Assembly (NCBI GenBank): GCA_902604305.1
Contig: CACKXS010000003.1
Coordinates: 36,714 to 100,713, forward strand
DNA length: 64,000 nt
Direction of reading: 5' to 3'
DNA from: an uncultured Pelagibacteraceae bacterium
GTDB taxonomy: Bacteria > Pseudomonadota > Alphaproteobacteria > Pelagibacterales > Pelagibacteraceae
Position 1 is the first letter of the stretch, and every line of letters starts with the position of its first letter. The notes beneath the pieces were generated by a model that did no database searches, was not told the DNA's origin, and was given only the letters and a program-made list of their open reading frames with translations. The translations under genes were made by a program, and so were the position numbers. Below are positions 1 through 64,000 of the stretch, piece by piece.

Positions 1-175
1 TATCAATATGAGGTGATCTCAAAACTGTATATTTTTCAATTTTTGTTGGTAAAGGAATGGGTCCTTTAATATTAGCACCAGTTCTTTTTACTGTATTTAC
101 TATTTCTTCAGTAGATAGATCTAAAATTTTATTATCGTATGCTCTTAATTTAATTCTAATGTTTTGTTTGTCCAT
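1..175 (-). CDS. rpsJ: Ribosomal protein S10, N-terminal part (cut by window edge)
   Basis: The first 58 or so residues of small-subunit protein S10 (NusE), which binds 16S rRNA in the 30S head and pairs with NusB/NusG in antitermination. The start [19 protein letters not shown] and the later stretch [20 protein letters not shown] are characteristic S10 sequence. The ATG at 175 lies 3 bases after the fusA stop, so it is the next gene of the str operon. The rest of the gene lies beyond base 1. There is no tuf gene between fusA and rpsJ; tuf sits about 14 kb away at the head of the same-strand cluster. Confidence 0.96.
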
Positions 176-178
176 AAT

Positions 179-2257
179 TTAACCTGCTATTTTTTTTGTT
201 ACATCGTCTTGTACATTTTGTGGGACCTTAGAATAATGATCAAAAAACATAGAATATTGAGCTCTGCCTTGAGACATTGATCTCAAATTATTAATATAAC
301 CAAACATGTTTGCTAGAGGAACCATAGCTGTAATAACTGTCGCATTACCACGTTGTTCCTGAGTATTAATTTGTCCTCTTCTGCTATTTAAATCTCCTAT
401 TACATCTCCCATATAATCTTCGGGTGTAACAACCTCAACTCTCATTATTGGTTCTAAAAGTTTTAATGTTCCTCTTGTACATGCTTCTTTAAAACAAGCA
501 CGTGATGCTAATTCAAAAGCTAAAACACTTGAGTCTACATCGTGATGCAAACCATCTAATATTGTTACCTTATAGTCTATCATTGGAAAACCAGCTAATA
601 TTCCACCGTCAGCAATTGTTTCTATTCCTTTTTCGACACCTGGTATAAATTCTTTAGGTATAGCTCCACCTTTAATTTTACTTTCAACTTCACGCCCTTT
701 ACCAGGTTCTAATGGCTCTACTAATAGTTTAACTCTTGCAAACTGTCCAGCGCCTCCGCTTTGTTTTTTATGAGTGTAATCAAATTCAGTGGCATTTTGA
801 AGTGTCTCCCTATAAGCTACTTGAGGAGCTCCTACGTTTGCTTCAACTTTAAATTCTCTTTTCATTCTATCAACAATAATATCTAAATGAAGCTCACCCA
901 TTCCTTTAATTATAGTTTGGCCAGATTCTTCATCTGAAGTTACTCTAAATGATGGATCTTCTTTAGCTAGTCTTCCTAAAGCTTCACCCATTTTTTCTTG
1001 ATCAGCTTTAGTTTTAGGTTCAACAGCAATTTCAATTACTGGATCTGGAAATTCCATAGGCTCCAATAAAACAGGATTATCTTCATCACACAAAGTATGA
1101 CCAGTGATAGTGTATTTTAGCCCTGCTAGAGCAACTATATCTCCAGCATTAGCCTCCTTTATATCTTCTCTTGAGTTTGCATGCATTAAAAGCATTCTTC
1201 CAACTCTCTCTTCTTTTTCTTTTGAGGAATTATATATGCCGGTACCAGTTTTAATTGTACCTGAATAAATTCTTATGAAAGTTAGTGAACCAACAAATGG
1301 ATCATTTGCTACTTTAAAGGCTAAAGCTGAAAAACCTGCATTATCTTCAAATTTCATTTCTAATTCATCATCTGATCCTGGTTTAGTACCTTTAATAGAT
1401 CCTATATCCACTGGACTTGGTAAATAATTTACAACTGCATCTAATAAAGGTTGAACTCCTTTATTTTTAAAAGCTGAACCTGTAGTTATTGGTACAAAAC
1501 TAAAATTTAAACATCCTTTTCTAATACATTTAATTAAATCTGACTCTTGGATTTCTTCACCATTTAAGTATTTTTCCATAAGTTTTTCGTCTTGCTCGAC
1601 GGCCATTTCAACTAATTCTGTTCTATATTTTTGAGAAATTTCTTTAAGATCTTCTGGAATTTCTTTGTATTCCCACTCAGCACCTAATGCTTCATTTTTC
1701 CAAACTTGTGCTTTCATTTTTACTAAATCAACTACTCCAGATAAGGAAGCTTCTATTCCAATAGGAACTTGTAAAACCATTGGCTTAGCACCAAGTCTAT
1801 CCTTAATCATATCTACACATCTAAAAAAGTCAGCTCCTGTTCTATCAAGTTTATTCACAAAGCAAATTCTTGGAACTTTATACTTATCTGCTTGTCTCCA
1901 AACAGTTTCTGATTGTGGTTCAACACCAGCAACTCCATCAAAAACTGCAACCGCTCCATCTAAAACTTTTAATGATCTTTCAACTTCAATGGTAAAGTCT
2001 ACGTGACCGGGTGTATCTATAATATTAATTCTGTGATCTCTCCAAAAACAAGTTGTTGCAGCTGAAGTAATTGTAATACCTCTTTCTTGTTCTTGCTCCA
2101 TCCAGTCCATAGTCGCAGCTCCATCATGGACTTCTCCAATTTTGTGACTTTTTCCTGTGTAATATAAAACTCTTTCTGTTGTAGTGGTTTTACCAGCATC
2201 AATGTGAGCCATAATTCCAATATTTCTATATTTATCTAAAGTATGAGTTCTAGGCAT
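179..2257 (-). CDS. fusA: Elongation factor G
   Basis: EF-G, the GTPase that drives ribosomal translocation and, with RRF, ribosome recycling in the cytoplasm. The 692-residue length is normal for bacterial EF-G. Visible motifs: P-loop AHIDAGKT near residues 17-24, switch region [14 protein letters not shown] near residue 82, and NKLD near residue 136. Domains II-V follow in normal order, ending with the domain IV/V stretch [16 protein letters not shown]. It starts 6 bases after rpsG and is followed after 3 bases by rpsJ, so it is part of a rpsL-rpsG-fusA-rpsJ transcription unit. No second EF-G copy is seen here. Confidence 0.99.
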
Positions 2258-2263
2258 AATTTT

Positions 2264-2734
2264 TTACCATCTAAAATGTGCAAAAGCTTTGTTTGACTCT
2301 GCCATTTTATGGGTATCCTCTTTTTTTTTAATAGCTGATCCTTTATTTTGGTAAGCATCATAAATTTCATTAAAAATTTTATCAGACATATTTTTATCTT
2401 TTCTTTTTCTTGATGCGTCTATTAACCATCTTAAGGCAAGAGCTTGTGATCTTTTTGCCTTAACTTCAACTGGTACTTGATAAGTAGCTCCACCAACTCT
2501 TCTAGATCTAACTTCTACAGTAGGTCTAATGTTGTTTATTGCTGTATTAAATATTTCTATTGGTTCATCTTTAGATTTAGATTTAATTTTATCGATAGCA
2601 TCATAGATAATTTTTTCTGCTACAGTTTTTTTTCCATCATACATTATAGAATTAATCAATTTTGGAATGATCAAAGACTTGTATCTTGGATCAACAATTG
2701 GAATTTTTTTTGGTGCTTTTCTTTTTCTTGACAT
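2264..2734 (-). CDS. rpsG: Ribosomal protein S7
   Basis: Small-subunit protein S7, which nucleates assembly of the 16S rRNA 3' major domain. Length 156 residues is typical. Recognisable stretches include KLINSIMYDGKK, RPTVEVRSRRVGGATYQVP and the C-terminal NKAFAHFRW. It begins 8 bases after rpsL. In E. coli S7 represses its operon by binding a long rpsL-rpsG spacer; with only 8 bases here, that site cannot be present in the same form, so any feedback must act elsewhere (inference). Confidence 0.98.
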   Translation of the reverse strand: MSRKRKAPKKIPIVDPRYKSLIIPKLINSIMYDGKKTVAEKIIYDAIDKIKSKSKDEPIEIFNTAINNIRPTVEVRSRRVGGATYQVPVEVKAKRSQALALRWLIDASRKRKDKNMSDKIFNEIYDAYQNKGSAIKKKEDTHKMAESNKAFAHFRW

Positions 2735-2742
2735 GATTATTT

Positions 2743-3114
2743 TTATTTTCCTTTTTTTGCACCGTACTTAGATCTTTGTTGTTTTCTTGCGGTTACTCCT
2801 TGAGTATCTAGATTACCTCTTAAAATATGATATCTCACTCCTGGTAAATCTTTTACCCTTCCTCCTCTAATTAAAACAACTGAGTGTTCTTGTAAATTAT
2901 GTCCTTCGCCAGGAATATAAGAAGTAACTTCATGACCATTAGAAAGTCTAACTCTTGCAACTTTTCTTAAAGCAGAATTTGGTTTTTTAGGAGTTGTTGT
3001 ATAAACTTTTACACAAACACCTCTTTTCTGAGGTGATTTTTCTAAAGCAGGAACTTTGTCCCTTGCTTTTTGTTTGACACGTTTATTTTTTAACAACTGG
3101 TTTATTGTTGGCAT
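2743..3114 (-). CDS. rpsL: Ribosomal protein S12
   Basis: Small-subunit decoding-centre protein S12, 123 residues, full length. The loops that contact the decoding site are intact: [18 protein letters not shown] with the lysine equivalent to E. coli K43, and [13 protein letters not shown] with the K88 equivalent, i.e. the streptomycin-sensitive type as far as these positions tell. It heads the str unit and has its own promoter-like sequence and a folded leader upstream. An AAAGGAA ribosome binding site lies 6-8 bases before the ATG. Confidence 0.99.
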
Positions 3115-3237
3115 TATATATTCCTTTAATTTTTTGATGAAATTAGCTCAGGTTTTCATTGGCAGCGTTTAGTACTGAAGTACTACATTCCAACCAAAAA
3201 ATTATCGCCAAAATACTATAGAAATGCTGTTTGTCAA
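3115..3237 (-). promoter_or_regulatory. Promoter and folded 5' leader of rpsL
   Basis: On the minus strand a perfect -35 TTGACA (3237-3232) is followed at 16 bases by TATTTT (3215-3210). The predicted leader then contains two hairpins: TAGTAC-TTCA-GTACTA (3185-3170, 6-bp perfect stem), enclosed by a TTGG/CCAA pairing, and ATGAAA...TTTCAT (3159-3137). The ribosome binding site follows at 3127-3121. A leader of about 95 bases is long for this compact genome, which suggests that it regulates the str operon, possibly as a ribosomal-protein binding site. That function is inference; the repeats are seen directly. Confidence 0.6.
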
Positions 3238-3249
3238 ATTAAATTGCTT

Positions 3250-3269
3250 TAAAAATAAGCTTATTTTTA
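3250..3269 (-). terminator. Possible weak terminator after rpoC
   Basis: A perfect 20-bp palindrome (TAAAAATAAGCTTATTTTTA) that overlaps the rpoC stop codon and lies just before the rpsL promoter. It could fold into an A/T-rich hairpin ending in a U-rich arm. The stem is weak, so read-through from rpoC into rpsL is likely. Function is inferred from position. Confidence 0.35.
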
Positions 3270-6200
3270 TTGATTTACTTGACTTTCTTCAGCTTCAATT
3301 TTTTCTTGCTCTGAAAGAAATTTCTTATCATCTTCTTGGGCTTTTTTGTTCCAGATGTGTTTAACTGATCCAGTACCAGCAGGAACCAGCCTACCGACAA
3401 TTACATTTTCTTTTAAACCAGCCAATTTATCAATTTTACCTTTAATTGCTGCATCTGTTAAAACTCTTGTTGTTTCTTGGAAAGAAGCAGCAGAAATAAA
3501 TGATTCTGTCTGCAGCGAAGCTTTTGTTATCCCCATCAAAACTCTCTCTCCTTTAGCTGGTTTTTTTCCCTCATTCTTTAATTTTTCATTCATTTCTTCG
3601 AATTTAATTTTATCAATAACTTCTCCTGGTAATACCGAAGAATCTCCACTTTCTTTAACTTCAATTTTTTTCAACATTTGTCTTAAAATTGTCTCTATGT
3701 GTTTATCATTAATTATTACACCTTGAAGTCTATATACTTCTTGTACCTGGTTTACAAAATAATCTGTTAATTCTTCTATTCCTAGTATTCTTAAAATATC
3801 ATGAGGTAACGGTTGCCCATCTAATAAATATTCCCCTTTTTTTATTTTTTCTCCTTGGTTAAAATTAATATGCTTTCCCTTTGGAATTAAATAGTTAGAT
3901 GTATCTCCATTTTCTGAGACTATAGACACTCTTTGTTTTCCTCTTACTTCTTTACCAAAATTTACTTTTCCATCATTTTCAGCAATGATAGCGCTATCTT
4001 TCGCTTTTCTCGCTTCAAATAGTTCAGCAACTCTTGGTAGTCCTCCTGTTATGTCTTTTGTTTTAGATGTTTCTTTTGGTAATCTTGCAATAACATCTCC
4101 TGCCGATATTTTTTGACCATCTTGTACTGATAAAATTGAATCTGGAACCAAATAATATCTAGCCTCGTTTTCATCAGCTTTTTTAATTACATTTCCTTTT
4201 TCATCTCTTAATGTAATTCTAGGTTTTAGATCAGTATTTTTTGATTGTGTCTTCCAGTCAACTACGGCTTTTGTAGATATTCCTGTAGTGTCATCTACTG
4301 TTTCAGCTAGTGATACTCCATCAATTAAATCTACATAATTTGCTAAACCATCTTTTTCTGCAATCACTGGTGTAGTATAAGGATCCCATTCACAAATTTT
4401 TGCACCCTTTTTAACTTTATCATCGTTTTGAAAAAATAGTTTCGATCCATAAGGAACTTTGTATGATGCAACTTGTAAACCATTCTCATCTTCTATTGAT
4501 AATTCAGTATTTCTTCCCATTACAACCATGTTTTTCTTTGAATCTTCAAGTAAATTTGTATTAATAACTTTTAGTATTCCGTCGGTTTTTGTAACAATTT
4601 GAGACTCTTGTTTTATAGATGCAGTACCACCAACGTGGAAAGTTCTCATGGTTAATTGAGTACCTGGTTCTCCAATAGATTGAGCAGAAATCATTCCAAT
4701 AGCTTCACCAACATGGACCATTTTTCCTCTAGAAAGATCTCTACCATAACTCATAGCGCAAACACCTTCTTTTGACCCACATGTTATTACAGAATATACT
4801 TTAATAAATTTAACACCTGCAGCATCAATTTTTTCACATCCAGCCTCATCAATCATGCTAGATTTTTTTATAATAACTTCACCAGTGATAGGATTTTTTA
4901 CATCTGCTGCAACAACTCTTCCTAAAGCTCTTTCTGAAAGACTAACAATAACATTTCCTCCCTCAATTATTTCAGATAGAGTAATGCTTCCTGCAGCTTT
5001 TCCACAATCACACTCTTTTTTAGTTATTGTTAAATCTTGAGCAACGTCACAAAGTCTTCTAGTTAAATATCCTGAGTTTGCAGTTTTTAAAGCAGTATCT
5101 GCTAATCCTTTTCTGGCTCCATGAGTTGAGTTAAAATATTCTAAGGCTGTTAAACCTTCTTTAAAATTTGACGTTATAGGTGATTCAATAATTTCTCCTG
5201 AAGGTTTAGCTATTAACCCTCTCATACCCGCAAGCTGTTTCATTTGTGCTGCAGATCCTCTAGCACCACTATCTGCCATCATAAATACAGAGTTTATTTT
5301 TAATCCTTTATCAGTAACTTCAGTTGCGGAAATTCTTTTCATCATTTCAGCCGCTACTCTATCTGTACATTTTGACCACGCATCGACAACTTTGTTGTAT
5401 TTTTCTCCTCTAGTTATAAGTCCTTCCGCATACTGATTTTCATAATCTGAAATAAGTTTCTTTGTCTCTTCAATTAATTGTTGTTTATTTTCAGGAATTA
5501 TTAAATCATCTTTTCCAAAAGAAATTCCAGCTTTAAATGCATGTTTAAAACCTAAATCTTTAAGCTTATCACAGAATATAACAGTAGATTTTTGACCACA
5601 AAATCTAAATACATGATCAATTATTTCTGAAACTACTTTTTTTGGTAATAATCTATCTATTAAAGAAAATTTATTATTAATATTTTTTGGTAAAAGATTT
5701 GCTAATAAAAATCTTCCAGCAGTACTTATATGTTTTTCATATTTTTCTTTACCGTTTTCATCGACAGTAACAAATCTTGAAACAATTCTTGAATGAACTT
5801 TTATTTGACCAGTTTCTAAAGCATGTTCAATTTCTGAATTATTCACAAAATATCCTTCTACTTTCTCAGTTTGATATGGTGATTGAGACAAATAATAAAT
5901 TCCAAGTATCATATCTTGACTTGGCACAATTATAGGTTTTCCATTTGATGGGCTTAATATATTATTGGTCGACATCATTAAAACTCTTGCCTCCAGTTGC
6001 GCTTCTAAACTTAAAGGTATATGAACTGCCATTTGATCACCATCAAAGTCAGCATTAAAAGCTGCGCAGGTTAATGGGTGTAATTCGATAGCATCACCTT
6101 CAATTAGTTTTGGTTCAAATGCTTGAACACCTAACCTATGAAGAGTTGGTGCTCTGTTAAGTATTACCGGGTGTTCTCTAACTATAATTTCTAGGGCATC

Positions 6201-7439
6201 CCAAACTTCATCTCTTTCTCTCTCAACTAACTTTTTAGCCTGTTTAATAGTTGATGCTAGACCCAATTTATTTAATCTTGCATATAAAAATGGTTTAAAT
6301 AATTCTAATGCCATTTTTTTTGGTAGACCACACTCGTGTAATTTTAAATCTGGTCCAACAACAATTACCGATCTTCCAGAGTAATCAACTCTTTTACCTA
6401 ATAAATTCTGTCTAAATCTTCCTTGTTTACCCTTTAGCATTTCTGCTAAAGATTTAAGCGGTCTTTTCCCGGTACCAGTAATTACTCTTCCTCTTCTTCC
6501 ATTATCAAACAATGCATCGACAGATTCTTGCAACATTCTTTTTTCATTTCTAACAATTATATCTGGAGCCTTTAAATCTATTAATCTTTTTAAACGATTA
6601 TTTCTATTTATAACTCTTCTGTACAAGTCATTTAAATCAGATGTTGCAAATCTTCCACCATCTAAAGGTACTAGTGGTCTTAGCTCTGGTGGTATTACAG
6701 GTATTACTGTCAATATCATCCACTCAGGTTTGTTGCCTGTTTCAATAAATGATTCTATTAATTTTAATCTTTTTATTGATCTTTCTTCAGCAACTTTCGA
6801 TTTTGTTTCATTAATTGTTTTAATCAATAAGTTTTTTTCTTCTTCTAAATTTAAAGATTTCAAAATTTCTAATATAGCCTCAGCACCAATTCCCGCTGAA
6901 AATGCTTCTTCACCATATTCGTCTTGATATTTAACAAGTTCTTCTTCATTTAATAATTGATGTTTTTTTAAATTAGTTAATCCAGGTTCTATAACTATAA
7001 AACTTTCAAAATAAAGCACCCTTTCAACTTCTTTTAGTTTCATATCTATAGTTAAAGAAATTCTACTTGGTAAAGATTTTAAAAACCAAATATGAGCAAC
7101 TGGTGTTGCTAAATTGATATGACCCATTCTTTCCCGTCTAACATTAGACTTTGTAACTTCAACTCCACATTTTTCACAAATAATTCCTCTAAATTTCATT
7201 CTCTTATATTTTCCGCACAAACATTCATAATCTTTAATTGGTCCAAATATTCTTGCACAAAAAAGACCATCCTTTTCAGGTCTAAAAGTTCTATAGTTTA
7301 TTGTTTCGGGTTTTTTTATTTCGCCATAGGTCCATGATTTTATTTTTTCAGGACTTGCGAGTGTAATTTTAATACTATTAAAGTTCTGTGATTCTGATAT
7401 TTCTGAATTTTTAAATAAATCTGTTATTTCTTTTTTCAT
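3267..7439 (-). CDS. rpoC: RNA polymerase beta' subunit
   Basis: The 1390-residue beta' subunit, which forms the DNA clamp and contributes the catalytic magnesium site. Seen in order: N-terminal zinc-binding cysteines ([11 protein letters not shown]...CEKCG, about residues 70-90), the zipper/lid region, the absolutely conserved [12 protein letters not shown] near residue 460 whose aspartates hold the metal, the trigger-loop/bridge-helix region, a second cysteine cluster (CDCGKAAGS... [16 protein letters not shown]), then [20 protein letters not shown], and a C-terminal acidic tail. It starts 2 bases after rpoB, so translational coupling is expected. Full length, nothing unusual. Confidence 0.99.
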
Positions 7440-7441
7440 AA

Positions 7442-10400
7442 TTAATTTAATTCCACATTTAATGCTAAGGATTTGATTTCTTTAACTAGTACGTTAAAGG
7501 ATTCTGGTATTCCAGATTCGAAATTTTCTTCTCCTTTAACAATAGTTTCATAAACTTTTACTCTACCCGCCACATCATCAGATTTTACTGTTAGGATTTC
7601 TTGGAGTGTATACGAGGCTCCATATGCTTCTAATGCCCATACTTCCATTTCTCCAAATCTTTGCCCTCCAAGTTGAGCTTTTCCACCTAGTGGCTGTTGT
7701 GTAACTAAACTATAAGGACCAGTCGATCTAGCATGAATTTTGTCTTCAACTAAATGATGGAGTTTGAGCATATAAATTGTTCCAACTGTAACTGATCTAT
7801 CAAATCTTTCTCCGGTTCTTCCATCCCATAAATATGTTTGACCTGAGCTTGGTAAGTTGGCTAATTCTAGCATTTTTGTAACGTCGTTTTCTTTTGCTCC
7901 ATCGAATACAGGTGTTGCTATTGGAATTCCGTTTTGAACATTTTCACATAGATCTTTAAATTCCGAATTTGTCAAATTTTCTATCGAATTTTCATAAACT
8001 TCTTTTCCATAAACAGAAGTTAAAAAATCAGAAAATTTTTTATTTTTTTCAATTTTTTTCTGATTATCATTAATTAATTTCTTTAATGTTTCACCTAGTT
8101 CTGTACAGGACCAACCCAAGTGAGTTTCCAAAATTTGGCCAACATTCATACGACTAGGAACTCCTAAAGGATTTAAGACTATGTCAACTGCTTTTCCATT
8201 TTCTTGATATGGCATGTCTTCTACAGGAACAATTTTACTAACTACTCCCTTGTTTCCATGTCTTCCAGACATTTTATCTCCAGGTCTCAATCTTCTTTTG
8301 ATGGCAACAAACACTTTAACCATTTTCATTACACTTGGCAGCAAATCGTCACCTTGTTTTATTTTTAATACCTTATCTTCAAATCTATCCTGTATATCTT
8401 TTTTTGCTATATTGTATTGGTTTTTTAACTGAGATAAATCATCCAACTTTTTTTCATCTGACAAAGATAATTTAAAGATGTCTTTTGTGTTAAGGACCTT
8501 TATATTTTCTTCATTTATTTCAACACCTTGTTCTAATTCCTTTATTTTTTTTGACAACTTTGCTCCAGATATTATTGACAAAGCTCTTTGTTTGATACTT
8601 CTTTCTAAAATTTCTTCTTCAACTATTTTATCTTGTTGAACAGAGTCTATTTCTGCTCTTTCAATTGTAATTGACCTTTCATCTTTTTCTATACCGTGAC
8701 GATTAAAAACTCTTACATCAACCACAGTACCTCCGCTGCCACTTGGCATTTTTAATGAAGTATCTGTAACATCAATGGCTTTTTCTCCAAAAATTGATCT
8801 TAAAAGTTTTTCCTCTGGTCCTGAAGCTGAGTCTCCTTTGGGTGTAACTTTCCCAACTAGTATATCTCCTGGTTTTACTTCTGCTCCTATATAAACTACG
8901 CCAGACTCATCTAAATTTTTTAATGATTCTTCGTTAACATTAGGAATGTCTCTGGTAATATCCTCTTCCCCAAGTTTTGTATCTCTAGCCATTACTTCAT
9001 ATTCTTCTATATGAATTGATGTAAAAACATCATCGGTTACGCATCTTTCTGAAATTAGTATTGAATCTTCAAAATTGTATCCCTGCCATGGCATAAATGC
9101 TACTGTCACATTTTTCCCAAGAGCTAATTCACCAATTTTTGTAGATGGACCATCGGCAATAATGTCACCTGATTTAACTTTATCACCAACTCTTACTAAA
9201 GGTTTTTGGTTTATACATGTATTTTGATTTGATCTTTTAAATTTTTGTAAATTGTAAATATCTACACCAGATTTAGTAAAATCTTTTTCATTAGTTGCTT
9301 TAATTACAATTCTTTTACCGTCAATTTTATCAACTATACCATCTCTTTTTGCAACAATTGTAACTCCAGAATCTAGGGCTACATCACTTTCAATACCTGT
9401 ACCAACTAGTGGTGCCTCAGGTTTTAATAATGGAACTGCCTGTCTCATCATATTTGATCCCATTAAGGCTCTATTAGCATCATCATTTTCAAGAAAAGGT
9501 ATTAATGATGCAGCTACTGAAACAAGTTGTTTTGGTGACACATCTATATAATCAATATTTTCAGGTTTAGATAAAATAAAATTTAAATTTTGTCTGCAAG
9601 AAACCAATTGTTCTTTAAATTTAGAATTTTTATCAATTATTGAATTTGCTTGAGCAATTGTAAATTTTGTTTCTTCCATTGCTGATAAATATTCAATTTT
9701 TTCTTGAACAATTCCATTTTTAACTTTCTTATAAGGGCTTTCAATAAACCCATACTTATTAATTTTAGAATAAGTAGATAAACTATTTATTAATCCAATA
9801 TTTGGTCCTTCAGGAGTTTCTATAGGGCAAATCCTTCCGTAATGGGTTGGATGAACATCTCTAACTTCAAATCCTGCTCTTTCTCTTGTTAGACCGCCTG
9901 GTCCTAAAGCTGAGACTCTTCTTTTATGAGTTATTTCAGATAATGGGTTTGTTTGATCCATAAATTGTGACAATTGTGAAGTTGCAAAAAAATCTTTTAA
10001 TGAGATTGTTAATGGTTTAGCATTAATTAAGTCTTGGGGCATAGCTGACTCTATGTCTAAGGTAGTCATTTTTTCTTTGATAGCTCTTTCCATTCTGTAA
10101 ACACCAATTCTAGCCTGATTTTCTACTAGTTCTCCTACAGATCTAACTCTTCTATTTCCCAGATGGTCTATATCATCAACTTCATCCTTTCCATCTCTAA
10201 GATCGAGCATTTTTTTAACTATAGCAATAATGTCATCATTTCTTAAAATTGTAATTTTATCTGAACACATAAGATTTAATCTTGAGTTCATTTTAACTCT
10301 TCCTACGTCTGATAAGTCATAACGATCAGAGCTAAAAAAAAGATTATTAAAAATTTGTGAAGCTATCTCTATTGTTGGAGGCTCTCCTGGCCGCAACATC

Positions 10401-11524
10401 TTATAAATCTCAGTAATTGAATCGTTTTTATTATCATTTTTATCTGCTAATAAAGTTTGTAAAATGTAAGCTCCCTTGCTTATTGAATTAGTTTTTGAAA
10501 TTTCAACTGAAGTAATATTTTCTTGTAAAATTTTATCTAAAATAGTTTCATTAATTTCAGTTCCTATTTTAAAGTTTTCTTCATTAATTTTGATATCTTT
10601 GTGGAGATATTTTCCATACAAAGAGTTATTTGAAACATATATTTCTTTTAATCCATCATTAGATAATTTTTTAGCAGTTAAAAAATTTATTTTTTCACCT
10701 AATTTAACTACTACTTTTTGATTTTTTGCATCAATAACTTCCTCTGAAAAATTTTTTGTTTTATAGTTTTCAGGATCAAATTTAGTCTTCCATTTATTTA
10801 TTTTTTTATCATAATAATATGTTTCTTTTTCATAAAATTCATTAACAATTTCACTTTTTGACAAACCTAAGGCTTGTAAAAGTGTTGTGACATAAATTTT
10901 CTTTTTTCTGTCAATTCTAAAATATAAAAAATCTTTCACATCAAATTCAAAATCAAGCCATGAACCTCTGTTAGGTATTACTCTACAGTTAAAAAGTAAT
11001 TTACCACTAGCATGCGATTTTCCTCTATCATGATCAAAGAATACTCCTGGACTCCTGTGCATTTGATTTACAACTACTCTTTGGACTCCATTTGTAATAA
11101 ATGTACCACTATTAGTCATCATTGGAACTTCTCCCATATAAACCTCTTGTTCCTTAGCAGATAAAATATCTTTTGTATTATTTTCTTGATCGATTTCATA
11201 AACAACTAATCTTAATGTACACTTCAAAGCAGCAGAGTATGTTAAGCCTCTTGCGATACATTCTTCAACATCAAATTTTGGTTTTTCTAATCTGTAAGAA
11301 ATATATTCTAACGTTGCTTTATCGTTAAGATCTTCGATGGGAAATATACTTTTAAATACTCTATCAAACCCTTTAACCAAATTTTGATCGACTTCATTTT
11401 TATATTCGGTTAATTGTTTATAAGAATTTTTCTGAACTTCAATTAGATTGGGTATTGATAAACTTTCTTTAAGTTTACCAAAATTTTTTCTTATATTTTT
11501 CTTTTCAGTAAAAGATAAATCCAT
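7442..11524 (-). CDS. rpoB: RNA polymerase beta subunit
   Basis: The 1360-residue beta subunit. The rifampicin-binding cluster around residues 515-545 reads [19 protein letters not shown] followed by [20 protein letters not shown]; it matches the wild-type sensitive consensus at the usual resistance positions. Other landmarks are [14 protein letters not shown], the active-site stretch GYNFEDSI, and the C-terminal [18 protein letters not shown]. Transcribed after rplL with a 50-base spacer that contains a hairpin, and followed 2 bases later by rpoC. Confidence 0.99.
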
Positions 11525-11535
11525 TTATAGCAATC

Positions 11536-11554
11536 GTTGATTTAATAAATCAAC
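11536..11554 (-). other. Hairpin in the rplL-rpoB spacer
   Basis: A perfect inverted repeat GTTGATTT-AAT-AAATCAAC lies in the only sizeable spacer of the rplK-rpoC run. On the transcribed (minus) strand it is not followed by a U-run, so it is not a standard intrinsic terminator. In E. coli the corresponding spacer carries an attenuator and an RNase III processing site that set the ribosomal-protein to polymerase ratio. By analogy this hairpin may serve processing; that is inference. Confidence 0.45.
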
Positions 11555-11574
11555 AATTAAAATTCTTTCTTTTG

Positions 11575-11946
11575 TTACTTAAGTTCTACTTTAGCGCCTG
11601 CTGCTTCTAATTTAGCTTTAATTTCGTCGGCTTCTTTTTTATTAACACCTGTTTTTACTTCTTTAGGTGCGCCTTCAACTAAATCTTTAGCTTCTTTTAG
11701 ACCAAGTGAAGTAATAGTTCTTACTTCTTTAATCACATTAATTTTTTTGTCTCCTGCTGCTGCAAGTACAATTGTAAACTCATCTTTTTCTTCTGCAGGT
11801 GCTGCTCCACCAGCTGCTGCTGGTGCTGCTGCTACAGCTGCTGCTGCTGTAACTCCCCATTTTTCTTCAAGCTGCTTAGAAAGTTCTGCTGCTTCAACAA
11901 CAGTTAAACTAGATAAGTCTTCTATAATTTTATTTAGATCTGCCAT
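11575..11946 (-). CDS. rplL: Ribosomal protein L7/L12
   Basis: Stalk protein L7/L12, 123 residues, which recruits GTPase factors to the ribosome. Layout: N-terminal dimerisation helices ([20 protein letters not shown]), an alanine/proline-rich hinge near residues 34-52 ([18 protein letters not shown]), and the globular C-terminal domain with [20 protein letters not shown] and AGAKVELK. It follows rplJ after 15 bases, the usual L10-L12 pair. Confidence 0.98.
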
Positions 11947-11961
11947 ATTAATTTGCCTAGG

Positions 11962-12471
11962 TTATTTTTTTGATTTTTCCAGCGCCAAAATAGCGATTTT
12001 TGAGGCAGGTGCAAGTAAAATACTTGCAATTTTTTGTGCTGGTGATCTCAAAATACCCACAATTTTAGCCCTTGCTTCATCTAATGACGGTAAAGTAGCG
12101 ACATTTTTTACTCCTGCAACATCCAATATATCGTTACCCATGATTCCACCAAGAATCTTAAGGTTGCTATTTTCTTTAGAAAAATTAGTTAATATTTTTG
12201 CAGATGTTATGGCATCCTTTGATAATGCAACTGCTGTTGGTCCTGTAAATAGATTTGATAATTCTTTGCATCTTGTTTTCTCAAGTGCTATTTTCGTTAT
12301 TCTATTTTTTGTAATTTTAAAAATAATTCCATGCTCTCTCATTTTTGCTCGAAGGTTATCTAGTTGATTCACCGTTAACCCTTGATAATGAGCAACTATC
12401 ACAGCTTCAGATTTATCAAACTGAGTTGTCATTTCAGAAATATAGTTTTGTTTTTTTTCTTTATTCATCAT
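11962..12471 (-). CDS. rplJ: Ribosomal protein L10
   Basis: Stalk-base protein L10, 169 residues, which anchors L7/L12 dimers through its C-terminal helix. Conserved stretches include EAVIVAHYQGLTVNQLDNLR, FKITKNRITKIAL and LFTGPTAVAL. It begins only 2 bases after the rplA stop, so the long L10-binding leader known from E. coli cannot be present directly upstream. Two adjacent ATG codons occur at the start; either may be used. Confidence 0.97.
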   Translation of the reverse strand: MMNKEKKQNYISEMTTQFDKSEAVIVAHYQGLTVNQLDNLRAKMREHGIIFKITKNRITKIALEKTRCKELSNLFTGPTAVALSKDAITSAKILTNFSKENSNLKILGGIMGNDILDVAGVKNVATLPSLDEARAKIVGILRSPAQKIASILLAPASKIAILALEKSKK

Positions 12472-12473
12472 AA

Positions 12474-13163
12474 TTAAATATTTTTAGGTAACTTTAGTTT
12501 ATAAGATACTCCCATTGTTGATGTTAAAAAAGCGCTTTTTATTAAATCACCTTTAATTGTTTGGTTTCCTTTTTCTCTTTCCATCACATCCATTACTGCA
12601 ATAAAATTTTTAATTACTTTGTCATCAGAAAATGATTTTTTACCTAATGTTAAGCCTATATTTCCATCTTTATCATTTTTAATCTCAACTTGACCTAACT
12701 TTGCATCTGAAATAGCTTTTTTTAAATCATCTGTAACAGTGCCTAATTTTGGATTAGGCATTAAACCTTTTGGTCCAAGAACTTTACCTAATTTAGATAA
12801 TTTAATCATCATAGAGGGTGTGCAAATCAATTTTTCAAAATTTATCTCTCCTGACTTTATCTTTTCTATAAATTCATCTGATCCAACAATATCCGCTCCC
12901 GAATCTTTAGCTATTTGGGCTTTTGAATCCTCACATACTACTGCAATCTTAATTTTTTTACCTGAACCTGAAGGAAGGTTAACAATAGTTCTTAAATTTA
13001 TTTCACTTTTTTTTTGTTTGTTGTTAATTTGCAAGTTTAAATCAATCGATTCATCAAACTTGGTTGTACAATTTTTCTTTATTTCTGGAATTAATTTTTC
13101 TATTAATTCTGATGGAAGTTCTTTTGTGTTTTCAGGTAATTTTTTATATCTTTTTGAAACCAT
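12474..13163 (-). CDS. rplA: Ribosomal protein L1
   Basis: Large-subunit L1, 229 residues, the mobile L1-stalk protein that helps release deacylated tRNA. The family signature LGKVLGPKGLMPNPKLGTVT is present near residues 126-145. The first base of its start codon overlaps the last base of rplK, an operon-type junction. L1 is a feedback repressor of the L11 operon in many bacteria; no copy of its rRNA-like target was identified here. Confidence 0.98.
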   Translation of the reverse strand: MVSKRYKKLPENTKELPSELIEKLIPEIKKNCTTKFDESIDLNLQINNKQKKSEINLRTIVNLPSGSGKKIKIAVVCEDSKAQIAKDSGADIVGSDEFIEKIKSGEINFEKLICTPSMMIKLSKLGKVLGPKGLMPNPKLGTVTDDLKKAISDAKLGQVEIKNDKDGNIGLTLGKKSFSDDKVIKNFIAVMDVMEREKGNQTIKGDLIKSAFLTSTMGVSYKLKLPKNI

Positions 13164-13591
13164 TATTCTTTAACCTCTATTCCCATGGATCTAGCCGAAC
13201 CTGCTATGATTTTAGAAGCTTCCTCTACATCATGAGCGTTTAAATCTGCCATTTTTTGTTTAGCAATTTCTTCAAGTTGTTTTTTTGATATCGATGCAAC
13301 AATATTTCTTCCTGGTTCTTGTGATCCACTTTTTAATTTTACAGCTTCTTTTATAAAGTGAGATGCTGGAGGTGATTTAATAATAAAATCAAATTTCTTA
13401 TCTTTGTAAACTGTAATTACTACTGGTACAGGCTTGCCCATGAAGTTTTTGGTTTTTTCATTAAAAGCTTTACAAAACTCCATAATATTTATTCCTCTTT
13501 GCCCTAAAGCTGGACCAACAGGTGGAGCAGGGTTTGCTTGACCTCCTTTAATTTGTAACTTTACATATCCACTAATTTCTTTTTTTGCCAT
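13163..13591 (-). CDS. rplK: Ribosomal protein L11
   Basis: Large-subunit L11, 142 residues, which binds the GTPase-associated rRNA and is needed for RelA activation. Conserved parts: [22 protein letters not shown] at the N-terminus (proline-rich linker) and [11 protein letters not shown] at the end. It overlaps nusG and rplA by one base at each side. Confidence 0.98.
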
Positions 13592-14121
13592 TAACTTGCT
13601 TTCTCCACTTGATTATATTCTAAATCTACAGGTGTAGGTCTACCAAATATAGAAACTGAAACCTTAAGTCTAGATTTTTCTTCATCAATATCTTCGACTA
13701 AACCACTAAATGATGCAAAAGGACCATCTATAACTTGAACTTTTTCACCAACAGAATATTCGATAGTTGACTTGGGTTGGGCAACACCATCTTTAATTTG
13801 ACCTAGTATCTTTTCAATCTCCTTATCAGAGACAGGAACAGGTATACCTTTTGATCCTAAAAAACCACTTACTTTTTTTATTCCTTTTATCATATGATAT
13901 AAATCATTATCCATTTCACTTTTTATCAGAACATAGCCAGGGAAATATTTCTTTTTTCTTTGTATCCTTTTTCCTCTTTTTACTTCAGTGACATCATGTG
14001 TAGGCACCACGATTTCTTCAATTTTCTCAGATACTTTAGCTTTTTCAGCTTCCTCTTTTATTATTTTTGCTACTTTATTCTCAAAACTAGAATGCGATTG
14101 AACAATATACCAATTTTTCAT
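13591..14121 (-). CDS. nusG: Transcription elongation/antitermination factor NusG
   Basis: NusG, 176 residues, binds RNA polymerase through its N-terminal NGN domain and Rho or S10 through its C-terminal KOW domain. NGN starts at [15 protein letters not shown] and includes [15 protein letters not shown]; the KOW part is [19 protein letters not shown] near residues 125-143. It starts 3 bases after secE, the universal secE-nusG-rplK order. Confidence 0.98.
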
Positions 14122-14124
14122 AAC

Positions 14125-14316
14125 CTATAAGCTGATTTTTAATATCAATTCTAAAAAAAATTTTAAAAATTGATCTAAAAGTAAAAAAAACAATGAAGCA
14201 ACTATAGCCATTGCAACAACCATCAAAGTTCCCTGCATTGTTTCTTTGCCTGTTGGCCAAGTAACTTTAAAAGCTTCTTGTTTTACTTCCTGAATAAATT
14301 TTAACGGGTTTTTCAT
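14125..14316 (-). CDS. secE: Preprotein translocase subunit SecE
   Basis: SecE, the small clamp subunit of the SecYEG channel, 63 residues with the single conserved transmembrane segment typical of short alphaproteobacterial SecE. MKNPLKFIQEVKQEAFKVTW gives the amphipathic helix and the conserved KVTWP motif, followed by a hydrophobic segment (VVAMAIVASLFFLLLDQF). The start at 14316 was chosen because a longer frame runs back into tRNA-Trp and encodes non-homologous residues. Confidence 0.95.
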   Translation of the reverse strand: MKNPLKFIQEVKQEAFKVTWPTGKETMQGTLMVVAMAIVASLFFLLLDQFLKFFLELILKISL

Positions 14317-14337
14317 AGTGTTTACAATTTTATGTTT

Positions 14338-14413
14338 TGGCAGGAGCGGAGGGAATCGAACCCCCAACCTCCGGTTTTGGAGACCGGCGCTCTACCAATT
14401 GAGCTACACTCCT
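14338..14413 (-). tRNA. trnW: tRNA-Trp (anticodon CCA)
   Basis: 76 bases with encoded CCA 3' end. The anticodon loop reads CTCCAAA with stem CCGGT/ACCGG, D-loop AGCTCAATTGGTAGAGC and T-loop GGTTCGATTCC. It lies between tuf and secE, 8 bases after the tuf stop, so it is probably excised from the tuf-secE transcript. tRNA-Trp before secE is a common bacterial arrangement. Confidence 0.98.
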
Positions 14414-14421
14414 ATGGGAGC

Positions 14422-15612
14422 TTACTCTATAATCTTTGTTACTACTCCAGCTCCTACAGTTCTTCCACCTTCTCTAATAGCAAAATTTAATTTTTCACTC
14501 ATAGCAATAGGTGTAATTAATTTAACAGTAAATTTAGCATCATCTCCTGGCATTACCATTTCAGTACCTGCCGGCAATTCTACTTCTCCAGTTACATCTG
14601 TAGTTCTAAAATAAAATTGAGGTCTGTACTTAGTAAAGAATGGAGTATGTCTTCCACCTTCTTCTTTTTTAAGAACATATGCTTGTGCCTCAAATTTTGT
14701 ATGAGGAGTTACTGAGCCTGGCTTGCATAAAACTTGTCCTCTTTCTACATCAGTTCTTTCAACACCTCTTAAAAGAGCGCCAATATTATCACCAGCTTCA
14801 CCTGAGTCTAAAAGTTTTCTAAACATTTCAACTCCAGTACAAACTGATTTTTTTGTATCTCTAATACCTACAATTTCTATTTCCTCACCAGTTTTAATTA
14901 CTCCAGACTCTACTCTTCCTGTAACTACAGTACCTCTACCAGAAATTGAAAAAACATCTTCAACTGGCATTAAGAAAGGTTTATCTTTTGGTCTGTCTGG
15001 TTGTGGAATAAAATCATCAACTGCTTTCATAAGTTCAAGAATTGCTTTTTTTCCTGTTTCTTCATCCTTCCCTTCAACAGCAGCTAGTGCAGATCCTTTT
15101 ATAATTGGAGTTTTATCGCCTGGAAATTTATATGATGTTAATAATTCTTTTATTTCTTCCTCAACTAAATCGATCAACTCTTTATCTTTAACTTGATCAA
15201 CTTTATTTAAAAAAACAACGATTGCTGGTACTCCTACTTGCCTTGCCAAAAGAATATGTTCTCTAGTTTGAGGCATCGGACCATCTGCTGCGTTAACAAC
15301 TAATATTGCTCCATCCATTTGAGCTGCTCCAGTAATCATATTTTTTACATAGTCAGCATGTCCTGGACAATCTACGTGAGCATAGTGTCTTTTTTCCGTT
15401 TCATATTCGACGTGGGCAGTTGATATTGTTATACCTCTCTCCTTCTCTTCTGGAGCTTTATCTATTTGATCATAAGCAACAAAGTTCGCACCACCAGTTT
15501 CTGCTAAAACTTTAGTAATTGCGGCTGTTAAAGTTGTTTTACCATGATCGACGTGACCGATTGTACCAATGTTACAGTGCGGTTTATTTCTTACAAACTT
15601 TTCTTTCGACAT
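14422..15612 (-). CDS. tuf: Elongation factor Tu
   Basis: EF-Tu, 396 residues, delivers aminoacyl-tRNA to the ribosome. Motifs: [15 protein letters not shown] (P-loop, near residue 19), [12 protein letters not shown] (switch I), [12 protein letters not shown] (switch II), NKVDQV. Domains II and III follow and the C-terminus ends [10 protein letters not shown]. Unlike the common fusA-tuf order, tuf here lies at the head of the secE-rpoBC cluster, between tRNA-Gly and tRNA-Trp. It is the only tuf in the window. Confidence 0.99.
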
Positions 15613-15658
15613 TATATTTTTACCTCTTTTTCCTTTTCTTTTATATTACTAATTTCTT

Positions 15659-15732
15659 TGGAGCGGGTAAAGGGAATCGAACCCTTACATCCAGCTTGGA
15701 AGGCTAGCGTTCTACCATTGAACTACACCCGC
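15659..15732 (-). tRNA. trnG: tRNA-Gly (anticodon TCC)
   Basis: 74 bases with encoded CCA. Acceptor arms GCGGGTG/ACCCGC pair, the anticodon loop reads CTTCCAA (anticodon TCC), and the T-loop is GGTTCGATTCC. It lies 46 bases before tuf and 42 bases after tRNA-Tyr in the direction of transcription, consistent with a Tyr-Gly-tuf-Trp transcript. Confidence 0.97.
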
Positions 15733-15774
15733 ATCACCCAAGTTCACTCCAATATTATTTAAAGCAAAATTAAA

Positions 15775-15860
<86 letters not shown>

Positions 15861-15867
15861 TTTTCGC

Positions 15868-15883
15868 AGGGGAAGCGTCCCCT
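15868..15883 (-). other. GC-rich hairpin just before tRNA-Tyr
   Basis: AGGGGA-CGCT-TCCCCT forms a perfect 6-bp G/C-rich stem with a 4-base loop, ending 8 bases before the tRNA-Tyr 5' end. There is no U-run after it. It stands out in A/T-rich surroundings and probably protects or guides processing of the precursor's 5' end; that role is inference. Confidence 0.5.
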
Positions 15884-15912
15884 TGTTCAATAAAGCTTTA
15901 AACAACAAGCGG

Positions 15913-15940
15913 TTTATATATTTTTATCCTATAAATGCAA
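15913..15940 (-). promoter_or_regulatory. Promoter candidate for the tRNA-Tyr/tuf/rpoBC cluster
   Basis: Minus-strand TTGCAT (15940-15935), a 16-base spacer, then TATAAA (15918-15913). This would start transcription about 45 bases before tRNA-Tyr, upstream of the GC hairpin. It lies in the only intergenic gap before this long cluster, divergent from rlmB. Confidence 0.5.
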
Positions 15941-15994
15941 TATCAGAAATAGTGAGCAAATAAGTAAAAAAACGTATAAAAAACAATAAAATTT

Positions 15995-16732
15995 ATGAAT
16001 AAAAGATCATTTTTTATAGTTGGTAAACACGCAGTACTGGAAGCTCTAAAAAATCCAAATCGCAAGGTATTGAGAGTTTTTTTAACTGAAGAAAGTAAAA
16101 AAAACATTCATCGAGAAAGTCAAAATCAAAATCTACTTAAAGATGTAAAAGTTTATTTTAAAAACAAAAAAGAATTAGATAAATACAGTGGTAACGAAGA
16201 TATTTTACATCAAGGATATGTGGCTGAAGTAGAGCATTTAGATAGTTTAATTATAAAAGAATTCATCAAGAATAAAACAAATTTAACTTTTGCATGCTTA
16301 GATGAAGTAACAGATCCAAGAAACATTGGTTCAATCATCCGAAGTGCGGCTTCATTTAATTTAGATGGAATTTTAATTAAAGAAAGACATTTTCCAGATG
16401 AAAGTAAATTAATGTATAAATCTGCAAGTGGGTGTATGGAATATGTGAATATTTTTAAAGTATCAAATATAAACACCGCATTAAAGTTTTTAAGAGAAAA
16501 AAATTTCTGGGTTTATGGGTTTGATGCAAAAAGTAAAACAAAATTTACAGAAGTTGAATGGAAAGGAAATAATGTTCTTCTCTTCGGTTCTGAAGGATTT
16601 GGTATTAAAAAACATACTGAAAAATATGCTGACTTTTTAGTTAAAATAGAAATTAATGATAAAATCGAAAGTTTAAATATATCAAATAGCGCAGCTATTG
16701 TATTTCATCATATAATGAAAAGTAAAAAATAA
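15995..16732 (+). CDS. rlmB: 23S rRNA 2'-O-ribose methyltransferase, TrmH/SpoU family (RlmB-like)
   Basis: SPOUT-fold methyltransferase, 245 residues, most like RlmB, which methylates G2251 of 23S rRNA. The N-terminal substrate-binding domain starts with FIVGKHAVLEALKNP (the typical 'G..aV.eaL' start). The knotted catalytic domain shows LDEVTDPRNIGSIIRSAASF near residues 104-123, LLFGSEGFGI and the end SLNISNSAAIVFHHI (motif 3). Divergent from tRNA-Tyr. The exact rRNA target cannot be proved from sequence, but the family is clear. Confidence 0.9.
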   Translation: MNKRSFFIVGKHAVLEALKNPNRKVLRVFLTEESKKNIHRESQNQNLLKDVKVYFKNKKELDKYSGNEDILHQGYVAEVEHLDSLIIKEFIKNKTNLTFACLDEVTDPRNIGSIIRSAASFNLDGILIKERHFPDESKLMYKSASGCMEYVNIFKVSNINTALKFLREKNFWVYGFDAKSKTKFTEVEWKGNNVLLFGSEGFGIKKHTEKYADFLVKIEINDKIESLNISNSAAIVFHHIMKSKK

Positions 16733-16770
16733 CTTGATTAGTTTAAAAAAAATTAATAAATATTCATCAA

Positions 16771-16846
16771 GCCCTTGTAGCTCAGCTGGTAGAGCAATTG
16801 ATTTGTAATCAATAGGTCCGCGGTTCGAATCCGTGCGGGGGCACCA
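16771..16846 (+). tRNA. trnT: tRNA-Thr (anticodon TGT)
   Basis: 76 bases with encoded CCA. Acceptor GCCCTTG pairs with CGGGGGC through two G-U pairs; D-arm GCTCAGCTGGTAGAGC, anticodon loop TTTGTAA, T-loop GGTTCGAATCC. Its last base directly abuts the convergent nadK stop codon (0-base gap). Confidence 0.97.
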
Positions 16847-17617
16847 CTAATAAATTTCTTTTCTTATCTGTTCTATTTTAATTTTCTTTTGAAGACTTCT
16901 GTTAGAATCGTATAGTAAGTTAAATTTTATTTTTTTATTAGTTTTAACTATAATATTTTTCGCATTTCTAAATTCTAAATTATCAGCTACTGCGCTTATT
17001 GGTCTTTTTTTTGAATTTAAATTTTTTATTTTTATAATTGATTTATCACTTATAATTTTACCTTTCCATCTTCTTGGTCTAAAAGGACTTATTGGTGAAA
17101 TTGAAAGTTTTTTTGAATGTAAACTCAAAATAGGACCATGAACTGATAAATTATATGCTGTACTACCTGCTGGAGTTGAAACTAAAACTCCATCAGCAAT
17201 TAATTTTTTAATAATTGTTTTTGCCCCAGTTTGAATAGATAAGGATGCAGCTTGTCTACTTTGTCTTAAAATTGATACCTCATTTATTGCAATAGATTTC
17301 TTTTTTATTCCTTGTTTATTTTTTACTATTAATTCTAAAGGAGAAATAGTTATCATTTTAGCTCTTGAAAGATTTTTAATTGTTAGTTTTGGTGAAAATT
17401 TATTCATTAAAAAACCATAATTTCCTGAATTTATTCCATAAAAAAATTTTGAAGAACTTCTGTTTCTTTTCAAAGTTTTAAGCATAAAACCGTCACCACC
17501 AATTACAATTATTAAATTAGGCTTAAAAATTTTATATTTCAAAATATTTTTTAAAAGAAATGTTTTTATACTTAACGACTTTTTATTATTGTCAGCAATT
17601 ATTTTAGGTTTAATCAT
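16847..17617 (-). CDS. nadK: NAD kinase
   Basis: ATP-dependent NAD+ kinase producing NADP+, 256 residues from the ATG at 17617. The GGDG nucleotide motif appears in VIGGDGFMLKTLKR near residues 39-52, and the conserved substrate loop is DGVLVSTPAGSTAYNLSVHG. Upstream in-frame codons fall inside tRNA-Leu and were excluded. The stop codon touches the 3' end of convergent tRNA-Thr. Transcribed after tRNA-Leu on the same strand. Confidence 0.95.
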   Translation of the reverse strand: MIKPKIIADNNKKSLSIKTFLLKNILKYKIFKPNLIIVIGGDGFMLKTLKRNRSSSKFFYGINSGNYGFLMNKFSPKLTIKNLSRAKMITISPLELIVKNKQGIKKKSIAINEVSILRQSRQAASLSIQTGAKTIIKKLIADGVLVSTPAGSTAYNLSVHGPILSLHSKKLSISPISPFRPRRWKGKIISDKSIIKIKNLNSKKRPISAVADNLEFRNAKNIIVKTNKKIKFNLLYDSNRSLQKKIKIEQIRKEIY

Positions 17618-17623
17618 TTTTTG

Positions 17624-17710
17624 TGGTGCCCTCGGCCAGACTCGAACTGGCACTCCCAAAAGGGCAAGGATTTTAAGTCCTTTGTGTCTACCAATTTCAC
17701 CACGAGGGCA
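17624..17710 (-). tRNA. trnL: tRNA-Leu (anticodon TAA), island attachment locus
   Basis: 87 bases, encoded CCA, class II variable arm; acceptor TGCCCTCG/CGAGGGCA, anticodon loop CTTAAAA (anticodon TAA, reads UUA/UUG). Bases 6-40 of this tRNA (17705-17671) recur exactly at 22172-22138, 4.4 kb away, marking it as the integration site of the island between the two copies. The intact copy faces the island with its 5' end, so the present promoter lies on the island side. Confidence 0.97.
17671..17705. repeat. Direct repeat, left copy (inside tRNA-Leu), attL-like
   Basis: 35 bases identical to 22138-22172, running from TTTTAAGTCC to TTCACCACGA on the plus strand. It covers the D-arm and the anticodon arm up to the anticodon loop of the tRNA. 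Tyrosine recombinases of tRNA-targeting elements commonly cross over in the anticodon region, so this is read as an attachment-site copy. Confidence 0.85.
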
Positions 17711-17727
17711 TTTGTCAATTTCATAAG

Positions 17728-17756
17728 TATTTATGCTAACATTTATAATTTAACAA
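17728..17756 (-). promoter_or_regulatory. Promoter candidate for tRNA-Leu
   Basis: Minus-strand TTGTTA (17756-17751), 17-base spacer, TAAATA (17733-17728), ending 17 bases before the tRNA 5' end. It lies outside the 35-bp repeat on the island side, so the promoter may have come with the island. Confidence 0.45.
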
Positions 17757-17784
17757 GATCATTAATCAAATTTTTTTTTAGTTT

Positions 17785-17814
17785 ATCTCCCTATGCTCTG
17801 GTCTTGCTCTTGTT
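17785..17814. repeat. Second island-end repeat, left copy
   Basis: ATCTCCCTATGCTCTGGTCT followed by TGCTCTTGTT. It matches 21984-22013 at 27 of 30 positions in the same orientation, and each copy is itself built of two GCTCTTG-like units four bases apart. Possible arm-type recombinase binding sites or recombination directionality sites; function is inferred. Confidence 0.65.
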
Positions 17815-17844
17815 ATCCTATAAAATCCCTCAAAATGAAACTAT

Positions 17845-18285
17845 CTAAATATTAATCTTATACTCAATTAATACTAGCGTTCTCCATCCATTCTTTTCTT
17901 TAAGAACTTTTTTATGAACTATTTTATATCCAGCAATACTTACATCCTCTAATTTAGAGTCAGCTGTTAAATCATAAGTCTTAGTTATGCCTTTACTATT
18001 TTCCTTATGAGTTATGATCTCATTAGATACAATCGAGTGTTGAGTAATATCTGCAATTTTTATTTTTGCTGATAAAATTGCTTTATTTTCAGAAATATTA
18101 AGATCCTTAGACCAGCCATTTCCACATACTTTAATTACTTTTTCAGTACTTTTATTTTTATCACAATAAACATTTACAAATTTTTGTAAATCATCAGGTG
18201 ATGTAATTGATTTTTTATTTTTAACATAAGAATTAGTGCAATTGCTTAATAATAATCCAATTATAATTATTGATAATATTTTCAT
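17845..18285 (-). CDS. Putative lipoprotein of the island (LPP20-like pattern)
   Basis: 146 residues. An N-terminal hydrophobic segment ends in LLLSNC, a lipobox with the cysteine at residue 16, so it should be lipidated. The mature part has GNGWSKDLNISENKAILSAK, resembling the 'G.g.s.......A...A' pattern of LPP20-type lipoproteins; this likeness is by eye only. Last gene of a minus-strand run of four small genes (18977 or 19025 down to 17845), the first three overlapping. Confidence 0.7.
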   Translation of the reverse strand: MKILSIIIIGLLLSNCTNSYVKNKKSITSPDDLQKFVNVYCDKNKSTEKVIKVCGNGWSKDLNISENKAILSAKIKIADITQHSIVSNEIITHKENSKGITKTYDLTADSKLEDVSIAGYKIVHKKVLKEKNGWRTLVLIEYKINI

Positions 18286-18293
18286 TTTTTCTC

Positions 18294-18512
18294 CTATAAG
18301 TTTTCAAGTAATGTAAAAAATACCATTGTAAAAGCTCGATGGTATTTTTCATCAGTGATAAATTGGACAAAAATGTTGTCCTTTTCTTCACAAGTATATG
18401 TTTCTTTTTTATTCACTAATTTATTATTTTCGACGTCCGCATATGCATAATACTTGCACTTAGCATTTGCAGGACTGATTAACAAAAAAAGAACTAATAA
18501 GATTCTAATCAT
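18294..18512 (-). CDS. Small exported protein, unknown
   Basis: 72 residues: a signal peptide (MIRILLVLFLLISPANA, cleavage expected after ANA) followed by a short mature part with two cysteines. No family recognised. Its start overlaps the end of the upstream gene by 8 bases and it is followed 8 bases later by the lipoprotein gene, so it belongs to an island operon of exported proteins. Confidence 0.6.
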   Translation of the reverse strand: MIRILLVLFLLISPANAKCKYYAYADVENNKLVNKKETYTCEEKDNIFVQFITDEKYHRAFTMVFFTLLENL

Positions 18513-18744
18513 AAATCTCCTTTTCTTTTTGGCTTATTTCAAATCTAACCTGATTTAAAATAGCATCCATTAGAACAAAAAATGCCTTATGTACTTCTTG
18601 TTCAAATACTTTTTTTTGGCATACTGAGTTACACTCTGTCAGAACATGTATTAACGTTTTTTGATAATACTCATTAGATTTTGCAAATGAATGAGTTGTG
18701 AAAGTTATCAAAAACAAAAAAAATAGAGTTTTTATAAGCTTCAT
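18505..18744 (-). CDS. Small exported protein, unknown
   Basis: 79 residues: signal peptide MKLIKTLFFLFLITFTTHSF ending near AFA-K, then a mostly helical mature part with a CNSVC pair that could form a disulphide. Not recognised. It overlaps the DUF4116-like gene upstream by 4 bases and the next small exported gene by 8 bases, indicating translational coupling. Confidence 0.6.
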   Translation of the reverse strand: MKLIKTLFFLFLITFTTHSFAKSNEYYQKTLIHVLTECNSVCQKKVFEQEVHKAFFVLMDAILNQVRFEISQKEKEIYD

Positions 18745-19025
18745 TTTTCTCCTTTCTTTTTATTAAGACCAACTAAGGTCATTATTTCTTTGTCATTTAT
18801 TAATTTGCTATCCAAGATTAGATATACGTGAATATTTTTTTTAAGAGCTACTTTTGCTACTTCTTTATTTTTTAAATATTTTTTATCCGCATGTCCTATC
18901 GCAAATGGTTCATTTTCAATAGCAGCTAAAACGATTTCTTTATTTTTTTTAAAATTGTTTGACAATGATTTGATCACCCAACCATTTTTTTTAACTAATT
19001 TTAAAGCTTCTGATTTAGTAATAAT
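18741..19025 (-). CDS. DUF4116-like helical repeat protein; start uncertain
   Basis: The sequence shows the alternating 'LKnkevvlaAvk.n' pattern of DUF4116 repeats: EALKLVKKNGWVIKSLSNNF, KNKEIVLAAIENEPFAIGHA, KNKEVAKVALKKNIHVYLIL. Function of the family is unknown. The shortest conventional start is a GTG at 18977, which would cut the first repeat in half. The frame stays open to an ATT at 19025 preceded at 6 bases by GGAGG (19036-19032), which would restore the full repeat (94 residues). Either a rare ATT start or damage to the 5' end is possible. It overlaps the end of the frameshifted gene upstream. Confidence 0.55.
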   Translation of the reverse strand: MITKSEALKLVKKNGWVIKSLSNNFKKNKEIVLAAIENEPFAIGHADKKYLKNKEVAKVALKKNIHVYLILDSKLINDKEIMTLVGLNKKKGEK

Positions 19026-19226
19026 CTTTATCCTCCATAAATGACTTCAGCAATTCTTTAATAATTTTAGAATTGTGTTCGTCTAGTTCTTTGTCTGATA
19101 GTTTTCTTAACTCATTCTCTGAGAGATTTTGTGGAGCTTGTTTCTTTTCTTTATCAGTAATAACGGCTTGTTTTATACACTTTTTAAGAAAAATTTTTCA
19201 GTGAAATAAGATTGATTATTTTTCAC
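19015..19226 (-). pseudogene. Small island gene with a single-base frameshift
   Basis: From a GTG at 19226 the frame reads VKNNQSYFTEKFFLKSV and stops. After restoring one base in the A5 run (minus strand of 19185-19181) it continues as LKKCIKQAVITDKEKKQ to a stop at 19015, giving a 70-residue charged, helical protein. 212 bases plus one equals exactly 71 codons. The downstream part has no ATG, GTG or other good start of its own. Either a real inactivating indel, a sequencing error in a homopolymer, or a recoding site. No family recognised. Confidence 0.45.
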
Positions 19227-19246
19227 TAAGTAAATAAACTCAAAAT

Positions 19247-19648
19247 ATGAAAAGTAAGATTTTACAAAAAAAAGAAGATAATAAAGCTTCAGATTTTGAA
19301 CGAGATATTTCACTTAAAGATGCAAAATCATTAAAAGTGGAACTATCTTCTTTTGTGTATAATGATTTCAATCCTGACTCAGATGAATATGAAGAGCAGG
19401 AAATATCAGTTAAAAAATCTGATGTAAAATTTAAGATTAAGGATAATAAAGGCAAATTAAAGATTGTCTTAGTGTCAGCAAATATTGATTTTGATATAGA
19501 TGATGATGGGCAAAGCGAAAGATTTATGGATAAAGACTGGGAAACTGAAACAATTTTTCCTACATTAAAATTGACTGACAAAAGTAAAAAAGAAGAGTAT
19601 GTGGCTTATGATGGCGGTCATCTTTTTACTTTAGAATTAGTTTATTAA
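19247..19648 (+). CDS. Unknown acidic island protein
   Basis: 133 residues, no signal peptide or membrane segment, rich in Asp/Glu/Lys, with a beta-strand-like middle (KLKIVLVSANIDFDIDDDGQ) that includes a DIDDDGQSE stretch resembling an acidic calcium-binding loop; that is only a resemblance. Not recognised. It is divergent from the frameshifted small gene (19226), with only about 20 bases between the two starts, and precedes the nuclease-like gene by 29 bases on the same strand. Confidence 0.6.
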   Translation: MKSKILQKKEDNKASDFERDISLKDAKSLKVELSSFVYNDFNPDSDEYEEQEISVKKSDVKFKIKDNKGKLKIVLVSANIDFDIDDDGQSERFMDKDWETETIFPTLKLTDKSKKEEYVAYDGGHLFTLELVY

Positions 19649-19677
19649 ATAGTAAATTAATTTTTCACACTTTTGTA

Positions 19678-20223
19678 ATGAATAGTTTTTTTATAAATCC
19701 TAAAGATGCTCAATTTTCAATAAAAAAATCTAAGGAAAGATTAAAAGAATATCTTTTCATTTTTAATCTATTAATTGATAAAGAAAAAAAATCCAAACTA
19801 TCAAAAGAAGAAAGCGCAAAACTAATTAGTCTTGTTGAGTCAGCTGCGATTGAGTGCACTATGCAATTTTTTTGGAAATGTGGATATTGGATTTTAAGGG
19901 AGCAACAAACTAAAGGTCCTATGGATTTATATGTTTATAAAATAGTTAACGGTGAAAAAATTGAATATGCTGTTGATGTTAAGGGTATACGTCCTAATGC
20001 CAAAAAGAAACCAGCCCATAAACCGACTTTACCTAAAGGGTACGAGAAAAAATCACATCATATTAGAGATCAAATTTTAAAAAGAATTGTTGCGATTGTT
20101 TATTTAAAAGATGAAAAAACAAGAAAAGAAATAAGCTTTACTGAAGGTTGGCACACCTCTTTTAAAGGCGGACAAGCTGGACTTACTGGAAAAAGAGTTG
20201 AAATAAATAAAAAAAAAATTTAA
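19678..20223 (+). CDS. Putative PD-(D/E)XK-fold nuclease-like protein
   Basis: 181 residues. The ordered residues E59 (in SLVESAAIEC), D83 (GPMDLYVY) and D100-V-K102 (EYAVDVKGIR) match the E...D...(D/E)xK layout of restriction-endonuclease/Holliday-resolvase-like enzymes, with the DVK strand preceded by a hydrophobic strand. A basic tail with GWHTSFKGGQAGLTGKR follows. Substrate unknown; it may act on DNA as a small restriction or repair enzyme, or be an inactive relative. Same strand as its neighbours on both sides. Assignment is by motif spacing alone. Confidence 0.5.
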   Translation: MNSFFINPKDAQFSIKKSKERLKEYLFIFNLLIDKEKKSKLSKEESAKLISLVESAAIECTMQFFWKCGYWILREQQTKGPMDLYVYKIVNGEKIEYAVDVKGIRPNAKKKPAHKPTLPKGYEKKSHHIRDQILKRIVAIVYLKDEKTRKEISFTEGWHTSFKGGQAGLTGKRVEINKKKI

Positions 20224-20275
20224 GAAAATTTAATAAAAATCTTTAATTCTAATATGGTTCGTTATAATATTAACT

Positions 20276-20671
20276 ATGCCAAATTTATATTTAAAAATTG
20301 ATATCGATACAGAACTGTTTACCGAAAGCGGTAAAAAGATGAAAGAAACTATTGAAAGAATTAATAATATAGTAATTCAATATAAAGGTTTTTCTGACGT
20401 AGAATTTAATTATGATATTTATGTTGATAAAGACGATTTTATAAAAGATTATGAGCTTACAATTAGTGAGAAATCACCTTATAAAATTAGGATTAAAGGA
20501 TTAGCAAAAGCTAAAGTTAAACCAGAATTAATTCAAGAGTTTAATATGGATAAAAAGAAAAATTTTGTTCTGTCCCAAGTTCATGTAAGTCCTTTTGAAA
20601 TATTACAAACAAAAAAAAGTAAAAAACCAAAAAAAATGGAATGTTTAGCTAGTATTAAGAAACCAAAGTAA
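20276..20671 (+). CDS. Unknown island protein
   Basis: 131 residues, cytoplasmic by appearance, with a lysine-rich C-terminal tail (QTKKSKKPKKMECLASIKKP) that could contact nucleic acid. The core (LYLKIDIDTELFTESGKKMK, and YDIYVDKDDFIKDYELTI) looks alpha/beta. Not recognised. Follows the nuclease-like gene by 52 bases and is convergent with the next gene (38-base gap, no terminator seen). Confidence 0.55.
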   Translation: MPNLYLKIDIDTELFTESGKKMKETIERINNIVIQYKGFSDVEFNYDIYVDKDDFIKDYELTISEKSPYKIRIKGLAKAKVKPELIQEFNMDKKKNFVLSQVHVSPFEILQTKKSKKPKKMECLASIKKPK

Positions 20672-20709
20672 TTGGTCTAATATTTCTTGTAAAATTTCAT
20701 CCAAAATTA

Positions 20710-21165
20710 TTATTTTATAGAAAGCTTAAGCTTAGCTATTTTTTCTTCAACCTCATTTATCGCCTTGTAAATTTGATCTTTTTCAGTTTTGCTAATTTCT
20801 TTTCCCATTGGACTATCAGGGCTCATTGCATCATGAGTTGTATCCATAAGATTGCCTACCCTACCACCTATTTTAATTAATGTGCTCGCAACATTTTCAT
20901 ATACATTTACTTTATTAAATTCATCCTCAAGTGTAAGAGAGAAATTATCAATAAACGGTGTACCTAGAGATTTTCTTTGCATTAAAATATCAAGTTTTAT
21001 TGCATCAATATAATGTAAATTATGATCTTTATCATCTGGGTCACTACATTTTCTAAAGTGAGAAATTGACTTATTGGTAATATTTTTTACTTCATCTTCT
21101 TCAAGTTTACTAATTACTTGCGAAAGAACATGCTCAACAGTTAAAGGTACACGAAGTTTTGTCAT
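20710..21165 (-). CDS. Possible DNA-binding partner protein of the island
   Basis: 151 residues. The first half (LTVEHVLSQVISKLEEDEVK, then ITNKSISHFRKCSDPDDKDHNL and the following IDAIKLDILMQ) resembles the layout of phage CII-like or Cro-like regulators, where a helix-turn-helix is followed by 'W.dPd....p...a..lD'. That is a weak visual likeness. The C-terminus is a predicted coiled coil (INEVEEKIAKLKLSI). It begins 3 bases after the RecB/Cas4-like nuclease gene, so the two are coexpressed. Regulator or nuclease accessory subunit are both possible. Confidence 0.45.
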   Translation of the reverse strand: MTKLRVPLTVEHVLSQVISKLEEDEVKNITNKSISHFRKCSDPDDKDHNLHYIDAIKLDILMQRKSLGTPFIDNFSLTLEDEFNKVNVYENVASTLIKIGGRVGNLMDTTHDAMSPDSPMGKEISKTEKDQIYKAINEVEEKIAKLKLSIK

Positions 21166-21168
21166 TTT

Positions 21169-21969
21169 CTATATAAATTCTTTTCCTGCATCTAAGTACA
21201 TACATTTTTCACAACTCTTATTAATTTCAGGAACATTGTCTAGTTCTAAAGTTTTTTTCATATCATTGATATTATCTTCTACCCAAGATGTATCTGTAAC
21301 GTACGGAACTAAAGTTATGGTAAAATTTAATTTTCCCTCAAAATTGTCAAAACTTTTTTCACCATTACATACATAAAAATACGAAGTATCTGAAACTTTA
21401 AAACCCATTTTTCTAAGAATATGGACATATATATCCATCTGTATTTTATAACCTTGGTGAAAAATACTTTCTAAATATGCTTTAGTTTCAACTTTGGTAT
21501 TACTTGATTGAGCCTTGTAATCTACTACAACTAATTCCTCTTTATCTAAATCATACCAAATATCATCTACTCCACCATGAATTTCTAAATTAGTGTCTTT
21601 ATCTAAATATGAAATTCCACCAGATAAAGAGTTTCTCCAATTATCTAATTCTTCATGCTGAAAAGGAATAAAATTAAGATTATGTTTCTTAAATATTGGG
21701 TGTGGTTTTTTTTGGCTTCTCAGTAAATCAAATTCTTTTTTAAGTAGCTCATCAACTGCAACATTTAATGACCAGCCAGGCATTCCTGGTTCTTTCAATC
21801 CCTTAACCCTATCAAGATAAAAACATCTTTTACAATCTAAAAAACTACTAAATTTTGATCGGCTAATTTTAAAAGGCTCATTGGTTCCTTTTTTATAAAC
21901 ACTTCCTTTTCGATTTCTTAAAGGATTTACTTCAACTAAATTACCTTTGCTATCTCTTTTTAAACCCAT
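21169..21969 (-). CDS. RecB/Cas4-like PD-(D/E)XK nuclease domain protein
   Basis: 266 residues with the ordered motifs of the RecB nuclease family: SRSKFSSFLDCKRCFYLDRV at the N-terminus (Ser/Cys motif, CKRC at 46-49), GGVDDIW (D135/D136), VVDYKAQ (D150-x-K152), QMDIYVHIL (Q177, Y181), and a C-terminal CEKC (253-256). Paired N- and C-terminal cysteines suggest an iron-sulphur clasp as in Cas4/AddB, though the spacing differs. No helicase part, and no CRISPR array or cas genes nearby. First gene of a two-gene unit with the 20710 gene. Likely acts on DNA ends; role unknown (defence, repair or element maintenance). Confidence 0.7.
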   Translation of the reverse strand: MGLKRDSKGNLVEVNPLRNRKGSVYKKGTNEPFKISRSKFSSFLDCKRCFYLDRVKGLKEPGMPGWSLNVAVDELLKKEFDLLRSQKKPHPIFKKHNLNFIPFQHEELDNWRNSLSGGISYLDKDTNLEIHGGVDDIWYDLDKEELVVVDYKAQSSNTKVETKAYLESIFHQGYKIQMDIYVHILRKMGFKVSDTSYFYVCNGEKSFDNFEGKLNFTITLVPYVTDTSWVEDNINDMKKTLELDNVPEINKSCEKCMYLDAGKEFI

Positions 21970-21983
21970 AAGTTTATCTTACT

Positions 21984-22013
21984 ATCTCTCCATGCTCTTG
22001 TCTTGCTCTTGTT
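21984..22013. repeat. Second island-end repeat, right copy
   Basis: ATCTCTCCATGCTCTTGTCT followed by TGCTCTTGTT; 27 of 30 positions match 17785-17814, same orientation. Contains GCTCTTG-TCTT-GCTCTTG, a short tandem. It lies about 125 bases inside the right 35-bp repeat, while its partner lies 80 bases inside the left one, as expected of sites placed by an integrating element. Confidence 0.65.
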
Positions 22014-22129
22014 TAAGAATTTAATTAAGTATTATTTTCAAATGTTATTATACAGCTAAATTAAAGGTATGTGATTTTATAGTATATTTAGACTACCTTG
22101 GATTACTATGGACTGACTTTAACTTCTAT

Positions 22130-22172
22130 CCCTCGGCTTTTAAGTCCTTTGTGTCTACCAATTTCACCACGA
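22130..22172 (-). repeat. tRNA-Leu fragment, right island boundary (attR-like)
   Basis: 22138-22172 is an exact 35-bp copy of the tRNA-Leu interior. Directly beside it, 22130-22137 reads CCCTCGGC, identical to the tRNA's acceptor 3' strand region at 17630-17637, so the piece resembles a tRNA-Leu whose variable and T arms were deleted. The 5' acceptor strand is missing (the sequence diverges at 22173). It ends 25 bases before the gcvP stop codon. It cannot form a functional tRNA. Confidence 0.8.
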
Positions 22173-22197
22173 TTCCTAAAAGTTTTTTCTTTTATTT

Positions 22198-25056
22198 TTA
22201 AGCTGCAGTATTTTTATATTCATCCATTGATGGACAAGAACAAAATAAATTTTTATCTCCGTATACATTATCCACTCTAGCTACTGGCGGCCAATATTTA
22301 AATGTTTTTAAGAATTCTGATGGATATGCAGCTTCTTCTCTTTCGTATTTATGATTCCATTTATTTGAGGCTAATTCAACATGAGTATGTGGAGCATTTT
22401 TAATTGGATTATCAATTTTATCAAATTCACCTGATTGAATTTTATCAATTTCTTCTTTAATTTTTTTCAGTGTTAAGCAAAATCTATTTATTTCTGATAA
22501 ATTTTCACTTTCTGTAGGTTCAATCATCATAGTTCCTGCTACTGGCCATGACATTGTTGGTGCATGAAAACCAAAGTCAATTAATCTTTTTGCAATATCT
22601 TCCTCGGTTATTCCTGTTTCTTTTTTTAATTTTCTAATATCAATAATACACTCATGAGCAACATTTCCACTTTTACCCTTATATAAAATTGGAAAATAAT
22701 CTTTTAACTTATGAGCAATATAATTCGCATTTAAAATTGCAACTTGAGAAGCTTTTTTTAATCCTTCTGATCCCATCATTTTAATATACATCCACGAAAT
22801 TGATAAAATACTTGCACTTCCCCAAGGTGCAGCAGAAACAGCTCCGATCCCAGTGGCAGGTCCACAATCTTTAATAACAGAATGTTTAGGTAAAAAACCT
22901 TCTAAATGTTTTTTGCATGCTATCGGCCCCATACCTGGTCCACCTCCTCCGTGTGGTATACAAAATGTTTTATGTAAATTAATATGGCAAACGTCTGGAC
23001 CAAATTTGCCAGGTTTTGCAATTCCTACTAATGCATTTAAATTTGCACCATCCATATAAACTTGACCTCCATGCTTATGAACAAGTTCACATATATCAGT
23101 TATCTTTTCTTCAAAAACACCGTGCGTTGAAGGATAAGTGACCATTAATGCGGCAAGATTATTTGAGTGTTCTTCAGCTTTATTTTTTAAATCTTCAAAG
23201 TCTACATTTCCATGTTGATCACATTTAACAACAACAACTTTCATGCCTACCATTTGTGCACTTGCAGGGTTTGTACCATGAGCTGAACTTGGTATTAAAC
23301 AAACATTTCGATTGTCTTCACGATTTTTTTCATGAAATTTACGAATAACCATTAAACCAGCAAACTCTCCTTGGGCTCCAGCATTTGGTTGTAATGATAC
23401 ACCTGAAAAACCTGTAATTGATCTAAGCCAATTTTTTAAATCTGTAAATAATTCTCTATAACCATCCATTTGTTCTACTGGAGAAAAAGGATGAGGTTGT
23501 GAAAATTCTTTCCATGTAATTGGTATCATTTCAGACACTGCATTTAATTTCATTGTACACGAACCCAATGCAATCATTGATTTATTTAAAGCTATATCTG
23601 AGTCTTCTAATCTTTTTAAATATCTAAGCATCTCTGTTTCTGAATGATAATTATTAAAGACAGGATGATCTAGATAGGTTGAGTTTCTTAATAAATTTTT
23701 AGGTAAATTAGATAAACTCTCGTTCATTGTTTCCTTTATCGTTTCAGAACAGTTAAAAATTTTTAATAATTGATTTGCTCTATAAAGATTTTTCCTCTCA
23801 TCAAAAGAAACTGCTAACATCTCAGAATTAACTTTTCTAATATTAACTCCTTGATCTAATGCATTTTTATAAATTTTATCTGTCTTATCTAAAGTTTTAA
23901 CTGTTACAGTATCAAAAAAATGATTTGAATAAAGTTCGTAACCTGATTGTTTTAACTTGTCTGCAAAATTTTTTGTTAATTGCGAAACGCTTTCTGATAT
24001 TTTTCTAATTCCTTTTGGACCATGATAAATTGCATAGGCTGCAGAAACTATTGCTAACAAAGCTTGAGCGGTACAAATATTACTAGTAGCTTTATCTCTT
24101 CTAATATGTTGTTCCCTTGTTTGAAGAGCAAGTCTGTAAGCTTTTTTTCCATGTCGATCTACTGAAACACCAACTATTCTTCCTGGCATTGATCTTTTGT
24201 ACTCATCTTTAGTAGCAAAAAATGCTGCATGTGGACCACCATATCCCATCGGTATGCCAAATCTTTGAGAGCTACCAACTGCAATATCTGCACCTAATTC
24301 TGCTGGCGTTTTTAATTTTGCTAAAGCTAGTAAGTCACAAACTAGTACAGCTTTACCATTATGTTTATGAATTTTACTTATAGCTTCACTTGGATCTTTA
24401 ATATCACCTAATGTTCCTGGATATTGAATAATACCACAAATAACTTCTTCTTTAATATCTTTATCTTCATCACCAACTATTATTTCTAATCCTAAAGGTT
24501 CTGCTCTTGTTTTAATAACTTCGATAGTTTGTGGATGACAATTTTTTGAAACAAAAATTTTTTTTGTTTTTGATTTAGTAATTCTATAACTTAAACCTAC
24601 TGCCTCAGCTGCAGCAGTACCTTCATCCAATAAAGATGCATTAGCAATATCCATTCCTGTAAAATCAATTACCATTTGTTGAAAGTTTAATAACATCTCA
24701 AGTCTTCCTTGAGCTACCTCTGGTTGATATGGTGTATAAGAAGTGTACCATCCTGGATTTTCTAAAATATTTCTTAATATTACATAAGGAGTATAAGTTC
24801 CATAGTACCCCATACCAATAAAACTAGAATATACTTTATTTTTTTTTGAAATGTTTTTTAGTTTTCTTAGTGCTTTATATTCAGAATTAGGATCACCAAT
24901 ACCTAAATCGTCTTTAAAAAGAATTTTTTCTGGTACAGTGTTTTTAATTAATTCATCTAGATTTTTAAATCCTAATTCTTGAAGCATTATATTTTGCTCT
25001 TCTTCTGAAGGACCAATATGCCTTTGAATAAAATCCTTTTGAGCGTTTTTTAACAT
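22198..25056 (-). CDS. gcvP: Glycine dehydrogenase (decarboxylating), P protein
   Basis: The PLP-dependent P protein of the glycine cleavage system, which decarboxylates glycine and passes aminomethyl to the lipoyl arm of GcvH. 952 residues, the single-chain form with both halves fused. The PLP lysine lies in NLHKTFCIPHGGGGPGMGP near residue 696; the N-terminal half begins with DFIQRHIGPSEEEQNIML. Its ATG follows directly on the gcvH stop. It ends 25 bases from the island boundary. Operon with gcvT and gcvH under the glycine riboswitch. Confidence 0.98.
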   Translation of the reverse strand: MLKNAQKDFIQRHIGPSEEEQNIMLQELGFKNLDELIKNTVPEKILFKDDLGIGDPNSEYKALRKLKNISKKNKVYSSFIGMGYYGTYTPYVILRNILENPGWYTSYTPYQPEVAQGRLEMLLNFQQMVIDFTGMDIANASLLDEGTAAAEAVGLSYRITKSKTKKIFVSKNCHPQTIEVIKTRAEPLGLEIIVGDEDKDIKEEVICGIIQYPGTLGDIKDPSEAISKIHKHNGKAVLVCDLLALAKLKTPAELGADIAVGSSQRFGIPMGYGGPHAAFFATKDEYKRSMPGRIVGVSVDRHGKKAYRLALQTREQHIRRDKATSNICTAQALLAIVSAAYAIYHGPKGIRKISESVSQLTKNFADKLKQSGYELYSNHFFDTVTVKTLDKTDKIYKNALDQGVNIRKVNSEMLAVSFDERKNLYRANQLLKIFNCSETIKETMNESLSNLPKNLLRNSTYLDHPVFNNYHSETEMLRYLKRLEDSDIALNKSMIALGSCTMKLNAVSEMIPITWKEFSQPHPFSPVEQMDGYRELFTDLKNWLRSITGFSGVSLQPNAGAQGEFAGLMVIRKFHEKNREDNRNVCLIPSSAHGTNPASAQMVGMKVVVVKCDQHGNVDFEDLKNKAEEHSNNLAALMVTYPSTHGVFEEKITDICELVHKHGGQVYMDGANLNALVGIAKPGKFGPDVCHINLHKTFCIPHGGGGPGMGPIACKKHLEGFLPKHSVIKDCGPATGIGAVSAAPWGSASILSISWMYIKMMGSEGLKKASQVAILNANYIAHKLKDYFPILYKGKSGNVAHECIIDIRKLKKETGITEEDIAKRLIDFGFHAPTMSWPVAGTMMIEPTESENLSEINRFCLTLKKIKEEIDKIQSGEFDKIDNPIKNAPHTHVELASNKWNHKYEREEAAYPSEFLKTFKYWPPVARVDNVYGDKNLFCSCPSMDEYKNTAA

Positions 25057-25437
25057 TTAACTGCTACTTTCTTTTGAAAATTTTTCATATTCTTCTCTAT
25101 TCATCAATGAATCCAATTCGGAGTTATCTTTGATCTTCAATTTAAAAAACCAAGCTGAACCTTCGGGATCTTCATTAATTTTTGAAGGATCATCCACAAT
25201 TGCTTGATTGGTATCCATAACTTCCCCACTTACCGGAGTATATACATCGCTTGCTGCCTTAGTTGACTCTACTACTCCTGCTGTTCCATCTTTTTCAACA
25301 TTAGATCCTTTTTCAGGAAGTTCTGCAAAAACTATATCTCCAAGCATTTCTGTTGCATGCTTTGTAATGCCTATGGTGGCTACATCTCCCTCTAAACTAA
25401 TCCACTCATGCTCCTTTGAAAATTTTACTTCACTCAT
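25057..25437 (-). CDS. gcvH: Glycine cleavage system H protein
   Basis: Lipoyl carrier of the glycine cleavage complex, 126 residues. The lipoylated lysine is K60 in [11 protein letters not shown]; the N-terminus [20 protein letters not shown] and the C-terminal SAWFFKLKI are standard H-protein sequence. It overlaps the gcvT stop by one base and is followed without gap by gcvP. Confidence 0.98.
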
Positions 25438-26540
25438 TAATTTGCTCCTTTCACATAATTTTTTTTATAAAATGGTAACTCACAAATATTTGCTGGATAT
25501 TTTTTTCCTCTTACTTCAAGCAAAATCTTAGTATCTATTTTTGAAAATTCTTTATCAACATATCCCATAGCTATAGGTCCATTTATACTTGGACCAAAAG
25601 TTCCACTTGTGATTTCTCCAATTTGCTTGTCAGTTTCTTCAAAAATTTTTGTTTTTTCTCTCGCAATTAATCTACCTTCTGGTTTAATACCAACTCTTAT
25701 TTGGCTTGTTCCACTTTGAATTTGGTTAATAATTTTCTCAGATCCAACAAACCCTCCATTTGATAATCTTTCTTTTGATATTGCCCATTTAAGGTTTGCT
25801 TCAACTGGTGTTTTATTAATATCTAATTCATGACCATATAAACACAGTCCAGCTTCTAATCTCAAAGTATCTCTTGCTCCAAGTCCTATAAGTTGTGCTC
25901 CTTTATCAATTAATTTTTGAGTAAATTCTTCAGCAAAATTATTTAATATAGATATTTCGAATCCATCTTCGCCGGTATATCCAGATCTTGTCACAAATAA
26001 TCTTTGATTTTTAAAATCAATCCATTTGCCTGTCATAAAATTCAATTTCTCAACTCCATTTAAAACTGAGTTTAAAATTTCAACAGATCTAGGTCCTTGC
26101 AGTGCCACTAAAGCTCTTTCGTTTTCTAAAGTCATTTTAAAATTACCACCTAATAATTTCGATAAAATTTGAAAATCATTTTCTTTGCATGCTGCGTTTA
26201 ATATGATGAGATAACCTTCTTCAATTTTTGTGATTATCAAATCATCATATATTCCAGCCTCTTCATTCATTAAAAAACTATATTTTGAACTGTTTTGTTT
26301 TAAATTCTTTAAATCTAGTGGAAAAATTTTTTCAAGTTCTATAGTTAAATTTTCTCCTCCATAAATAAATAACTGACCCATATGAGAAACATCAAAAATT
26401 CCAGAATGTTTTCTTGTAAATTTATGTTCTTCAATAATACCTTTGCTATATTGTATGGGCATCTCATAACCAGCAAACTCGACAAACTTAGCTTGATTTC
26501 TTTGGTGAAGATTATTTAAAGATGTTTTTTTTGTTTCCAT
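25437..26540 (-). CDS. gcvT: Aminomethyltransferase, T protein
   Basis: Tetrahydrofolate-dependent T protein that releases ammonia and makes methylene-THF; about 367 residues. Conserved: [27 protein letters not shown] near the N-terminus, and [11 protein letters not shown]. The frame also permits ATG at 26552 and TTG at 26555. The ATG at 26540 was chosen because a GAGAG lies 5 bases upstream and because this codon sits in a 12-base stretch complementary to the riboswitch linker, as expected for the regulated start. The upstream ATG would add four residues and would use the AGAGG at the foot of aptamer 2. Confidence 0.95.
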
Positions 26541-26559
26541 ATTAACTCTCATCAACCCC

Positions 26560-26696
26560 CTCTGTCTTTTTGCCTGAGAGATTTGCTCCTTCGGCGAGAA
26601 TAATTCTCTTTCCAGAGTTAATATGTACGGTCCTTTTGCCTGAGAGTTTCCGGGGTGGTTGCTCCTTCGGCGCCAATAAAATTGGTCTCTCCCGTA
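26560..26696 (-). promoter_or_regulatory. Tandem glycine riboswitch of the gcvTHP operon
   Basis: Two glycine aptamers in tandem on the minus strand. Aptamer 1 spans 26696-26626 (closing stem TACGG/CCGTA) and aptamer 2 spans 26617-26560 (CTCTG/CAGAG). Both contain the conserved core elements GCCGAAGGAGCAA and CTCTCAGGCAAAA. Between aptamer 2 and gcvT there is no terminator; instead the linker 26625-26614 is perfectly complementary over 12 bases to 26549-26538, which contains GAGAG and the gcvT ATG. This pairing and the aptamer 2 closing stem share bases 26617-26614, so they exclude each other. Glycine binding should therefore open the start site (ON switch acting on translation). The mechanism is inference from complementarity. 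Confidence 0.95.
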
Positions 26697-26843
26697 TTAA
26701 TTTTAGTCTGTTCTAATTGTTGTAAATTGTCAAGGACTAAAAAACTAAAAAATATATTGAAAATTTTAGATTAAATAAATCAACAAACCTAGAAACTCGA
26801 TCCCTAAAAGATTTTTCATAATTATAAACTAACTGAATAATCT
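26697..26843 (-). promoter_or_regulatory. gcv promoter region
   Basis: A perfect minus-strand -35 TTGACA lies at 26733-26728, about 32 bases before aptamer 1. No good -10 was found at 16-18 bases (CAGACT at 17); TAAAAT lies at 22 bases. The remaining stretch, 26734-26843, down to the stop of the giant gene, is plain A/T-rich sequence in which nothing else, including no terminator, is seen. Confidence 0.5.
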
Positions 26844-29800
26844 TTATTCGTTTGCACAAGACCCTTTGCAAGCTCTACGTTGTCCACCTATAATTCTCCA
26901 TTCAACATTATCACCAGGCTTAACTTCTGACCTTGACCAATAATAACCTTTTTCATCTTTAAATAAACTATCTTTCCTATCTTTTCTTGCAGATGTATTT
27001 CTGTATTCATCAACTACTTGTTTAGCAATTGAACTAATATCTCCACCTGTATCTTTTTGTATTTGAGATATTAATGATTGAACATTATCAAGTGCATAGT
27101 CAATCCCGGCATCATCCACAGCAGATTTAGCTGCTGAAGCTACTTCAGCAGAAGAAGCTGCTGCTGCTTCTGCTGCTGCTTGCGCAGCTTCTTTTGCAAT
27201 TTGTGCAGTTTGTTTTGCTGCCTCTTCAGCTGCTTCTGCAGCTGCTGCTGCTGCTTCATTGGCCACTGCTCTTGCTGCATCGGCGGCTTGTTTTGCTGCT
27301 TCTGCAGCTGCAATATTGGCCTCTGTTGCATTTTCTGTTGCTGCTGCTGCAGCAGCTATTGAAGCGCTTTCTAAGTTATTAGCTAAATCACCTGCAACAC
27401 CTGATGCGGTATCTAAAGATTTTTCAGTTGCGTTTGCTAACGCTAATGTATTAGAAGTAATAATTCCTTTTTCTAAGTCAGCAGATGCTAAATATTCTGC
27501 TTTATTTGCATCAGCAGCTTGATTTGCTGCTTTTGCAGTTCTTTCTAATAAATGTTTTTGTGTATTTCCAGATTCGTCCTCTATTTGTGCAATTTGTGTT
27601 TCAAATTTTTTTATATCTTCACTATGAGCTTTCGTTGTTGCTTTAGAGAATGATGTTTTTGCTTGAGTTGATATAGATGCATCTGAAATTATTGCACCAT
27701 CAACAACTCTAATTACAGGGTTCTTTTTTCCTTGCCCTTTAAAAGTCGCTTGACCATTTACATGGCCCGTATACCCTGTGGTTAAACCTTCAGGTATATT
27801 TAATGCTGTAGTCATATAAGCAGTTGCTTGCTCACTAGTAATATCAAACTTACAACCACCGCTGTTACAACGTCCAGCAACATTTCCTGTTAAAGGATCA
27901 GCTAAATTTTCTAATACATACATTCCTCCAAAACTGGCTGCTTTTTTACCAAAACTGCCAGTGGGTCCACAAGTTGATCCATCGCAAACTAGACTGCCTG
28001 AATGTCCAGTTACTGGATTTGCCATTTGTTCGCCAGTTTTAGCATCCACCAAAACCCAAGCCCCCAATGATCCAGATCCATATTGTGAATCATATGTTTG
28101 TTGGCCTCCAACCATTTTTCCTGTTTCTTGTAATTGTCTAGCTGCTTCCTCCGAAAAGTTAATTTTTAAATCACCTTCTTCATCAATTGTTTTAAATGAA
28201 TAAAGTAGCTCTGGTTCAACTGCGCCTGCTGTATAAACAGACCCATTAACAGTCACAGTTCCTTTTGGTGCTTCAAATTTTCCAGATTGGTCAGTTAATA
28301 AATTAGTATCGATTAGTCTATAAGTATTAATATCTCCGTTAATTGAAATAATTGATTTATTTTCAATTAATCCAATTTTTTCAACTAATTTAGCTTCTAA
28401 ATCTTTTTCAATAATTTCTAATTTTTTTGCTTCGGAATAAGCTAAATCAGCCTTTAAGTTTGTAAAATCCTTTAAATCTTGGTTTAATTTTACTATTTGT
28501 TGTTCTATTTTTGGAGAATTTAACTCAATATTTTTTATCTCATTATTTAATTCTGAAACTGATGCTGTTAAATCTTTAGCTTGATTTTGAAATTTATTTA
28601 TTTCTTCATTAATTTCTAAGTTTTTTTGATCAAATTCTGTCTTTAAAGTTTTTATATCTAATGTTTGATTATTTTCAGACTGAACTTGCTTTTCAATTTC
28701 TTCTAATTCCTTATTAAAGTTTATTGTTAACTCATTTTGTTGTGTTTCTAAGTTTTTAATAGAGTTATTAATAGGATTTAACTGATTTTCTAAATTTGAT
28801 ATAGATAATTTTTTCTGAACTACTGTACTTTGATTTAAGTTAAGTTGGCTAGTTAGTTCGTTTAACTGAGAATTTATACCCTCTTCATTTATTTTAAGAT
28901 TAGCTATTTCTTTTTCTAGTTTTATTACCTCCTTATCAATGTTTTCAATCTTAGTTTTATTTTCATTAGTTAGTGCAGAGATTTGTGCCTCTAGGCCAAC
29001 ATATTGATCTAACTCCTTATTCAATATAGATAATTTAGCTGATAAATCAGGTGTTTTAGTTTCTAAATTTTTAATTTCATTATTTAAATTAGAAATATTT
29101 GTTTTCAAAGTTTCAGAATTTGTTTTTAAAATATTTATTTTGTTATCAACTTCACTCAATTCTTCATTTAATTTATCTTTTATTTTATTAGCTTCGGATG
29201 TTATTTTTTCAGTACTAGTAGCATTATCTGCTATTATTGATAATTGTTTTTCTACTTCTATATTTAAGGTTTGTCTTTTTTGCTCTAGTTGAATTATTTC
29301 ATTTGCATATGGGTCTAATTCGGTTTGTAAACTTTGTATTGATGTTTTCTTTTCATTAATAATGTTTTGCTTTGAAAATAAATCAGAATTTAATTTTGAA
29401 ATTTCAGATTTTACTTTTTCTTCATTTAATTTTATAGAATTTAATTCTGCTTCAAGTTTTGATATATTTGTATTTAGACTATTTAATTGAGCTTTATTAT
29501 TATTTATTTGTGATTTTAAAGTATCTGTTTGTTTATTTAAAGCATTCAACTTAGGATTATTATTACCTAAGATTGATGAAAGTTCTTTTTCTATAGCTTT
29601 CCTTTCTGATGTAGATAACTGTATTCTATCTTCTTCAGCAACATATACATAATCCATGTTCCCTTCCATTTTTGATTTAACAATCATAGCTAACTTTACA
29701 TTTGTCATTTCCCAATATGGCCCTGTCATATATTGGGATGTTGGAGTTGCTCCAATTTGTTTGATTTTTTCTACAGCTGTTTTATATGCTTCATAAGTAT

Positions 29801-32789
29801 TAGGGTCCTGGTCGAGTGCTGCTCTTAAGGCAGCAGACTGATCACCAACATCTATTGGTCTACCACCAAGCCAAATATCCCTGTTTCCTATTCCTGTCAT
29901 TGCTTCATAAGCTCTATCTAATTGCTTTTGACTAAATGAAGGTATTTTAGTTATAATTTCTCCTACTTTATCAACGTAATTATAATCTGGGTTTTTGGAA
30001 ATTTCATCACTGGTTATTTTTTGTATATTTGATTTCGCTTCATTTACCATTGTAATAACATTAGCTCTTGCTTGTTTTGATGCATTCGCTTCTTTCATGA
30101 TCTTCTGTGAAGATAGGCTTATAACTTCTTGTTGTGTATTTATCCAATTATTGGTTTCTAAAGGAGGCGTGGCGTTATCAATTTGTATTTTATATATTTC
30201 ATTATTAATATTTAGTGCATCAGTCATTTTATTTTGAGCTTTAGATCTTATGTCGCCAAGCTCTTGATCGAATTTGCCAATGCTTCTCACCCAATCACTA
30301 TAATTAGGATTTCCTCTATCTCTATATAAAGCTGCGTAACCACCAATTGAATTTATATATGACATTTTTTCTAATGACTTCTGAGTATATGTTTGATTGA
30401 AATTATTCACCTGAGCATATAATCCGGTTAACTCATCTTGTAACGGTTTGATTGCTTTATTAATCTCTTGATTTTTTAATTCTTGAAAAGCTTTAATATC
30501 CGTTAACTGTTTTTGTTTTTCTTCAAGAGTTGATGTTAAAGATTTTAAATCTAAATCATTATTAACTATATTTTCAAATTCTTTATTTACCATTTCCGCT
30601 TCTAAAGAGCCTTCTTGAAGCGCAGCGTATTGAAGAGTTGTTATATTTAGTTTGGATAATTCCTGATAAGGTTTAGTTTTTTCTTCTATTATAGCATCTA
30701 CCTGTCGCTTAATTTTATCTCCATTTCGGAAAACTTCTACGGCTTGTTGTAGCGCTTTTTCTTCTGCCACCATTACGTTTAATTCTGCCTCTGAAGGAAT
30801 ATCTACTACCCAATTTGGATTTTTACTTAATTTTTCTGTAATATTTTTGTAAACTTTTTTTGTCGTTTCCCAATCATCATTATTTATTGCATTAATACCT
30901 TCTTGAATTTCAGCTTGTGATAATCCAGCAAATGTTCCGTACTTTCTTATTTCAAATGCATTAGCTTTTCTTGTGTCTCCATCTAATAAAATGCCAACTT
31001 CTTCCATTGCAAAGTCAATTTCTTTTTCTGACATTTTATCAAGTAATGGATAAAAATATTCAACAGCCTCAACTTCTTTATCAATCGATTTTGCAAATTG
31101 ACTTTCGATAAAATCTCTTTCAAGCGAAACTCTTTGTAATTGCTCCTCTAATGATTGGTTTGTTTTTGATAAATTAGTTGGAAGATTCTTCAGTCTATAT
31201 AACTCAAGTTCTTTTGATTCTAAAACTTCTTTAGATTTAGATAATTTATTATTTAGAGAAATTAAATTGCTTGATAATTCGTTTACAATATTTGTTTCAT
31301 TAGATATTTCAGTATTTAATTGAGATAGGTTTTGTTGAATTACTCCCTTTTTATTTTCTATATCTTTAATTTGATTGGTTACAGAGTTAATTTCGTTGTT
31401 TAAATTATTAGCTAAATCTTTAGATTGTATTATTTCATTACTATTTACACTATTATTTAAATTTTCTAATTCACTGTTATACTTCGATAATAGTTCAGCT
31501 TTTTTGGTGTTTAGTAAACCAATCTCATCATCTAAAGGACTTATTTCACTATTTAAATCGGCTATTTGAGACCTTTTTTGTGATAATAAAGAATTTTGAC
31601 TACTCAGTTCACTTTCTAAATCTGTTAACTGTTTTTGCAAATTTTTAGACTGCACAACTTTTTGTTCAAGCTCCAGTATACTTGTATTATTTGCATTACT
31701 GGATGTTTGATTTTTTAATTTATCTATTTCAGTTTTCTTTGTGGCTATCAAATTTTTCAGCTCAAATTTATCTCTATTAAGTTTATTTATTTTTGCTGTA
31801 ATAGAATTTGATAAGGATAAATCTGAATTTATACTTAAATTCATTTGAGAAATCTCTGATCTTAAATTAGAAGATTTTTGATTAACAGTTTCAATTTCTT
31901 TTGATATTCCTTGAAGATCTTTTTCAAATTTTTCCGTAAGTTTATTTACTTTGACATCATTAGTATTTAATCCTGCAACTCTTAATTTTGATAGTTGAGC
32001 ATTATATTCATTTGTCAATTTAGATTTTTCATCTTCCAATCTATTTATTTCTAAGGAAATTGGTTCTAGTTGATTATTTAAAGAAACAAGAGAGGCTTGT
32101 TTGCCTTGTATATTCAAATTATTTTTTTTTAGATTTTGTTCTAATTCTGTTAATTTATTTTCTATTTCTTTATCAACTATAACTTCATTGCCTGAGCTCG
32201 TAATCATTGTTCCTTTATATGAGTCAGCCAATTCTTTTTTTGATAAGTTTTTTTTTTGTTTTAATTTATTAATATCTATATTTAATTCTAACGTATCGAC
32301 TCCTATAGAATTTAAATTATCAATGATTTCAAAAGTTTTTAATCCTTTTTGGTCTAAAGAAACTAAATCATCGATTACTTTTTTTAACTTATTTTTTTTA
32401 TTTTGGTTCATTGATTTTGTTATTTTTGTAACTTCTTTAAGATCATCAGCATTTAATTTTGACATATCGAGATTGGACATGTCTGAAGTTGCTTCTTTAG
32501 GAATCAAGTTTGAAATTTCACCTAGAGTTCGATCAATAAATTCTAGACCTTTTATTGCATCATCAGAACTATTTTTAAGTGTGTCAGTTACAAAAAGTGT
32601 TGCTTTGTTTATTTCTTTGATAGCATCATCGATTATTTTAGCTTCGTTGCTTACTGGATCTTTTAATTCATTAAATTTTTCTTGAACTTCTTGTAACGAC
32701 TTTGTTAACATCTCAATTTCATCGTCAGCAAAAACTATATTGGGTAAAATTATTAATGATATAGCTAAAATTTTTATAAATTTTCTCAT
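26844..32789 (-). CDS. Giant exported coiled-coil protein
   Basis: 1981 residues, by far the longest gene here. Order: signal peptide (1-21, ending NIVFA); coiled-coil block A (about 190-540) and block B (about 1085-1440), each containing two copies of a roughly 175-residue unit marked by 'L..eL.Pi...I..Le' (near 239, 411, 1155, 1335); a more globular middle (about 540-1080); a glycine/beta-rich part with cysteine pairs VCDGSTC and RCNSGGC near 1600-1640; an alanine-rich helix (about 1795-1900, low complexity); and a C-terminal segment with YWSRSEVKPGDNVEWRIIGG and CKGSC. The rods resemble SMC-type coiled coil, but export rules out an SMC role. Likely a periplasmic or surface fibre; function unknown. 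Second gene of a two-gene unit. Confidence 0.85.
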   Translation of the reverse strand: MRKFIKILAISLIILPNIVFADDEIEMLTKSLQEVQEKFNELKDPVSNEAKIIDDAIKEINKATLFVTDTLKNSSDDAIKGLEFIDRTLGEISNLIPKEATSDMSNLDMSKLNADDLKEVTKITKSMNQNKKNKLKKVIDDLVSLDQKGLKTFEIIDNLNSIGVDTLELNIDINKLKQKKNLSKKELADSYKGTMITSSGNEVIVDKEIENKLTELEQNLKKNNLNIQGKQASLVSLNNQLEPISLEINRLEDEKSKLTNEYNAQLSKLRVAGLNTNDVKVNKLTEKFEKDLQGISKEIETVNQKSSNLRSEISQMNLSINSDLSLSNSITAKINKLNRDKFELKNLIATKKTEIDKLKNQTSSNANNTSILELEQKVVQSKNLQKQLTDLESELSSQNSLLSQKRSQIADLNSEISPLDDEIGLLNTKKAELLSKYNSELENLNNSVNSNEIIQSKDLANNLNNEINSVTNQIKDIENKKGVIQQNLSQLNTEISNETNIVNELSSNLISLNNKLSKSKEVLESKELELYRLKNLPTNLSKTNQSLEEQLQRVSLERDFIESQFAKSIDKEVEAVEYFYPLLDKMSEKEIDFAMEEVGILLDGDTRKANAFEIRKYGTFAGLSQAEIQEGINAINNDDWETTKKVYKNITEKLSKNPNWVVDIPSEAELNVMVAEEKALQQAVEVFRNGDKIKRQVDAIIEEKTKPYQELSKLNITTLQYAALQEGSLEAEMVNKEFENIVNNDLDLKSLTSTLEEKQKQLTDIKAFQELKNQEINKAIKPLQDELTGLYAQVNNFNQTYTQKSLEKMSYINSIGGYAALYRDRGNPNYSDWVRSIGKFDQELGDIRSKAQNKMTDALNINNEIYKIQIDNATPPLETNNWINTQQEVISLSSQKIMKEANASKQARANVITMVNEAKSNIQKITSDEISKNPDYNYVDKVGEIITKIPSFSQKQLDRAYEAMTGIGNRDIWLGGRPIDVGDQSAALRAALDQDPNTYEAYKTAVEKIKQIGATPTSQYMTGPYWEMTNVKLAMIVKSKMEGNMDYVYVAEEDRIQLSTSERKAIEKELSSILGNNNPKLNALNKQTDTLKSQINNNKAQLNSLNTNISKLEAELNSIKLNEEKVKSEISKLNSDLFSKQNIINEKKTSIQSLQTELDPYANEIIQLEQKRQTLNIEVEKQLSIIADNATSTEKITSEANKIKDKLNEELSEVDNKINILKTNSETLKTNISNLNNEIKNLETKTPDLSAKLSILNKELDQYVGLEAQISALTNENKTKIENIDKEVIKLEKEIANLKINEEGINSQLNELTSQLNLNQSTVVQKKLSISNLENQLNPINNSIKNLETQQNELTINFNKELEEIEKQVQSENNQTLDIKTLKTEFDQKNLEINEEINKFQNQAKDLTASVSELNNEIKNIELNSPKIEQQIVKLNQDLKDFTNLKADLAYSEAKKLEIIEKDLEAKLVEKIGLIENKSIISINGDINTYRLIDTNLLTDQSGKFEAPKGTVTVNGSVYTAGAVEPELLYSFKTIDEEGDLKINFSEEAARQLQETGKMVGGQQTYDSQYGSGSLGAWVLVDAKTGEQMANPVTGHSGSLVCDGSTCGPTGSFGKKAASFGGMYVLENLADPLTGNVAGRCNSGGCKFDITSEQATAYMTTALNIPEGLTTGYTGHVNGQATFKGQGKKNPVIRVVDGAIISDASISTQAKTSFSKATTKAHSEDIKKFETQIAQIEDESGNTQKHLLERTAKAANQAADANKAEYLASADLEKGIITSNTLALANATEKSLDTASGVAGDLANNLESASIAAAAAATENATEANIAAAEAAKQAADAARAVANEAAAAAAEAAEEAAKQTAQIAKEAAQAAAEAAAASSAEVASAAKSAVDDAGIDYALDNVQSLISQIQKDTGGDISSIAKQVVDEYRNTSARKDRKDSLFKDEKGYYWSRSEVKPGDNVEWRIIGGQRRACKGSCANE

Positions 32790-32790
32790 T

Positions 32791-33624
32791 TTATTTTTTA
32801 TCTTCTTCTAATTTTTGTTTTAAGTTTGAAATGTTATTTTTATATTCAGTTAAAAGTCTTCTACGTTTTTTTAGTTCTGGACTTAATTTTTTAAGATTTT
32901 TTCCTTCACCTAAATCTAAAAAACTCCCAAGAACCCAATAGCCTTTTAAGGCATCTTTTGTTGTCAAACTTAAATCCATGCCTAATGCTTTTCTCATTTT
33001 TTCTCTTCCCTTGTTTAAGCCTATTAATGATCTTAAAGCATTTTCATCCATTTTTTTTTTTATATATTTTTGGTTTATATTATTTTTATATCTTTCTATG
33101 ATCTTTTGTTTTTTTCTAAAATTATTCCAATAAAATAATTCATAATAACCCATTGCTTTAATTAATTGACCTGGATTTTTCTCAGCCCATTTAGATGACC
33201 GTTTAAAAATTAACGACATTTTTTTTGTTGCTTTATCAGAAATACATACATTTGACTTACAACCTTTGGATAAAACTGAGTACATTTCTTCAGGATAATC
33301 ACTAACCTTTAGTTCTGTGTAAACCCCAAATTTTTCTAAGTCCTTTATTGTTATTGGCTCTTCATTATTAATTTTTTTATTTTTTTTTGTATTTGCAATG
33401 GACAATACTTTTTTTTCTTTATTGATTTCTTTATCTACTTTTTTTTCATTCAAAGAGAATTTTTTAATTGCTGCGTTGTATTCGGCTTCGGTTATGCCAC
33501 CTTTTTCGTATATATCTTTAATTTTATCTAAATTTGTATTATTTGTTTCAGCATTTGCTTCTGTAATTATTGTAATCGCGAATACAAAAAAAACTATAAC
33601 TGCTTTTATTTTTGGCAAAAACAT
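32791..33624 (-). CDS. Exported protein with N-terminal SHOCT-like motif, partner of the giant protein
   Basis: 277 residues with a signal peptide (cleavage near TEANA). Right after it, LDKIKDIYEKGGITEAEYNA follows the SHOCT pattern (short oligomerisation-like motif 'L.kl..L.e.G.IteeEy...K'). The rest is basic and helical, with a C-x4-C pair (GCKSNVC). No enzyme signature seen. It ends 1 base before the giant coiled-coil gene, so the two are almost certainly cotranscribed and may form an envelope complex (inference). Confidence 0.7.
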   Translation of the reverse strand: MFLPKIKAVIVFFVFAITIITEANAETNNTNLDKIKDIYEKGGITEAEYNAAIKKFSLNEKKVDKEINKEKKVLSIANTKKNKKINNEEPITIKDLEKFGVYTELKVSDYPEEMYSVLSKGCKSNVCISDKATKKMSLIFKRSSKWAEKNPGQLIKAMGYYELFYWNNFRKKQKIIERYKNNINQKYIKKKMDENALRSLIGLNKGREKMRKALGMDLSLTTKDALKGYWVLGSFLDLGEGKNLKKLSPELKKRRRLLTEYKNNISNLKQKLEEDKK

Positions 33625-33717
33625 TTTTTACTTTTAACATATCATATTTATTTAAAAATTTTTAAGTTAATAATGATAGAATTACTTGATCTTTGTAGTA
33701 TTTGCTTATCAATCTTG

Positions 33718-34122
33718 CTAGAAAGATTTTAATGCTTTTAATAAATACTTTTTTTCCAGTTTACAATCTCTATATCCTTGTTTAACAACATTTAAATATT
33801 TTTCAGTTGGATATCTAAATTTATTTTTTTTTACCATTGTATAAGTCATTATTTTTTTTCTATAATAATAAAAATAATGTTTCTTATATAAAACTGGATA
33901 ATCTTCATAAACATCTAGTTTTTTTTCATCGCTTTTAGAAATATTAAATAAAGCACCTGGAACTTCTGAGTTTTTTTTTGGTTCAATATCGGCTGCTCTA
34001 TATTTGCTTCTAAATGTTAAACAAAAATTTTTTAACTTCATCTTCTTCAAAAATTTGCTGTCTTTACATCTTCTTTTCATTTGAAAATGGTTAAGGTTGC
34101 TTCCATAAGCAAAATAAAGCAT
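33718..34122 (-). CDS. Gamma-glutamylcyclotransferase-like (AIG2/GGCT fold) protein
   Basis: 134 residues. The fold's nucleotide-like loop YGSNL is at residues 6-10 and the catalytic glutamate is E73 in LDVYEDYP, both intact. GGCT-family enzymes release 5-oxoproline from gamma-glutamyl compounds. Starts 1 base after the CinA-like gene. The substrate cannot be told from sequence. Confidence 0.8.
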   Translation of the reverse strand: MLYFAYGSNLNHFQMKRRCKDSKFLKKMKLKNFCLTFRSKYRAADIEPKKNSEVPGALFNISKSDEKKLDVYEDYPVLYKKHYFYYYRKKIMTYTMVKKNKFRYPTEKYLNVVKQGYRDCKLEKKYLLKALKSF

Positions 34123-34123
34123 G

Positions 34124-34876
34124 TTAATCCCTATTTACTACTTCTATTTTTTTTTCTTTAACAAATTCTAGTATTTGTGAGTGACAAACATCAATTTTTT
34201 TTTGTTGCTCAGATCTAATTACTATTGAGACGCCCAATTTACCTGCTTGAAAAAACGGATAGCTTCCTATTTCAACATCTTTATTACTATCTTGAACTTT
34301 CGTTAAAGAATTTGCTATTTCGCTTTCAACAGTTCTGAGATTAATTGTGTGACTTAGTATTGGTTCCCCTCCTACTATATCATTTTTTAAACTACCTAGC
34401 ATAGATTTTAAAATTGAAGGAACACCCGGTAAACAAAATACATTTTCAACATTAAAACCTGGTGCCCCACTTGTTGGATTTAAAATTAATTTTGCATTTT
34501 CAGGCATCCAAATCATTTTTTGCCTCCCCTCATTAAACTCTCCAGGTTTATAATATTTTTCAAGAAGCTTATAACCTTCTTTGTGCATCTCATATTTAAG
34601 ATTAAATGCTTTTGATATAGACTCTGCGGTAATATCATCGTGTGTAGGGCCTATACCTCCCGTTGTAAAAACATAATCATACTGTTTTCTTAATAAATTT
34701 ACTGAACTAACAATTGTTTCTTCAACATCAGGAATTACTCTAACTTCCTCAACTTTTACTCCAATAGAATTTAACCATAATGATAATGTGCTTGTATTAG
34801 TATCTTGGGTTCTTCCAGATAAAATTTCATTACCTATTATCAGTATTGCAGCATTTACTTTTGTTTTTTCAGACAT
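34124..34876 (-). CDS. CinA-family molybdopterin-binding-like domain protein
   Basis: 250 residues, COG1058-type domain: AAILIIGNEILSGRTQDTNT at the N-terminus and FTTGGIGPTHDDITAESISK near residues 70-89 are the family hallmarks. Only this domain is present; the C-terminal nicotinamide-nucleotide amidase domain of long CinA is missing. Such stand-alone proteins are linked to pyridine-nucleotide clean-up (NMN or ADP-ribose pyrophosphatase), but the activity here is unproved. Its start lies 20 bases from the divergent sfsA start. Confidence 0.85.
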   Translation of the reverse strand: MSEKTKVNAAILIIGNEILSGRTQDTNTSTLSLWLNSIGVKVEEVRVIPDVEETIVSSVNLLRKQYDYVFTTGGIGPTHDDITAESISKAFNLKYEMHKEGYKLLEKYYKPGEFNEGRQKMIWMPENAKLILNPTSGAPGFNVENVFCLPGVPSILKSMLGSLKNDIVGGEPILSHTINLRTVESEIANSLTKVQDSNKDVEIGSYPFFQAGKLGVSIVIRSEQQKKIDVCHSQILEFVKEKKIEVVNRD

Positions 34877-34896
34877 TTCTTATATATATTTTGAAT

Positions 34897-35595
34897 ATGG
34901 AATTTACCAATTCTTTAATTAAAGGCAAACTTGTAAAAAGATATAAGAGATTTTTTGCTGATATAAAAGCAAATAAAGAAATTATAACAGCACATTGTCC
35001 TAATACTGGTTCAATGATGGGATTATTGGATAAAAATAATGATGTTTGGGTTTCAAAAAATGATAATCCAAAAAGAAAACTAAAATATACATTGGAAATA
35101 ATTAAGGTAAAAAATAATCTTGTTGGTGTTAACACCCATTTAGCAAATAAGATTGTTGCAGAAGGTCTTAAAAATAACTCATTTAAAGAGTTTAATAATT
35201 TAAAAAATATCCAGCCTGAAGTTTTTTATAATAAAGAAACTCGTTTTGATTTTTTAGTAAATAAAAATAATAAAAATATATTTATAGAAGTTAAAAATGT
35301 TACTCTATTTAGAGACTGCAAAGTATCTGAATTTCCTGACGCTCCTACATCTAGAGGAACAAAACATATTAAAACATTAGTGGAAGCATCAAAAAAAGGC
35401 TTTAAATCATATGTTTTATTTTTAGTACAAATTGAAAATATGAAATATTTTAAAATAGCAAAAGATATAGATAAGGACTATTATCAAAATTATTTAATTG
35501 CAAAAAAATCTGGAGTTCAATTTCTTGCATATAAATGTAAAATTGACCCTAAACAAATAAAAATAGATAAAAAATTAAAAATTATTGATGAGTGA
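34897..35595 (+). CDS. sfsA: SfsA family protein
   Basis: 232 residues, start set at 34897 where the conserved N-terminus begins (MEFTNSLIKGKLVKRYKRFF). Family features: CPNTGSMMGLL, NTHLANKIV, and the nuclease-like core TRFDFLVNKN...IFIEVKNVTLFRDCKVSEFPD. SfsA was named for sugar-fermentation stimulation and binds DNA in E. coli; its PD-(D/E)XK-like core suggests a nuclease, but its true function is unclear. Overlaps map by 8 bases. Confidence 0.92.
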   Translation: MEFTNSLIKGKLVKRYKRFFADIKANKEIITAHCPNTGSMMGLLDKNNDVWVSKNDNPKRKLKYTLEIIKVKNNLVGVNTHLANKIVAEGLKNNSFKEFNNLKNIQPEVFYNKETRFDFLVNKNNKNIFIEVKNVTLFRDCKVSEFPDAPTSRGTKHIKTLVEASKKGFKSYVLFLVQIENMKYFKIAKDIDKDYYQNYLIAKKSGVQFLAYKCKIDPKQIKIDKKLKIIDE

Positions 35596-36358
35596 TTATA
35601 CAGAAAAATTTGAGAAAATGCGTGCTGCAGGAAATTTGGCTGCTAGAACTTTGGATATGTTAACTGGTCATATAAAGCCAGGGGTAACAACAGAGGAGCT
35701 AGATAATCTTGGATATGAATTTATAAAAGATCATGGAGCTTATTCTGCCCCACAATTTTACAGGGGTTTTAAAAAATCTTTATGTACCTCATTAAACCAC
35801 GTTGTTTGTCATGGAATACCATCTGATAGAGTTTTAAACGAAGGTGATGCTATAAATATCGATGTAACTGCAATATTGGATGGCCATTATGGTGACACAA
35901 GTAGAATGTATACCGTTGGTGAAGTTTCAATTAAATCTAAGAATTTAATTGATGCAACTTACGATTCAATGATGAAAGCCATAAATATTTTAAAACCAGG
36001 ATTAAGTTTGGGGGATATAGGTCATGAAATTCAATCGTATGTTGAGGAAAAAGGTTTTAGTGTTGTAAGAGATTTTTGTGGACATGGAATAAGTACAACA
36101 TTTCATGAACCTCCAAATATTTTACATTACGGAAAAAAAAATACTGGAATCAAGATTTATCCTGGAATGACTTTTACAATAGAGCCAATGATTAATTCAG
36201 GAAAATATGATGTAAAACTATTAAATGATGGATGGACAGCTGTTACCAAGGATAAATCATTATCAGCACAGTTTGAACATACTGTAGGAATTACTGAAAA
36301 TGGATATGAAATCTTTACAGAATCTGCTAAAGATTATTCTAAGCCCCCATACAAATAA
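35588..36358 (+). CDS. map: Methionine aminopeptidase, type I
   Basis: Removes N-terminal methionine from new proteins; 256 residues. Metal ligands of the pita-bread fold are present: DVTAILDGHYGDTSRM (two Asp), GHGISTTFHEPPNI (His), TIEPMI (Glu) and AQFEHTVGI (Glu). Start taken as the ATG at 35588 rather than the TTG just before; it overlaps the sfsA stop in the other frame. Confidence 0.97.
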   Translation: MSDYTEKFEKMRAAGNLAARTLDMLTGHIKPGVTTEELDNLGYEFIKDHGAYSAPQFYRGFKKSLCTSLNHVVCHGIPSDRVLNEGDAINIDVTAILDGHYGDTSRMYTVGEVSIKSKNLIDATYDSMMKAINILKPGLSLGDIGHEIQSYVEEKGFSVVRDFCGHGISTTFHEPPNILHYGKKNTGIKIYPGMTFTIEPMINSGKYDVKLLNDGWTAVTKDKSLSAQFEHTVGITENGYEIFTESAKDYSKPPYK

Positions 36359-36361
36359 TTA

Positions 36362-37654
36362 ATGATTAATAGATATTCAAGAAAAGAACTCACATCAATT
36401 TGGTCTGAAGAGAACAAATATAAAATTTGGCTTGTAGTAGAGATAGCTGCGGCTCAAGCAATGGAAAAATTAGGTCAAATTCCAAAAGGAGTTTCTTCAA
36501 CTGTAAGAAAAAAAGCTAAAATAAATGTAAAAAGAATCAATGCTATTGAAGCTAAAGTAAAGCATGATGTGATAGCGTTTTTAACTTCGGTTACAGAAAA
36601 AGCAGGAATTAAAGCCCGTTATCTTCACCAAGGAATGACTTCATCAGATGTATTAGACACGAGTTTTAATATTCAATTAATTCAATCAGGAAAAATATTA
36701 TTAAAAGATATAGATCTAATTTTAAAAGTTTTAAAAAGACAGGCAAAAAAACATAAGTTTACACCTTGCGTTGGAAGGAGTCATGGAATTCATGCTGAGC
36801 CAATTACTTTTGGATTAAAATTGGCATCATTTTATGAAGAATTTAAAAGAAATAGAAAAAGATTAGTTGACGCGATCGATGAAGTATCTAGCTGCGCTAT
36901 TTCAGGTGCTGTGGGAACTTTTGCAAATATAAATCCAAATGTAGAAAGACATGTTGCAAAAAAACTTGGTTTAAAAGTAGAGCCAATATCAACTCAAGTA
37001 ATCCCAAGAGACAGACATGCATTTTATTTCTCTATCTTAGGAATTATAGCTGGATCAGTGGAAAGAGTAGCAACTGAAATTAGACACCTTCAAAGATCTG
37101 AAGTTTATGAACTTCAAGAATTTTTTTCCAAAGATCAAAAAGGATCTTCGGCTATGCCTCACAAAAAAAATCCTATTTTAAGTGAAAACTTAACTGGGTT
37201 ATCAAGAATGGTGAGAAGTTATGTAAATCCTGCTTTAGAAAATATAGCACTTTGGCACGAGAGAGACATTTCGCATTCTAGTGTTGAGAGAAATATAGGT
37301 CCTGATGCAAATATTACTTTAGATTTTGCTTTAAATAGGTTGGCAAATATTTTAGATAAAATGATAATTTATCCAAAAAAAATGATTCAAAATATCAATT
37401 TAACAAAAGGTTTAATTTTTTCTCAAGAAATAATGCTAGAACTTACAAAAAGTGGATTGACCAGAGAAAAATCTTACAAAATCGTTCAATCACATTCAAA
37501 AAAATGTTTCTCTGAAAATAAAAATTTGTTTGATTTAATATCTAAAGATAAATTAATAATGAGTAAAATTAGTAAATCTAAATTAAATTCAATATTTAAT
37601 TACTCTTCTCATTTTAAAAATGTAAATTTAATTTTTAGAAGAGTATTTAAATAA
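36362..37654 (+). CDS. purB: Adenylosuccinate lyase
   Basis: Fumarase-superfamily lyase acting twice in purine synthesis (SAICAR to AICAR, and adenylosuccinate to AMP); 430 residues. The flexible signature loop GSSAMPHKKNP with catalytic serine is near residue 262, and HGMTSS-type substrate contact QGMTSSDVLDTS is near 94. First gene of the purine run purB-purC-purS-purQ-purL; its TAA shares a base with the purC ATG. Confidence 0.97.
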   Translation: MINRYSRKELTSIWSEENKYKIWLVVEIAAAQAMEKLGQIPKGVSSTVRKKAKINVKRINAIEAKVKHDVIAFLTSVTEKAGIKARYLHQGMTSSDVLDTSFNIQLIQSGKILLKDIDLILKVLKRQAKKHKFTPCVGRSHGIHAEPITFGLKLASFYEEFKRNRKRLVDAIDEVSSCAISGAVGTFANINPNVERHVAKKLGLKVEPISTQVIPRDRHAFYFSILGIIAGSVERVATEIRHLQRSEVYELQEFFSKDQKGSSAMPHKKNPILSENLTGLSRMVRSYVNPALENIALWHERDISHSSVERNIGPDANITLDFALNRLANILDKMIIYPKKMIQNINLTKGLIFSQEIMLELTKSGLTREKSYKIVQSHSKKCFSENKNLFDLISKDKLIMSKISKSKLNSIFNYSSHFKNVNLIFRRVFK

Positions 37655-38436
37655 TGAAAAAAGGTAAAAAACTCTACGAAGGTAAAGCAAAGATTATTTT
37701 TGCTACAAGTGATAAAAATACAGTTATTCAGCATTTTAAGGATGATGCCACCGCATTTAACAATCAGAAAAAAGCAAATATAGATGGAAAAGGAATTCTA
37801 AATAATAGAATTTCAGAGCACTTGTTAAAATCTCTTTCAGAAGTTGGAATTAAAAATCATCTTATTAAAAGATTAAATATGAGAGAACAACTTGTTGAAT
37901 TGGTAAATATCATTCCAATTGAATTTGTAATTAGAAATATTGCAACCGGATCTTTAACAAAAAGACTGGGAATTGAAGAAGGAACAGTTTTAGATTATCC
38001 ATTAATCGAGTATTGTTTAAAAGATGATAAACTTGGGGACCCAATAATTTCTCGTGAACATATTTTAAATTTTAAATGGCTTAATTTGCTCGAACTGGAC
38101 TTAATTAATAAACTGTGTTTAAGAATAAATGACTATCTCCAAGGTTTGTTTAGAGGCATTGGAATTAAATTAGTTGATTTTAAAGTAGAATTCGGAAAAA
38201 CAAAATCAGACGAAACAATAATATTAGCTGACGAAATAAGTCCTGATACTTGCAGATTATGGGACCAAGAAACTGAAAAAAAATTAGATAAAGACAGATT
38301 TAGGAAAGATTTAGGTAATGTGGTCGAAGCCTATCAAGAAGTAGCCAGGAGACTTGGAATTCTTCATGAACAATCAAATATAAGACCAATAAAATTCACA
38401 AAACCAACTGCAGTTAAAATTAAAAAAAATAAATGA
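37654..38436 (+). CDS. purC: SAICAR synthetase
   Basis: Phosphoribosylaminoimidazole-succinocarboxamide synthase, 260 residues. Conserved: KLYEGKAKIIFAT at the N-terminus, EFVIRNIATGSLTKRLG, and DEISPDTCRLWD. Starts within the purB stop (TAATG) and overlaps purS by 4 bases (ATGA). C-terminal tail is lysine-rich. Confidence 0.98.
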   Translation: MKKGKKLYEGKAKIIFATSDKNTVIQHFKDDATAFNNQKKANIDGKGILNNRISEHLLKSLSEVGIKNHLIKRLNMREQLVELVNIIPIEFVIRNIATGSLTKRLGIEEGTVLDYPLIEYCLKDDKLGDPIISREHILNFKWLNLLELDLINKLCLRINDYLQGLFRGIGIKLVDFKVEFGKTKSDETIILADEISPDTCRLWDQETEKKLDKDRFRKDLGNVVEAYQEVARRLGILHEQSNIRPIKFTKPTAVKIKKNK

Positions 38437-38666
38437 AAGTTAAAGTAATTGTTACTCTAAAAAATGGAGTGCTTGATCCTCAAGGTAAAGCTATACAACA
38501 AACTTTGAATGGAATGAGCTTTTCTGAAGTAAAAGAAGTTAGACAAGGTAAATATTTTGATATTGAAGTTAGTACAACCGATGAAAAAAAAGCAAGAACT
38601 AAAGCTGAGGAAATGTGTAAAAAACTTTTGGCAAATCTGGTAATTGAAGATTATAAAATTCTATAA
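38433..38666 (+). CDS. purS: FGAM synthetase subunit PurS
   Basis: 77-residue structural subunit of the three-part formylglycinamidine synthase (PurS-PurQ-PurL). Pattern: VIVTLKNGVLDPQGKAIQQTL...FSEVKEVRQGKYFDIEV. Its presence agrees with the short PurL found next door. Overlaps purC by 4 bases and is 5 bases before purQ. Confidence 0.96.
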   Translation: MKVKVIVTLKNGVLDPQGKAIQQTLNGMSFSEVKEVRQGKYFDIEVSTTDEKKARTKAEEMCKKLLANLVIEDYKIL

Positions 38667-38671
38667 GATTA

Positions 38672-39355
38672 ATGAAGTCATCTGTAATAATTTTTCCTGG
38701 ATCCAATTGTGATAGAGATATGGATGTAGCATTGAAAAAATTTGGTTTTAAAAATCAAATGGTATGGCATAACGATCCTGAAATTCCAAAAAGCGACTTA
38801 ATTGTATTACCTGGAGGTTTTTCTTATGGAGATTATTTAAGATGTGGAAGTATAGCGGGAAAGTCAAAAATCATTAAATCAGTTATTGAATTTGCAAATT
38901 CAGGAGGTTTGGTTCTGGGAATATGTAATGGATTTCAAATATTAACAGAGACAGGTTTGTTGCCAGGTGTTCTTTTGCAAAATAAATATCAAAAATTTAT
39001 ATGTAAAAATGTTTATGTAAAAATAAATAATAAGGAAAATAAATATTTTAAAAATATCAAAAAAGAGATTTTAGAATTGCACATTGCTCATAATGAAGGA
39101 AATTATTTTTGTACAGAGGAAGAAATGAAATCCTTAAATGACAATGATCAAATTGCAGTTACTTATTGTAATGAAAAAGGAAAGGAAGATGAACAATTCA
39201 ACCCAAATGGTGCATTGAAAAATATTGCTGGAATTTTTAGTAAAAAAAAAAATATCTTAGGAATGATGCCACATCCTGAAAGAATGATTGATAAATATCT
39301 TTCAAGTAATGATGGAAATTTTTTCTTTGAAAATTTAATTGAAAATTTAAAATAA
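38672..39355 (+). CDS. purQ: FGAM synthetase glutaminase subunit PurQ
   Basis: Class I glutamine amidotransferase that feeds ammonia to PurL, 227 residues. Nucleophile cysteine in [14 protein letters not shown] near residue 86 and the His/Glu pair in [10 protein letters not shown] near the C-terminus are intact. Its stop shares a base with the purL ATG. Confidence 0.97.
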
Positions 39356-41547
39356 TGGAAGTTAACGAACAGATTGCAATTGATCATGGTTTAAAAAAAG
39401 AAGAATTTGTCAAAATTTGTGATCTACTAAAAAGAACACCAAATCTTACTGAACTTGGTATTTTTTCTGCCATGTGGAATGAACATTGTTCATATAAATC
39501 ATCAAGAATTCATTTGAAAAAACTTAACACTAAAGGAAAAAAAGTTATTCAAGGTCCTGGTGAAAACGCTGGAGTTATTGATATCGAAGATGATGATGCA
39601 ATAGTATTCAAGATTGAAAGTCATAATCATCCATCATTTATAGAACCTTACCAAGGAGCTGCAACTGGTGTTGGCGGTATAATGAGAGATGTTTTTACGA
39701 TGGGCGCAAGACCTATTGCAAACTTAAATTCAATACATTTCGGGTCACCGCAGCATCCTAAAACAAAAAATTTATTAAGAGGAGTTGTAAAAGGTATTGG
39801 TGGTTATGGTAATTGCATGGGTATTCCAACTGTTGGTGGACAAACAAGTTTTGATGAGTCCTACAATGGAAATATTTTAGTTAATGCTATGACCTTAGGA
39901 TTGGTTAATAAAAATAAAATTTTTTATTCAAAAGCGGTAGGTATAAATAAACCTGTAATATATGTTGGATCAAAAACCGGTCGCGACGGCATACATGGTG
40001 CAAGTATGGCTTCAGCAATTTTTGATGAAAAAATCGATGAAAAAAAACCAACTGTTCAAGTTGGAGATCCCTTCACAGAAAAATTATTATTAGAAGCATG
40101 CTTAGAACTAATGGCAGGAAAATCAATTATATCAATTCAAGATATGGGTGCTGCTGGACTAACTTCTTCAAGTATTGAAATGGCATCTAAAGGAAATCTG
40201 GGTATTGAATTGAATCTTAACAAAGTTCCATGCCGTGAAGAAAAAATGTCACCTTATGAAATTATGCTATCTGAAAGTCAAGAAAGAATGCTTATTGTAT
40301 TAGAAAATGGAAAAGAAGCAGATGCAAAAAAAATATTTGATAAATGGAATTTAGATTTTGCAGTTATAGGAAAGACCACAAATACAAAAAAAATTGAACT
40401 ATTTTTTGATAATAAAAAAGTTGCTGAAATTCCAATAAATATATTAGCAGAAAATGCACCTGTTTATAATCGAAAATGGAAAAAAACAAAACTTCCACAA
40501 AAAATAAAATTTAAAAAAGATGATTTTAAAAAATTAAAAATTGCTGAAGTTCTAAAAAAAATTTTAAGTTTGCCAAATATTTCAAGTAAAGAATGGATCT
40601 GGGAGCAATATGATCATACAGTTATGGGAGACACTATTCAAAAACCTGGTTCTGACGCAGGTGTAGTAAGAGTCCATGGAACCAGTAAAGCTGTTGCAAC
40701 ATCGGTAGATTCTTCTGCTATCTATTGTAATGCTCATCCACTTACAGGAGGAAAACAAGTTGTCTGTGAAAGTTGGAGAAATCTAATTTCATGTGGATCC
40801 AAACCAATTGCTATTACTAACTGTTTAAACTTTGGCAACCCAGAAAAGGAAAAAAATATGGGTGAATTTGTTGAATGTGTTGAAGGTATAAATGAAGCAA
40901 GTAAATTTTTAGACTATCCTGTGGTTTCGGGAAATGTATCTTTTTACAATGAAACAAAAGATAAAGGAATTAAGCCTACGCCAGCAATTGGAGGTGTTGG
41001 TTTAATTAAAGATTACAAAAAAATGGTAACTATGAATCTAAAAAATAGTGGAAATTTAATTTTAGTTATTGGTAAAACTGAAGGTCATATTGATCAAAGT
41101 ATATTTGCTATAAATATTTTAAATGAGAAAAAAGGACCTCCTCCAGTTGTCAATTTATTTAATGAAAAAAATAATGGAGAGACAATATTAAAATTAATAA
41201 ATGAGGATTTAGTTAACTCTGCTCATGATGTATCATTAGGAGGTATTATTACTGCTGTTTCAAAAATGGCAATAAAGGGTAAGAAAGGCTTTGAACTAAA
41301 CAAACCTAAAGTTTTAATTAATAAATTTGATTATTATTTTGGTGAAGATCAAGGAAGATATATAATTGAAATTGAGGCAAAAAACCTTTCAAAAGTGCAA
41401 AAAATCTTAAAAGACAATTCGGTACATTACGATGAGATTGGATTAGTTACTGAAAAAGATGTAATAATAGATAAAGAGCCAATTATACACATTGATGATT
41501 TAATCAAATCAAATAAATATTGGTTAGAAGATTATATGGATAAATAA
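39355..41547 (+). CDS. purL: FGAM synthetase large subunit PurL (short form)
   Basis: 730 residues, the small-type PurL that needs separate PurS and PurQ, unlike the 1300-residue gammaproteobacterial fusion. Features: [48 protein letters not shown] (magnesium and ATP contacts), and [15 protein letters not shown]-dependent conversion of FGAR to FGAM. Followed 1 base later by bolA. Confidence 0.98.
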
Positions 41548-41548
41548 A

Positions 41549-41776
41549 ATGGCAATGGACTTAAAAGAAATAGAAAAATTAATTAAAGAAGCAATGCCAG
41601 ATGCAAAAATAGAAATTCAAGACTTAGCTGGTGATGGTAATCATTACTCGGCAACAGTTACATCTTCTACTTTTGCAGGAAAAAGTAAAATAGAGCAACA
41701 TAAAATGGTTTATAACTCATTAAAGGGAAAAATGGGAAATGAATTACATGCACTAGCAATTAAAACAAAGGAATAA
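41549..41776 (+). CDS. BolA-family protein
   Basis: 75 residues, BolA/YrbA type: IKEAMPDAKIEIQDLAGDGN, then HYSATVTSSTFAGKSKIEQH and ELHALAIKT. BolA proteins bind CGFS glutaredoxins through a shared iron-sulphur cluster; the adjacent downstream gene is exactly such a glutaredoxin, which supports this role. A second in-frame ATG two codons downstream could also serve. Confidence 0.92.
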   Translation: MAMDLKEIEKLIKEAMPDAKIEIQDLAGDGNHYSATVTSSTFAGKSKIEQHKMVYNSLKGKMGNELHALAIKTKE

Positions 41777-41777
41777 T

Positions 41778-42110
41778 ATGGATCAACAAACAAATGATTT
41801 AATCAGTAAAGAAATTGAAGGAAATGAAGTTTGCCTTTTCATGAAAGGAACACCGGACGCTCCACAATGTGGATTTTCAATGGCAGTTATAAATATGTTA
41901 AAACTTTTAGAAGTGAATTTTAAAGGTGTCAATGTTTTAGAAGATGAAAAACTCAGACAAGGAATAAAAGAATTTAGTGATTGGCCAACAATACCTCAGT
42001 TATATATTAAAAAAGAATTTGTAGGCGGCTGCGATATCGTAAAAGAAATGTACGAAAATGGTGAACTTAAAAAAGTTCTTGAAGACAAAGGTATTAATTT
42101 TAAAAAATAA
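41778..42110 (+). CDS. grxD: Monothiol glutaredoxin, CGFS type
   Basis: 110 residues with the CGFS active site at 31-34 (APQCGFSMAV), the TVP-equivalent WPTIPQLY and the glutathione-binding GGCDIV. Transfers or stores [2Fe-2S] clusters, usually with BolA. Its stop codon touches the stop of convergent rpsD with no spacer. Confidence 0.95.
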   Translation: MDQQTNDLISKEIEGNEVCLFMKGTPDAPQCGFSMAVINMLKLLEVNFKGVNVLEDEKLRQGIKEFSDWPTIPQLYIKKEFVGGCDIVKEMYENGELKKVLEDKGINFKK

Positions 42111-42728
42111 CTATCTAGAATAATATTCAATTACCAGATTTGGTTCCATTACAACTGGATAAGGAACTTCTTCAAATTTAGGAACTCTAACAAATTTTAC
42201 TTTTTTATTTTTTTCATCTAATTGTAAATATTCAGGCACTTCTCTTTCTTTATTAGCAAGAGCTATATCAATTAAAGCTAATTTTTTTGATTTATCTCTA
42301 ATCTCTATACTGTCTTCTTCTCTAACTTGATAACTAGCAATATTAACTTTTTTTCCATTAACTCTTACATGGCCGTGATTAATTAATTGTCTTGATGAAA
42401 AAATCGTATTTGAAAGTTTTGATCTATAAATTACTGCATCGAGTCTTCTTTCTAATAAACCAATTAAATTTTCTGCAGTGTCACCTCTTTTCATTATAGC
42501 TTTCTTATAAACATTTCTGAATTGTCTTTCATTCATATTTCCGTAATAAGATTTTAATTTTTGTTTCGCACTTAGTTGAATGCCATAATCCGAAGGTTTA
42601 GATGTTTTTTTCTGTCCATGTTGTCCAGGAGGATATGCTCTTGTATTAAATGGGCTCTTCGGTCTTCCCCACAGATTCACTCTTAGTCTTCTATCAACTT
42701 TGTGTTTAGAGTTTAATCTTTTTGTCAT
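42111..42728 (-). CDS. rpsD: Ribosomal protein S4
   Basis: Primary 16S rRNA-binding protein, 205 residues. N-terminal KHKVDRRLRVNLWGRPKSPF and the S4 RNA-binding domain RRLDAVIYRSKL...SRQLINHGHVRVNGKKVNI are clear. Monocistronic by position: convergent with grxD at its end, and the upstream trmJ-like gene is on the same strand 36 bases away. Confidence 0.98.
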   Translation of the reverse strand: MTKRLNSKHKVDRRLRVNLWGRPKSPFNTRAYPPGQHGQKKTSKPSDYGIQLSAKQKLKSYYGNMNERQFRNVYKKAIMKRGDTAENLIGLLERRLDAVIYRSKLSNTIFSSRQLINHGHVRVNGKKVNIASYQVREEDSIEIRDKSKKLALIDIALANKEREVPEYLQLDEKNKKVKFVRVPKFEEVPYPVVMEPNLVIEYYSR

Positions 42729-42764
42729 TTAATAGAACGCTTTATAAACACAAGATCAATTTTG

Positions 42765-43481
42765 TCAATCAGCCTTTTTTTTACCCAAACTCGCAAATAC
42801 ACTTGATAAAATACGAGTTTCTTTTTCTGATAAATCCATTTTATAAAATATACTTCTTAAATTTTCTAACATTTTAGGTTTTTTTTCCTTCGGTTTAAAA
42901 AAATTTATTTCTTCTAAGTGTTTAATACATAAATTTGTCATATCTTGGATATTTTTTTTTGATGCAGGTTTAATTTTCTTTGATTTAGAGTATTTTGATT
43001 TTTTCATATTTAATAATTGAAAAATAGTTTGAGCCACAATTATTAAACTATGTGACAAATTTAATGATTTAAATTTACTATTACTAGGTATTTGCAATAC
43101 ATAGTTTGAAAAGCTTATTTCATTATTTGATAATCCAGAAGCTTCAGGTCCAAATAAAAAAGCAACCTTTTTACTAAAGTCTATTTTATTTAATTCATTT
43201 AACTTAATGTGTTTGATATTTTTGTTTCTAAATCTTGATGTTGTTGAAATTAAAACATCAATATTTTTCATTGCTGGTTCTAACCCCACAAAAACCTTGC
43301 TTTTTTTTATAATTTCGTTGGCTCCTACTGAAGTAGCAATAATTTTATCATTGGGGAAAGTCGGTTTAGGATTTATTACAATTAATTTAGAAAAATTAAA
43401 ATTTTTCATTGCCCTGGCGCATGCACCAATATTCTCTGATAATTGAGGTTTATGTAAAATAAAAGAAATGTTATTAAACAT
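42765..43481 (-). CDS. tRNA/rRNA 2'-O-methyltransferase, TrmJ-like
   Basis: SpoU-class SPOUT methyltransferase, 238 residues. ILHKPQLSENIGACARAMKN is the motif 1 start typical of TrmJ (tRNA Cm32/Um32), VAFLFGPEASGLSN is motif 2 and LNLSHSLIIVAQ motif 3. A C-terminal extension of about 80 residues follows, as in TrmJ. Its start overlaps the cimA stop by one base. TrmJ is the best guess; another SpoU target is possible. Confidence 0.85.
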   Translation of the reverse strand: MFNNISFILHKPQLSENIGACARAMKNFNFSKLIVINPKPTFPNDKIIATSVGANEIIKKSKVFVGLEPAMKNIDVLISTTSRFRNKNIKHIKLNELNKIDFSKKVAFLFGPEASGLSNNEISFSNYVLQIPSNSKFKSLNLSHSLIIVAQTIFQLLNMKKSKYSKSKKIKPASKKNIQDMTNLCIKHLEEINFFKPKEKKPKMLENLRSIFYKMDLSEKETRILSSVFASLGKKKAD

Positions 43482-45082
43482 TAAATGCTTGCAGGTGCTT
43501 TATCTTTAAATAGTTTATAATCTAAACTATCGACAAGTGCTTTAAATGATGCATCAATAATGTTTGGAGAAACTCCAATTGTAAACCAGTTTTTACCTTT
43601 TGAATCTGTGCTCTCAATTGAAACTCTTGTTACAGCCTCTGTTCCAGTGTTAAGAATTCTAACTTTATAATCAACTAATTTTAAATCTTTTAAATACTGA
43701 GAATATTTTGCAAGTTTGTCGACATTGTTTCTTATTGCATTATCAAGTGCGTGAACAGGACCGTTGCCCTCTCCTTCACAAAGAATTAATTTCTTATCAA
43801 CTTCTAATTGAGCTTTGGCAGAAGAAACGATTTCTCCAGAAGTATTTTTTTTAACACTAACATCATATTCTTTAATTGAAATATATCTTGGAATTTCCCC
43901 CATTATTCTTCTTGCTAGTAATTCAAAAGACGCATCGGCACCATCATAGCTGTAGCCAATGAATTCCCTATCTTTTACTTCTTCTAAAAGTTTTTTTATT
44001 TTTGGGTCATCTTGTTTAAAATCTATTCCAATAGATTTTAATCTAGAAACTATATTTGATTTTCCAGATTGGTCTGAAACTACAATATTTCTTACGTTTC
44101 CTACATCTTCGGGATTAATGTGCTCATATGTTTTTGGATCTTTTTGTACGGCTGAGACATGCAAGCCTCCTTTATGTGAAAATGCAGCAGCACCAACATA
44201 AGGCAAATGTTGATTAGGTTTTCTATTTAATATTTCATCAAGCAATCTTGAACACTGAGTTAATTTACTAATATTTTCTTTTTTAATATTTATTTCATAA
44301 TTATTTGAGTAGGTTTCTTTTAAGTACAATGTTGGAATTACTGACATTAAATTTGCATTTCCGCATCTTTCACCAAGTCCATTAATTGTACCTTGTATTT
44401 GTCTAGCACCTGACAAAACAGCTGCTAGGGAGTTTGAAACTGCATTTCCTGTATCATTGTGAGCATGAATGCCAAGATTTTTTCCTGGAACAGATTTAGC
44501 TACTTCATTTACAATTTCAGACACTTCATTAGGTAAAGTTCCTCCATTTGTGTCACAAAGCACAATCCATCTAGCCCCATTATCGTATGCTGATTTAACA
44601 CATGAAAGTGCATATTCCTTATTATTTTTAAAACCATCAAAAAAATGCTCTGCATCAAACATGAATTCTTTCTTTTCTTTAACAAAAAGCTTTGCACTTT
44701 CCGAAATATTTTCTAAATTTTCTTCGTTTGATATTCCCAAAGCTACATCAACATGAAAATCCCAGGATTTACCAACTAAACATACCGCTGATGTATTGCT
44801 ATTTAAAATAGATGAAAGTCCCGGATCATTATCGGCACTTCTGCCTGATCTTTTGGTCATACCAAATGCAGTTAAAACAGAATTGTTTAATTTAATTTTT
44901 TTTTGAAAAAACTCTGTATCAGTTGGGTTAGCCCCTGGCCATCCACCTTCTATATAGTCAACACCTAAATCATCTAAAGCCTTTGCTATTTTTAATTTAT
45001 CATCTATTGAAAAATCTACACCCTGGGTTTGGGCTCCATCTCTCAATGTAGTATCAAATATATGTATTTTTTCTTTGCTCAT
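43481..45082 (-). CDS. cimA: (R)-citramalate synthase
   Basis: DRE-TIM metallolyase condensing pyruvate and acetyl-CoA to citramalate, the threonine-independent entry to isoleucine. 533 residues. FDTTLRDGAQTQGVDFSIDD carries the DRE-TIM start, GIHAHNDTGNAVSNSLA holds the metal histidines, NGLGERCGNANL the lid, and the C-terminal part is a LeuA-type allosteric domain. The GAQTQG and EGGWPGANP patterns favour CimA over 2-isopropylmalate synthase. Overlaps cysS by 4 bases. Confidence 0.9.
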   Translation of the reverse strand: MSKEKIHIFDTTLRDGAQTQGVDFSIDDKLKIAKALDDLGVDYIEGGWPGANPTDTEFFQKKIKLNNSVLTAFGMTKRSGRSADNDPGLSSILNSNTSAVCLVGKSWDFHVDVALGISNEENLENISESAKLFVKEKKEFMFDAEHFFDGFKNNKEYALSCVKSAYDNGARWIVLCDTNGGTLPNEVSEIVNEVAKSVPGKNLGIHAHNDTGNAVSNSLAAVLSGARQIQGTINGLGERCGNANLMSVIPTLYLKETYSNNYEINIKKENISKLTQCSRLLDEILNRKPNQHLPYVGAAAFSHKGGLHVSAVQKDPKTYEHINPEDVGNVRNIVVSDQSGKSNIVSRLKSIGIDFKQDDPKIKKLLEEVKDREFIGYSYDGADASFELLARRIMGEIPRYISIKEYDVSVKKNTSGEIVSSAKAQLEVDKKLILCEGEGNGPVHALDNAIRNNVDKLAKYSQYLKDLKLVDYKVRILNTGTEAVTRVSIESTDSKGKNWFTIGVSPNIIDASFKALVDSLDYKLFKDKAPASI

Positions 45083-46440
45083 TTAAATTTCCACAGGGTT
45101 TTATCATCTTTGTCTTCAATTAAAACTCCTTTATCTAGTAATTCATCTCTAATTTTATCTGCAGCTTTATAATCTTTATTCTTTCTGGCATTATTCCTTT
45201 CGGTAATTTTTTGTTCAATTTCTTCTTCTGAAATCTTAGATTTATTTTGCTTAAATTGATCCCATGAATTTTTATTTTCATTTAGAAGACCAATAAAATT
45301 ACATGCTGAAACAAATATTTCTTTATCCTTAATTGAACCTTTTTGTGATTTATCAAAAAGTTTATGAAGATTAGCAATATAACCCGGAGTATTTAAATCA
45401 TCATATAATGGAGAAAGATAATCTTCAGGAATTAAAACTTGTTTTTTAATATCAGTATAACTTTCATACCATTTATTAATTGTTTTTTCACACTCAGATA
45501 AAAGTTTATCATTCCAATCTAAAGGCTGTTTATAGTGGGCGCTAATCAGGGCTAACCTTAATACTTGTCCACTAACTTTATTTTTAAAATCACCTATTTT
45601 TAAAATGTTGCCTTGTGATTTTGACATTTTTTCGCTTGATATTGTTATAAATCCATTGTGAACCCAATAATTAGCAAATGTTTCATTTTCATTAGCGCAT
45701 CTGGATTGTGCAATTTCATTTTCATGATGAGGAAAAATTAAATCCATTCCTCCACCATGAATATCAAATTTATCACCTAAAAATTTTTTAGACATGACTG
45801 AGCATTCAAGATGCCAACCTGGTCTACCTTTTCCCCATGGTGAATCCCATGATGGTTCATTTTCTGTTGAAGGCTTCCATAACACAAAATCAGCTGGGTT
45901 TTTTTTATTTTCTGATACCTCAACTCTTGCCCCTGCAATCAATTCATCTAAATTTTTATTTGATAATTTTCCATAATCTTTAAATTTTTTTACTTCAAAA
46001 TAAACATGATTATTAATTTCATAAGCAAATTTATTTTTAATAAGTTTATTAATCATTTCAATCATTAATAAAATATTTTCAGTTGCCTTAGGTTCTTTTG
46101 TCGGGTTTTCACAATTTAAATATTTACAATCTTGATGAAAAATATTTGTAATATTTTTTGTAAGATCACTAATTGAAATATTCTTTTCGATTGACGAAGA
46201 TATTATTTTATCATCAATATCAGTAATATTTCTTACATAACTAACTGAATTATTTCCATATTTACATTTTAAAACTTTAAACAAAATATCAAATACAACT
46301 AGAGGTCTTGCGTTTCCGATATGTGGGTTATCATATACGGTTGGTCCACAAACATACATTCCAATATTTTTTGGATTAATTGGTATGAATTTGTCTTTTT
46401 TATTACCTAGACTATTTGTTAAAAAAATATCTTTATTCAT
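45079..46440 (-). CDS. cysS: Cysteinyl-tRNA synthetase
   Basis: Class I synthetase, 453 residues. Zinc cysteine in MYVCGPTVYD, HIGN signature at 40-43, and KMSKSQGN near residue 268; the substrate pocket GWHLECSVMSKKFLG and HHENEIAQS are intact. Normal length. Upstream partner of cimA. Confidence 0.98.
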   Translation of the reverse strand: MNKDIFLTNSLGNKKDKFIPINPKNIGMYVCGPTVYDNPHIGNARPLVVFDILFKVLKCKYGNNSVSYVRNITDIDDKIISSSIEKNISISDLTKNITNIFHQDCKYLNCENPTKEPKATENILLMIEMINKLIKNKFAYEINNHVYFEVKKFKDYGKLSNKNLDELIAGARVEVSENKKNPADFVLWKPSTENEPSWDSPWGKGRPGWHLECSVMSKKFLGDKFDIHGGGMDLIFPHHENEIAQSRCANENETFANYWVHNGFITISSEKMSKSQGNILKIGDFKNKVSGQVLRLALISAHYKQPLDWNDKLLSECEKTINKWYESYTDIKKQVLIPEDYLSPLYDDLNTPGYIANLHKLFDKSQKGSIKDKEIFVSACNFIGLLNENKNSWDQFKQNKSKISEEEIEQKITERNNARKNKDYKAADKIRDELLDKGVLIEDKDDKTLWKFK

Positions 46441-46485
46441 TCTTCTAGAAATATACTTTAATTTGATGTTTGTGAATCTTTTAGA

Positions 46486-47223
46486 TTACTTAGGAATCTT
46501 GCAAACTGGAATTGGCTCCATTTTGTGAAGATTTAATTTTCTTATTTTAATGTATTTTTCGTAATTAGGAGAATCTGGGTTATTCATAGCATCTTCTACC
46601 TCTTCATACTTTAAACCCAATTGACTTTCATCGGTTCTTCCATCGTCCCAGAGACCATCGGTAGGTTTTGCTTTGATAATTTCTTCAGATATTTTTAAAT
46701 TTTTTCCAAGTTCCCATACATCTGTTTTTGTACAGTCAGCAATTGGAGAAATATCAACACCACCATCTCCATATTTTGTATAAAAGCCTACACCAAAATC
46801 CTCAACTTTATTTCCTGTACCAACCACGATCCCTTTATTTGCTGCTGCCACTTGATATAGAGTTGTCATTCTTAATCTAGCTCTTGAATTAGCCATACCG
46901 TGTTCACTTTTAAAATCTGACAATGTATTTTCAAAATTATTAAATACATTATCTAGCTCTAATGAATAAGATTCTACATTATCAAATTTATCACTTAACC
47001 ATTTCTTGTGTAAAAGGCTTAGATCGTTCTGTTCTTTGTTTTGTTTAATAGGCATGGTTAGAACTATAGTTTTTAAACCAGTCATTGCACATAAGGTGCT
47101 GGTTACTGATGAATCTATACCTCCAGAAATACCAATAACTAATGACTGCGCTTTAACAGGCATTGAATTAACATAATTCAATATCCAGTCTTTTATAAAA
47201 ACAACTTTTTTAGATACTTCCAT
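46486..47223 (-). CDS. nadE: NAD+ synthase, ammonia-dependent
   Basis: 245 residues, only the synthetase domain, so ammonia (not glutamine) is the likely nitrogen donor. PP-loop SGGIDSSV at 33-40; later RARLRMTTLYQ, GTGNKVEDFGVGFYTKYGDG and KAKPTDGLWD-type segment AKPTDGLWDDGRTDESQLG. Makes NAD+ from deamido-NAD+ with ATP. Monocistronic spacing on both sides. Confidence 0.95.
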   Translation of the reverse strand: MEVSKKVVFIKDWILNYVNSMPVKAQSLVIGISGGIDSSVTSTLCAMTGLKTIVLTMPIKQNKEQNDLSLLHKKWLSDKFDNVESYSLELDNVFNNFENTLSDFKSEHGMANSRARLRMTTLYQVAAANKGIVVGTGNKVEDFGVGFYTKYGDGGVDISPIADCTKTDVWELGKNLKISEEIIKAKPTDGLWDDGRTDESQLGLKYEEVEDAMNNPDSPNYEKYIKIRKLNLHKMEPIPVCKIPK

Positions 47224-47261
47224 AATTCAAATATACGCTAAAAGATTTATTTTTAAATGCG

Positions 47262-48641
47262 TTAAGAAACCGCTCTAATTCCACTTCTTGCGTAAATGGA
47301 ATTTTTTTTAATTTCATCAGAAATTAAAAATGACAATTCCAAGGCTTGATTAGCATTTAATCTCGGGTCACAGTGTGTACGATATCTACTTGACAAATCT
47401 TTATCAGAAATTTTTTGTGTACCACCTGTACATTCAGTAACATTTTGTCCAGTCATTTCTATATGCAATCCTCCAGCATAAGATCCTTCGCTTTGATGTA
47501 CAGCAAAAACATTTTTAACTTCTTTTAAAACATTATTAAATGGTCTAGTTTTGAAACCTGTTGATGATTTAACTGTATTTCCATGCATAGGGTCACAAGA
47601 CCAAATAACATTTAAGCCTTCTTTTTTAATAGTTCTTACTAATTTTGGTAAAAACTTTCCAACATTTTCACAACCAAATCTCGAAATTAAAGTTATTTTT
47701 CCTTTTTCATTTTTAGGATTTATTGCATTACAAATTTTAACTATTTCATCTGGCTTTGATGTTGGTCCGCACTTAATACCAATTGGATTTTCAATTCCTC
47801 TACAAAATTCAACATGGCCTCCGTCTAATTGTCTTGTTCTGTCGCCTATCCAAACAAAATGAGCTGAAGTATCGTGATATTCTCCGGTTGTTGAATCAAT
47901 TCTTGTCATACTTTCTTCAAAAGGAAGTAATAATGCTTCATGTGAAGTCCAAAAGTTAACTGTTTTTAGTCTTCTATTAAAATCTGAATTTATTCCACAT
48001 GCATCCATAAATGCCAGTGCATCTGCAATTTTATCTTCTAATTCTTTAAATTTTTTAGCTTGTGGGCTTTTTTTAATATAACCTAAGTTCCAAAGGTGTA
48101 CTTTTTTTAAATCAGCAAATCCACCATGACAAAAAGCTCTTATAAGATTTAAAGTAGATGCTGCTTGTGAATAAGCTTTAAATAATCTCTTTGGATCGGG
48201 TTTTCTTGCTTTTTCAGTAAATTCAATACCATTTATATTGTCACCAAGATAGCTTGGTAATTCTTTATTGCCTTGTTTTTCAGTTGGTGCACTTCTTGGT
48301 TTTGAAAATTGTCCTGCAATTCTACCAAGTTTGACAACTGGCAAAGATGCTGAGTAAGTTAAAACTAGAGACATTTGCAACATAACTTTAAAATAATCTC
48401 TAATATTATCCGGGTTAAATTCTGCAAAGCTTTCCGCACAGTCTCCTCCTTGCAGTAAGAAAGCTTTACCATCAACAACATCAGCAAGTTGTTGTTTTAA
48501 ATGTCTTGTTTCTCCTGCAAACACTAAAGGAGGAAAATCTTTTATTTTTCCAAGAACCATATTGAGTTCTTTTTCATTCCCATATTTAGGAATGTGTTTT
48601 ACAGGGTAATTTCGCCAGCTATTTATTTTCCATTTTTTCAT
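47262..48641 (-). CDS. 3-deoxy-7-phosphoheptulonate (DAHP) synthase, class II
   Basis: First step of the shikimate pathway (PEP plus erythrose-4-phosphate), plant-like class II type, about 459 residues. FLLQGGDCAESFAEF contains the metal/PEP cysteine; also RIAGQFSKPRSAP, WIGDRTRQLDGGHVEF, and DPMHGNTVKSSTGFKTR. Start taken as the ATG at 48641 with AGG six bases upstream; a TTG two codons earlier has no proper spacing. Confidence 0.95.
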   Translation of the reverse strand: MKKWKINSWRNYPVKHIPKYGNEKELNMVLGKIKDFPPLVFAGETRHLKQQLADVVDGKAFLLQGGDCAESFAEFNPDNIRDYFKVMLQMSLVLTYSASLPVVKLGRIAGQFSKPRSAPTEKQGNKELPSYLGDNINGIEFTEKARKPDPKRLFKAYSQAASTLNLIRAFCHGGFADLKKVHLWNLGYIKKSPQAKKFKELEDKIADALAFMDACGINSDFNRRLKTVNFWTSHEALLLPFEESMTRIDSTTGEYHDTSAHFVWIGDRTRQLDGGHVEFCRGIENPIGIKCGPTSKPDEIVKICNAINPKNEKGKITLISRFGCENVGKFLPKLVRTIKKEGLNVIWSCDPMHGNTVKSSTGFKTRPFNNVLKEVKNVFAVHQSEGSYAGGLHIEMTGQNVTECTGGTQKISDKDLSSRYRTHCDPRLNANQALELSFLISDEIKKNSIYARSGIRAVS

Positions 48642-48676
48642 ATTCAACCTAAGAGTGTTCTAACAGAGTTTATTTA

Positions 48677-50497
48677 TTATTCAACAGTGACAGATTTTGC
48701 AAGGTTTCTAGGCTTATCTATGTCATATCCTTTTTTTAGTGCAGAATAATATGCAAGTTTTTGTAGTGGAACTGTAACAAGAAAAGGAAATAAATCTTCT
48801 GAAGTATTTTCTACTTCAATTGTTTGCCAAATATTTTCTGAATAAACTTCATCTTTACTTTTATTTGTTATTAGAAGAACTTTTGCACCTCTTGCAATCA
48901 CTTCCTGCATATTAGAAATTGTTTTTTTATAATATTTATCTCTAGGAGCTAAAACTACTACTGGCATTCCATCTTCTATTAATGCGAGTGGTCCATGTTT
49001 CATTTCACCTGCTGGATATCCTTCCGCATGAACATAAGCCAGTTCTTTTAATTTTAATGCTCCTTCTAGCGCTATAGGAAAAGAATATCCTCTTCCCAAA
49101 AACATAGAGCCTTTTGCTTCAATAAATGAATTGCAAATTGATTGAATTTCATTTTCAGTTTTTAAACTTTCCTTAATTAATCCAGATAATGATTTAAGAG
49201 ATTTTATTTTTTCAGAAAAAATATCTTTTGATATATCCTTCCTACTTTTTGCAATTTTAATGCATAATAAATACAATACTAGCATTTGACCTATAAATGC
49301 CTTTGTTGATGCTACACCAATTTCTGGACCGCAATGAATAGGTAAAACAAATTTTGAGTCTCTCGCTATAGAGCTTTCCACCACATTTACTACAGAACAA
49401 GTTTTCATATTATTTTTATTGCATAAATCTAAAGCTCCATAAGTGTCTGCTGTTTCACCAGACTGAGATACGAACACATAAAGTGCATCTTTTTTAAATC
49501 TATTTTTTCTGTATCTAAATTCAGAGGCAATATCTACCGATACATCTAATGACGTTAATTGTTCAAACCAATATTTAGCCATTAAACATGAATGATAAGC
49601 TGTACCGCATCCAATTAAAACTATTGAAGAAATATCATCTGATTTCCAAGGAAAATTAAAAATATTTATATCATTATTTATTTTATCAATATACTCGTTA
49701 ATGCAATTTTTTATTGTAATTGGCTGTTCATCAATCTCTTTTGCCATAAAATGTTTGTATTCACCTTTATCGTAATTATTTTCATTTGAAGAAAGCTCTA
49801 ATATTTTCTTATTAACTTTTTTTCCTTTTTCATCAAAAAAATCAATATTATCTTTTTTAATGATGCAAAATTCTCCATCATTTAAATATGAAACTTTATT
49901 AGTCATTGATTTTAGAGCATATGAATCTGATCCAAGATAATTTTCTTTCGGACCGTAACCAACTGCTAATGGAGAGCCTCTTCTAGCACCAACAATTACA
50001 TCTGGTTGATCTTTAAAAATAATTCCTAAAGCAAAACTTCCTTTTAAGTCTTGAAGTATTTTAATTATTGAATTTTTAAGGTCATTTTTTTTTAAGTATT
50101 CTGTTATTAAATGAGTAATAACCTCTGTATCTGTTTGTGATTTAAAAACATGACCTTTTTTAACTAAAATTTTTTTCAAGATTGTAGAATTTTCAATAAT
50201 TCCATTATGTACTACAGAAACATTTTCTGAAGAATGAGGGTGTGCATTCAAAGTGCTTGGTATTCCATGCGTTGCCCACCTGACATGTCCGATACCAACA
50301 TTTCCTGACAATTTAGTTTTATTTAAATTTTTTTCTAAAGTATCAACTCTACCTTCACATTTAACTTCATTAATACTACCATTGTATAAAGTTGCAATTC
50401 CTGAAGAGTCATATCCTCTGTATTCAAGTTTTCTTAAAGAATTAATTATCATTGAAGTAACAGATTTATTACTTGTAATACCGACTATCCCACACAT
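48677..50497 (-). CDS. glmS: Glucosamine-6-phosphate synthase
   Basis: Glutamine:fructose-6-phosphate aminotransferase, 606 residues. Cys2 after the initiator Met (MCGIVGI) is the glutaminase nucleophile; GHVRWATHG and HNGIIEN belong to the N-terminal domain; two SIS domains follow (VSQSGETADT; AYVHAEGYPAGEMKHGPLAL) and the C-terminus ends DIDKPRNLAKSVTVE. Feeds UDP-GlcNAc synthesis together with glmU, which starts the same operon 3 bases upstream. No glmS ribozyme sequence is seen. Confidence 0.98.
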   Translation of the reverse strand: MCGIVGITSNKSVTSMIINSLRKLEYRGYDSSGIATLYNGSINEVKCEGRVDTLEKNLNKTKLSGNVGIGHVRWATHGIPSTLNAHPHSSENVSVVHNGIIENSTILKKILVKKGHVFKSQTDTEVITHLITEYLKKNDLKNSIIKILQDLKGSFALGIIFKDQPDVIVGARRGSPLAVGYGPKENYLGSDSYALKSMTNKVSYLNDGEFCIIKKDNIDFFDEKGKKVNKKILELSSNENNYDKGEYKHFMAKEIDEQPITIKNCINEYIDKINNDINIFNFPWKSDDISSIVLIGCGTAYHSCLMAKYWFEQLTSLDVSVDIASEFRYRKNRFKKDALYVFVSQSGETADTYGALDLCNKNNMKTCSVVNVVESSIARDSKFVLPIHCGPEIGVASTKAFIGQMLVLYLLCIKIAKSRKDISKDIFSEKIKSLKSLSGLIKESLKTENEIQSICNSFIEAKGSMFLGRGYSFPIALEGALKLKELAYVHAEGYPAGEMKHGPLALIEDGMPVVVLAPRDKYYKKTISNMQEVIARGAKVLLITNKSKDEVYSENIWQTIEVENTSEDLFPFLVTVPLQKLAYYSALKKGYDIDKPRNLAKSVTVE

Positions 50498-50500
50498 AAT

Positions 50501-51121
50501 TTATTTCTTTCTTTTGTAATTTTTTACTTCACTTTGATTTGATCTAGTAAGTGCCAAAGAATTTTTTTTAACATTTTTTGTTATTACAGAGCCTGCACCT
50601 ATTGTACTTTTTTCATTTAAAGTAACAGGTGCAACTAATGATGAATTTGAACCTACAAAAACTTTATGTTTAATAATTGTTTTGTTTTTGTTTTTCCCAT
50701 CATAATTACAAGTAATTGTGCCGGCACCAATATTAACAAAATTACCAATATCTGCATCTCCTATATAAGATAAATGATTTACTTTTGAATTTTTTCCTAC
50801 GTTACTTTTTTTTATTTCAACAAAATTTCCAACCCTTGATCCTGATTTTAAAACTGTTCCTGGTCTTAATCTAGCAAAAGGTCCAACTACTACATTATTT
50901 TCAATTTTAACATTTTCTAAATGAGAAAAAGATTTTATTTTGGAATTGTTTTGTATTTTAACTTTCTCCCCTAAAACCACATAAGGTTCTATTGTTACAT
51001 TTTTTCCAATTTTTGTATCTTTTGAAAAAAAAACTGTCTCTGGCGCAACCATCTTAACACCATTTTTTATAAATTTTTCTCTCAATCTCTCTTGGGCTTT
51101 TTGTAAATTTGTTTGTTTCAT
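50501..51121 (-). CDS. GlmU C-terminal half only: glucosamine-1-phosphate N-acetyltransferase
   Basis: 206 residues made almost entirely of left-handed beta-helix hexapeptides ([72 protein letters not shown]). The acetyltransferase residues seen in GlmU (FARLRPG, NYDG, H in NHLSYIGD) are present. The N-terminal uridylyltransferase domain (about 230 residues with the LAAGxGTRM loop) is absent; the protein starts at the linker [20 protein letters not shown] that joins the halves in full GlmU. No fragment of the missing domain lies upstream before gph. The first step must come from another gene. The start is ATG 51121, after a TTG at 51127. Confidence 0.85.
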
Positions 51122-51192
51122 TTGCAATTTTATTTATAGTTAAGTAAACATGATCGTTAATTCACAAATTATTTCTTATTAATACTTTTTAA

Positions 51193-51882
51193 ATGACTCA
51201 AAAATTTACCATATTATTTGATTTAGATGGCACATTGGTTGACACAGCTCCAGATCTTATGAATGCCCACAATCATGTTATGAGAAAATTTGGATATGAA
51301 ACCAAATCAACTGACGATATAAGAAAATTAGTAGGCCAAGGAGCAGGATCGCTAATTGGAAGATCGGTATGGGGCCAGGCAAAAAAAGAATTAAAAAAAA
51401 TAAATGACGATAAAATTAAAAAGGAAATGGTAACAGAATTTATAGATTTTTACGGAAAAAATATTGCAAATGAAAGTAAATTAATTAATGGAGCTTATGA
51501 TTTTTTGAAATGGTGTAAAAAAAATGAAATATCAATGGGAGTGTGTACAAACAAACAGGAACATCTTGCGATTGATTTATTAAAACAAATTAAAGTTTAT
51601 GATTTTTTTGAATATGTTGCAGGAAGCAATACTTTTGATTTTTGTAAGCCTGATCCTAGGCATTTAACTAATGTAATAGAAATTATGCAAGGAGATATCA
51701 AAAAAAGTATAATGATTGGTGATAGTGAAACTGATGGTAATGCTGCAGAAGCTGCTGGTATCCCATTTATTCTATTAGAAGATGGATATACTGAAAAAAA
51801 TGTAAATGAAATTTCACATGACTATTTAGTTAGAGATTTTGTTGGGATTGAAAAAATAGTTCTAAAATACTTACATCATTAA
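51193..51882 (+). CDS. gph: Phosphoglycolate phosphatase (HAD family)
   Basis: 229 residues. HAD motif I ILFDLDGTLVDTAPDL near residues 6-21 has the nucleophile Asp; motif II is MGVCTNKQEH, motif III K in FCKPDPRH, and motif IV IGDSETDGNAAEAAG. Closest in pattern to Gph (2-phosphoglycolate phosphatase). The HAD family is broad, so substrate is likely but not certain. Divergent from glmU. Confidence 0.85.
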   Translation: MTQKFTILFDLDGTLVDTAPDLMNAHNHVMRKFGYETKSTDDIRKLVGQGAGSLIGRSVWGQAKKELKKINDDKIKKEMVTEFIDFYGKNIANESKLINGAYDFLKWCKKNEISMGVCTNKQEHLAIDLLKQIKVYDFFEYVAGSNTFDFCKPDPRHLTNVIEIMQGDIKKSIMIGDSETDGNAAEAAGIPFILLEDGYTEKNVNEISHDYLVRDFVGIEKIVLKYLHH

Positions 51883-51937
51883 TATTGATTAATCTCATCC
51901 CTGGTTGTATTAAAAAACAATTAAAATTGGAGAGAAA

Positions 51938-53440
51938 TTGAAAATTCATACTGTAAAAGTTTATCCTTCAAGAATTAGATTGAGTAAGAAAAATCAACTT
52001 GCTTGGAAACTAGCAGAAATATCTAGTGACAATGCAAAATTAAATAAAAAATCTATTGAAATGGCAATCAATAGAATTATTGATAATGCTTCAGTAGCAA
52101 TTGCTTCATTAAATAGAAAAGCAGTAATTTCTTCTAGAGAAATGGCATTAAAACATCCAAAGAAATATGGAGCAACATTGTTTGGTATTAATTCAAAAAA
52201 AAAATTTGATTGCGAATGGGCAGCTTGGGCAAATGGAACGGCGGTAAGAGAATTAGATTTTCATGATACCTTTTTAGCTGCAGACTATAGTCATCCGGGT
52301 GACAATATCCCTCCTCTCTTAGCTGTTGCCCAGCAAAAGAAAAAAAATGGAATGGATTTGTTACGAGGAATAATTACCGCTTATGAAGTTCAAGTAAATT
52401 TAGTTAAAGGAATTTGTTTGCACAAACATAAAATTGATCATATTGCACATCTCGGGCCTAGTGTAGCCGCAGGTATTGGTACAATGCTTAGATTAAATAC
52501 AAATACTATTTATCAAGCAATTCAGCAGGCACTTCATACAACAGTATCTACGAGACAATCTAGAAAAGGTGAGATTTCAAGTTGGAAAGCTTACGCACCT
52601 GCTCATGCAGGAAAGCTTGCTATCGAGGCTGTAGATAGAGTAATGCGCGGTGAAGGAGCACCAAGTCCTATTTATGAAGGTGAAGATAGTGTAATTGCTC
52701 GAATACTTGATGGAAAAAAAGCTTTATATAAAGTTCCACTACCAAAAAAAAATGAAGAAAAAAAAGCAATTTTAGAAACGTATACAAAAGAATATTCCGC
52801 TGAGTATCAAGCACAAGCTCTTATCGATATAGCTAAAAAACTTAACAAAAAAATTCAAAATCTTAGCCAAATCAAAAAAATTGATATCTACACAAGTCAT
52901 CACACACATTATGTAATTGGAAGAGGTGCAAACGATCCTCAAAAAATGGATCCAAAGGCAAGCCGAGAGACTCTAGATCATTCAATAATGTATATATTTG
53001 CTGTAGCTTTAGAAGATGCAAGCTGGCATCATGTTAATTCATATAAAAAATCTAGAGCTAATAGGAAAAGTACGATCAAGATTTGGAGATCAATTAAAAC
53101 ACACGAAGATAAAAAGTGGACTAAAAAATATCACGATCCTAATCCAAAAAATAAATCATTTGGAGCAAAAGTAGTTGTAACACTAAATAACAATAAAAAA
53201 ATTATCGAACAATTAGATAAGGCGGATGCACACCCATATGGATTAAGACCTTTTGTAAGAAAAAATTATATAAATAAATTTTTAATATTAACGAAAAATA
53301 TAATTACCAAAAAAGAGAGCAATCGTTTTTTAAAAAATGTACAAAATTTAACCAAACTAAAATCAGGACAATTAAATAAACTTAATATAGAAATCAAAGG
53401 CTCTAATTTGAAAAAAAATAACAAAAAAGGAATTTTTTAA
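51938..53440 (+). CDS. prpD: 2-methylcitrate dehydratase
   Basis: MmgE/PrpD-family dehydratase of the 2-methylcitrate cycle, 500 residues. Conserved parts: LNRKAVISSREMALKHPKKY, then GATLFGINSKKKFDCEWAAWANGTAVRELDFHDTF split over the active-site region, SHPGDNIPPLLAVAQ, and KAYAPAHAGKLAIEAV. The start is a TTG at 51938 with GGAGAG four bases upstream; no in-frame ATG gives a better fit. First of prpD-prpB-prpC, which together oxidise propionyl-CoA to pyruvate and succinate. Confidence 0.93.
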   Translation: MKIHTVKVYPSRIRLSKKNQLAWKLAEISSDNAKLNKKSIEMAINRIIDNASVAIASLNRKAVISSREMALKHPKKYGATLFGINSKKKFDCEWAAWANGTAVRELDFHDTFLAADYSHPGDNIPPLLAVAQQKKKNGMDLLRGIITAYEVQVNLVKGICLHKHKIDHIAHLGPSVAAGIGTMLRLNTNTIYQAIQQALHTTVSTRQSRKGEISSWKAYAPAHAGKLAIEAVDRVMRGEGAPSPIYEGEDSVIARILDGKKALYKVPLPKKNEEKKAILETYTKEYSAEYQAQALIDIAKKLNKKIQNLSQIKKIDIYTSHHTHYVIGRGANDPQKMDPKASRETLDHSIMYIFAVALEDASWHHVNSYKKSRANRKSTIKIWRSIKTHEDKKWTKKYHDPNPKNKSFGAKVVVTLNNNKKIIEQLDKADAHPYGLRPFVRKNYINKFLILTKNIITKKESNRFLKNVQNLTKLKSGQLNKLNIEIKGSNLKKNNKKGIF

Positions 53441-54336
53441 TGCATTTTGTAAAAAAAAAGCCAGAAGAAAAAAGAAAAGAATTTGATGCTAAATTAAAAG
53501 CAAAAAAAATATTAAGAATTCCTGGTGCTTATAATCCTTTAACCGCAAAAGTTATTGAAGAAATTGGATATGATGCTGTTTATGTTTCTGGGGGCGTAAT
53601 GTCTAACGATTTAGGCTATCCTGATATTGGTCTAACTACTTTAAAAGATGTAAGTAATAGAGCCAATCAAATCGCTAGAGTTACAAACCTACCAACAATT
53701 GTTGATATTGATACTGGATTTAAATCTTGTAAAGAAACTATCGAAACTTTTGAAAAATTTGGAATTACTGGAGTTCATATCGAAGACCAAGTAGCGCAGA
53801 AAAGATGCGGACATTTAGAAAATAAAGAATTAATTACTAAAGAAGAAATGATAAAAAAAATTAAAGAATGTGTAAGCTCAAAAAAAGATGAAAGTTTTAA
53901 AATAATTGCAAGATCAGATGCAAAAAGTGTTGAGGGCATTGATAAGATGATCGACAGATGTAAAAGCTATGTTGATGCTGGAGCAGAAATTATTTTTCCT
54001 GAAGCTTTATATAACGAAAAAGAATTTGAAAAAATAAGAAAGTCTCTAAATTGTTATCTGTTAGCTAATATGACTGAATTTGGTAAATCAAAATTATTAA
54101 ATTATAAAGAGTTAGAAAATATAGGCTATAATATAGTAATTTATCCTGTAACTACTCAACGATTAGCTATGAAAAATGTTGAAGATGGACTGCGTGCTAT
54201 TTTTGACGATGGACATCAAAATAATATTATTGATAAAATGCAAACTAGGAAAAGATTGTATGATTTAGTTGAGTATGAAAAATACAACTCGCTAGATGAA
54301 AAAATTTATAATTTTAGTACAGAGGGACATGAATAA
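53440..54336 (+). CDS. prpB: 2-methylisocitrate lyase
   Basis: ICL/PEP-mutase superfamily enzyme splitting 2-methylisocitrate into pyruvate and succinate, 298 residues. Active-site KRCGH is present in EDQVAQKRCGHLENK; IPGAYNPLTAKVIEEIGYDA and TIVDIDTGFKS give the barrel and metal ligands. Starts on the last base of prpD stop (TAATG) and overlaps prpC likewise. Confidence 0.95.
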   Translation: MHFVKKKPEEKRKEFDAKLKAKKILRIPGAYNPLTAKVIEEIGYDAVYVSGGVMSNDLGYPDIGLTTLKDVSNRANQIARVTNLPTIVDIDTGFKSCKETIETFEKFGITGVHIEDQVAQKRCGHLENKELITKEEMIKKIKECVSSKKDESFKIIARSDAKSVEGIDKMIDRCKSYVDAGAEIIFPEALYNEKEFEKIRKSLNCYLLANMTEFGKSKLLNYKELENIGYNIVIYPVTTQRLAMKNVEDGLRAIFDDGHQNNIIDKMQTRKRLYDLVEYEKYNSLDEKIYNFSTEGHE

Positions 54337-55460
54337 TGGGTGATGAAATTAAAAAAGGCTTATTAGGTATTGTTGTTGATGAAACAACAGTATCTCAAGT
54401 AATGCCAGATATAAATTCCCTTACTTATAGAGGATACGCAGTTCAGGATCTTTGTGCAAAATGTAATTTTGAGGAAGTTGCTTATCTTGTTTTAAATGGA
54501 GAACTTCCAAACAAAAGACAGTTAAAAATTTTCATTAAAGAAGAAAGATCAGATCGAAAGCTTTCAAAAGAGATTTTAAGTGATATTAGAAAAATGCCAA
54601 AAAAAGCTCATCCGATGGATGTAGCTAGAACTGCTGTAAGTCTGATGGCTTTAGAAGATAAAGAGACAAAAGATAATTCTCCGAAAGCTAACATGAGAAA
54701 AGCTATAAGAATATTTTCAAAAACTCCAATTGCTTTAGCTGCCTTTTTTAGAGCTAGAAAAGGTAAAAAAATGATAGCGCCAAAAAAAAATTTATCTTTC
54801 TCTGAAAATTTTTTTTATATGTGCTTTGGAAAAGTTCCGAGTAAAGAAATTGTTAAGGCATTTGACGTATCATTAATTTTATATGCAGAGCATAGTTTTA
54901 ATGTTTCAACATTTACTGCTAGAACTATAACTAGTAGTTTATCTGATATTCATGGCGCAATAACTGGCGCTATAGCTAGTTTAAAAGGACCTTTGCATGG
55001 TGGTGCCAATGAAGAAGTAATGCATATGATGAATAAAATTAAAAAGCCTGAAAATGCTCTAAAATGGATCAATAAAGCTCTTAAAAATAAAGATGTTGTA
55101 ATGGGTTTTGGACATAGAGTTTATAAAAGAGGAGATTCTAGAGTTCCTACAATGGAGAAATACTTTAAAAAAGTTGCATCAATCAAAAAAGATAAAAAGT
55201 TTATTAAAATTTATGACATTGTTAAAAATGTTATGATTGAAAGAAAAAATATTCATCCAAATGTTGATTACCCTACTGGACCTACTTACCATCTAATGGG
55301 TTTTGATACAGATTTCTTCACACCTATCTTTGTAATATCGAGAATTACTGGTTGGTCTGCGCACATTATGGAACAACATGCAGCAAATAAACTAATTAGA
55401 CCACTCTCTAAATATAGTGGAGCAAAGCATAGAAAAGTTATGCTTTTAAATCAAAGATAA
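54336..55460 (+). CDS. prpC: 2-methylcitrate synthase
   Basis: Citrate-synthase-fold enzyme, 374 residues, condensing propionyl-CoA with oxaloacetate. Conserved: GLLGIVVDETTVSQV and LTYRGYAVQDL at the N-terminus, GAITGAIASLKGPLHGGANE, GFGHRVYKRGDSRVP (catalytic His), and the C-terminal PLSKYSGAKHRK. Context with prpD and prpB decides methylcitrate over citrate synthase. Only 9 bases separate its end from convergent nrdB. Confidence 0.93.
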   Translation: MGDEIKKGLLGIVVDETTVSQVMPDINSLTYRGYAVQDLCAKCNFEEVAYLVLNGELPNKRQLKIFIKEERSDRKLSKEILSDIRKMPKKAHPMDVARTAVSLMALEDKETKDNSPKANMRKAIRIFSKTPIALAAFFRARKGKKMIAPKKNLSFSENFFYMCFGKVPSKEIVKAFDVSLILYAEHSFNVSTFTARTITSSLSDIHGAITGAIASLKGPLHGGANEEVMHMMNKIKKPENALKWINKALKNKDVVMGFGHRVYKRGDSRVPTMEKYFKKVASIKKDKKFIKIYDIVKNVMIERKNIHPNVDYPTGPTYHLMGFDTDFFTPIFVISRITGWSAHIMEQHAANKLIRPLSKYSGAKHRKVMLLNQR

Positions 55461-55469
55461 AAATAAATG

Positions 55470-56477
55470 TTAGCTAAAAGCTTCTGTCCAATTTCCTTGT
55501 GTAGATGCTTTTGAATATTCTGTAGCTCTACCCTCAAAGAAATTCATATGCTCAACTGCATTCAGCATAGTATCAAGCCAAGTTAAAGGATTTTTGTCTA
55601 TTTCATATATTGGCTCTAAACCTAATTGAGTAAGTCTTCTATTTCCAATAAATCTTATATAATCTTTAACTTCTTTTGCTGTTAATCCTTCCATTGGACC
55701 CATTTCAAAAGCTAAATCTATAAAAGCATCTTCATGATGAATTATAGTTCTGCAAGCTTCGTAAAGTTCTTTTTTAAGTTCAGGTGTCCAAATTTCTGGA
55801 TTTTCTTTTATAAATTCTTTGAACAATCTTATCATAGAATTACAATGTAAAGTTTCATCTCTTACTGACCAGGTAACTATCTGACCCATACCTTTCATTT
55901 TGTTAAATCTTGGAAAATTAAGCAAGATTGCAAAACTTGCAAACAATTGTAGTCCTTCAGTGAATGCACTGAACACCGCCATTGTTTTCGCAATATCTTC
56001 TTTTGAATTCACATTAAATCCTTGCATGTAATCATATTTATCTTTCATTTCTTTATATTTCATAAATGCTGAATATTCAGACTCAGGCATTCCAATTGTA
56101 TCAAGTAAATGAGAGTAAGCTGCGATATGAACTGTCTCCATAGATGCAAATGCTGTCATCATCATTAAAACTTCAGTTGGTTTAAAAACTGTTGTGTAAT
56201 GTCTTAGATAACAATTATTAACTTCAACATCAGCTTGAGTAAAAAATCTAAAAATTTGTGTTAATAAATTTTTTTCTGATTGTGATAAATTTTTTTGCCA
56301 ATCTCTTACATCATCGCCTAAAGGTACTTCTTCAGGCAACCAATGAATTCTTTGCTGTGTTAACCAAGCATCATAACACCATGGATATCTAAATGGTTTG
56401 TATACTGGGTTCTCTACTAACAGACCCATTTTTTTTGGAGTAATTATTTCTTTTTTAACATTTTTTATTACTGACAT
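55470..56477 (-). CDS. nrdB: Ribonucleotide reductase class I, beta subunit
   Basis: Radical-generating small subunit, about 335 residues, di-iron type. Ligands appear in TQADVEVNNCYLRHY (Glu region), SMETVHIAAYSHL (E..H), FTEGLQLFASF (Glu), and WSVRDETLHCNSMIRLF (E..H). Start chosen as ATG 56477, in the sequence after GAGG at 10 bases; an ATG at 56486 lies too close to the ribosome binding site. It overlaps the nrdA end. Confidence 0.95.
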   Translation of the reverse strand: MSVIKNVKKEIITPKKMGLLVENPVYKPFRYPWCYDAWLTQQRIHWLPEEVPLGDDVRDWQKNLSQSEKNLLTQIFRFFTQADVEVNNCYLRHYTTVFKPTEVLMMMTAFASMETVHIAAYSHLLDTIGMPESEYSAFMKYKEMKDKYDYMQGFNVNSKEDIAKTMAVFSAFTEGLQLFASFAILLNFPRFNKMKGMGQIVTWSVRDETLHCNSMIRLFKEFIKENPEIWTPELKKELYEACRTIIHHEDAFIDLAFEMGPMEGLTAKEVKDYIRFIGNRRLTQLGLEPIYEIDKNPLTWLDTMLNAVEHMNFFEGRATEYSKASTQGNWTEAFS

Positions 56478-58405
56478 GATAAACATTCCTCATATTCTTG
56501 CTCTTCGTTTTGTTGATTTTTAGATTTATAAACATTAGCTGTAACATCTGTTAATTTTGCATCATTAACATTTTCAGCCCTCTGAATTGATTTAGATCTA
56601 CAATAATAAAGACTCTTAAGACCTTTCTTCCATGCTTGAAAATGAATTTGGTGTAACTCTTTTTTATGAATATCTGCAGGAACAAAGATATTGATAGATT
56701 GTGCTTGAGATATATGAGGTGTTCTATCTGCACCTAATTCTACAATCCATTTTTGATCAAGTTCAAAAGCTGTTTTAAAAACATCTTTTTCTTGTTGGGT
56801 TAAAAAATCTAAATGAGATACAGAGCCTTGATTAGTTGTAATACTAGACCATGTTTCATCATCATTTTTATTATGTTTTTCAAGTACTTTTTCAAGGTAC
56901 CTATTTCTGACATTAAAAGACCCTGAAAGTGTTTTGTGTGTAAAACTATTGGCTGCAATTGGCTCAACACCTGGTGAAGTTCCTCCACAAATAATTGATA
57001 TCGAAGCTGTAGGAGCAATTGCTGTCTTGTTTGAAAACCTTTCTTTTATTCCATAGTCTGCAGCATCAGGACATGCTCCCCTTTCTTCTGCTAGATCTTT
57101 AGAAGCCCTATCTACATCTTTTTGGATATGTTCAAATATTTTTTTATTCCAAACTTTACTCATAACAGATTCTAATGGAATCATTTTTTGTTGAAAAAAT
57201 GAATGAAGACCCATAACACCTAAGCCTACACTTCTTTCTTTCATAGCTGAATATGTTGCATCACTAAATTCTTCAGGAGCTTTTTCGATGAAGTCTGTTA
57301 AAACATTGTCTAAAAATCTCATTACATCTGGGATAAAGTTTTTATCATCTTTCCATTGGTCGTATTTTTCTATATTTAAAGATGATAAACAACAGACAGC
57401 AGTTCTGTCTCTGCCATCTTTATCAACTCCTGTTGGTAGTGTGATTTCACTACACAAGTTAGAAGTTTTAACTGTTAGTCCGGCAAGCTTATGATGTTGA
57501 GGAATAAGTCTGTTTACTGTATCAATATAAATTATATAAGGTTCTCCAGTTTCAATTCTCGCTGTTAATAATCTTATCCACAAATTTCTAGCAGATACAG
57601 TTGATTGAACTGCTCCATCTTTTGGACTTTTTAGTGCCCATTGTTCATCAAGTTCAACTGCTCTCATAAAAGCATCACTTACAAGTACACCATGATGAAG
57701 ATTTAAAGATTTTCTATTTGGATCACCACCAGTTGGTCTTCTCATTTCAATAAATTCTTCTATTTCTGGATGATCTATTGGAAGATAACATGCTGCAGAA
57801 CCTCTTCTTAGAGAACCTTGGCTAATTGCCATAGTTAAGGAGTCCATTACTTTAATGAAAGGAATTATACCTGAAGTCTTTCCTACTCTTCCAATTTTTT
57901 CGCCGATAGATCTTAGATTTCCCCAATAACTTCCAATACCTCCACCCTTAGCAGCCAACCATACATTTTCACTCCAAAGATCTAATATTCCATGAAGACT
58001 ATCGTTTGCCTCATTTAGAAAACATGAAATTGGTAAGCCTCTTTTAGTTCCTCCATTTGAAAGGACTGGTGTTGCTGGCATGAACCAAAGATTACTAATA
58101 TAATTGTATAATCTTTGAGCGTGTAAATTATCATCAGCATAATGACTTGCTACTCTTGCAAATAAATCTTGAAAAGATTCGTCAAAACCTAAATATCTAT
58201 CGCTTAAAGTTGCTTTTCCAAATGATGTAAGATTTTCATCTTTTGATCGATTAATTTTAATTGTTATACCTTTAGAATTTTGAAATAGCTCAGTTTCATT
58301 ATTTAAAGAGAATAAATCTGGTCTTTTATCTAGATGATTATCCTGGGTAGCTGGTGAAAATTCAGAGACAGCTTTCTTAATGGCTTGAGACAAAACTTTG
58401 TTCAT
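56468..58405 (-). CDS. nrdA: Ribonucleotide reductase class I, alpha subunit (short, no ATP-cone)
   Basis: Catalytic subunit, 645 residues. MPATPVLSNGGTKRGLPISC includes the first redox cysteine, LTVKTSNLCSEITLPTG the NxCxE thiyl-radical loop, and the C-terminal EECLSCQ (C641, C644) is the re-reducing tail. It begins almost directly with the barrel-associated region, so the about 90-residue N-terminal ATP-cone that gives dATP overall control is missing. Operon with nrdB. Divergent from the phosphomannomutase gene. Confidence 0.95.
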   Translation of the reverse strand: MNKVLSQAIKKAVSEFSPATQDNHLDKRPDLFSLNNETELFQNSKGITIKINRSKDENLTSFGKATLSDRYLGFDESFQDLFARVASHYADDNLHAQRLYNYISNLWFMPATPVLSNGGTKRGLPISCFLNEANDSLHGILDLWSENVWLAAKGGGIGSYWGNLRSIGEKIGRVGKTSGIIPFIKVMDSLTMAISQGSLRRGSAACYLPIDHPEIEEFIEMRRPTGGDPNRKSLNLHHGVLVSDAFMRAVELDEQWALKSPKDGAVQSTVSARNLWIRLLTARIETGEPYIIYIDTVNRLIPQHHKLAGLTVKTSNLCSEITLPTGVDKDGRDRTAVCCLSSLNIEKYDQWKDDKNFIPDVMRFLDNVLTDFIEKAPEEFSDATYSAMKERSVGLGVMGLHSFFQQKMIPLESVMSKVWNKKIFEHIQKDVDRASKDLAEERGACPDAADYGIKERFSNKTAIAPTASISIICGGTSPGVEPIAANSFTHKTLSGSFNVRNRYLEKVLEKHNKNDDETWSSITTNQGSVSHLDFLTQQEKDVFKTAFELDQKWIVELGADRTPHISQAQSINIFVPADIHKKELHQIHFQAWKKGLKSLYYCRSKSIQRAENVNDAKLTDVTANVYKSKNQQNEEQEYEECLSCQ

Positions 58406-58560
58406 TTAACTCCCTTATTTTAACAGTTCTTTTGTAAAACAACTAGATGTTGTATGTAGATTTCTTTAATATACTATATAAATTAGAAATCAATAGAACA
58501 TTTATAGAACATAATAAATAAATATCAATAAAAAAATAAAAAAAATATACATATATCAAC
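58406..58560. promoter_or_regulatory. Divergent promoter region nrdA / phosphomannomutase
   Basis: 155 bases, extremely A/T-rich, must hold both promoters. ACAACTAGATGTTGT (58438-58452) is an imperfect inverted repeat and ATACTATATAAAT (58471-58483) is -10-like; neither is a convincing match to the NrdR box. No terminator seen. Confidence 0.4.
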
Positions 58561-60015
58561 ATGAAAAATTCATTAAAAATTGACCCTTATGGCTTTAGAG
58601 AATACGACGCAAGATGGCTTTATGAAAAGAACATAAATCTTTTAGGTATTGAAAATCTTGGAAAAGGCCTGGGAACCCAAATTATAAAACATACAAAAAA
58701 AAATAATCCAAGAGTAACTGTTGGTCACGATTATAGATCGTATAGTGAAGAGATAAAAGAGAACTTAAAAAAAGGACTAATTTCTACAGGATGTTTTGTA
58801 GAAGACTTGGGATTATCATTGTCACCGATGGTTTACTTTGCACAATTTAATTTAAATTCTGATGCAATAGCAATGGTGACTGCGAGTCATAATGAGAATG
58901 GTTGGACTGGTGTTAAAATGGGTATCAAAAAAGGTCTAACACATGCGCAAGAAGAAATGAAAGAATTAAAAGATATAACTTTAAATGAAAAATTCACTAA
59001 AGGAAAAGGAAGTGAAAAAAAGATAAAAGATTTTCAAAAAATTTATAAAGATAATTTAATCCTTAAAAATAAAATTAATAAAAAAATTAAAGCAGTTGTA
59101 GCTTGTGGCAATGGAACGGCAGGTATATTTGCGCCTGATGTGTTAAGAGGGATTGGTTGTGAAGTTATAGAATTAGATTGTAAATTAGACTGGACTTTTC
59201 CAAAATATAATCCAAATCCAGAAGATATGAAAATGTTACATGCAATTAGTAAAGCTGTAAAAGATAATAATGCTGATATTGGTTTTGGATTTGATGGAGA
59301 TGGTGATCGATGTGGAGTAATTGATAATGACGGTAATGAAATTTTTTCAGATAAAATTGGACTTTTAATAGCAAGAGATTTATCGAATACTTATAGTAAT
59401 TCTAAATTTGTAGTAGACGTAAAATCAACTGGGTTATTTTCGACTGATGAAATACTTTTAAAGAATAAATGTGAGACTATTTATTGGAAAACTGGACACT
59501 CTTATATAAAAAGAAAAGTAAATAATGAAAAAGCATTAGCTGGTTTTGAAAAAAGTGGACATTTCTTTTTTAATCCACCTTTAGGATATGGTTATGATGA
59601 TGGTATAAATTCAGCCATTCAAGTGTGTAAATTGTTAAACAACACAGAAAAAAAAATGAGTGAACAAATAAAAGAATTACAAAAAACTTATCAAACGCCT
59701 ACTATGTCACCTTATTGTAAGGATGAAGAAAAATATGAAGTAATTATTGATATAACAAAAAAAATAGAAGAAACAAAAAAAAACAAAACTAAAATTGATA
59801 ATCAAGAAATTACAAATGTATTAACTGTTAATGGAGTAAGATTCTCTTTTGAAGATGGTTCGTGGGGTTTAATAAGAGCCTCATCAAATGTTCCATCATT
59901 AGTTGTTGTTATAGAAAGTCCGACTTCAGATAAAAGAATAAAGAAAATTTTTGAATTTATAGATAATCTACTCAAAAGTACTGGGAAGATTGGTGAGTAC
60001 GATCAAAAGATTTAA
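58561..60015 (+). CDS. Phosphomannomutase/phosphoglucomutase
   Basis: Alpha-D-phosphohexomutase family, 484 residues. The phosphoserine loop MVTASHNENGWTGVKMG has its Ser near residue 108; the metal loop FGFDGDGDRCGVID is near 246; the sugar-specificity loop GFEKSGHFFF follows, and the phosphate-binding SSNVPSL lies near the C-terminus. Interconverts mannose- or glucose-6-P and -1-P for envelope sugars; which one cannot be decided. Its stop touches the convergent dctM stop with no gap. Confidence 0.9.
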   Translation: MKNSLKIDPYGFREYDARWLYEKNINLLGIENLGKGLGTQIIKHTKKNNPRVTVGHDYRSYSEEIKENLKKGLISTGCFVEDLGLSLSPMVYFAQFNLNSDAIAMVTASHNENGWTGVKMGIKKGLTHAQEEMKELKDITLNEKFTKGKGSEKKIKDFQKIYKDNLILKNKINKKIKAVVACGNGTAGIFAPDVLRGIGCEVIELDCKLDWTFPKYNPNPEDMKMLHAISKAVKDNNADIGFGFDGDGDRCGVIDNDGNEIFSDKIGLLIARDLSNTYSNSKFVVDVKSTGLFSTDEILLKNKCETIYWKTGHSYIKRKVNNEKALAGFEKSGHFFFNPPLGYGYDDGINSAIQVCKLLNNTEKKMSEQIKELQKTYQTPTMSPYCKDEEKYEVIIDITKKIEETKKNKTKIDNQEITNVLTVNGVRFSFEDGSWGLIRASSNVPSLVVVIESPTSDKRIKKIFEFIDNLLKSTGKIGEYDQKI

Positions 60016-61323
60016 TTATATTTTTTGAATCATTTGTTTTGGAAGCCATAGAGCGATTTCGGGAAATATTATTATGATTATTACAGCTAATACCATTAAT
60101 AGAAAAAGTGGAAATGCACTTTTTGCAATATATCCCATGTCTTTGCCAGCCATGCCTTGAAGCACAAAAAGATTAAAGCCTACTGGTGGAGTGATTTGGG
60201 CCATTTCAACAACCACTACTAAAAAAATACCAAACCAAATCATATCGAAACCAGCTTGTCTTATCATTGGCTCTATAATTGCCATTGTTAAAACAACAGC
60301 TGATATTCCGTCTAAAAACATTCCCAAAATAATATAAAATATAGTTAAAACAAAAATTAATGCATATGGTGAAAGGCTCATTTCTTGTATCCAAATCGCT
60401 AAATTTCTTGGAAGACCTGTAAAGCCCATCGCTAGAGATAAAAATGTTGAGCCTGCTAAAATAAAAGCAATCATACAAGAAGTTTTTGTCGCTCCTAATA
60501 ATGATTCCTTAAAAGTTTTTAAATTCAAACTTTTTTGAAAGTAAGATAAAGCAAGTGCTCCAACTACACCTAAAGATGCAGCTTCGGTGGCTGTTGCAAC
60601 ACCAGTATATATTGAACCAATTACACCTAATATTAAAAGTATCACAGGCAACAATTGTTTTGATTTTTTAATTTTATCTAAAAGAGAAGATGTTTCATGT
60701 ATTTTTGGCATAATTTTATGATTTGCTAGTGACCAAATGATTACATATGACATAAAAATCAAAGCAATCATTATTCCAGGAAAAATTCCTGCTATAAACA
60801 ATTTTGCTATAGATTCTTGTACAGTCACACCATAAATAATTAAAATAATTGAAGGTGGTATCAATAATCCCAAAGTTCCAGAGCCTGCTAAGCTGCCGAG
60901 CAATATTTTTTCTGGGTATTTTCTTTTTCTAAGTTCTGGAATTGACATTTTTCCAACTGTTGCAACTGTTGCAGCTGACGATCCTGAAATTGCCGCAAAA
61001 AGAGCACATCCAACTACATTAACGTGAATCAATCCTCCAGGAAGCTTCTGCATCCAAGGTGACAAACCTTTAAATAAATTTTCAGATAATTTTGTTCTAA
61101 AAAGAATTTCCCCCATCCATACAAAAAGAGGTAATGCTGTCAAAGTCCAAGAAGATGAAGTGCCCCATATTGTAGTTGCCATAGCATCTCCAACTGGTCT
61201 TGATGTAAAAAGCATCATTCCTATTGTGGAAACACCAATCATGCTTATTGCGACCCAAATTCCGCTTCCCAAAAAGAACAACAAAACAGTAATAAAAAAA
61301 ATTGTTAATAAAATTTCAGGCAT
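60016..61323 (-). CDS. dctM: TRAP transporter large membrane subunit
   Basis: 435 residues with about 12 hydrophobic segments, DctM family. Typical stretches: TLTALPLFVWMGEILFRTKL, GCALFAAISGSSAATVATVG, GSLAGSGTLGLLIPPSIILI and ITPPVGFNLFVLQG. Sodium-driven uptake of organic acids with DctQ and DctP. Overlaps dctQ by 8 bases. Confidence 0.96.
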   Translation of the reverse strand: MPEILLTIFFITVLLFFLGSGIWVAISMIGVSTIGMMLFTSRPVGDAMATTIWGTSSSWTLTALPLFVWMGEILFRTKLSENLFKGLSPWMQKLPGGLIHVNVVGCALFAAISGSSAATVATVGKMSIPELRKRKYPEKILLGSLAGSGTLGLLIPPSIILIIYGVTVQESIAKLFIAGIFPGIMIALIFMSYVIIWSLANHKIMPKIHETSSLLDKIKKSKQLLPVILLILGVIGSIYTGVATATEAASLGVVGALALSYFQKSLNLKTFKESLLGATKTSCMIAFILAGSTFLSLAMGFTGLPRNLAIWIQEMSLSPYALIFVLTIFYIILGMFLDGISAVVLTMAIIEPMIRQAGFDMIWFGIFLVVVVEMAQITPPVGFNLFVLQGMAGKDMGYIAKSAFPLFLLMVLAVIIIIIFPEIALWLPKQMIQKI

Positions 61324-61804
61324 TAGATTTATTTAAAATTGTTAAAATAAATTGATGAAGAATGCATATAAAAAAAACTGATGAACCAATCGCAACACTA
61401 GTTTGAGGTATCCAGACCAATATTTCATCAGCTCCTTCACTTCTTTCTTGAAATTTATAAGATATGATAAGCATTTTAATAAAATAAAACGCTAAATATC
61501 CTGAAAAAAAGCTGGCGATCATTAAACACCATGTTTCTAAATATTTTTTTTTACTACCTTCTACTTTTTCTAAGAAAAGTGTAATTCTTATATGGCCTCC
61601 TTCAACAAAAGTATAAGCTAAAGCAAAAAATGAAGATGCAGCCATACAGTATCCTGAGTACTCGGCTAGGCCTCTAATATAGAAACCAAAAATTCTTGAG
61701 GCTATTCCAATTAAAATAAAACCTGCAACTAAAATTAAAAAAAAAGCTGCTATATATCCTGAATATTTATAAATACTTTTTAGATTATCGTTTAGTTTAG
61801 ACAT
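61316..61804 (-). CDS. dctQ: TRAP transporter small membrane subunit
   Basis: 162 residues with four hydrophobic helices and the DctQ-type central FVEGGHIRITLFLEKVEG. Forms the membrane pair with DctM. Its ATG at 61804 comes directly after the U-run of the terminator behind dctP, leaving no room for a Shine-Dalgarno site, so its translation is expected to be weak. Confidence 0.9.
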   Translation of the reverse strand: MSKLNDNLKSIYKYSGYIAAFFLILVAGFILIGIASRIFGFYIRGLAEYSGYCMAASSFFALAYTFVEGGHIRITLFLEKVEGSKKKYLETWCLMIASFFSGYLAFYFIKMLIISYKFQERSEGADEILVWIPQTSVAIGSSVFFICILHQFILTILNKSNA

Positions 61805-61806
61805 AT

Positions 61807-61835
61807 AAAAAGGCCGTTTATTTAACGGCCTTTTT
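61807..61835 (-). terminator. Intrinsic terminator between dctP and dctQ
   Basis: AAAAAGGCCGTT-TATTT-AACGGCCTTTTT: a 12-bp perfect stem, 7 of them in GGCCGTT, with a 5-base loop and T5 tail. It lies 13 bases after the dctP stop, inside the dctPQM operon, so it probably lets the binding protein be made in excess over the membrane parts. Symmetrical, so it could act on either strand. Confidence 0.85.
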
Positions 61836-61848
61836 AATTATATTAATT

Positions 61849-62823
61849 TTATTTGTATGCAGCAAGCACACTAGCGCCTCTAGATCCAGCTTTTGCTTTC
61901 CACTCATCAGCCATAGTTGCTCCAACTTTTTGAAAATGTTTTTCTAAAGCTGAATTAACTTTACCAACTTTCATACCTGCGTCAGCAAGAGCTTTTTTAT
62001 CAGCAACATTACCTTTTTTAGATAAATCCCAGCCTTTTTTTTCGGCTATTGCTGCTTCAGACATAATAAGTTTTTGAGTTGCGGAATCTAATTTATTCCA
62101 AGCATCTTTGTTAACGATTACCATATTTTTTGGAAACCAAGCTGCAATATCATAAAAATATCCAACACCATTTTCCCAAATTTTACTATTTTTACCTGTT
62201 GTTGGTGATGTAATCATGCTTTCTACAGCTCCAGTTGAAAAAGCCTGACTAATTTCAGCTGCTTCGATCTTTGTTGGAGCCATTCCTGTCAGCTCAGCTA
62301 TTCTTATAGTTGCTGAGTTGTAAGCTCTAAATTTTAAACCCTTAAGATCAGCAGTACTATTAATTTCTTTTTTACTGTACAGACCTTGTGCTGGCCATGG
62401 AACAGCATATAAAAACACAAGTCCTTTAGCATCAAGACCTTTTACTATTTCTTTTTTCGAAGCTTGATAAAGTTTCATAGCATCATCATAGCTGGTCGCT
62501 AAAAAAGGTTGCGAGTCAACCTCTAACAATGGATCTTCTTTTCCAAGTGCTGACATAAACCTTTCCCCTATTTGAGCTTGACCAGTTCTAACAGCTCTAA
62601 AAATTTCGCCACCTTTGTATAATGATCCACCTGGGTGAGCTACAATAGTTAGTTTCCCACCACTTTTTTCTGAAACATTTTTGGCAAATTCTGTAGCATT
62701 TGCGGAATGAAAATTTCCAGCTCCATAAGCAAGAGCAAAATCCCATTTTTCAGCTGACATCGCAAAATTTGAATTTAACAAGAATGCAAAAAATATTACT
62801 AATAATTTATTTAATAGTTTCAT
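61849..62823 (-). CDS. dctP: TRAP transporter substrate-binding protein
   Basis: Periplasmic DctP-family solute receptor, 324 residues with a signal peptide (cleavage near NFAMSA-EK). The DctP signature region is LKGLKFRAYNSATIRIAELT near residues 165-184, with the conserved arginine that binds the ligand carboxylate, and EISQAFSTGAVESMITSP follows. Ligand is probably an organic acid; not assignable from sequence. Promoter-proximal gene of dctP-(terminator)-dctQ-dctM. Confidence 0.95.
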   Translation of the reverse strand: MKLLNKLLVIFFAFLLNSNFAMSAEKWDFALAYGAGNFHSANATEFAKNVSEKSGGKLTIVAHPGGSLYKGGEIFRAVRTGQAQIGERFMSALGKEDPLLEVDSQPFLATSYDDAMKLYQASKKEIVKGLDAKGLVFLYAVPWPAQGLYSKKEINSTADLKGLKFRAYNSATIRIAELTGMAPTKIEAAEISQAFSTGAVESMITSPTTGKNSKIWENGVGYFYDIAAWFPKNMVIVNKDAWNKLDSATQKLIMSEAAIAEKKGWDLSKKGNVADKKALADAGMKVGKVNSALEKHFQKVGATMADEWKAKAGSRGASVLAAYK

Positions 62824-63006
62824 GTTCCCTCCATTTATAATTAATTTAATTCAATATGAAGATGAATTAATTGCAATAAAAAAAGTATTATATTCAAGTA
62901 TAAATTGATTAGATGCATAAAACAGAACGCCACTTATCAGTATAACAATAATTTACACGTATAACTTGTTAAAATTTTTTAAGAGAATCGAATAAAAGAA
63001 ACTTAA

Positions 63007-63045
63007 GGGGCGGTAGAGGGAGACTGAAACCGCCTCTTTTTTTTT
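63007..63045 (+). terminator. Plus-strand intrinsic terminator without an obvious gene
   Basis: GGGGCGGT (63007-63014) pairs with ACCGCCTC (63029-63036) over 8 bp with one G-U, loop of 14 bases, followed by T9 on the plus strand. On the minus strand there is no comparable U-run, so it does not look like a terminator for the TauE gene. It therefore points to a plus-strand transcript in the 62824-63006 gap, where no open reading frame is seen. The T-run overlaps the TauE stop codon. Confidence 0.6.
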
Positions 63046-63877
63046 ATAAATTTAAATATCTATAAATAAAAACAGTTCCAACAACATATAAAAAAATTCC
63101 AAAAAAAGCCTGAACTTTTGTTTTATCTATTCTGTGCACAGTATTTGCTCCGATCCTTGCCATAAATGTAGTAATTGGAATAAATATTAAAAATGCAGGA
63201 ATATTTATAAATCCAATACTTAAAGGCAAATTAGCATCTAAAAAAGAGCCTGAAATTAAAAAACCAATAGCTCCAACTAAAGCAATAACTAGTCCTATTG
63301 TTGCAGCACTACCAATTGCTTTTTTTATAGGATAACCAAAATATCTTAGAACAGGAACATTCATAATTGCTCCTCCAATTCCCATTGAAGCAGAAATAAA
63401 TCCAGATGACAAGCCAGCAATTATTCTTGATAAAAGATTAAATTTCTTTTTAGAATTAATGATCTTATTAGAGCTCAGTAATAGGTAAGTTCCTAAAAAG
63501 TAAACAACCACTGAAAAGAATAAAACTAATCCTTTTGTTTGCATTAATGCAGCAAAAACAGTTCCTGCTAAAACTCCAATTATTACAAAAATTATGTAAG
63601 TTTTTATTATATTAAGATCTACATAATTATTTTTTTTATGGGTTAGGACAGAAGATAGCGATGTTGGAACGATTATAGAAAAAGAGGTACCTACTGCTAA
63701 GTGCATTATGTAAGACTTATCTATATTTAAAGTTTCAAATATAAAAAATAGAAAAGGAACTGTAATTAATCCCCCTCCAATTCCAAATAAGCCAGCAAAA
63801 AAACCTACTGGAAAGGCTGTTAGGATCATTAAAAAAATAAAAAATGAATATTCGTTTGATAAAATTGAACTAATCAA
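63044..63877 (-). CDS. TauE/SafE-family membrane permease
   Basis: 277 residues, about eight transmembrane segments in two homologous halves: FPVGFFAGLFGIGGGLITVP near residues 23-42 and SGFISASMGIGGAIMNVPVL in the second half carry the repeated G-IGGG--P motif. The family exports or imports sulphite, sulphonates or other small anions. Starts with TTG at 63877, with AAGG 6 bases upstream, overlapping the end of the preceding gene by 8 bases; the next ATG (63829) would cut the first helix. Confidence 0.88.
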   Translation of the reverse strand: MISSILSNEYSFFIFLMILTAFPVGFFAGLFGIGGGLITVPFLFFIFETLNIDKSYIMHLAVGTSFSIIVPTSLSSVLTHKKNNYVDLNIIKTYIIFVIIGVLAGTVFAALMQTKGLVLFFSVVVYFLGTYLLLSSNKIINSKKKFNLLSRIIAGLSSGFISASMGIGGAIMNVPVLRYFGYPIKKAIGSAATIGLVIALVGAIGFLISGSFLDANLPLSIGFINIPAFLIFIPITTFMARIGANTVHRIDKTKVQAFFGIFLYVVGTVFIYRYLNL

Positions 63878-64000
63878 TTTGACCTTCTAGTCGTGCTTGA
63901 GGAGCTAATTTAACTTTATCCATTATATGGTCTATCTTTTTTACATCCGCATCTCTTACACATAAATTTTCACTTAAATATCTTTTCCAAAAATTAGATC
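63870..64000 (-). CDS. C-terminal end of an unidentified gene (cut by window edge)
   Basis: An open frame enters from the right edge and ends with TAG at 63870. The last 43 residues include FWKRYLSENLCVRDADVKKI and MDKVKLAPQARLEGQID. No family recognised from so short a piece. It overlaps the TauE/SafE start by 8 bases, so the two are probably in one operon. Confidence 0.6.
   Translation of the reverse strand, partial: SNFWKRYLSENLCVRDADVKKIDHIMDKVKLAPQARLEGQID

Follow-up and report, generated by a model that had tools for sequence, protein, structure and literature searches.

A two-gene cassette in SAR11 bacteria with a predicted exported rod-core-rod protein, matched rods and a hypervariable core

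Two adjacent genes on the minus strand

The window is a stretch of 64,000 nucleotides from the 860-kb draft genome, 72% complete, of an uncultured Pelagibacteraceae bacterium. A preliminary description, made from the letters alone, had placed a protein of 1981 residues at 26844-32789 and had assigned the DNA to SAR11. Coordinates and length are correct, and checking the open reading frame and its translation supplies the strand that was missing, the minus strand; the plus strand has many stops across the same interval. The SAR11 assignment is right at the family level, the named relatives all being records of uncultured Pelagibacteraceae. That description was incomplete in three ways: it overlooked a partner gene, the sporadic occurrence of the system, and the hypervariability of the core. 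We call the partner gene A and the long gene B; their parts are the following.

32791..33624, minus strand: gene A, 277 residues, 1 nucleotide upstream of gene B
26844..32789, minus strand: gene B, whole reading frame, 1981 residues, beginning 1 nucleotide past the end of gene A
32727..32789, minus strand: signal peptide of gene B, residues 1-21, without lipobox, a feature common to all homologs
32211..32726, minus strand: N-domain, residues 22-193, constant in all B proteins and fused to A in some relatives
31647..32171, minus strand: rod 1 unit a, residues 207-381, from self-comparison and unit tree
31122..31646, minus strand: rod 1 unit b, residues 382-556, from self-comparison and unit tree
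29562..31121, minus strand: core, residues 557-1076, between the rods, all-helical in the model
30072..30671, minus strand: hypervariable core middle, residues 707-906, the proposed tip, from allele comparison and multiple alignment
28968..29504, minus strand: rod 2 unit a, residues 1096-1274, from self-comparison and unit tree
28452..28967, minus strand: rod 2 unit b, residues 1275-1446, from self-comparison and unit tree
27600..28451, minus strand: tail domain, residues 1447-1730, with two C-x4-C pairs, common to several homologs
27120..27383, minus strand: alanine-rich stretch, residues 1803-1890, present as first described
26856..26870, minus strand: C-x3-C at the C-terminus, residues 1974-1978, a motif that recurs at the end of B proteins

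A glycine riboswitch (RF00504, 69.6 bits; window 26618-26704, minus strand) separates the end of gene B from the genes gcvT-gcvH-gcvP. A scan for promoters stayed at chance level.

Protein A consists of a signal peptide, a SHOCT-like hairpin below threshold, a low-complexity linker and a helical domain, with one C-x4-C pair. In family alignments the helical domain carries the motifs 'KNPGQLIKAMGYYELFY' and 'MRKALGM'; the AF2 model of A is helical, with pLDDT above 85 over most of residues 90-240, and the best match of the fold in the PDB has an E-value of only 1.1. Against PF09851 (SHOCT) the protein scores 14.2 bits for a cut-off of 27, while 3 of 17 members of the A family match at E up to 0.01, the best at 0.0016.

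We define the A-B cassette as a domain A with the motif 'P-G-x-M-I-x-A-M', followed directly by, or fused to, the N-domain of B, an arrangement found at all 15 named loci, in the window and in the fused forms. The partnership is conserved as an operon: gene A directly precedes gene B at 15/15 named Pelagibacteraceae loci, where the two reading frames overlap or nearly touch. No third gene is conserved beside A and B at the named loci, and no secretion partner was found in the cassette there. In at least nine relatives A is fused to the N-domain of B, without rods, and these fusions lead us to propose that A binds the N-domain. The fused proteins are about 575-716 residues long and share a C-terminal domain of their own (L032:2344-4362, L081, L086, L089, L090, L092-L095). 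Shorter B proteins keep the N-domain and add other repeats or Lys/Ala-rich helices; in two of them (L098:4685-6331 and L099:4870-6699) the variable part is made of tandem repeats, 'NLGYSKQEIAAEL..' and 'AGFSDAEIRDAVYAAGEID..'. One genome, AG-894-L17 (L102, L107), holds three A-B cassettes that differ in type.

A signal-peptide-like start is present in every A and B protein whose N-terminus is intact, so that the conservation on which the original claim of export depended is found in every homolog examined. All six cysteines of gene B sit in the tail, as C-x4-C, C-x4-C and C-x3-C, which bears out the cysteine pairs first reported; among A and B homologs, cysteines are almost wholly restricted to such close pairs, located in A and in the B tail. 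Signal peptides together with paired cysteines support an oxidising, extracytoplasmic location, as had been supposed for B. Neither protein has another strongly hydrophobic helix, and LPXTG/sortase motifs and lipoboxes are absent from the B homologs. Many otherwise different B proteins carry, at their very C-terminus or close to it, a C-x3-C or C-x4-C, possibly an attachment or sorting signal.

The cassette is rare. Conservation across SAR11 had been proposed as a check: rod-core-rod B proteins were found in 6/399 genomes of the genus and 7/397 of the family, the host genome included. The remark that 6 kb is a costly outlay in so small a genome is thus true as to size, but it concerns a rare accessory cassette rather than a conserved envelope component. 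The rod-core-rod copies lie mostly near the genes for NAD kinase, an rRNA methyltransferase and tuf, where relatives differ in the genes present. Between a gamma-glutamylcyclotransferase-like gene and NAD kinase/rRNA methyltransferase/tuf (window 17700-34100, and L032-L051), the contents differ in most relatives examined; judged by gene content, the stretch 17700-34100 is a hypervariable island site. A viral origin was considered and rejected, scans of viral contigs and tblastn against phages having returned no relative.

Rods of equal length and a variable core

The bounds of the rods were set by conserved landmarks: rod 1 runs from the motif that ends the N-domain to the start of the core, and rod 2 fills the interval between the core and the motif 'KADLA'. 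Ten homologs have single-unit rods, of 187-190 residues for rod 1 and 189-191 for rod 2; in these same proteins core lengths range over 387-582 residues and tail lengths over about 310-530. In the window the rods measure 364 and 369 residues, and both are doubled. The best ungapped self-diagonal has an offset of 175 in rod 1 (z 4.8) and of 179 in rod 2 (z 4.2). Both z values are measured against every other diagonal within the same coiled-coil stretch, and both diagonals stand well above that background, which disposes of the objection that coiled coils resemble themselves in general. The units are thus significantly similar, and the four 'L..xL.P' units of the preliminary description are real, with their prolines at 243, 418, 1160 and 1339 (given there as 239, 411, 1155 and 1335).

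The origin of the doubling can be read from a tree of the units, computed on 142 columns. Units of rod 1 and units of rod 2, whose mutual similarity is distant (about 22-30%), form separate clades with support 100/99, and both units of each window rod group with their own rod; some terminal branches are long, and the fine branching within each clade is unsure. Consequently, each rod was doubled in place out of units of its own type, with about equal gains in length, a complete matched doubling seen in one protein, that of the window. Rod 1 of AG-464-G19, on a contig that ends in the core, is also doubled, with 366 residues, and its units pair one to one with those of the window (W1a-L101_1a, 95/91; W1b-L101_1b, 92/77): the doubling of rod 1 thus predates the split of the two proteins.

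A folded hairpin calls for arms of matched length, and here two rods remain equal at 30-40% identity and were doubled by 175 and 179 residues; this chief argument for an SMC-like geometry is a strong indication but not a proof. The doubling of both rods in place favours an antiparallel pairing, in which the chain would fold into a hairpin tipped by the core. In the AF2 model, helix breaks near residues 448 and 1191 lie at similar heights, a weak agreement. Proline kinks were rejected as support for pairing, their heights differing between the rods: they lie about 16 and 137 residues from the core in rod 1, and 85 and 170 in rod 2.

Three groups of close alleles exhibit one pattern, with differences concentrated in the core. 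Between L104 and L109, identity is 97% in the N-domain, 83% in rod 1, 42% in the core, 83% in rod 2 and 90% in the tail; between L131 and L132 it is 93% in the N-domain, 51% in the core and 91% in the tail, with 79-93% outside the core. The pairs L102/L113 and L102/L106 are about 95% identical except in the core middle, where identity goes down to about 13%, in L102/L113, and in parts of the tail. Across the multiple alignment, conservation within the core is limited to its outer parts and is lost in the middle 200 residues; at the DNA level, this middle is saturated or nearly so.

The base of the cassette has a dS of 0.08-0.51, against 0.85-1.9 in the flanking genes, where one estimate was not computable. 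This difference indicates that the cassette moved between species after the flanking genes had diverged. Both dN and dN/dS are low in the base, and low dN points to purifying selection, hence to a working gene. By these comparisons, the core has been replaced or diversified inside the cassette. The core middle of the window protein is closest to that of G335 (55%), yet their N-domains are 40% identical and their rods 34-39%, which suggests that exchange has taken place in the lineage of the window as well. At L113:15341-16375, a reading frame in a different frame overlaps the 3' end of gene B and runs past it; it may be what is left of an alternative tail segment.

Models and known systems

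An AF2 model of residues 381-1262 of gene B, built from 8 sequences, is all-helical, with a moderate mean pLDDT of 72.8 and a pTM of 0.40. The middle part first described as globular, with 540 residues, does exist, with 520; it is however predicted to be all-helical, with several long helices. Sequence searches of Pfam, NCBIfam, PHROGs and the PDB returned generic coiled-coil matches only, and no relative of gene B was found in Pfam or the PDB. The top PDB matches of the model in Foldseek are MukB (E 7.9e-5), followed by condensin and Smc5/6, with PrgA (PDB 6z9l) further down the list at E 0.06; TM scores of only 0.1-0.17 indicate a similarity of shape at most.

The likeness to SMC geometry noticed at the outset is supported, on stronger evidence than was first given, by the matched arms, which are length-locked in ten homologs and doubled together in the window; it does not extend to membership of the SMC family. 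As in SMC, MukB and Rad50, two equal arms flank a central domain and, in geometry, the N- and C-terminal parts would meet at the opposite end; Foldseek prefers SMC arms for the equal, length-locked arms of B, which may pair. Those proteins are cytoplasmic, with Walker A and the ABC signature in the N- and C-terminal halves of an ATPase head and a mixed alpha/beta hinge or a zinc hook at the apex of the arms, whereas B is exported and resembles them only at the low TM scores above. The Walker A motif (G-x4-GK[ST]) occurs in 0/12 homologs; LSGG or SGGQ strings are found in a few of the 12, outside any head context; and no SMC head domain rises above the Pfam cut-off. At the apex there is no sign of a hinge or zinc hook: no Pfam hinge domain, no cysteine in the core, and a core predicted to be all-helical. 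An SMC protein was therefore rejected, for want of Walker A and of a Pfam head or hinge domain, for its export, and for an NCBIfam similarity that is of the generic coiled-coil kind.

The closest architectural analogue is PrgA (PDB 6z9l), a plasmid-encoded surface-exclusion protein of enterococci, likewise exported. PrgA has a long intramolecular coiled-coil stalk that presents a domain inserted between both coils. It differs from B by its CAP domain, its LPXTG anchor and its Gram-positive host, and B comes with a partner, A; B has neither a Pfam match to CAP nor an LPXTG motif, and the analogy is one of architecture rather than of demonstrated homology. In Antigen I/II and other polymer-adhesin surface proteins of Gram-positive bacteria, the stretches on either side of the adhesin domain pair with each other, and the middle domain forms the tip (PMC7726212). 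Antigen I/II adhesins are marked by a beta-rich polymer-adhesin domain, A and P repeats and an LPXTG. The arms of B, in contrast, are alpha-helical and length-locked, its core is all-helical in the model, its sequence is unrelated, and it shows no polymer-adhesin Pfam match, no LPXTG and no sortase anchor.

Replacement islands of SAR11 genomes, such as the O-chain and giant protein clusters, are fixed sites at which lineages swap exposed structures by homologous recombination (PMC4033161, PMC2217521); phage predation has been connected with the variable exposed structures of the O-chain islands (PMC2217521, PMC4033161). Here, the unit is a single two-gene cassette, and the exchange takes place inside one protein, in its core. 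Alike in plan to these known systems but distinct in sequence, helical core, partner and host, the A-B system is best regarded as a variant of display hairpins and belongs to none of them.

A proposed display hairpin and its rivals

We consider it somewhat probable that A and B form a two-protein exported display system of SAR11, an envelope-anchored hairpin stalk with an exchangeable recognition tip. B would be secreted by Sec and fold back on itself, rods 1 and 2 pairing antiparallel into one stalk; counting 0.149 nm per residue, the stalk would be about 28 nm long in single-unit homologs and about 54 nm in the window. The N-domain and the C-terminal tail of B would come together at the base, which protein A would bind, anchoring the stalk in the envelope. 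B may be exposed on the cell surface, across the outer membrane, and the core at the far end would be an exchangeable recognition module, swapped by recombination while base and rod length are retained; the tip might make contact with a phage, a particle, a cell or a polymer.

In a less likely reading the hairpin stays in the cell, as a periplasmic ruler or tether spanning partners in the inner membrane, the wall and the outer membrane, with a core that varies with its partner. Sec signal peptides without a known outer-membrane export route and the cysteine pairs agree with such a role, as does an inferred single-unit rod of about 28 nm, near the width of the periplasm. The alanine-rich helix is reminiscent of TolA, which has one of a similar kind. 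However, a doubled rod of about 54 nm would be too long to fit across a periplasm of usual width, the rarity of the cassette and its movement between species speak for another role, and it is exposed structures that more typically have a middle module swapped; we hold this role to be unlikely, if worth keeping in mind.

Equal and doubled rods could also have arisen with no pairing at all, through slippage of repeat units or through gene conversion in coiled-coil DNA of low complexity. The units of the two rods are distantly similar, about 22-30%, so that a common unit length could be inherited, and only one doubling event is fully visible. Such an origin accounts poorly for rods that keep their length to within 2-3 residues at 30-40% identity, against differences of hundreds of residues in core and tail, and for the doubling of both rods, each from its own unit type; it seems to us improbable. 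Being exported, modular, horizontally moving and long-stalked, B finally recalls a secreted contact-dependent weapon or a polymorphic-toxin-like protein, whose variable part would be the effector. Yet its variability lies in the middle rather than at the C-terminus, no toxin domain matches in Pfam, NCBIfam or PHROGs, and no immunity-like gene consistently follows B, all of which makes a weapon very improbable.

The display hairpin allows a wider conjecture, which we offer tentatively, as plausible rather than probable: that SAR11 bacteria have a mobile two-gene system built on a fixed-length exported hairpin, SMC-shaped and ATPase-less, outside the cytoplasm, whose reach can change by doubling of whole units in both arms and whose tips are exchanged between species, the likely effect being to alter or evade recognition by phages or other partners. 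The idea of matched arms is testable, since rods of one chain that remain equal over 30-40% identity and are doubled together are as expected if pairing is required. SAR11 genomes are streamlined, yet some spend about 6.8 kb on a cassette that encodes one exported rod together with its partner. If the model of a hairpin with its tip is true, these very abundant marine bacteria would possess a protein-based variable surface structure besides the O-chain islands, and the cassette would be a candidate device for phage contact or attachment.
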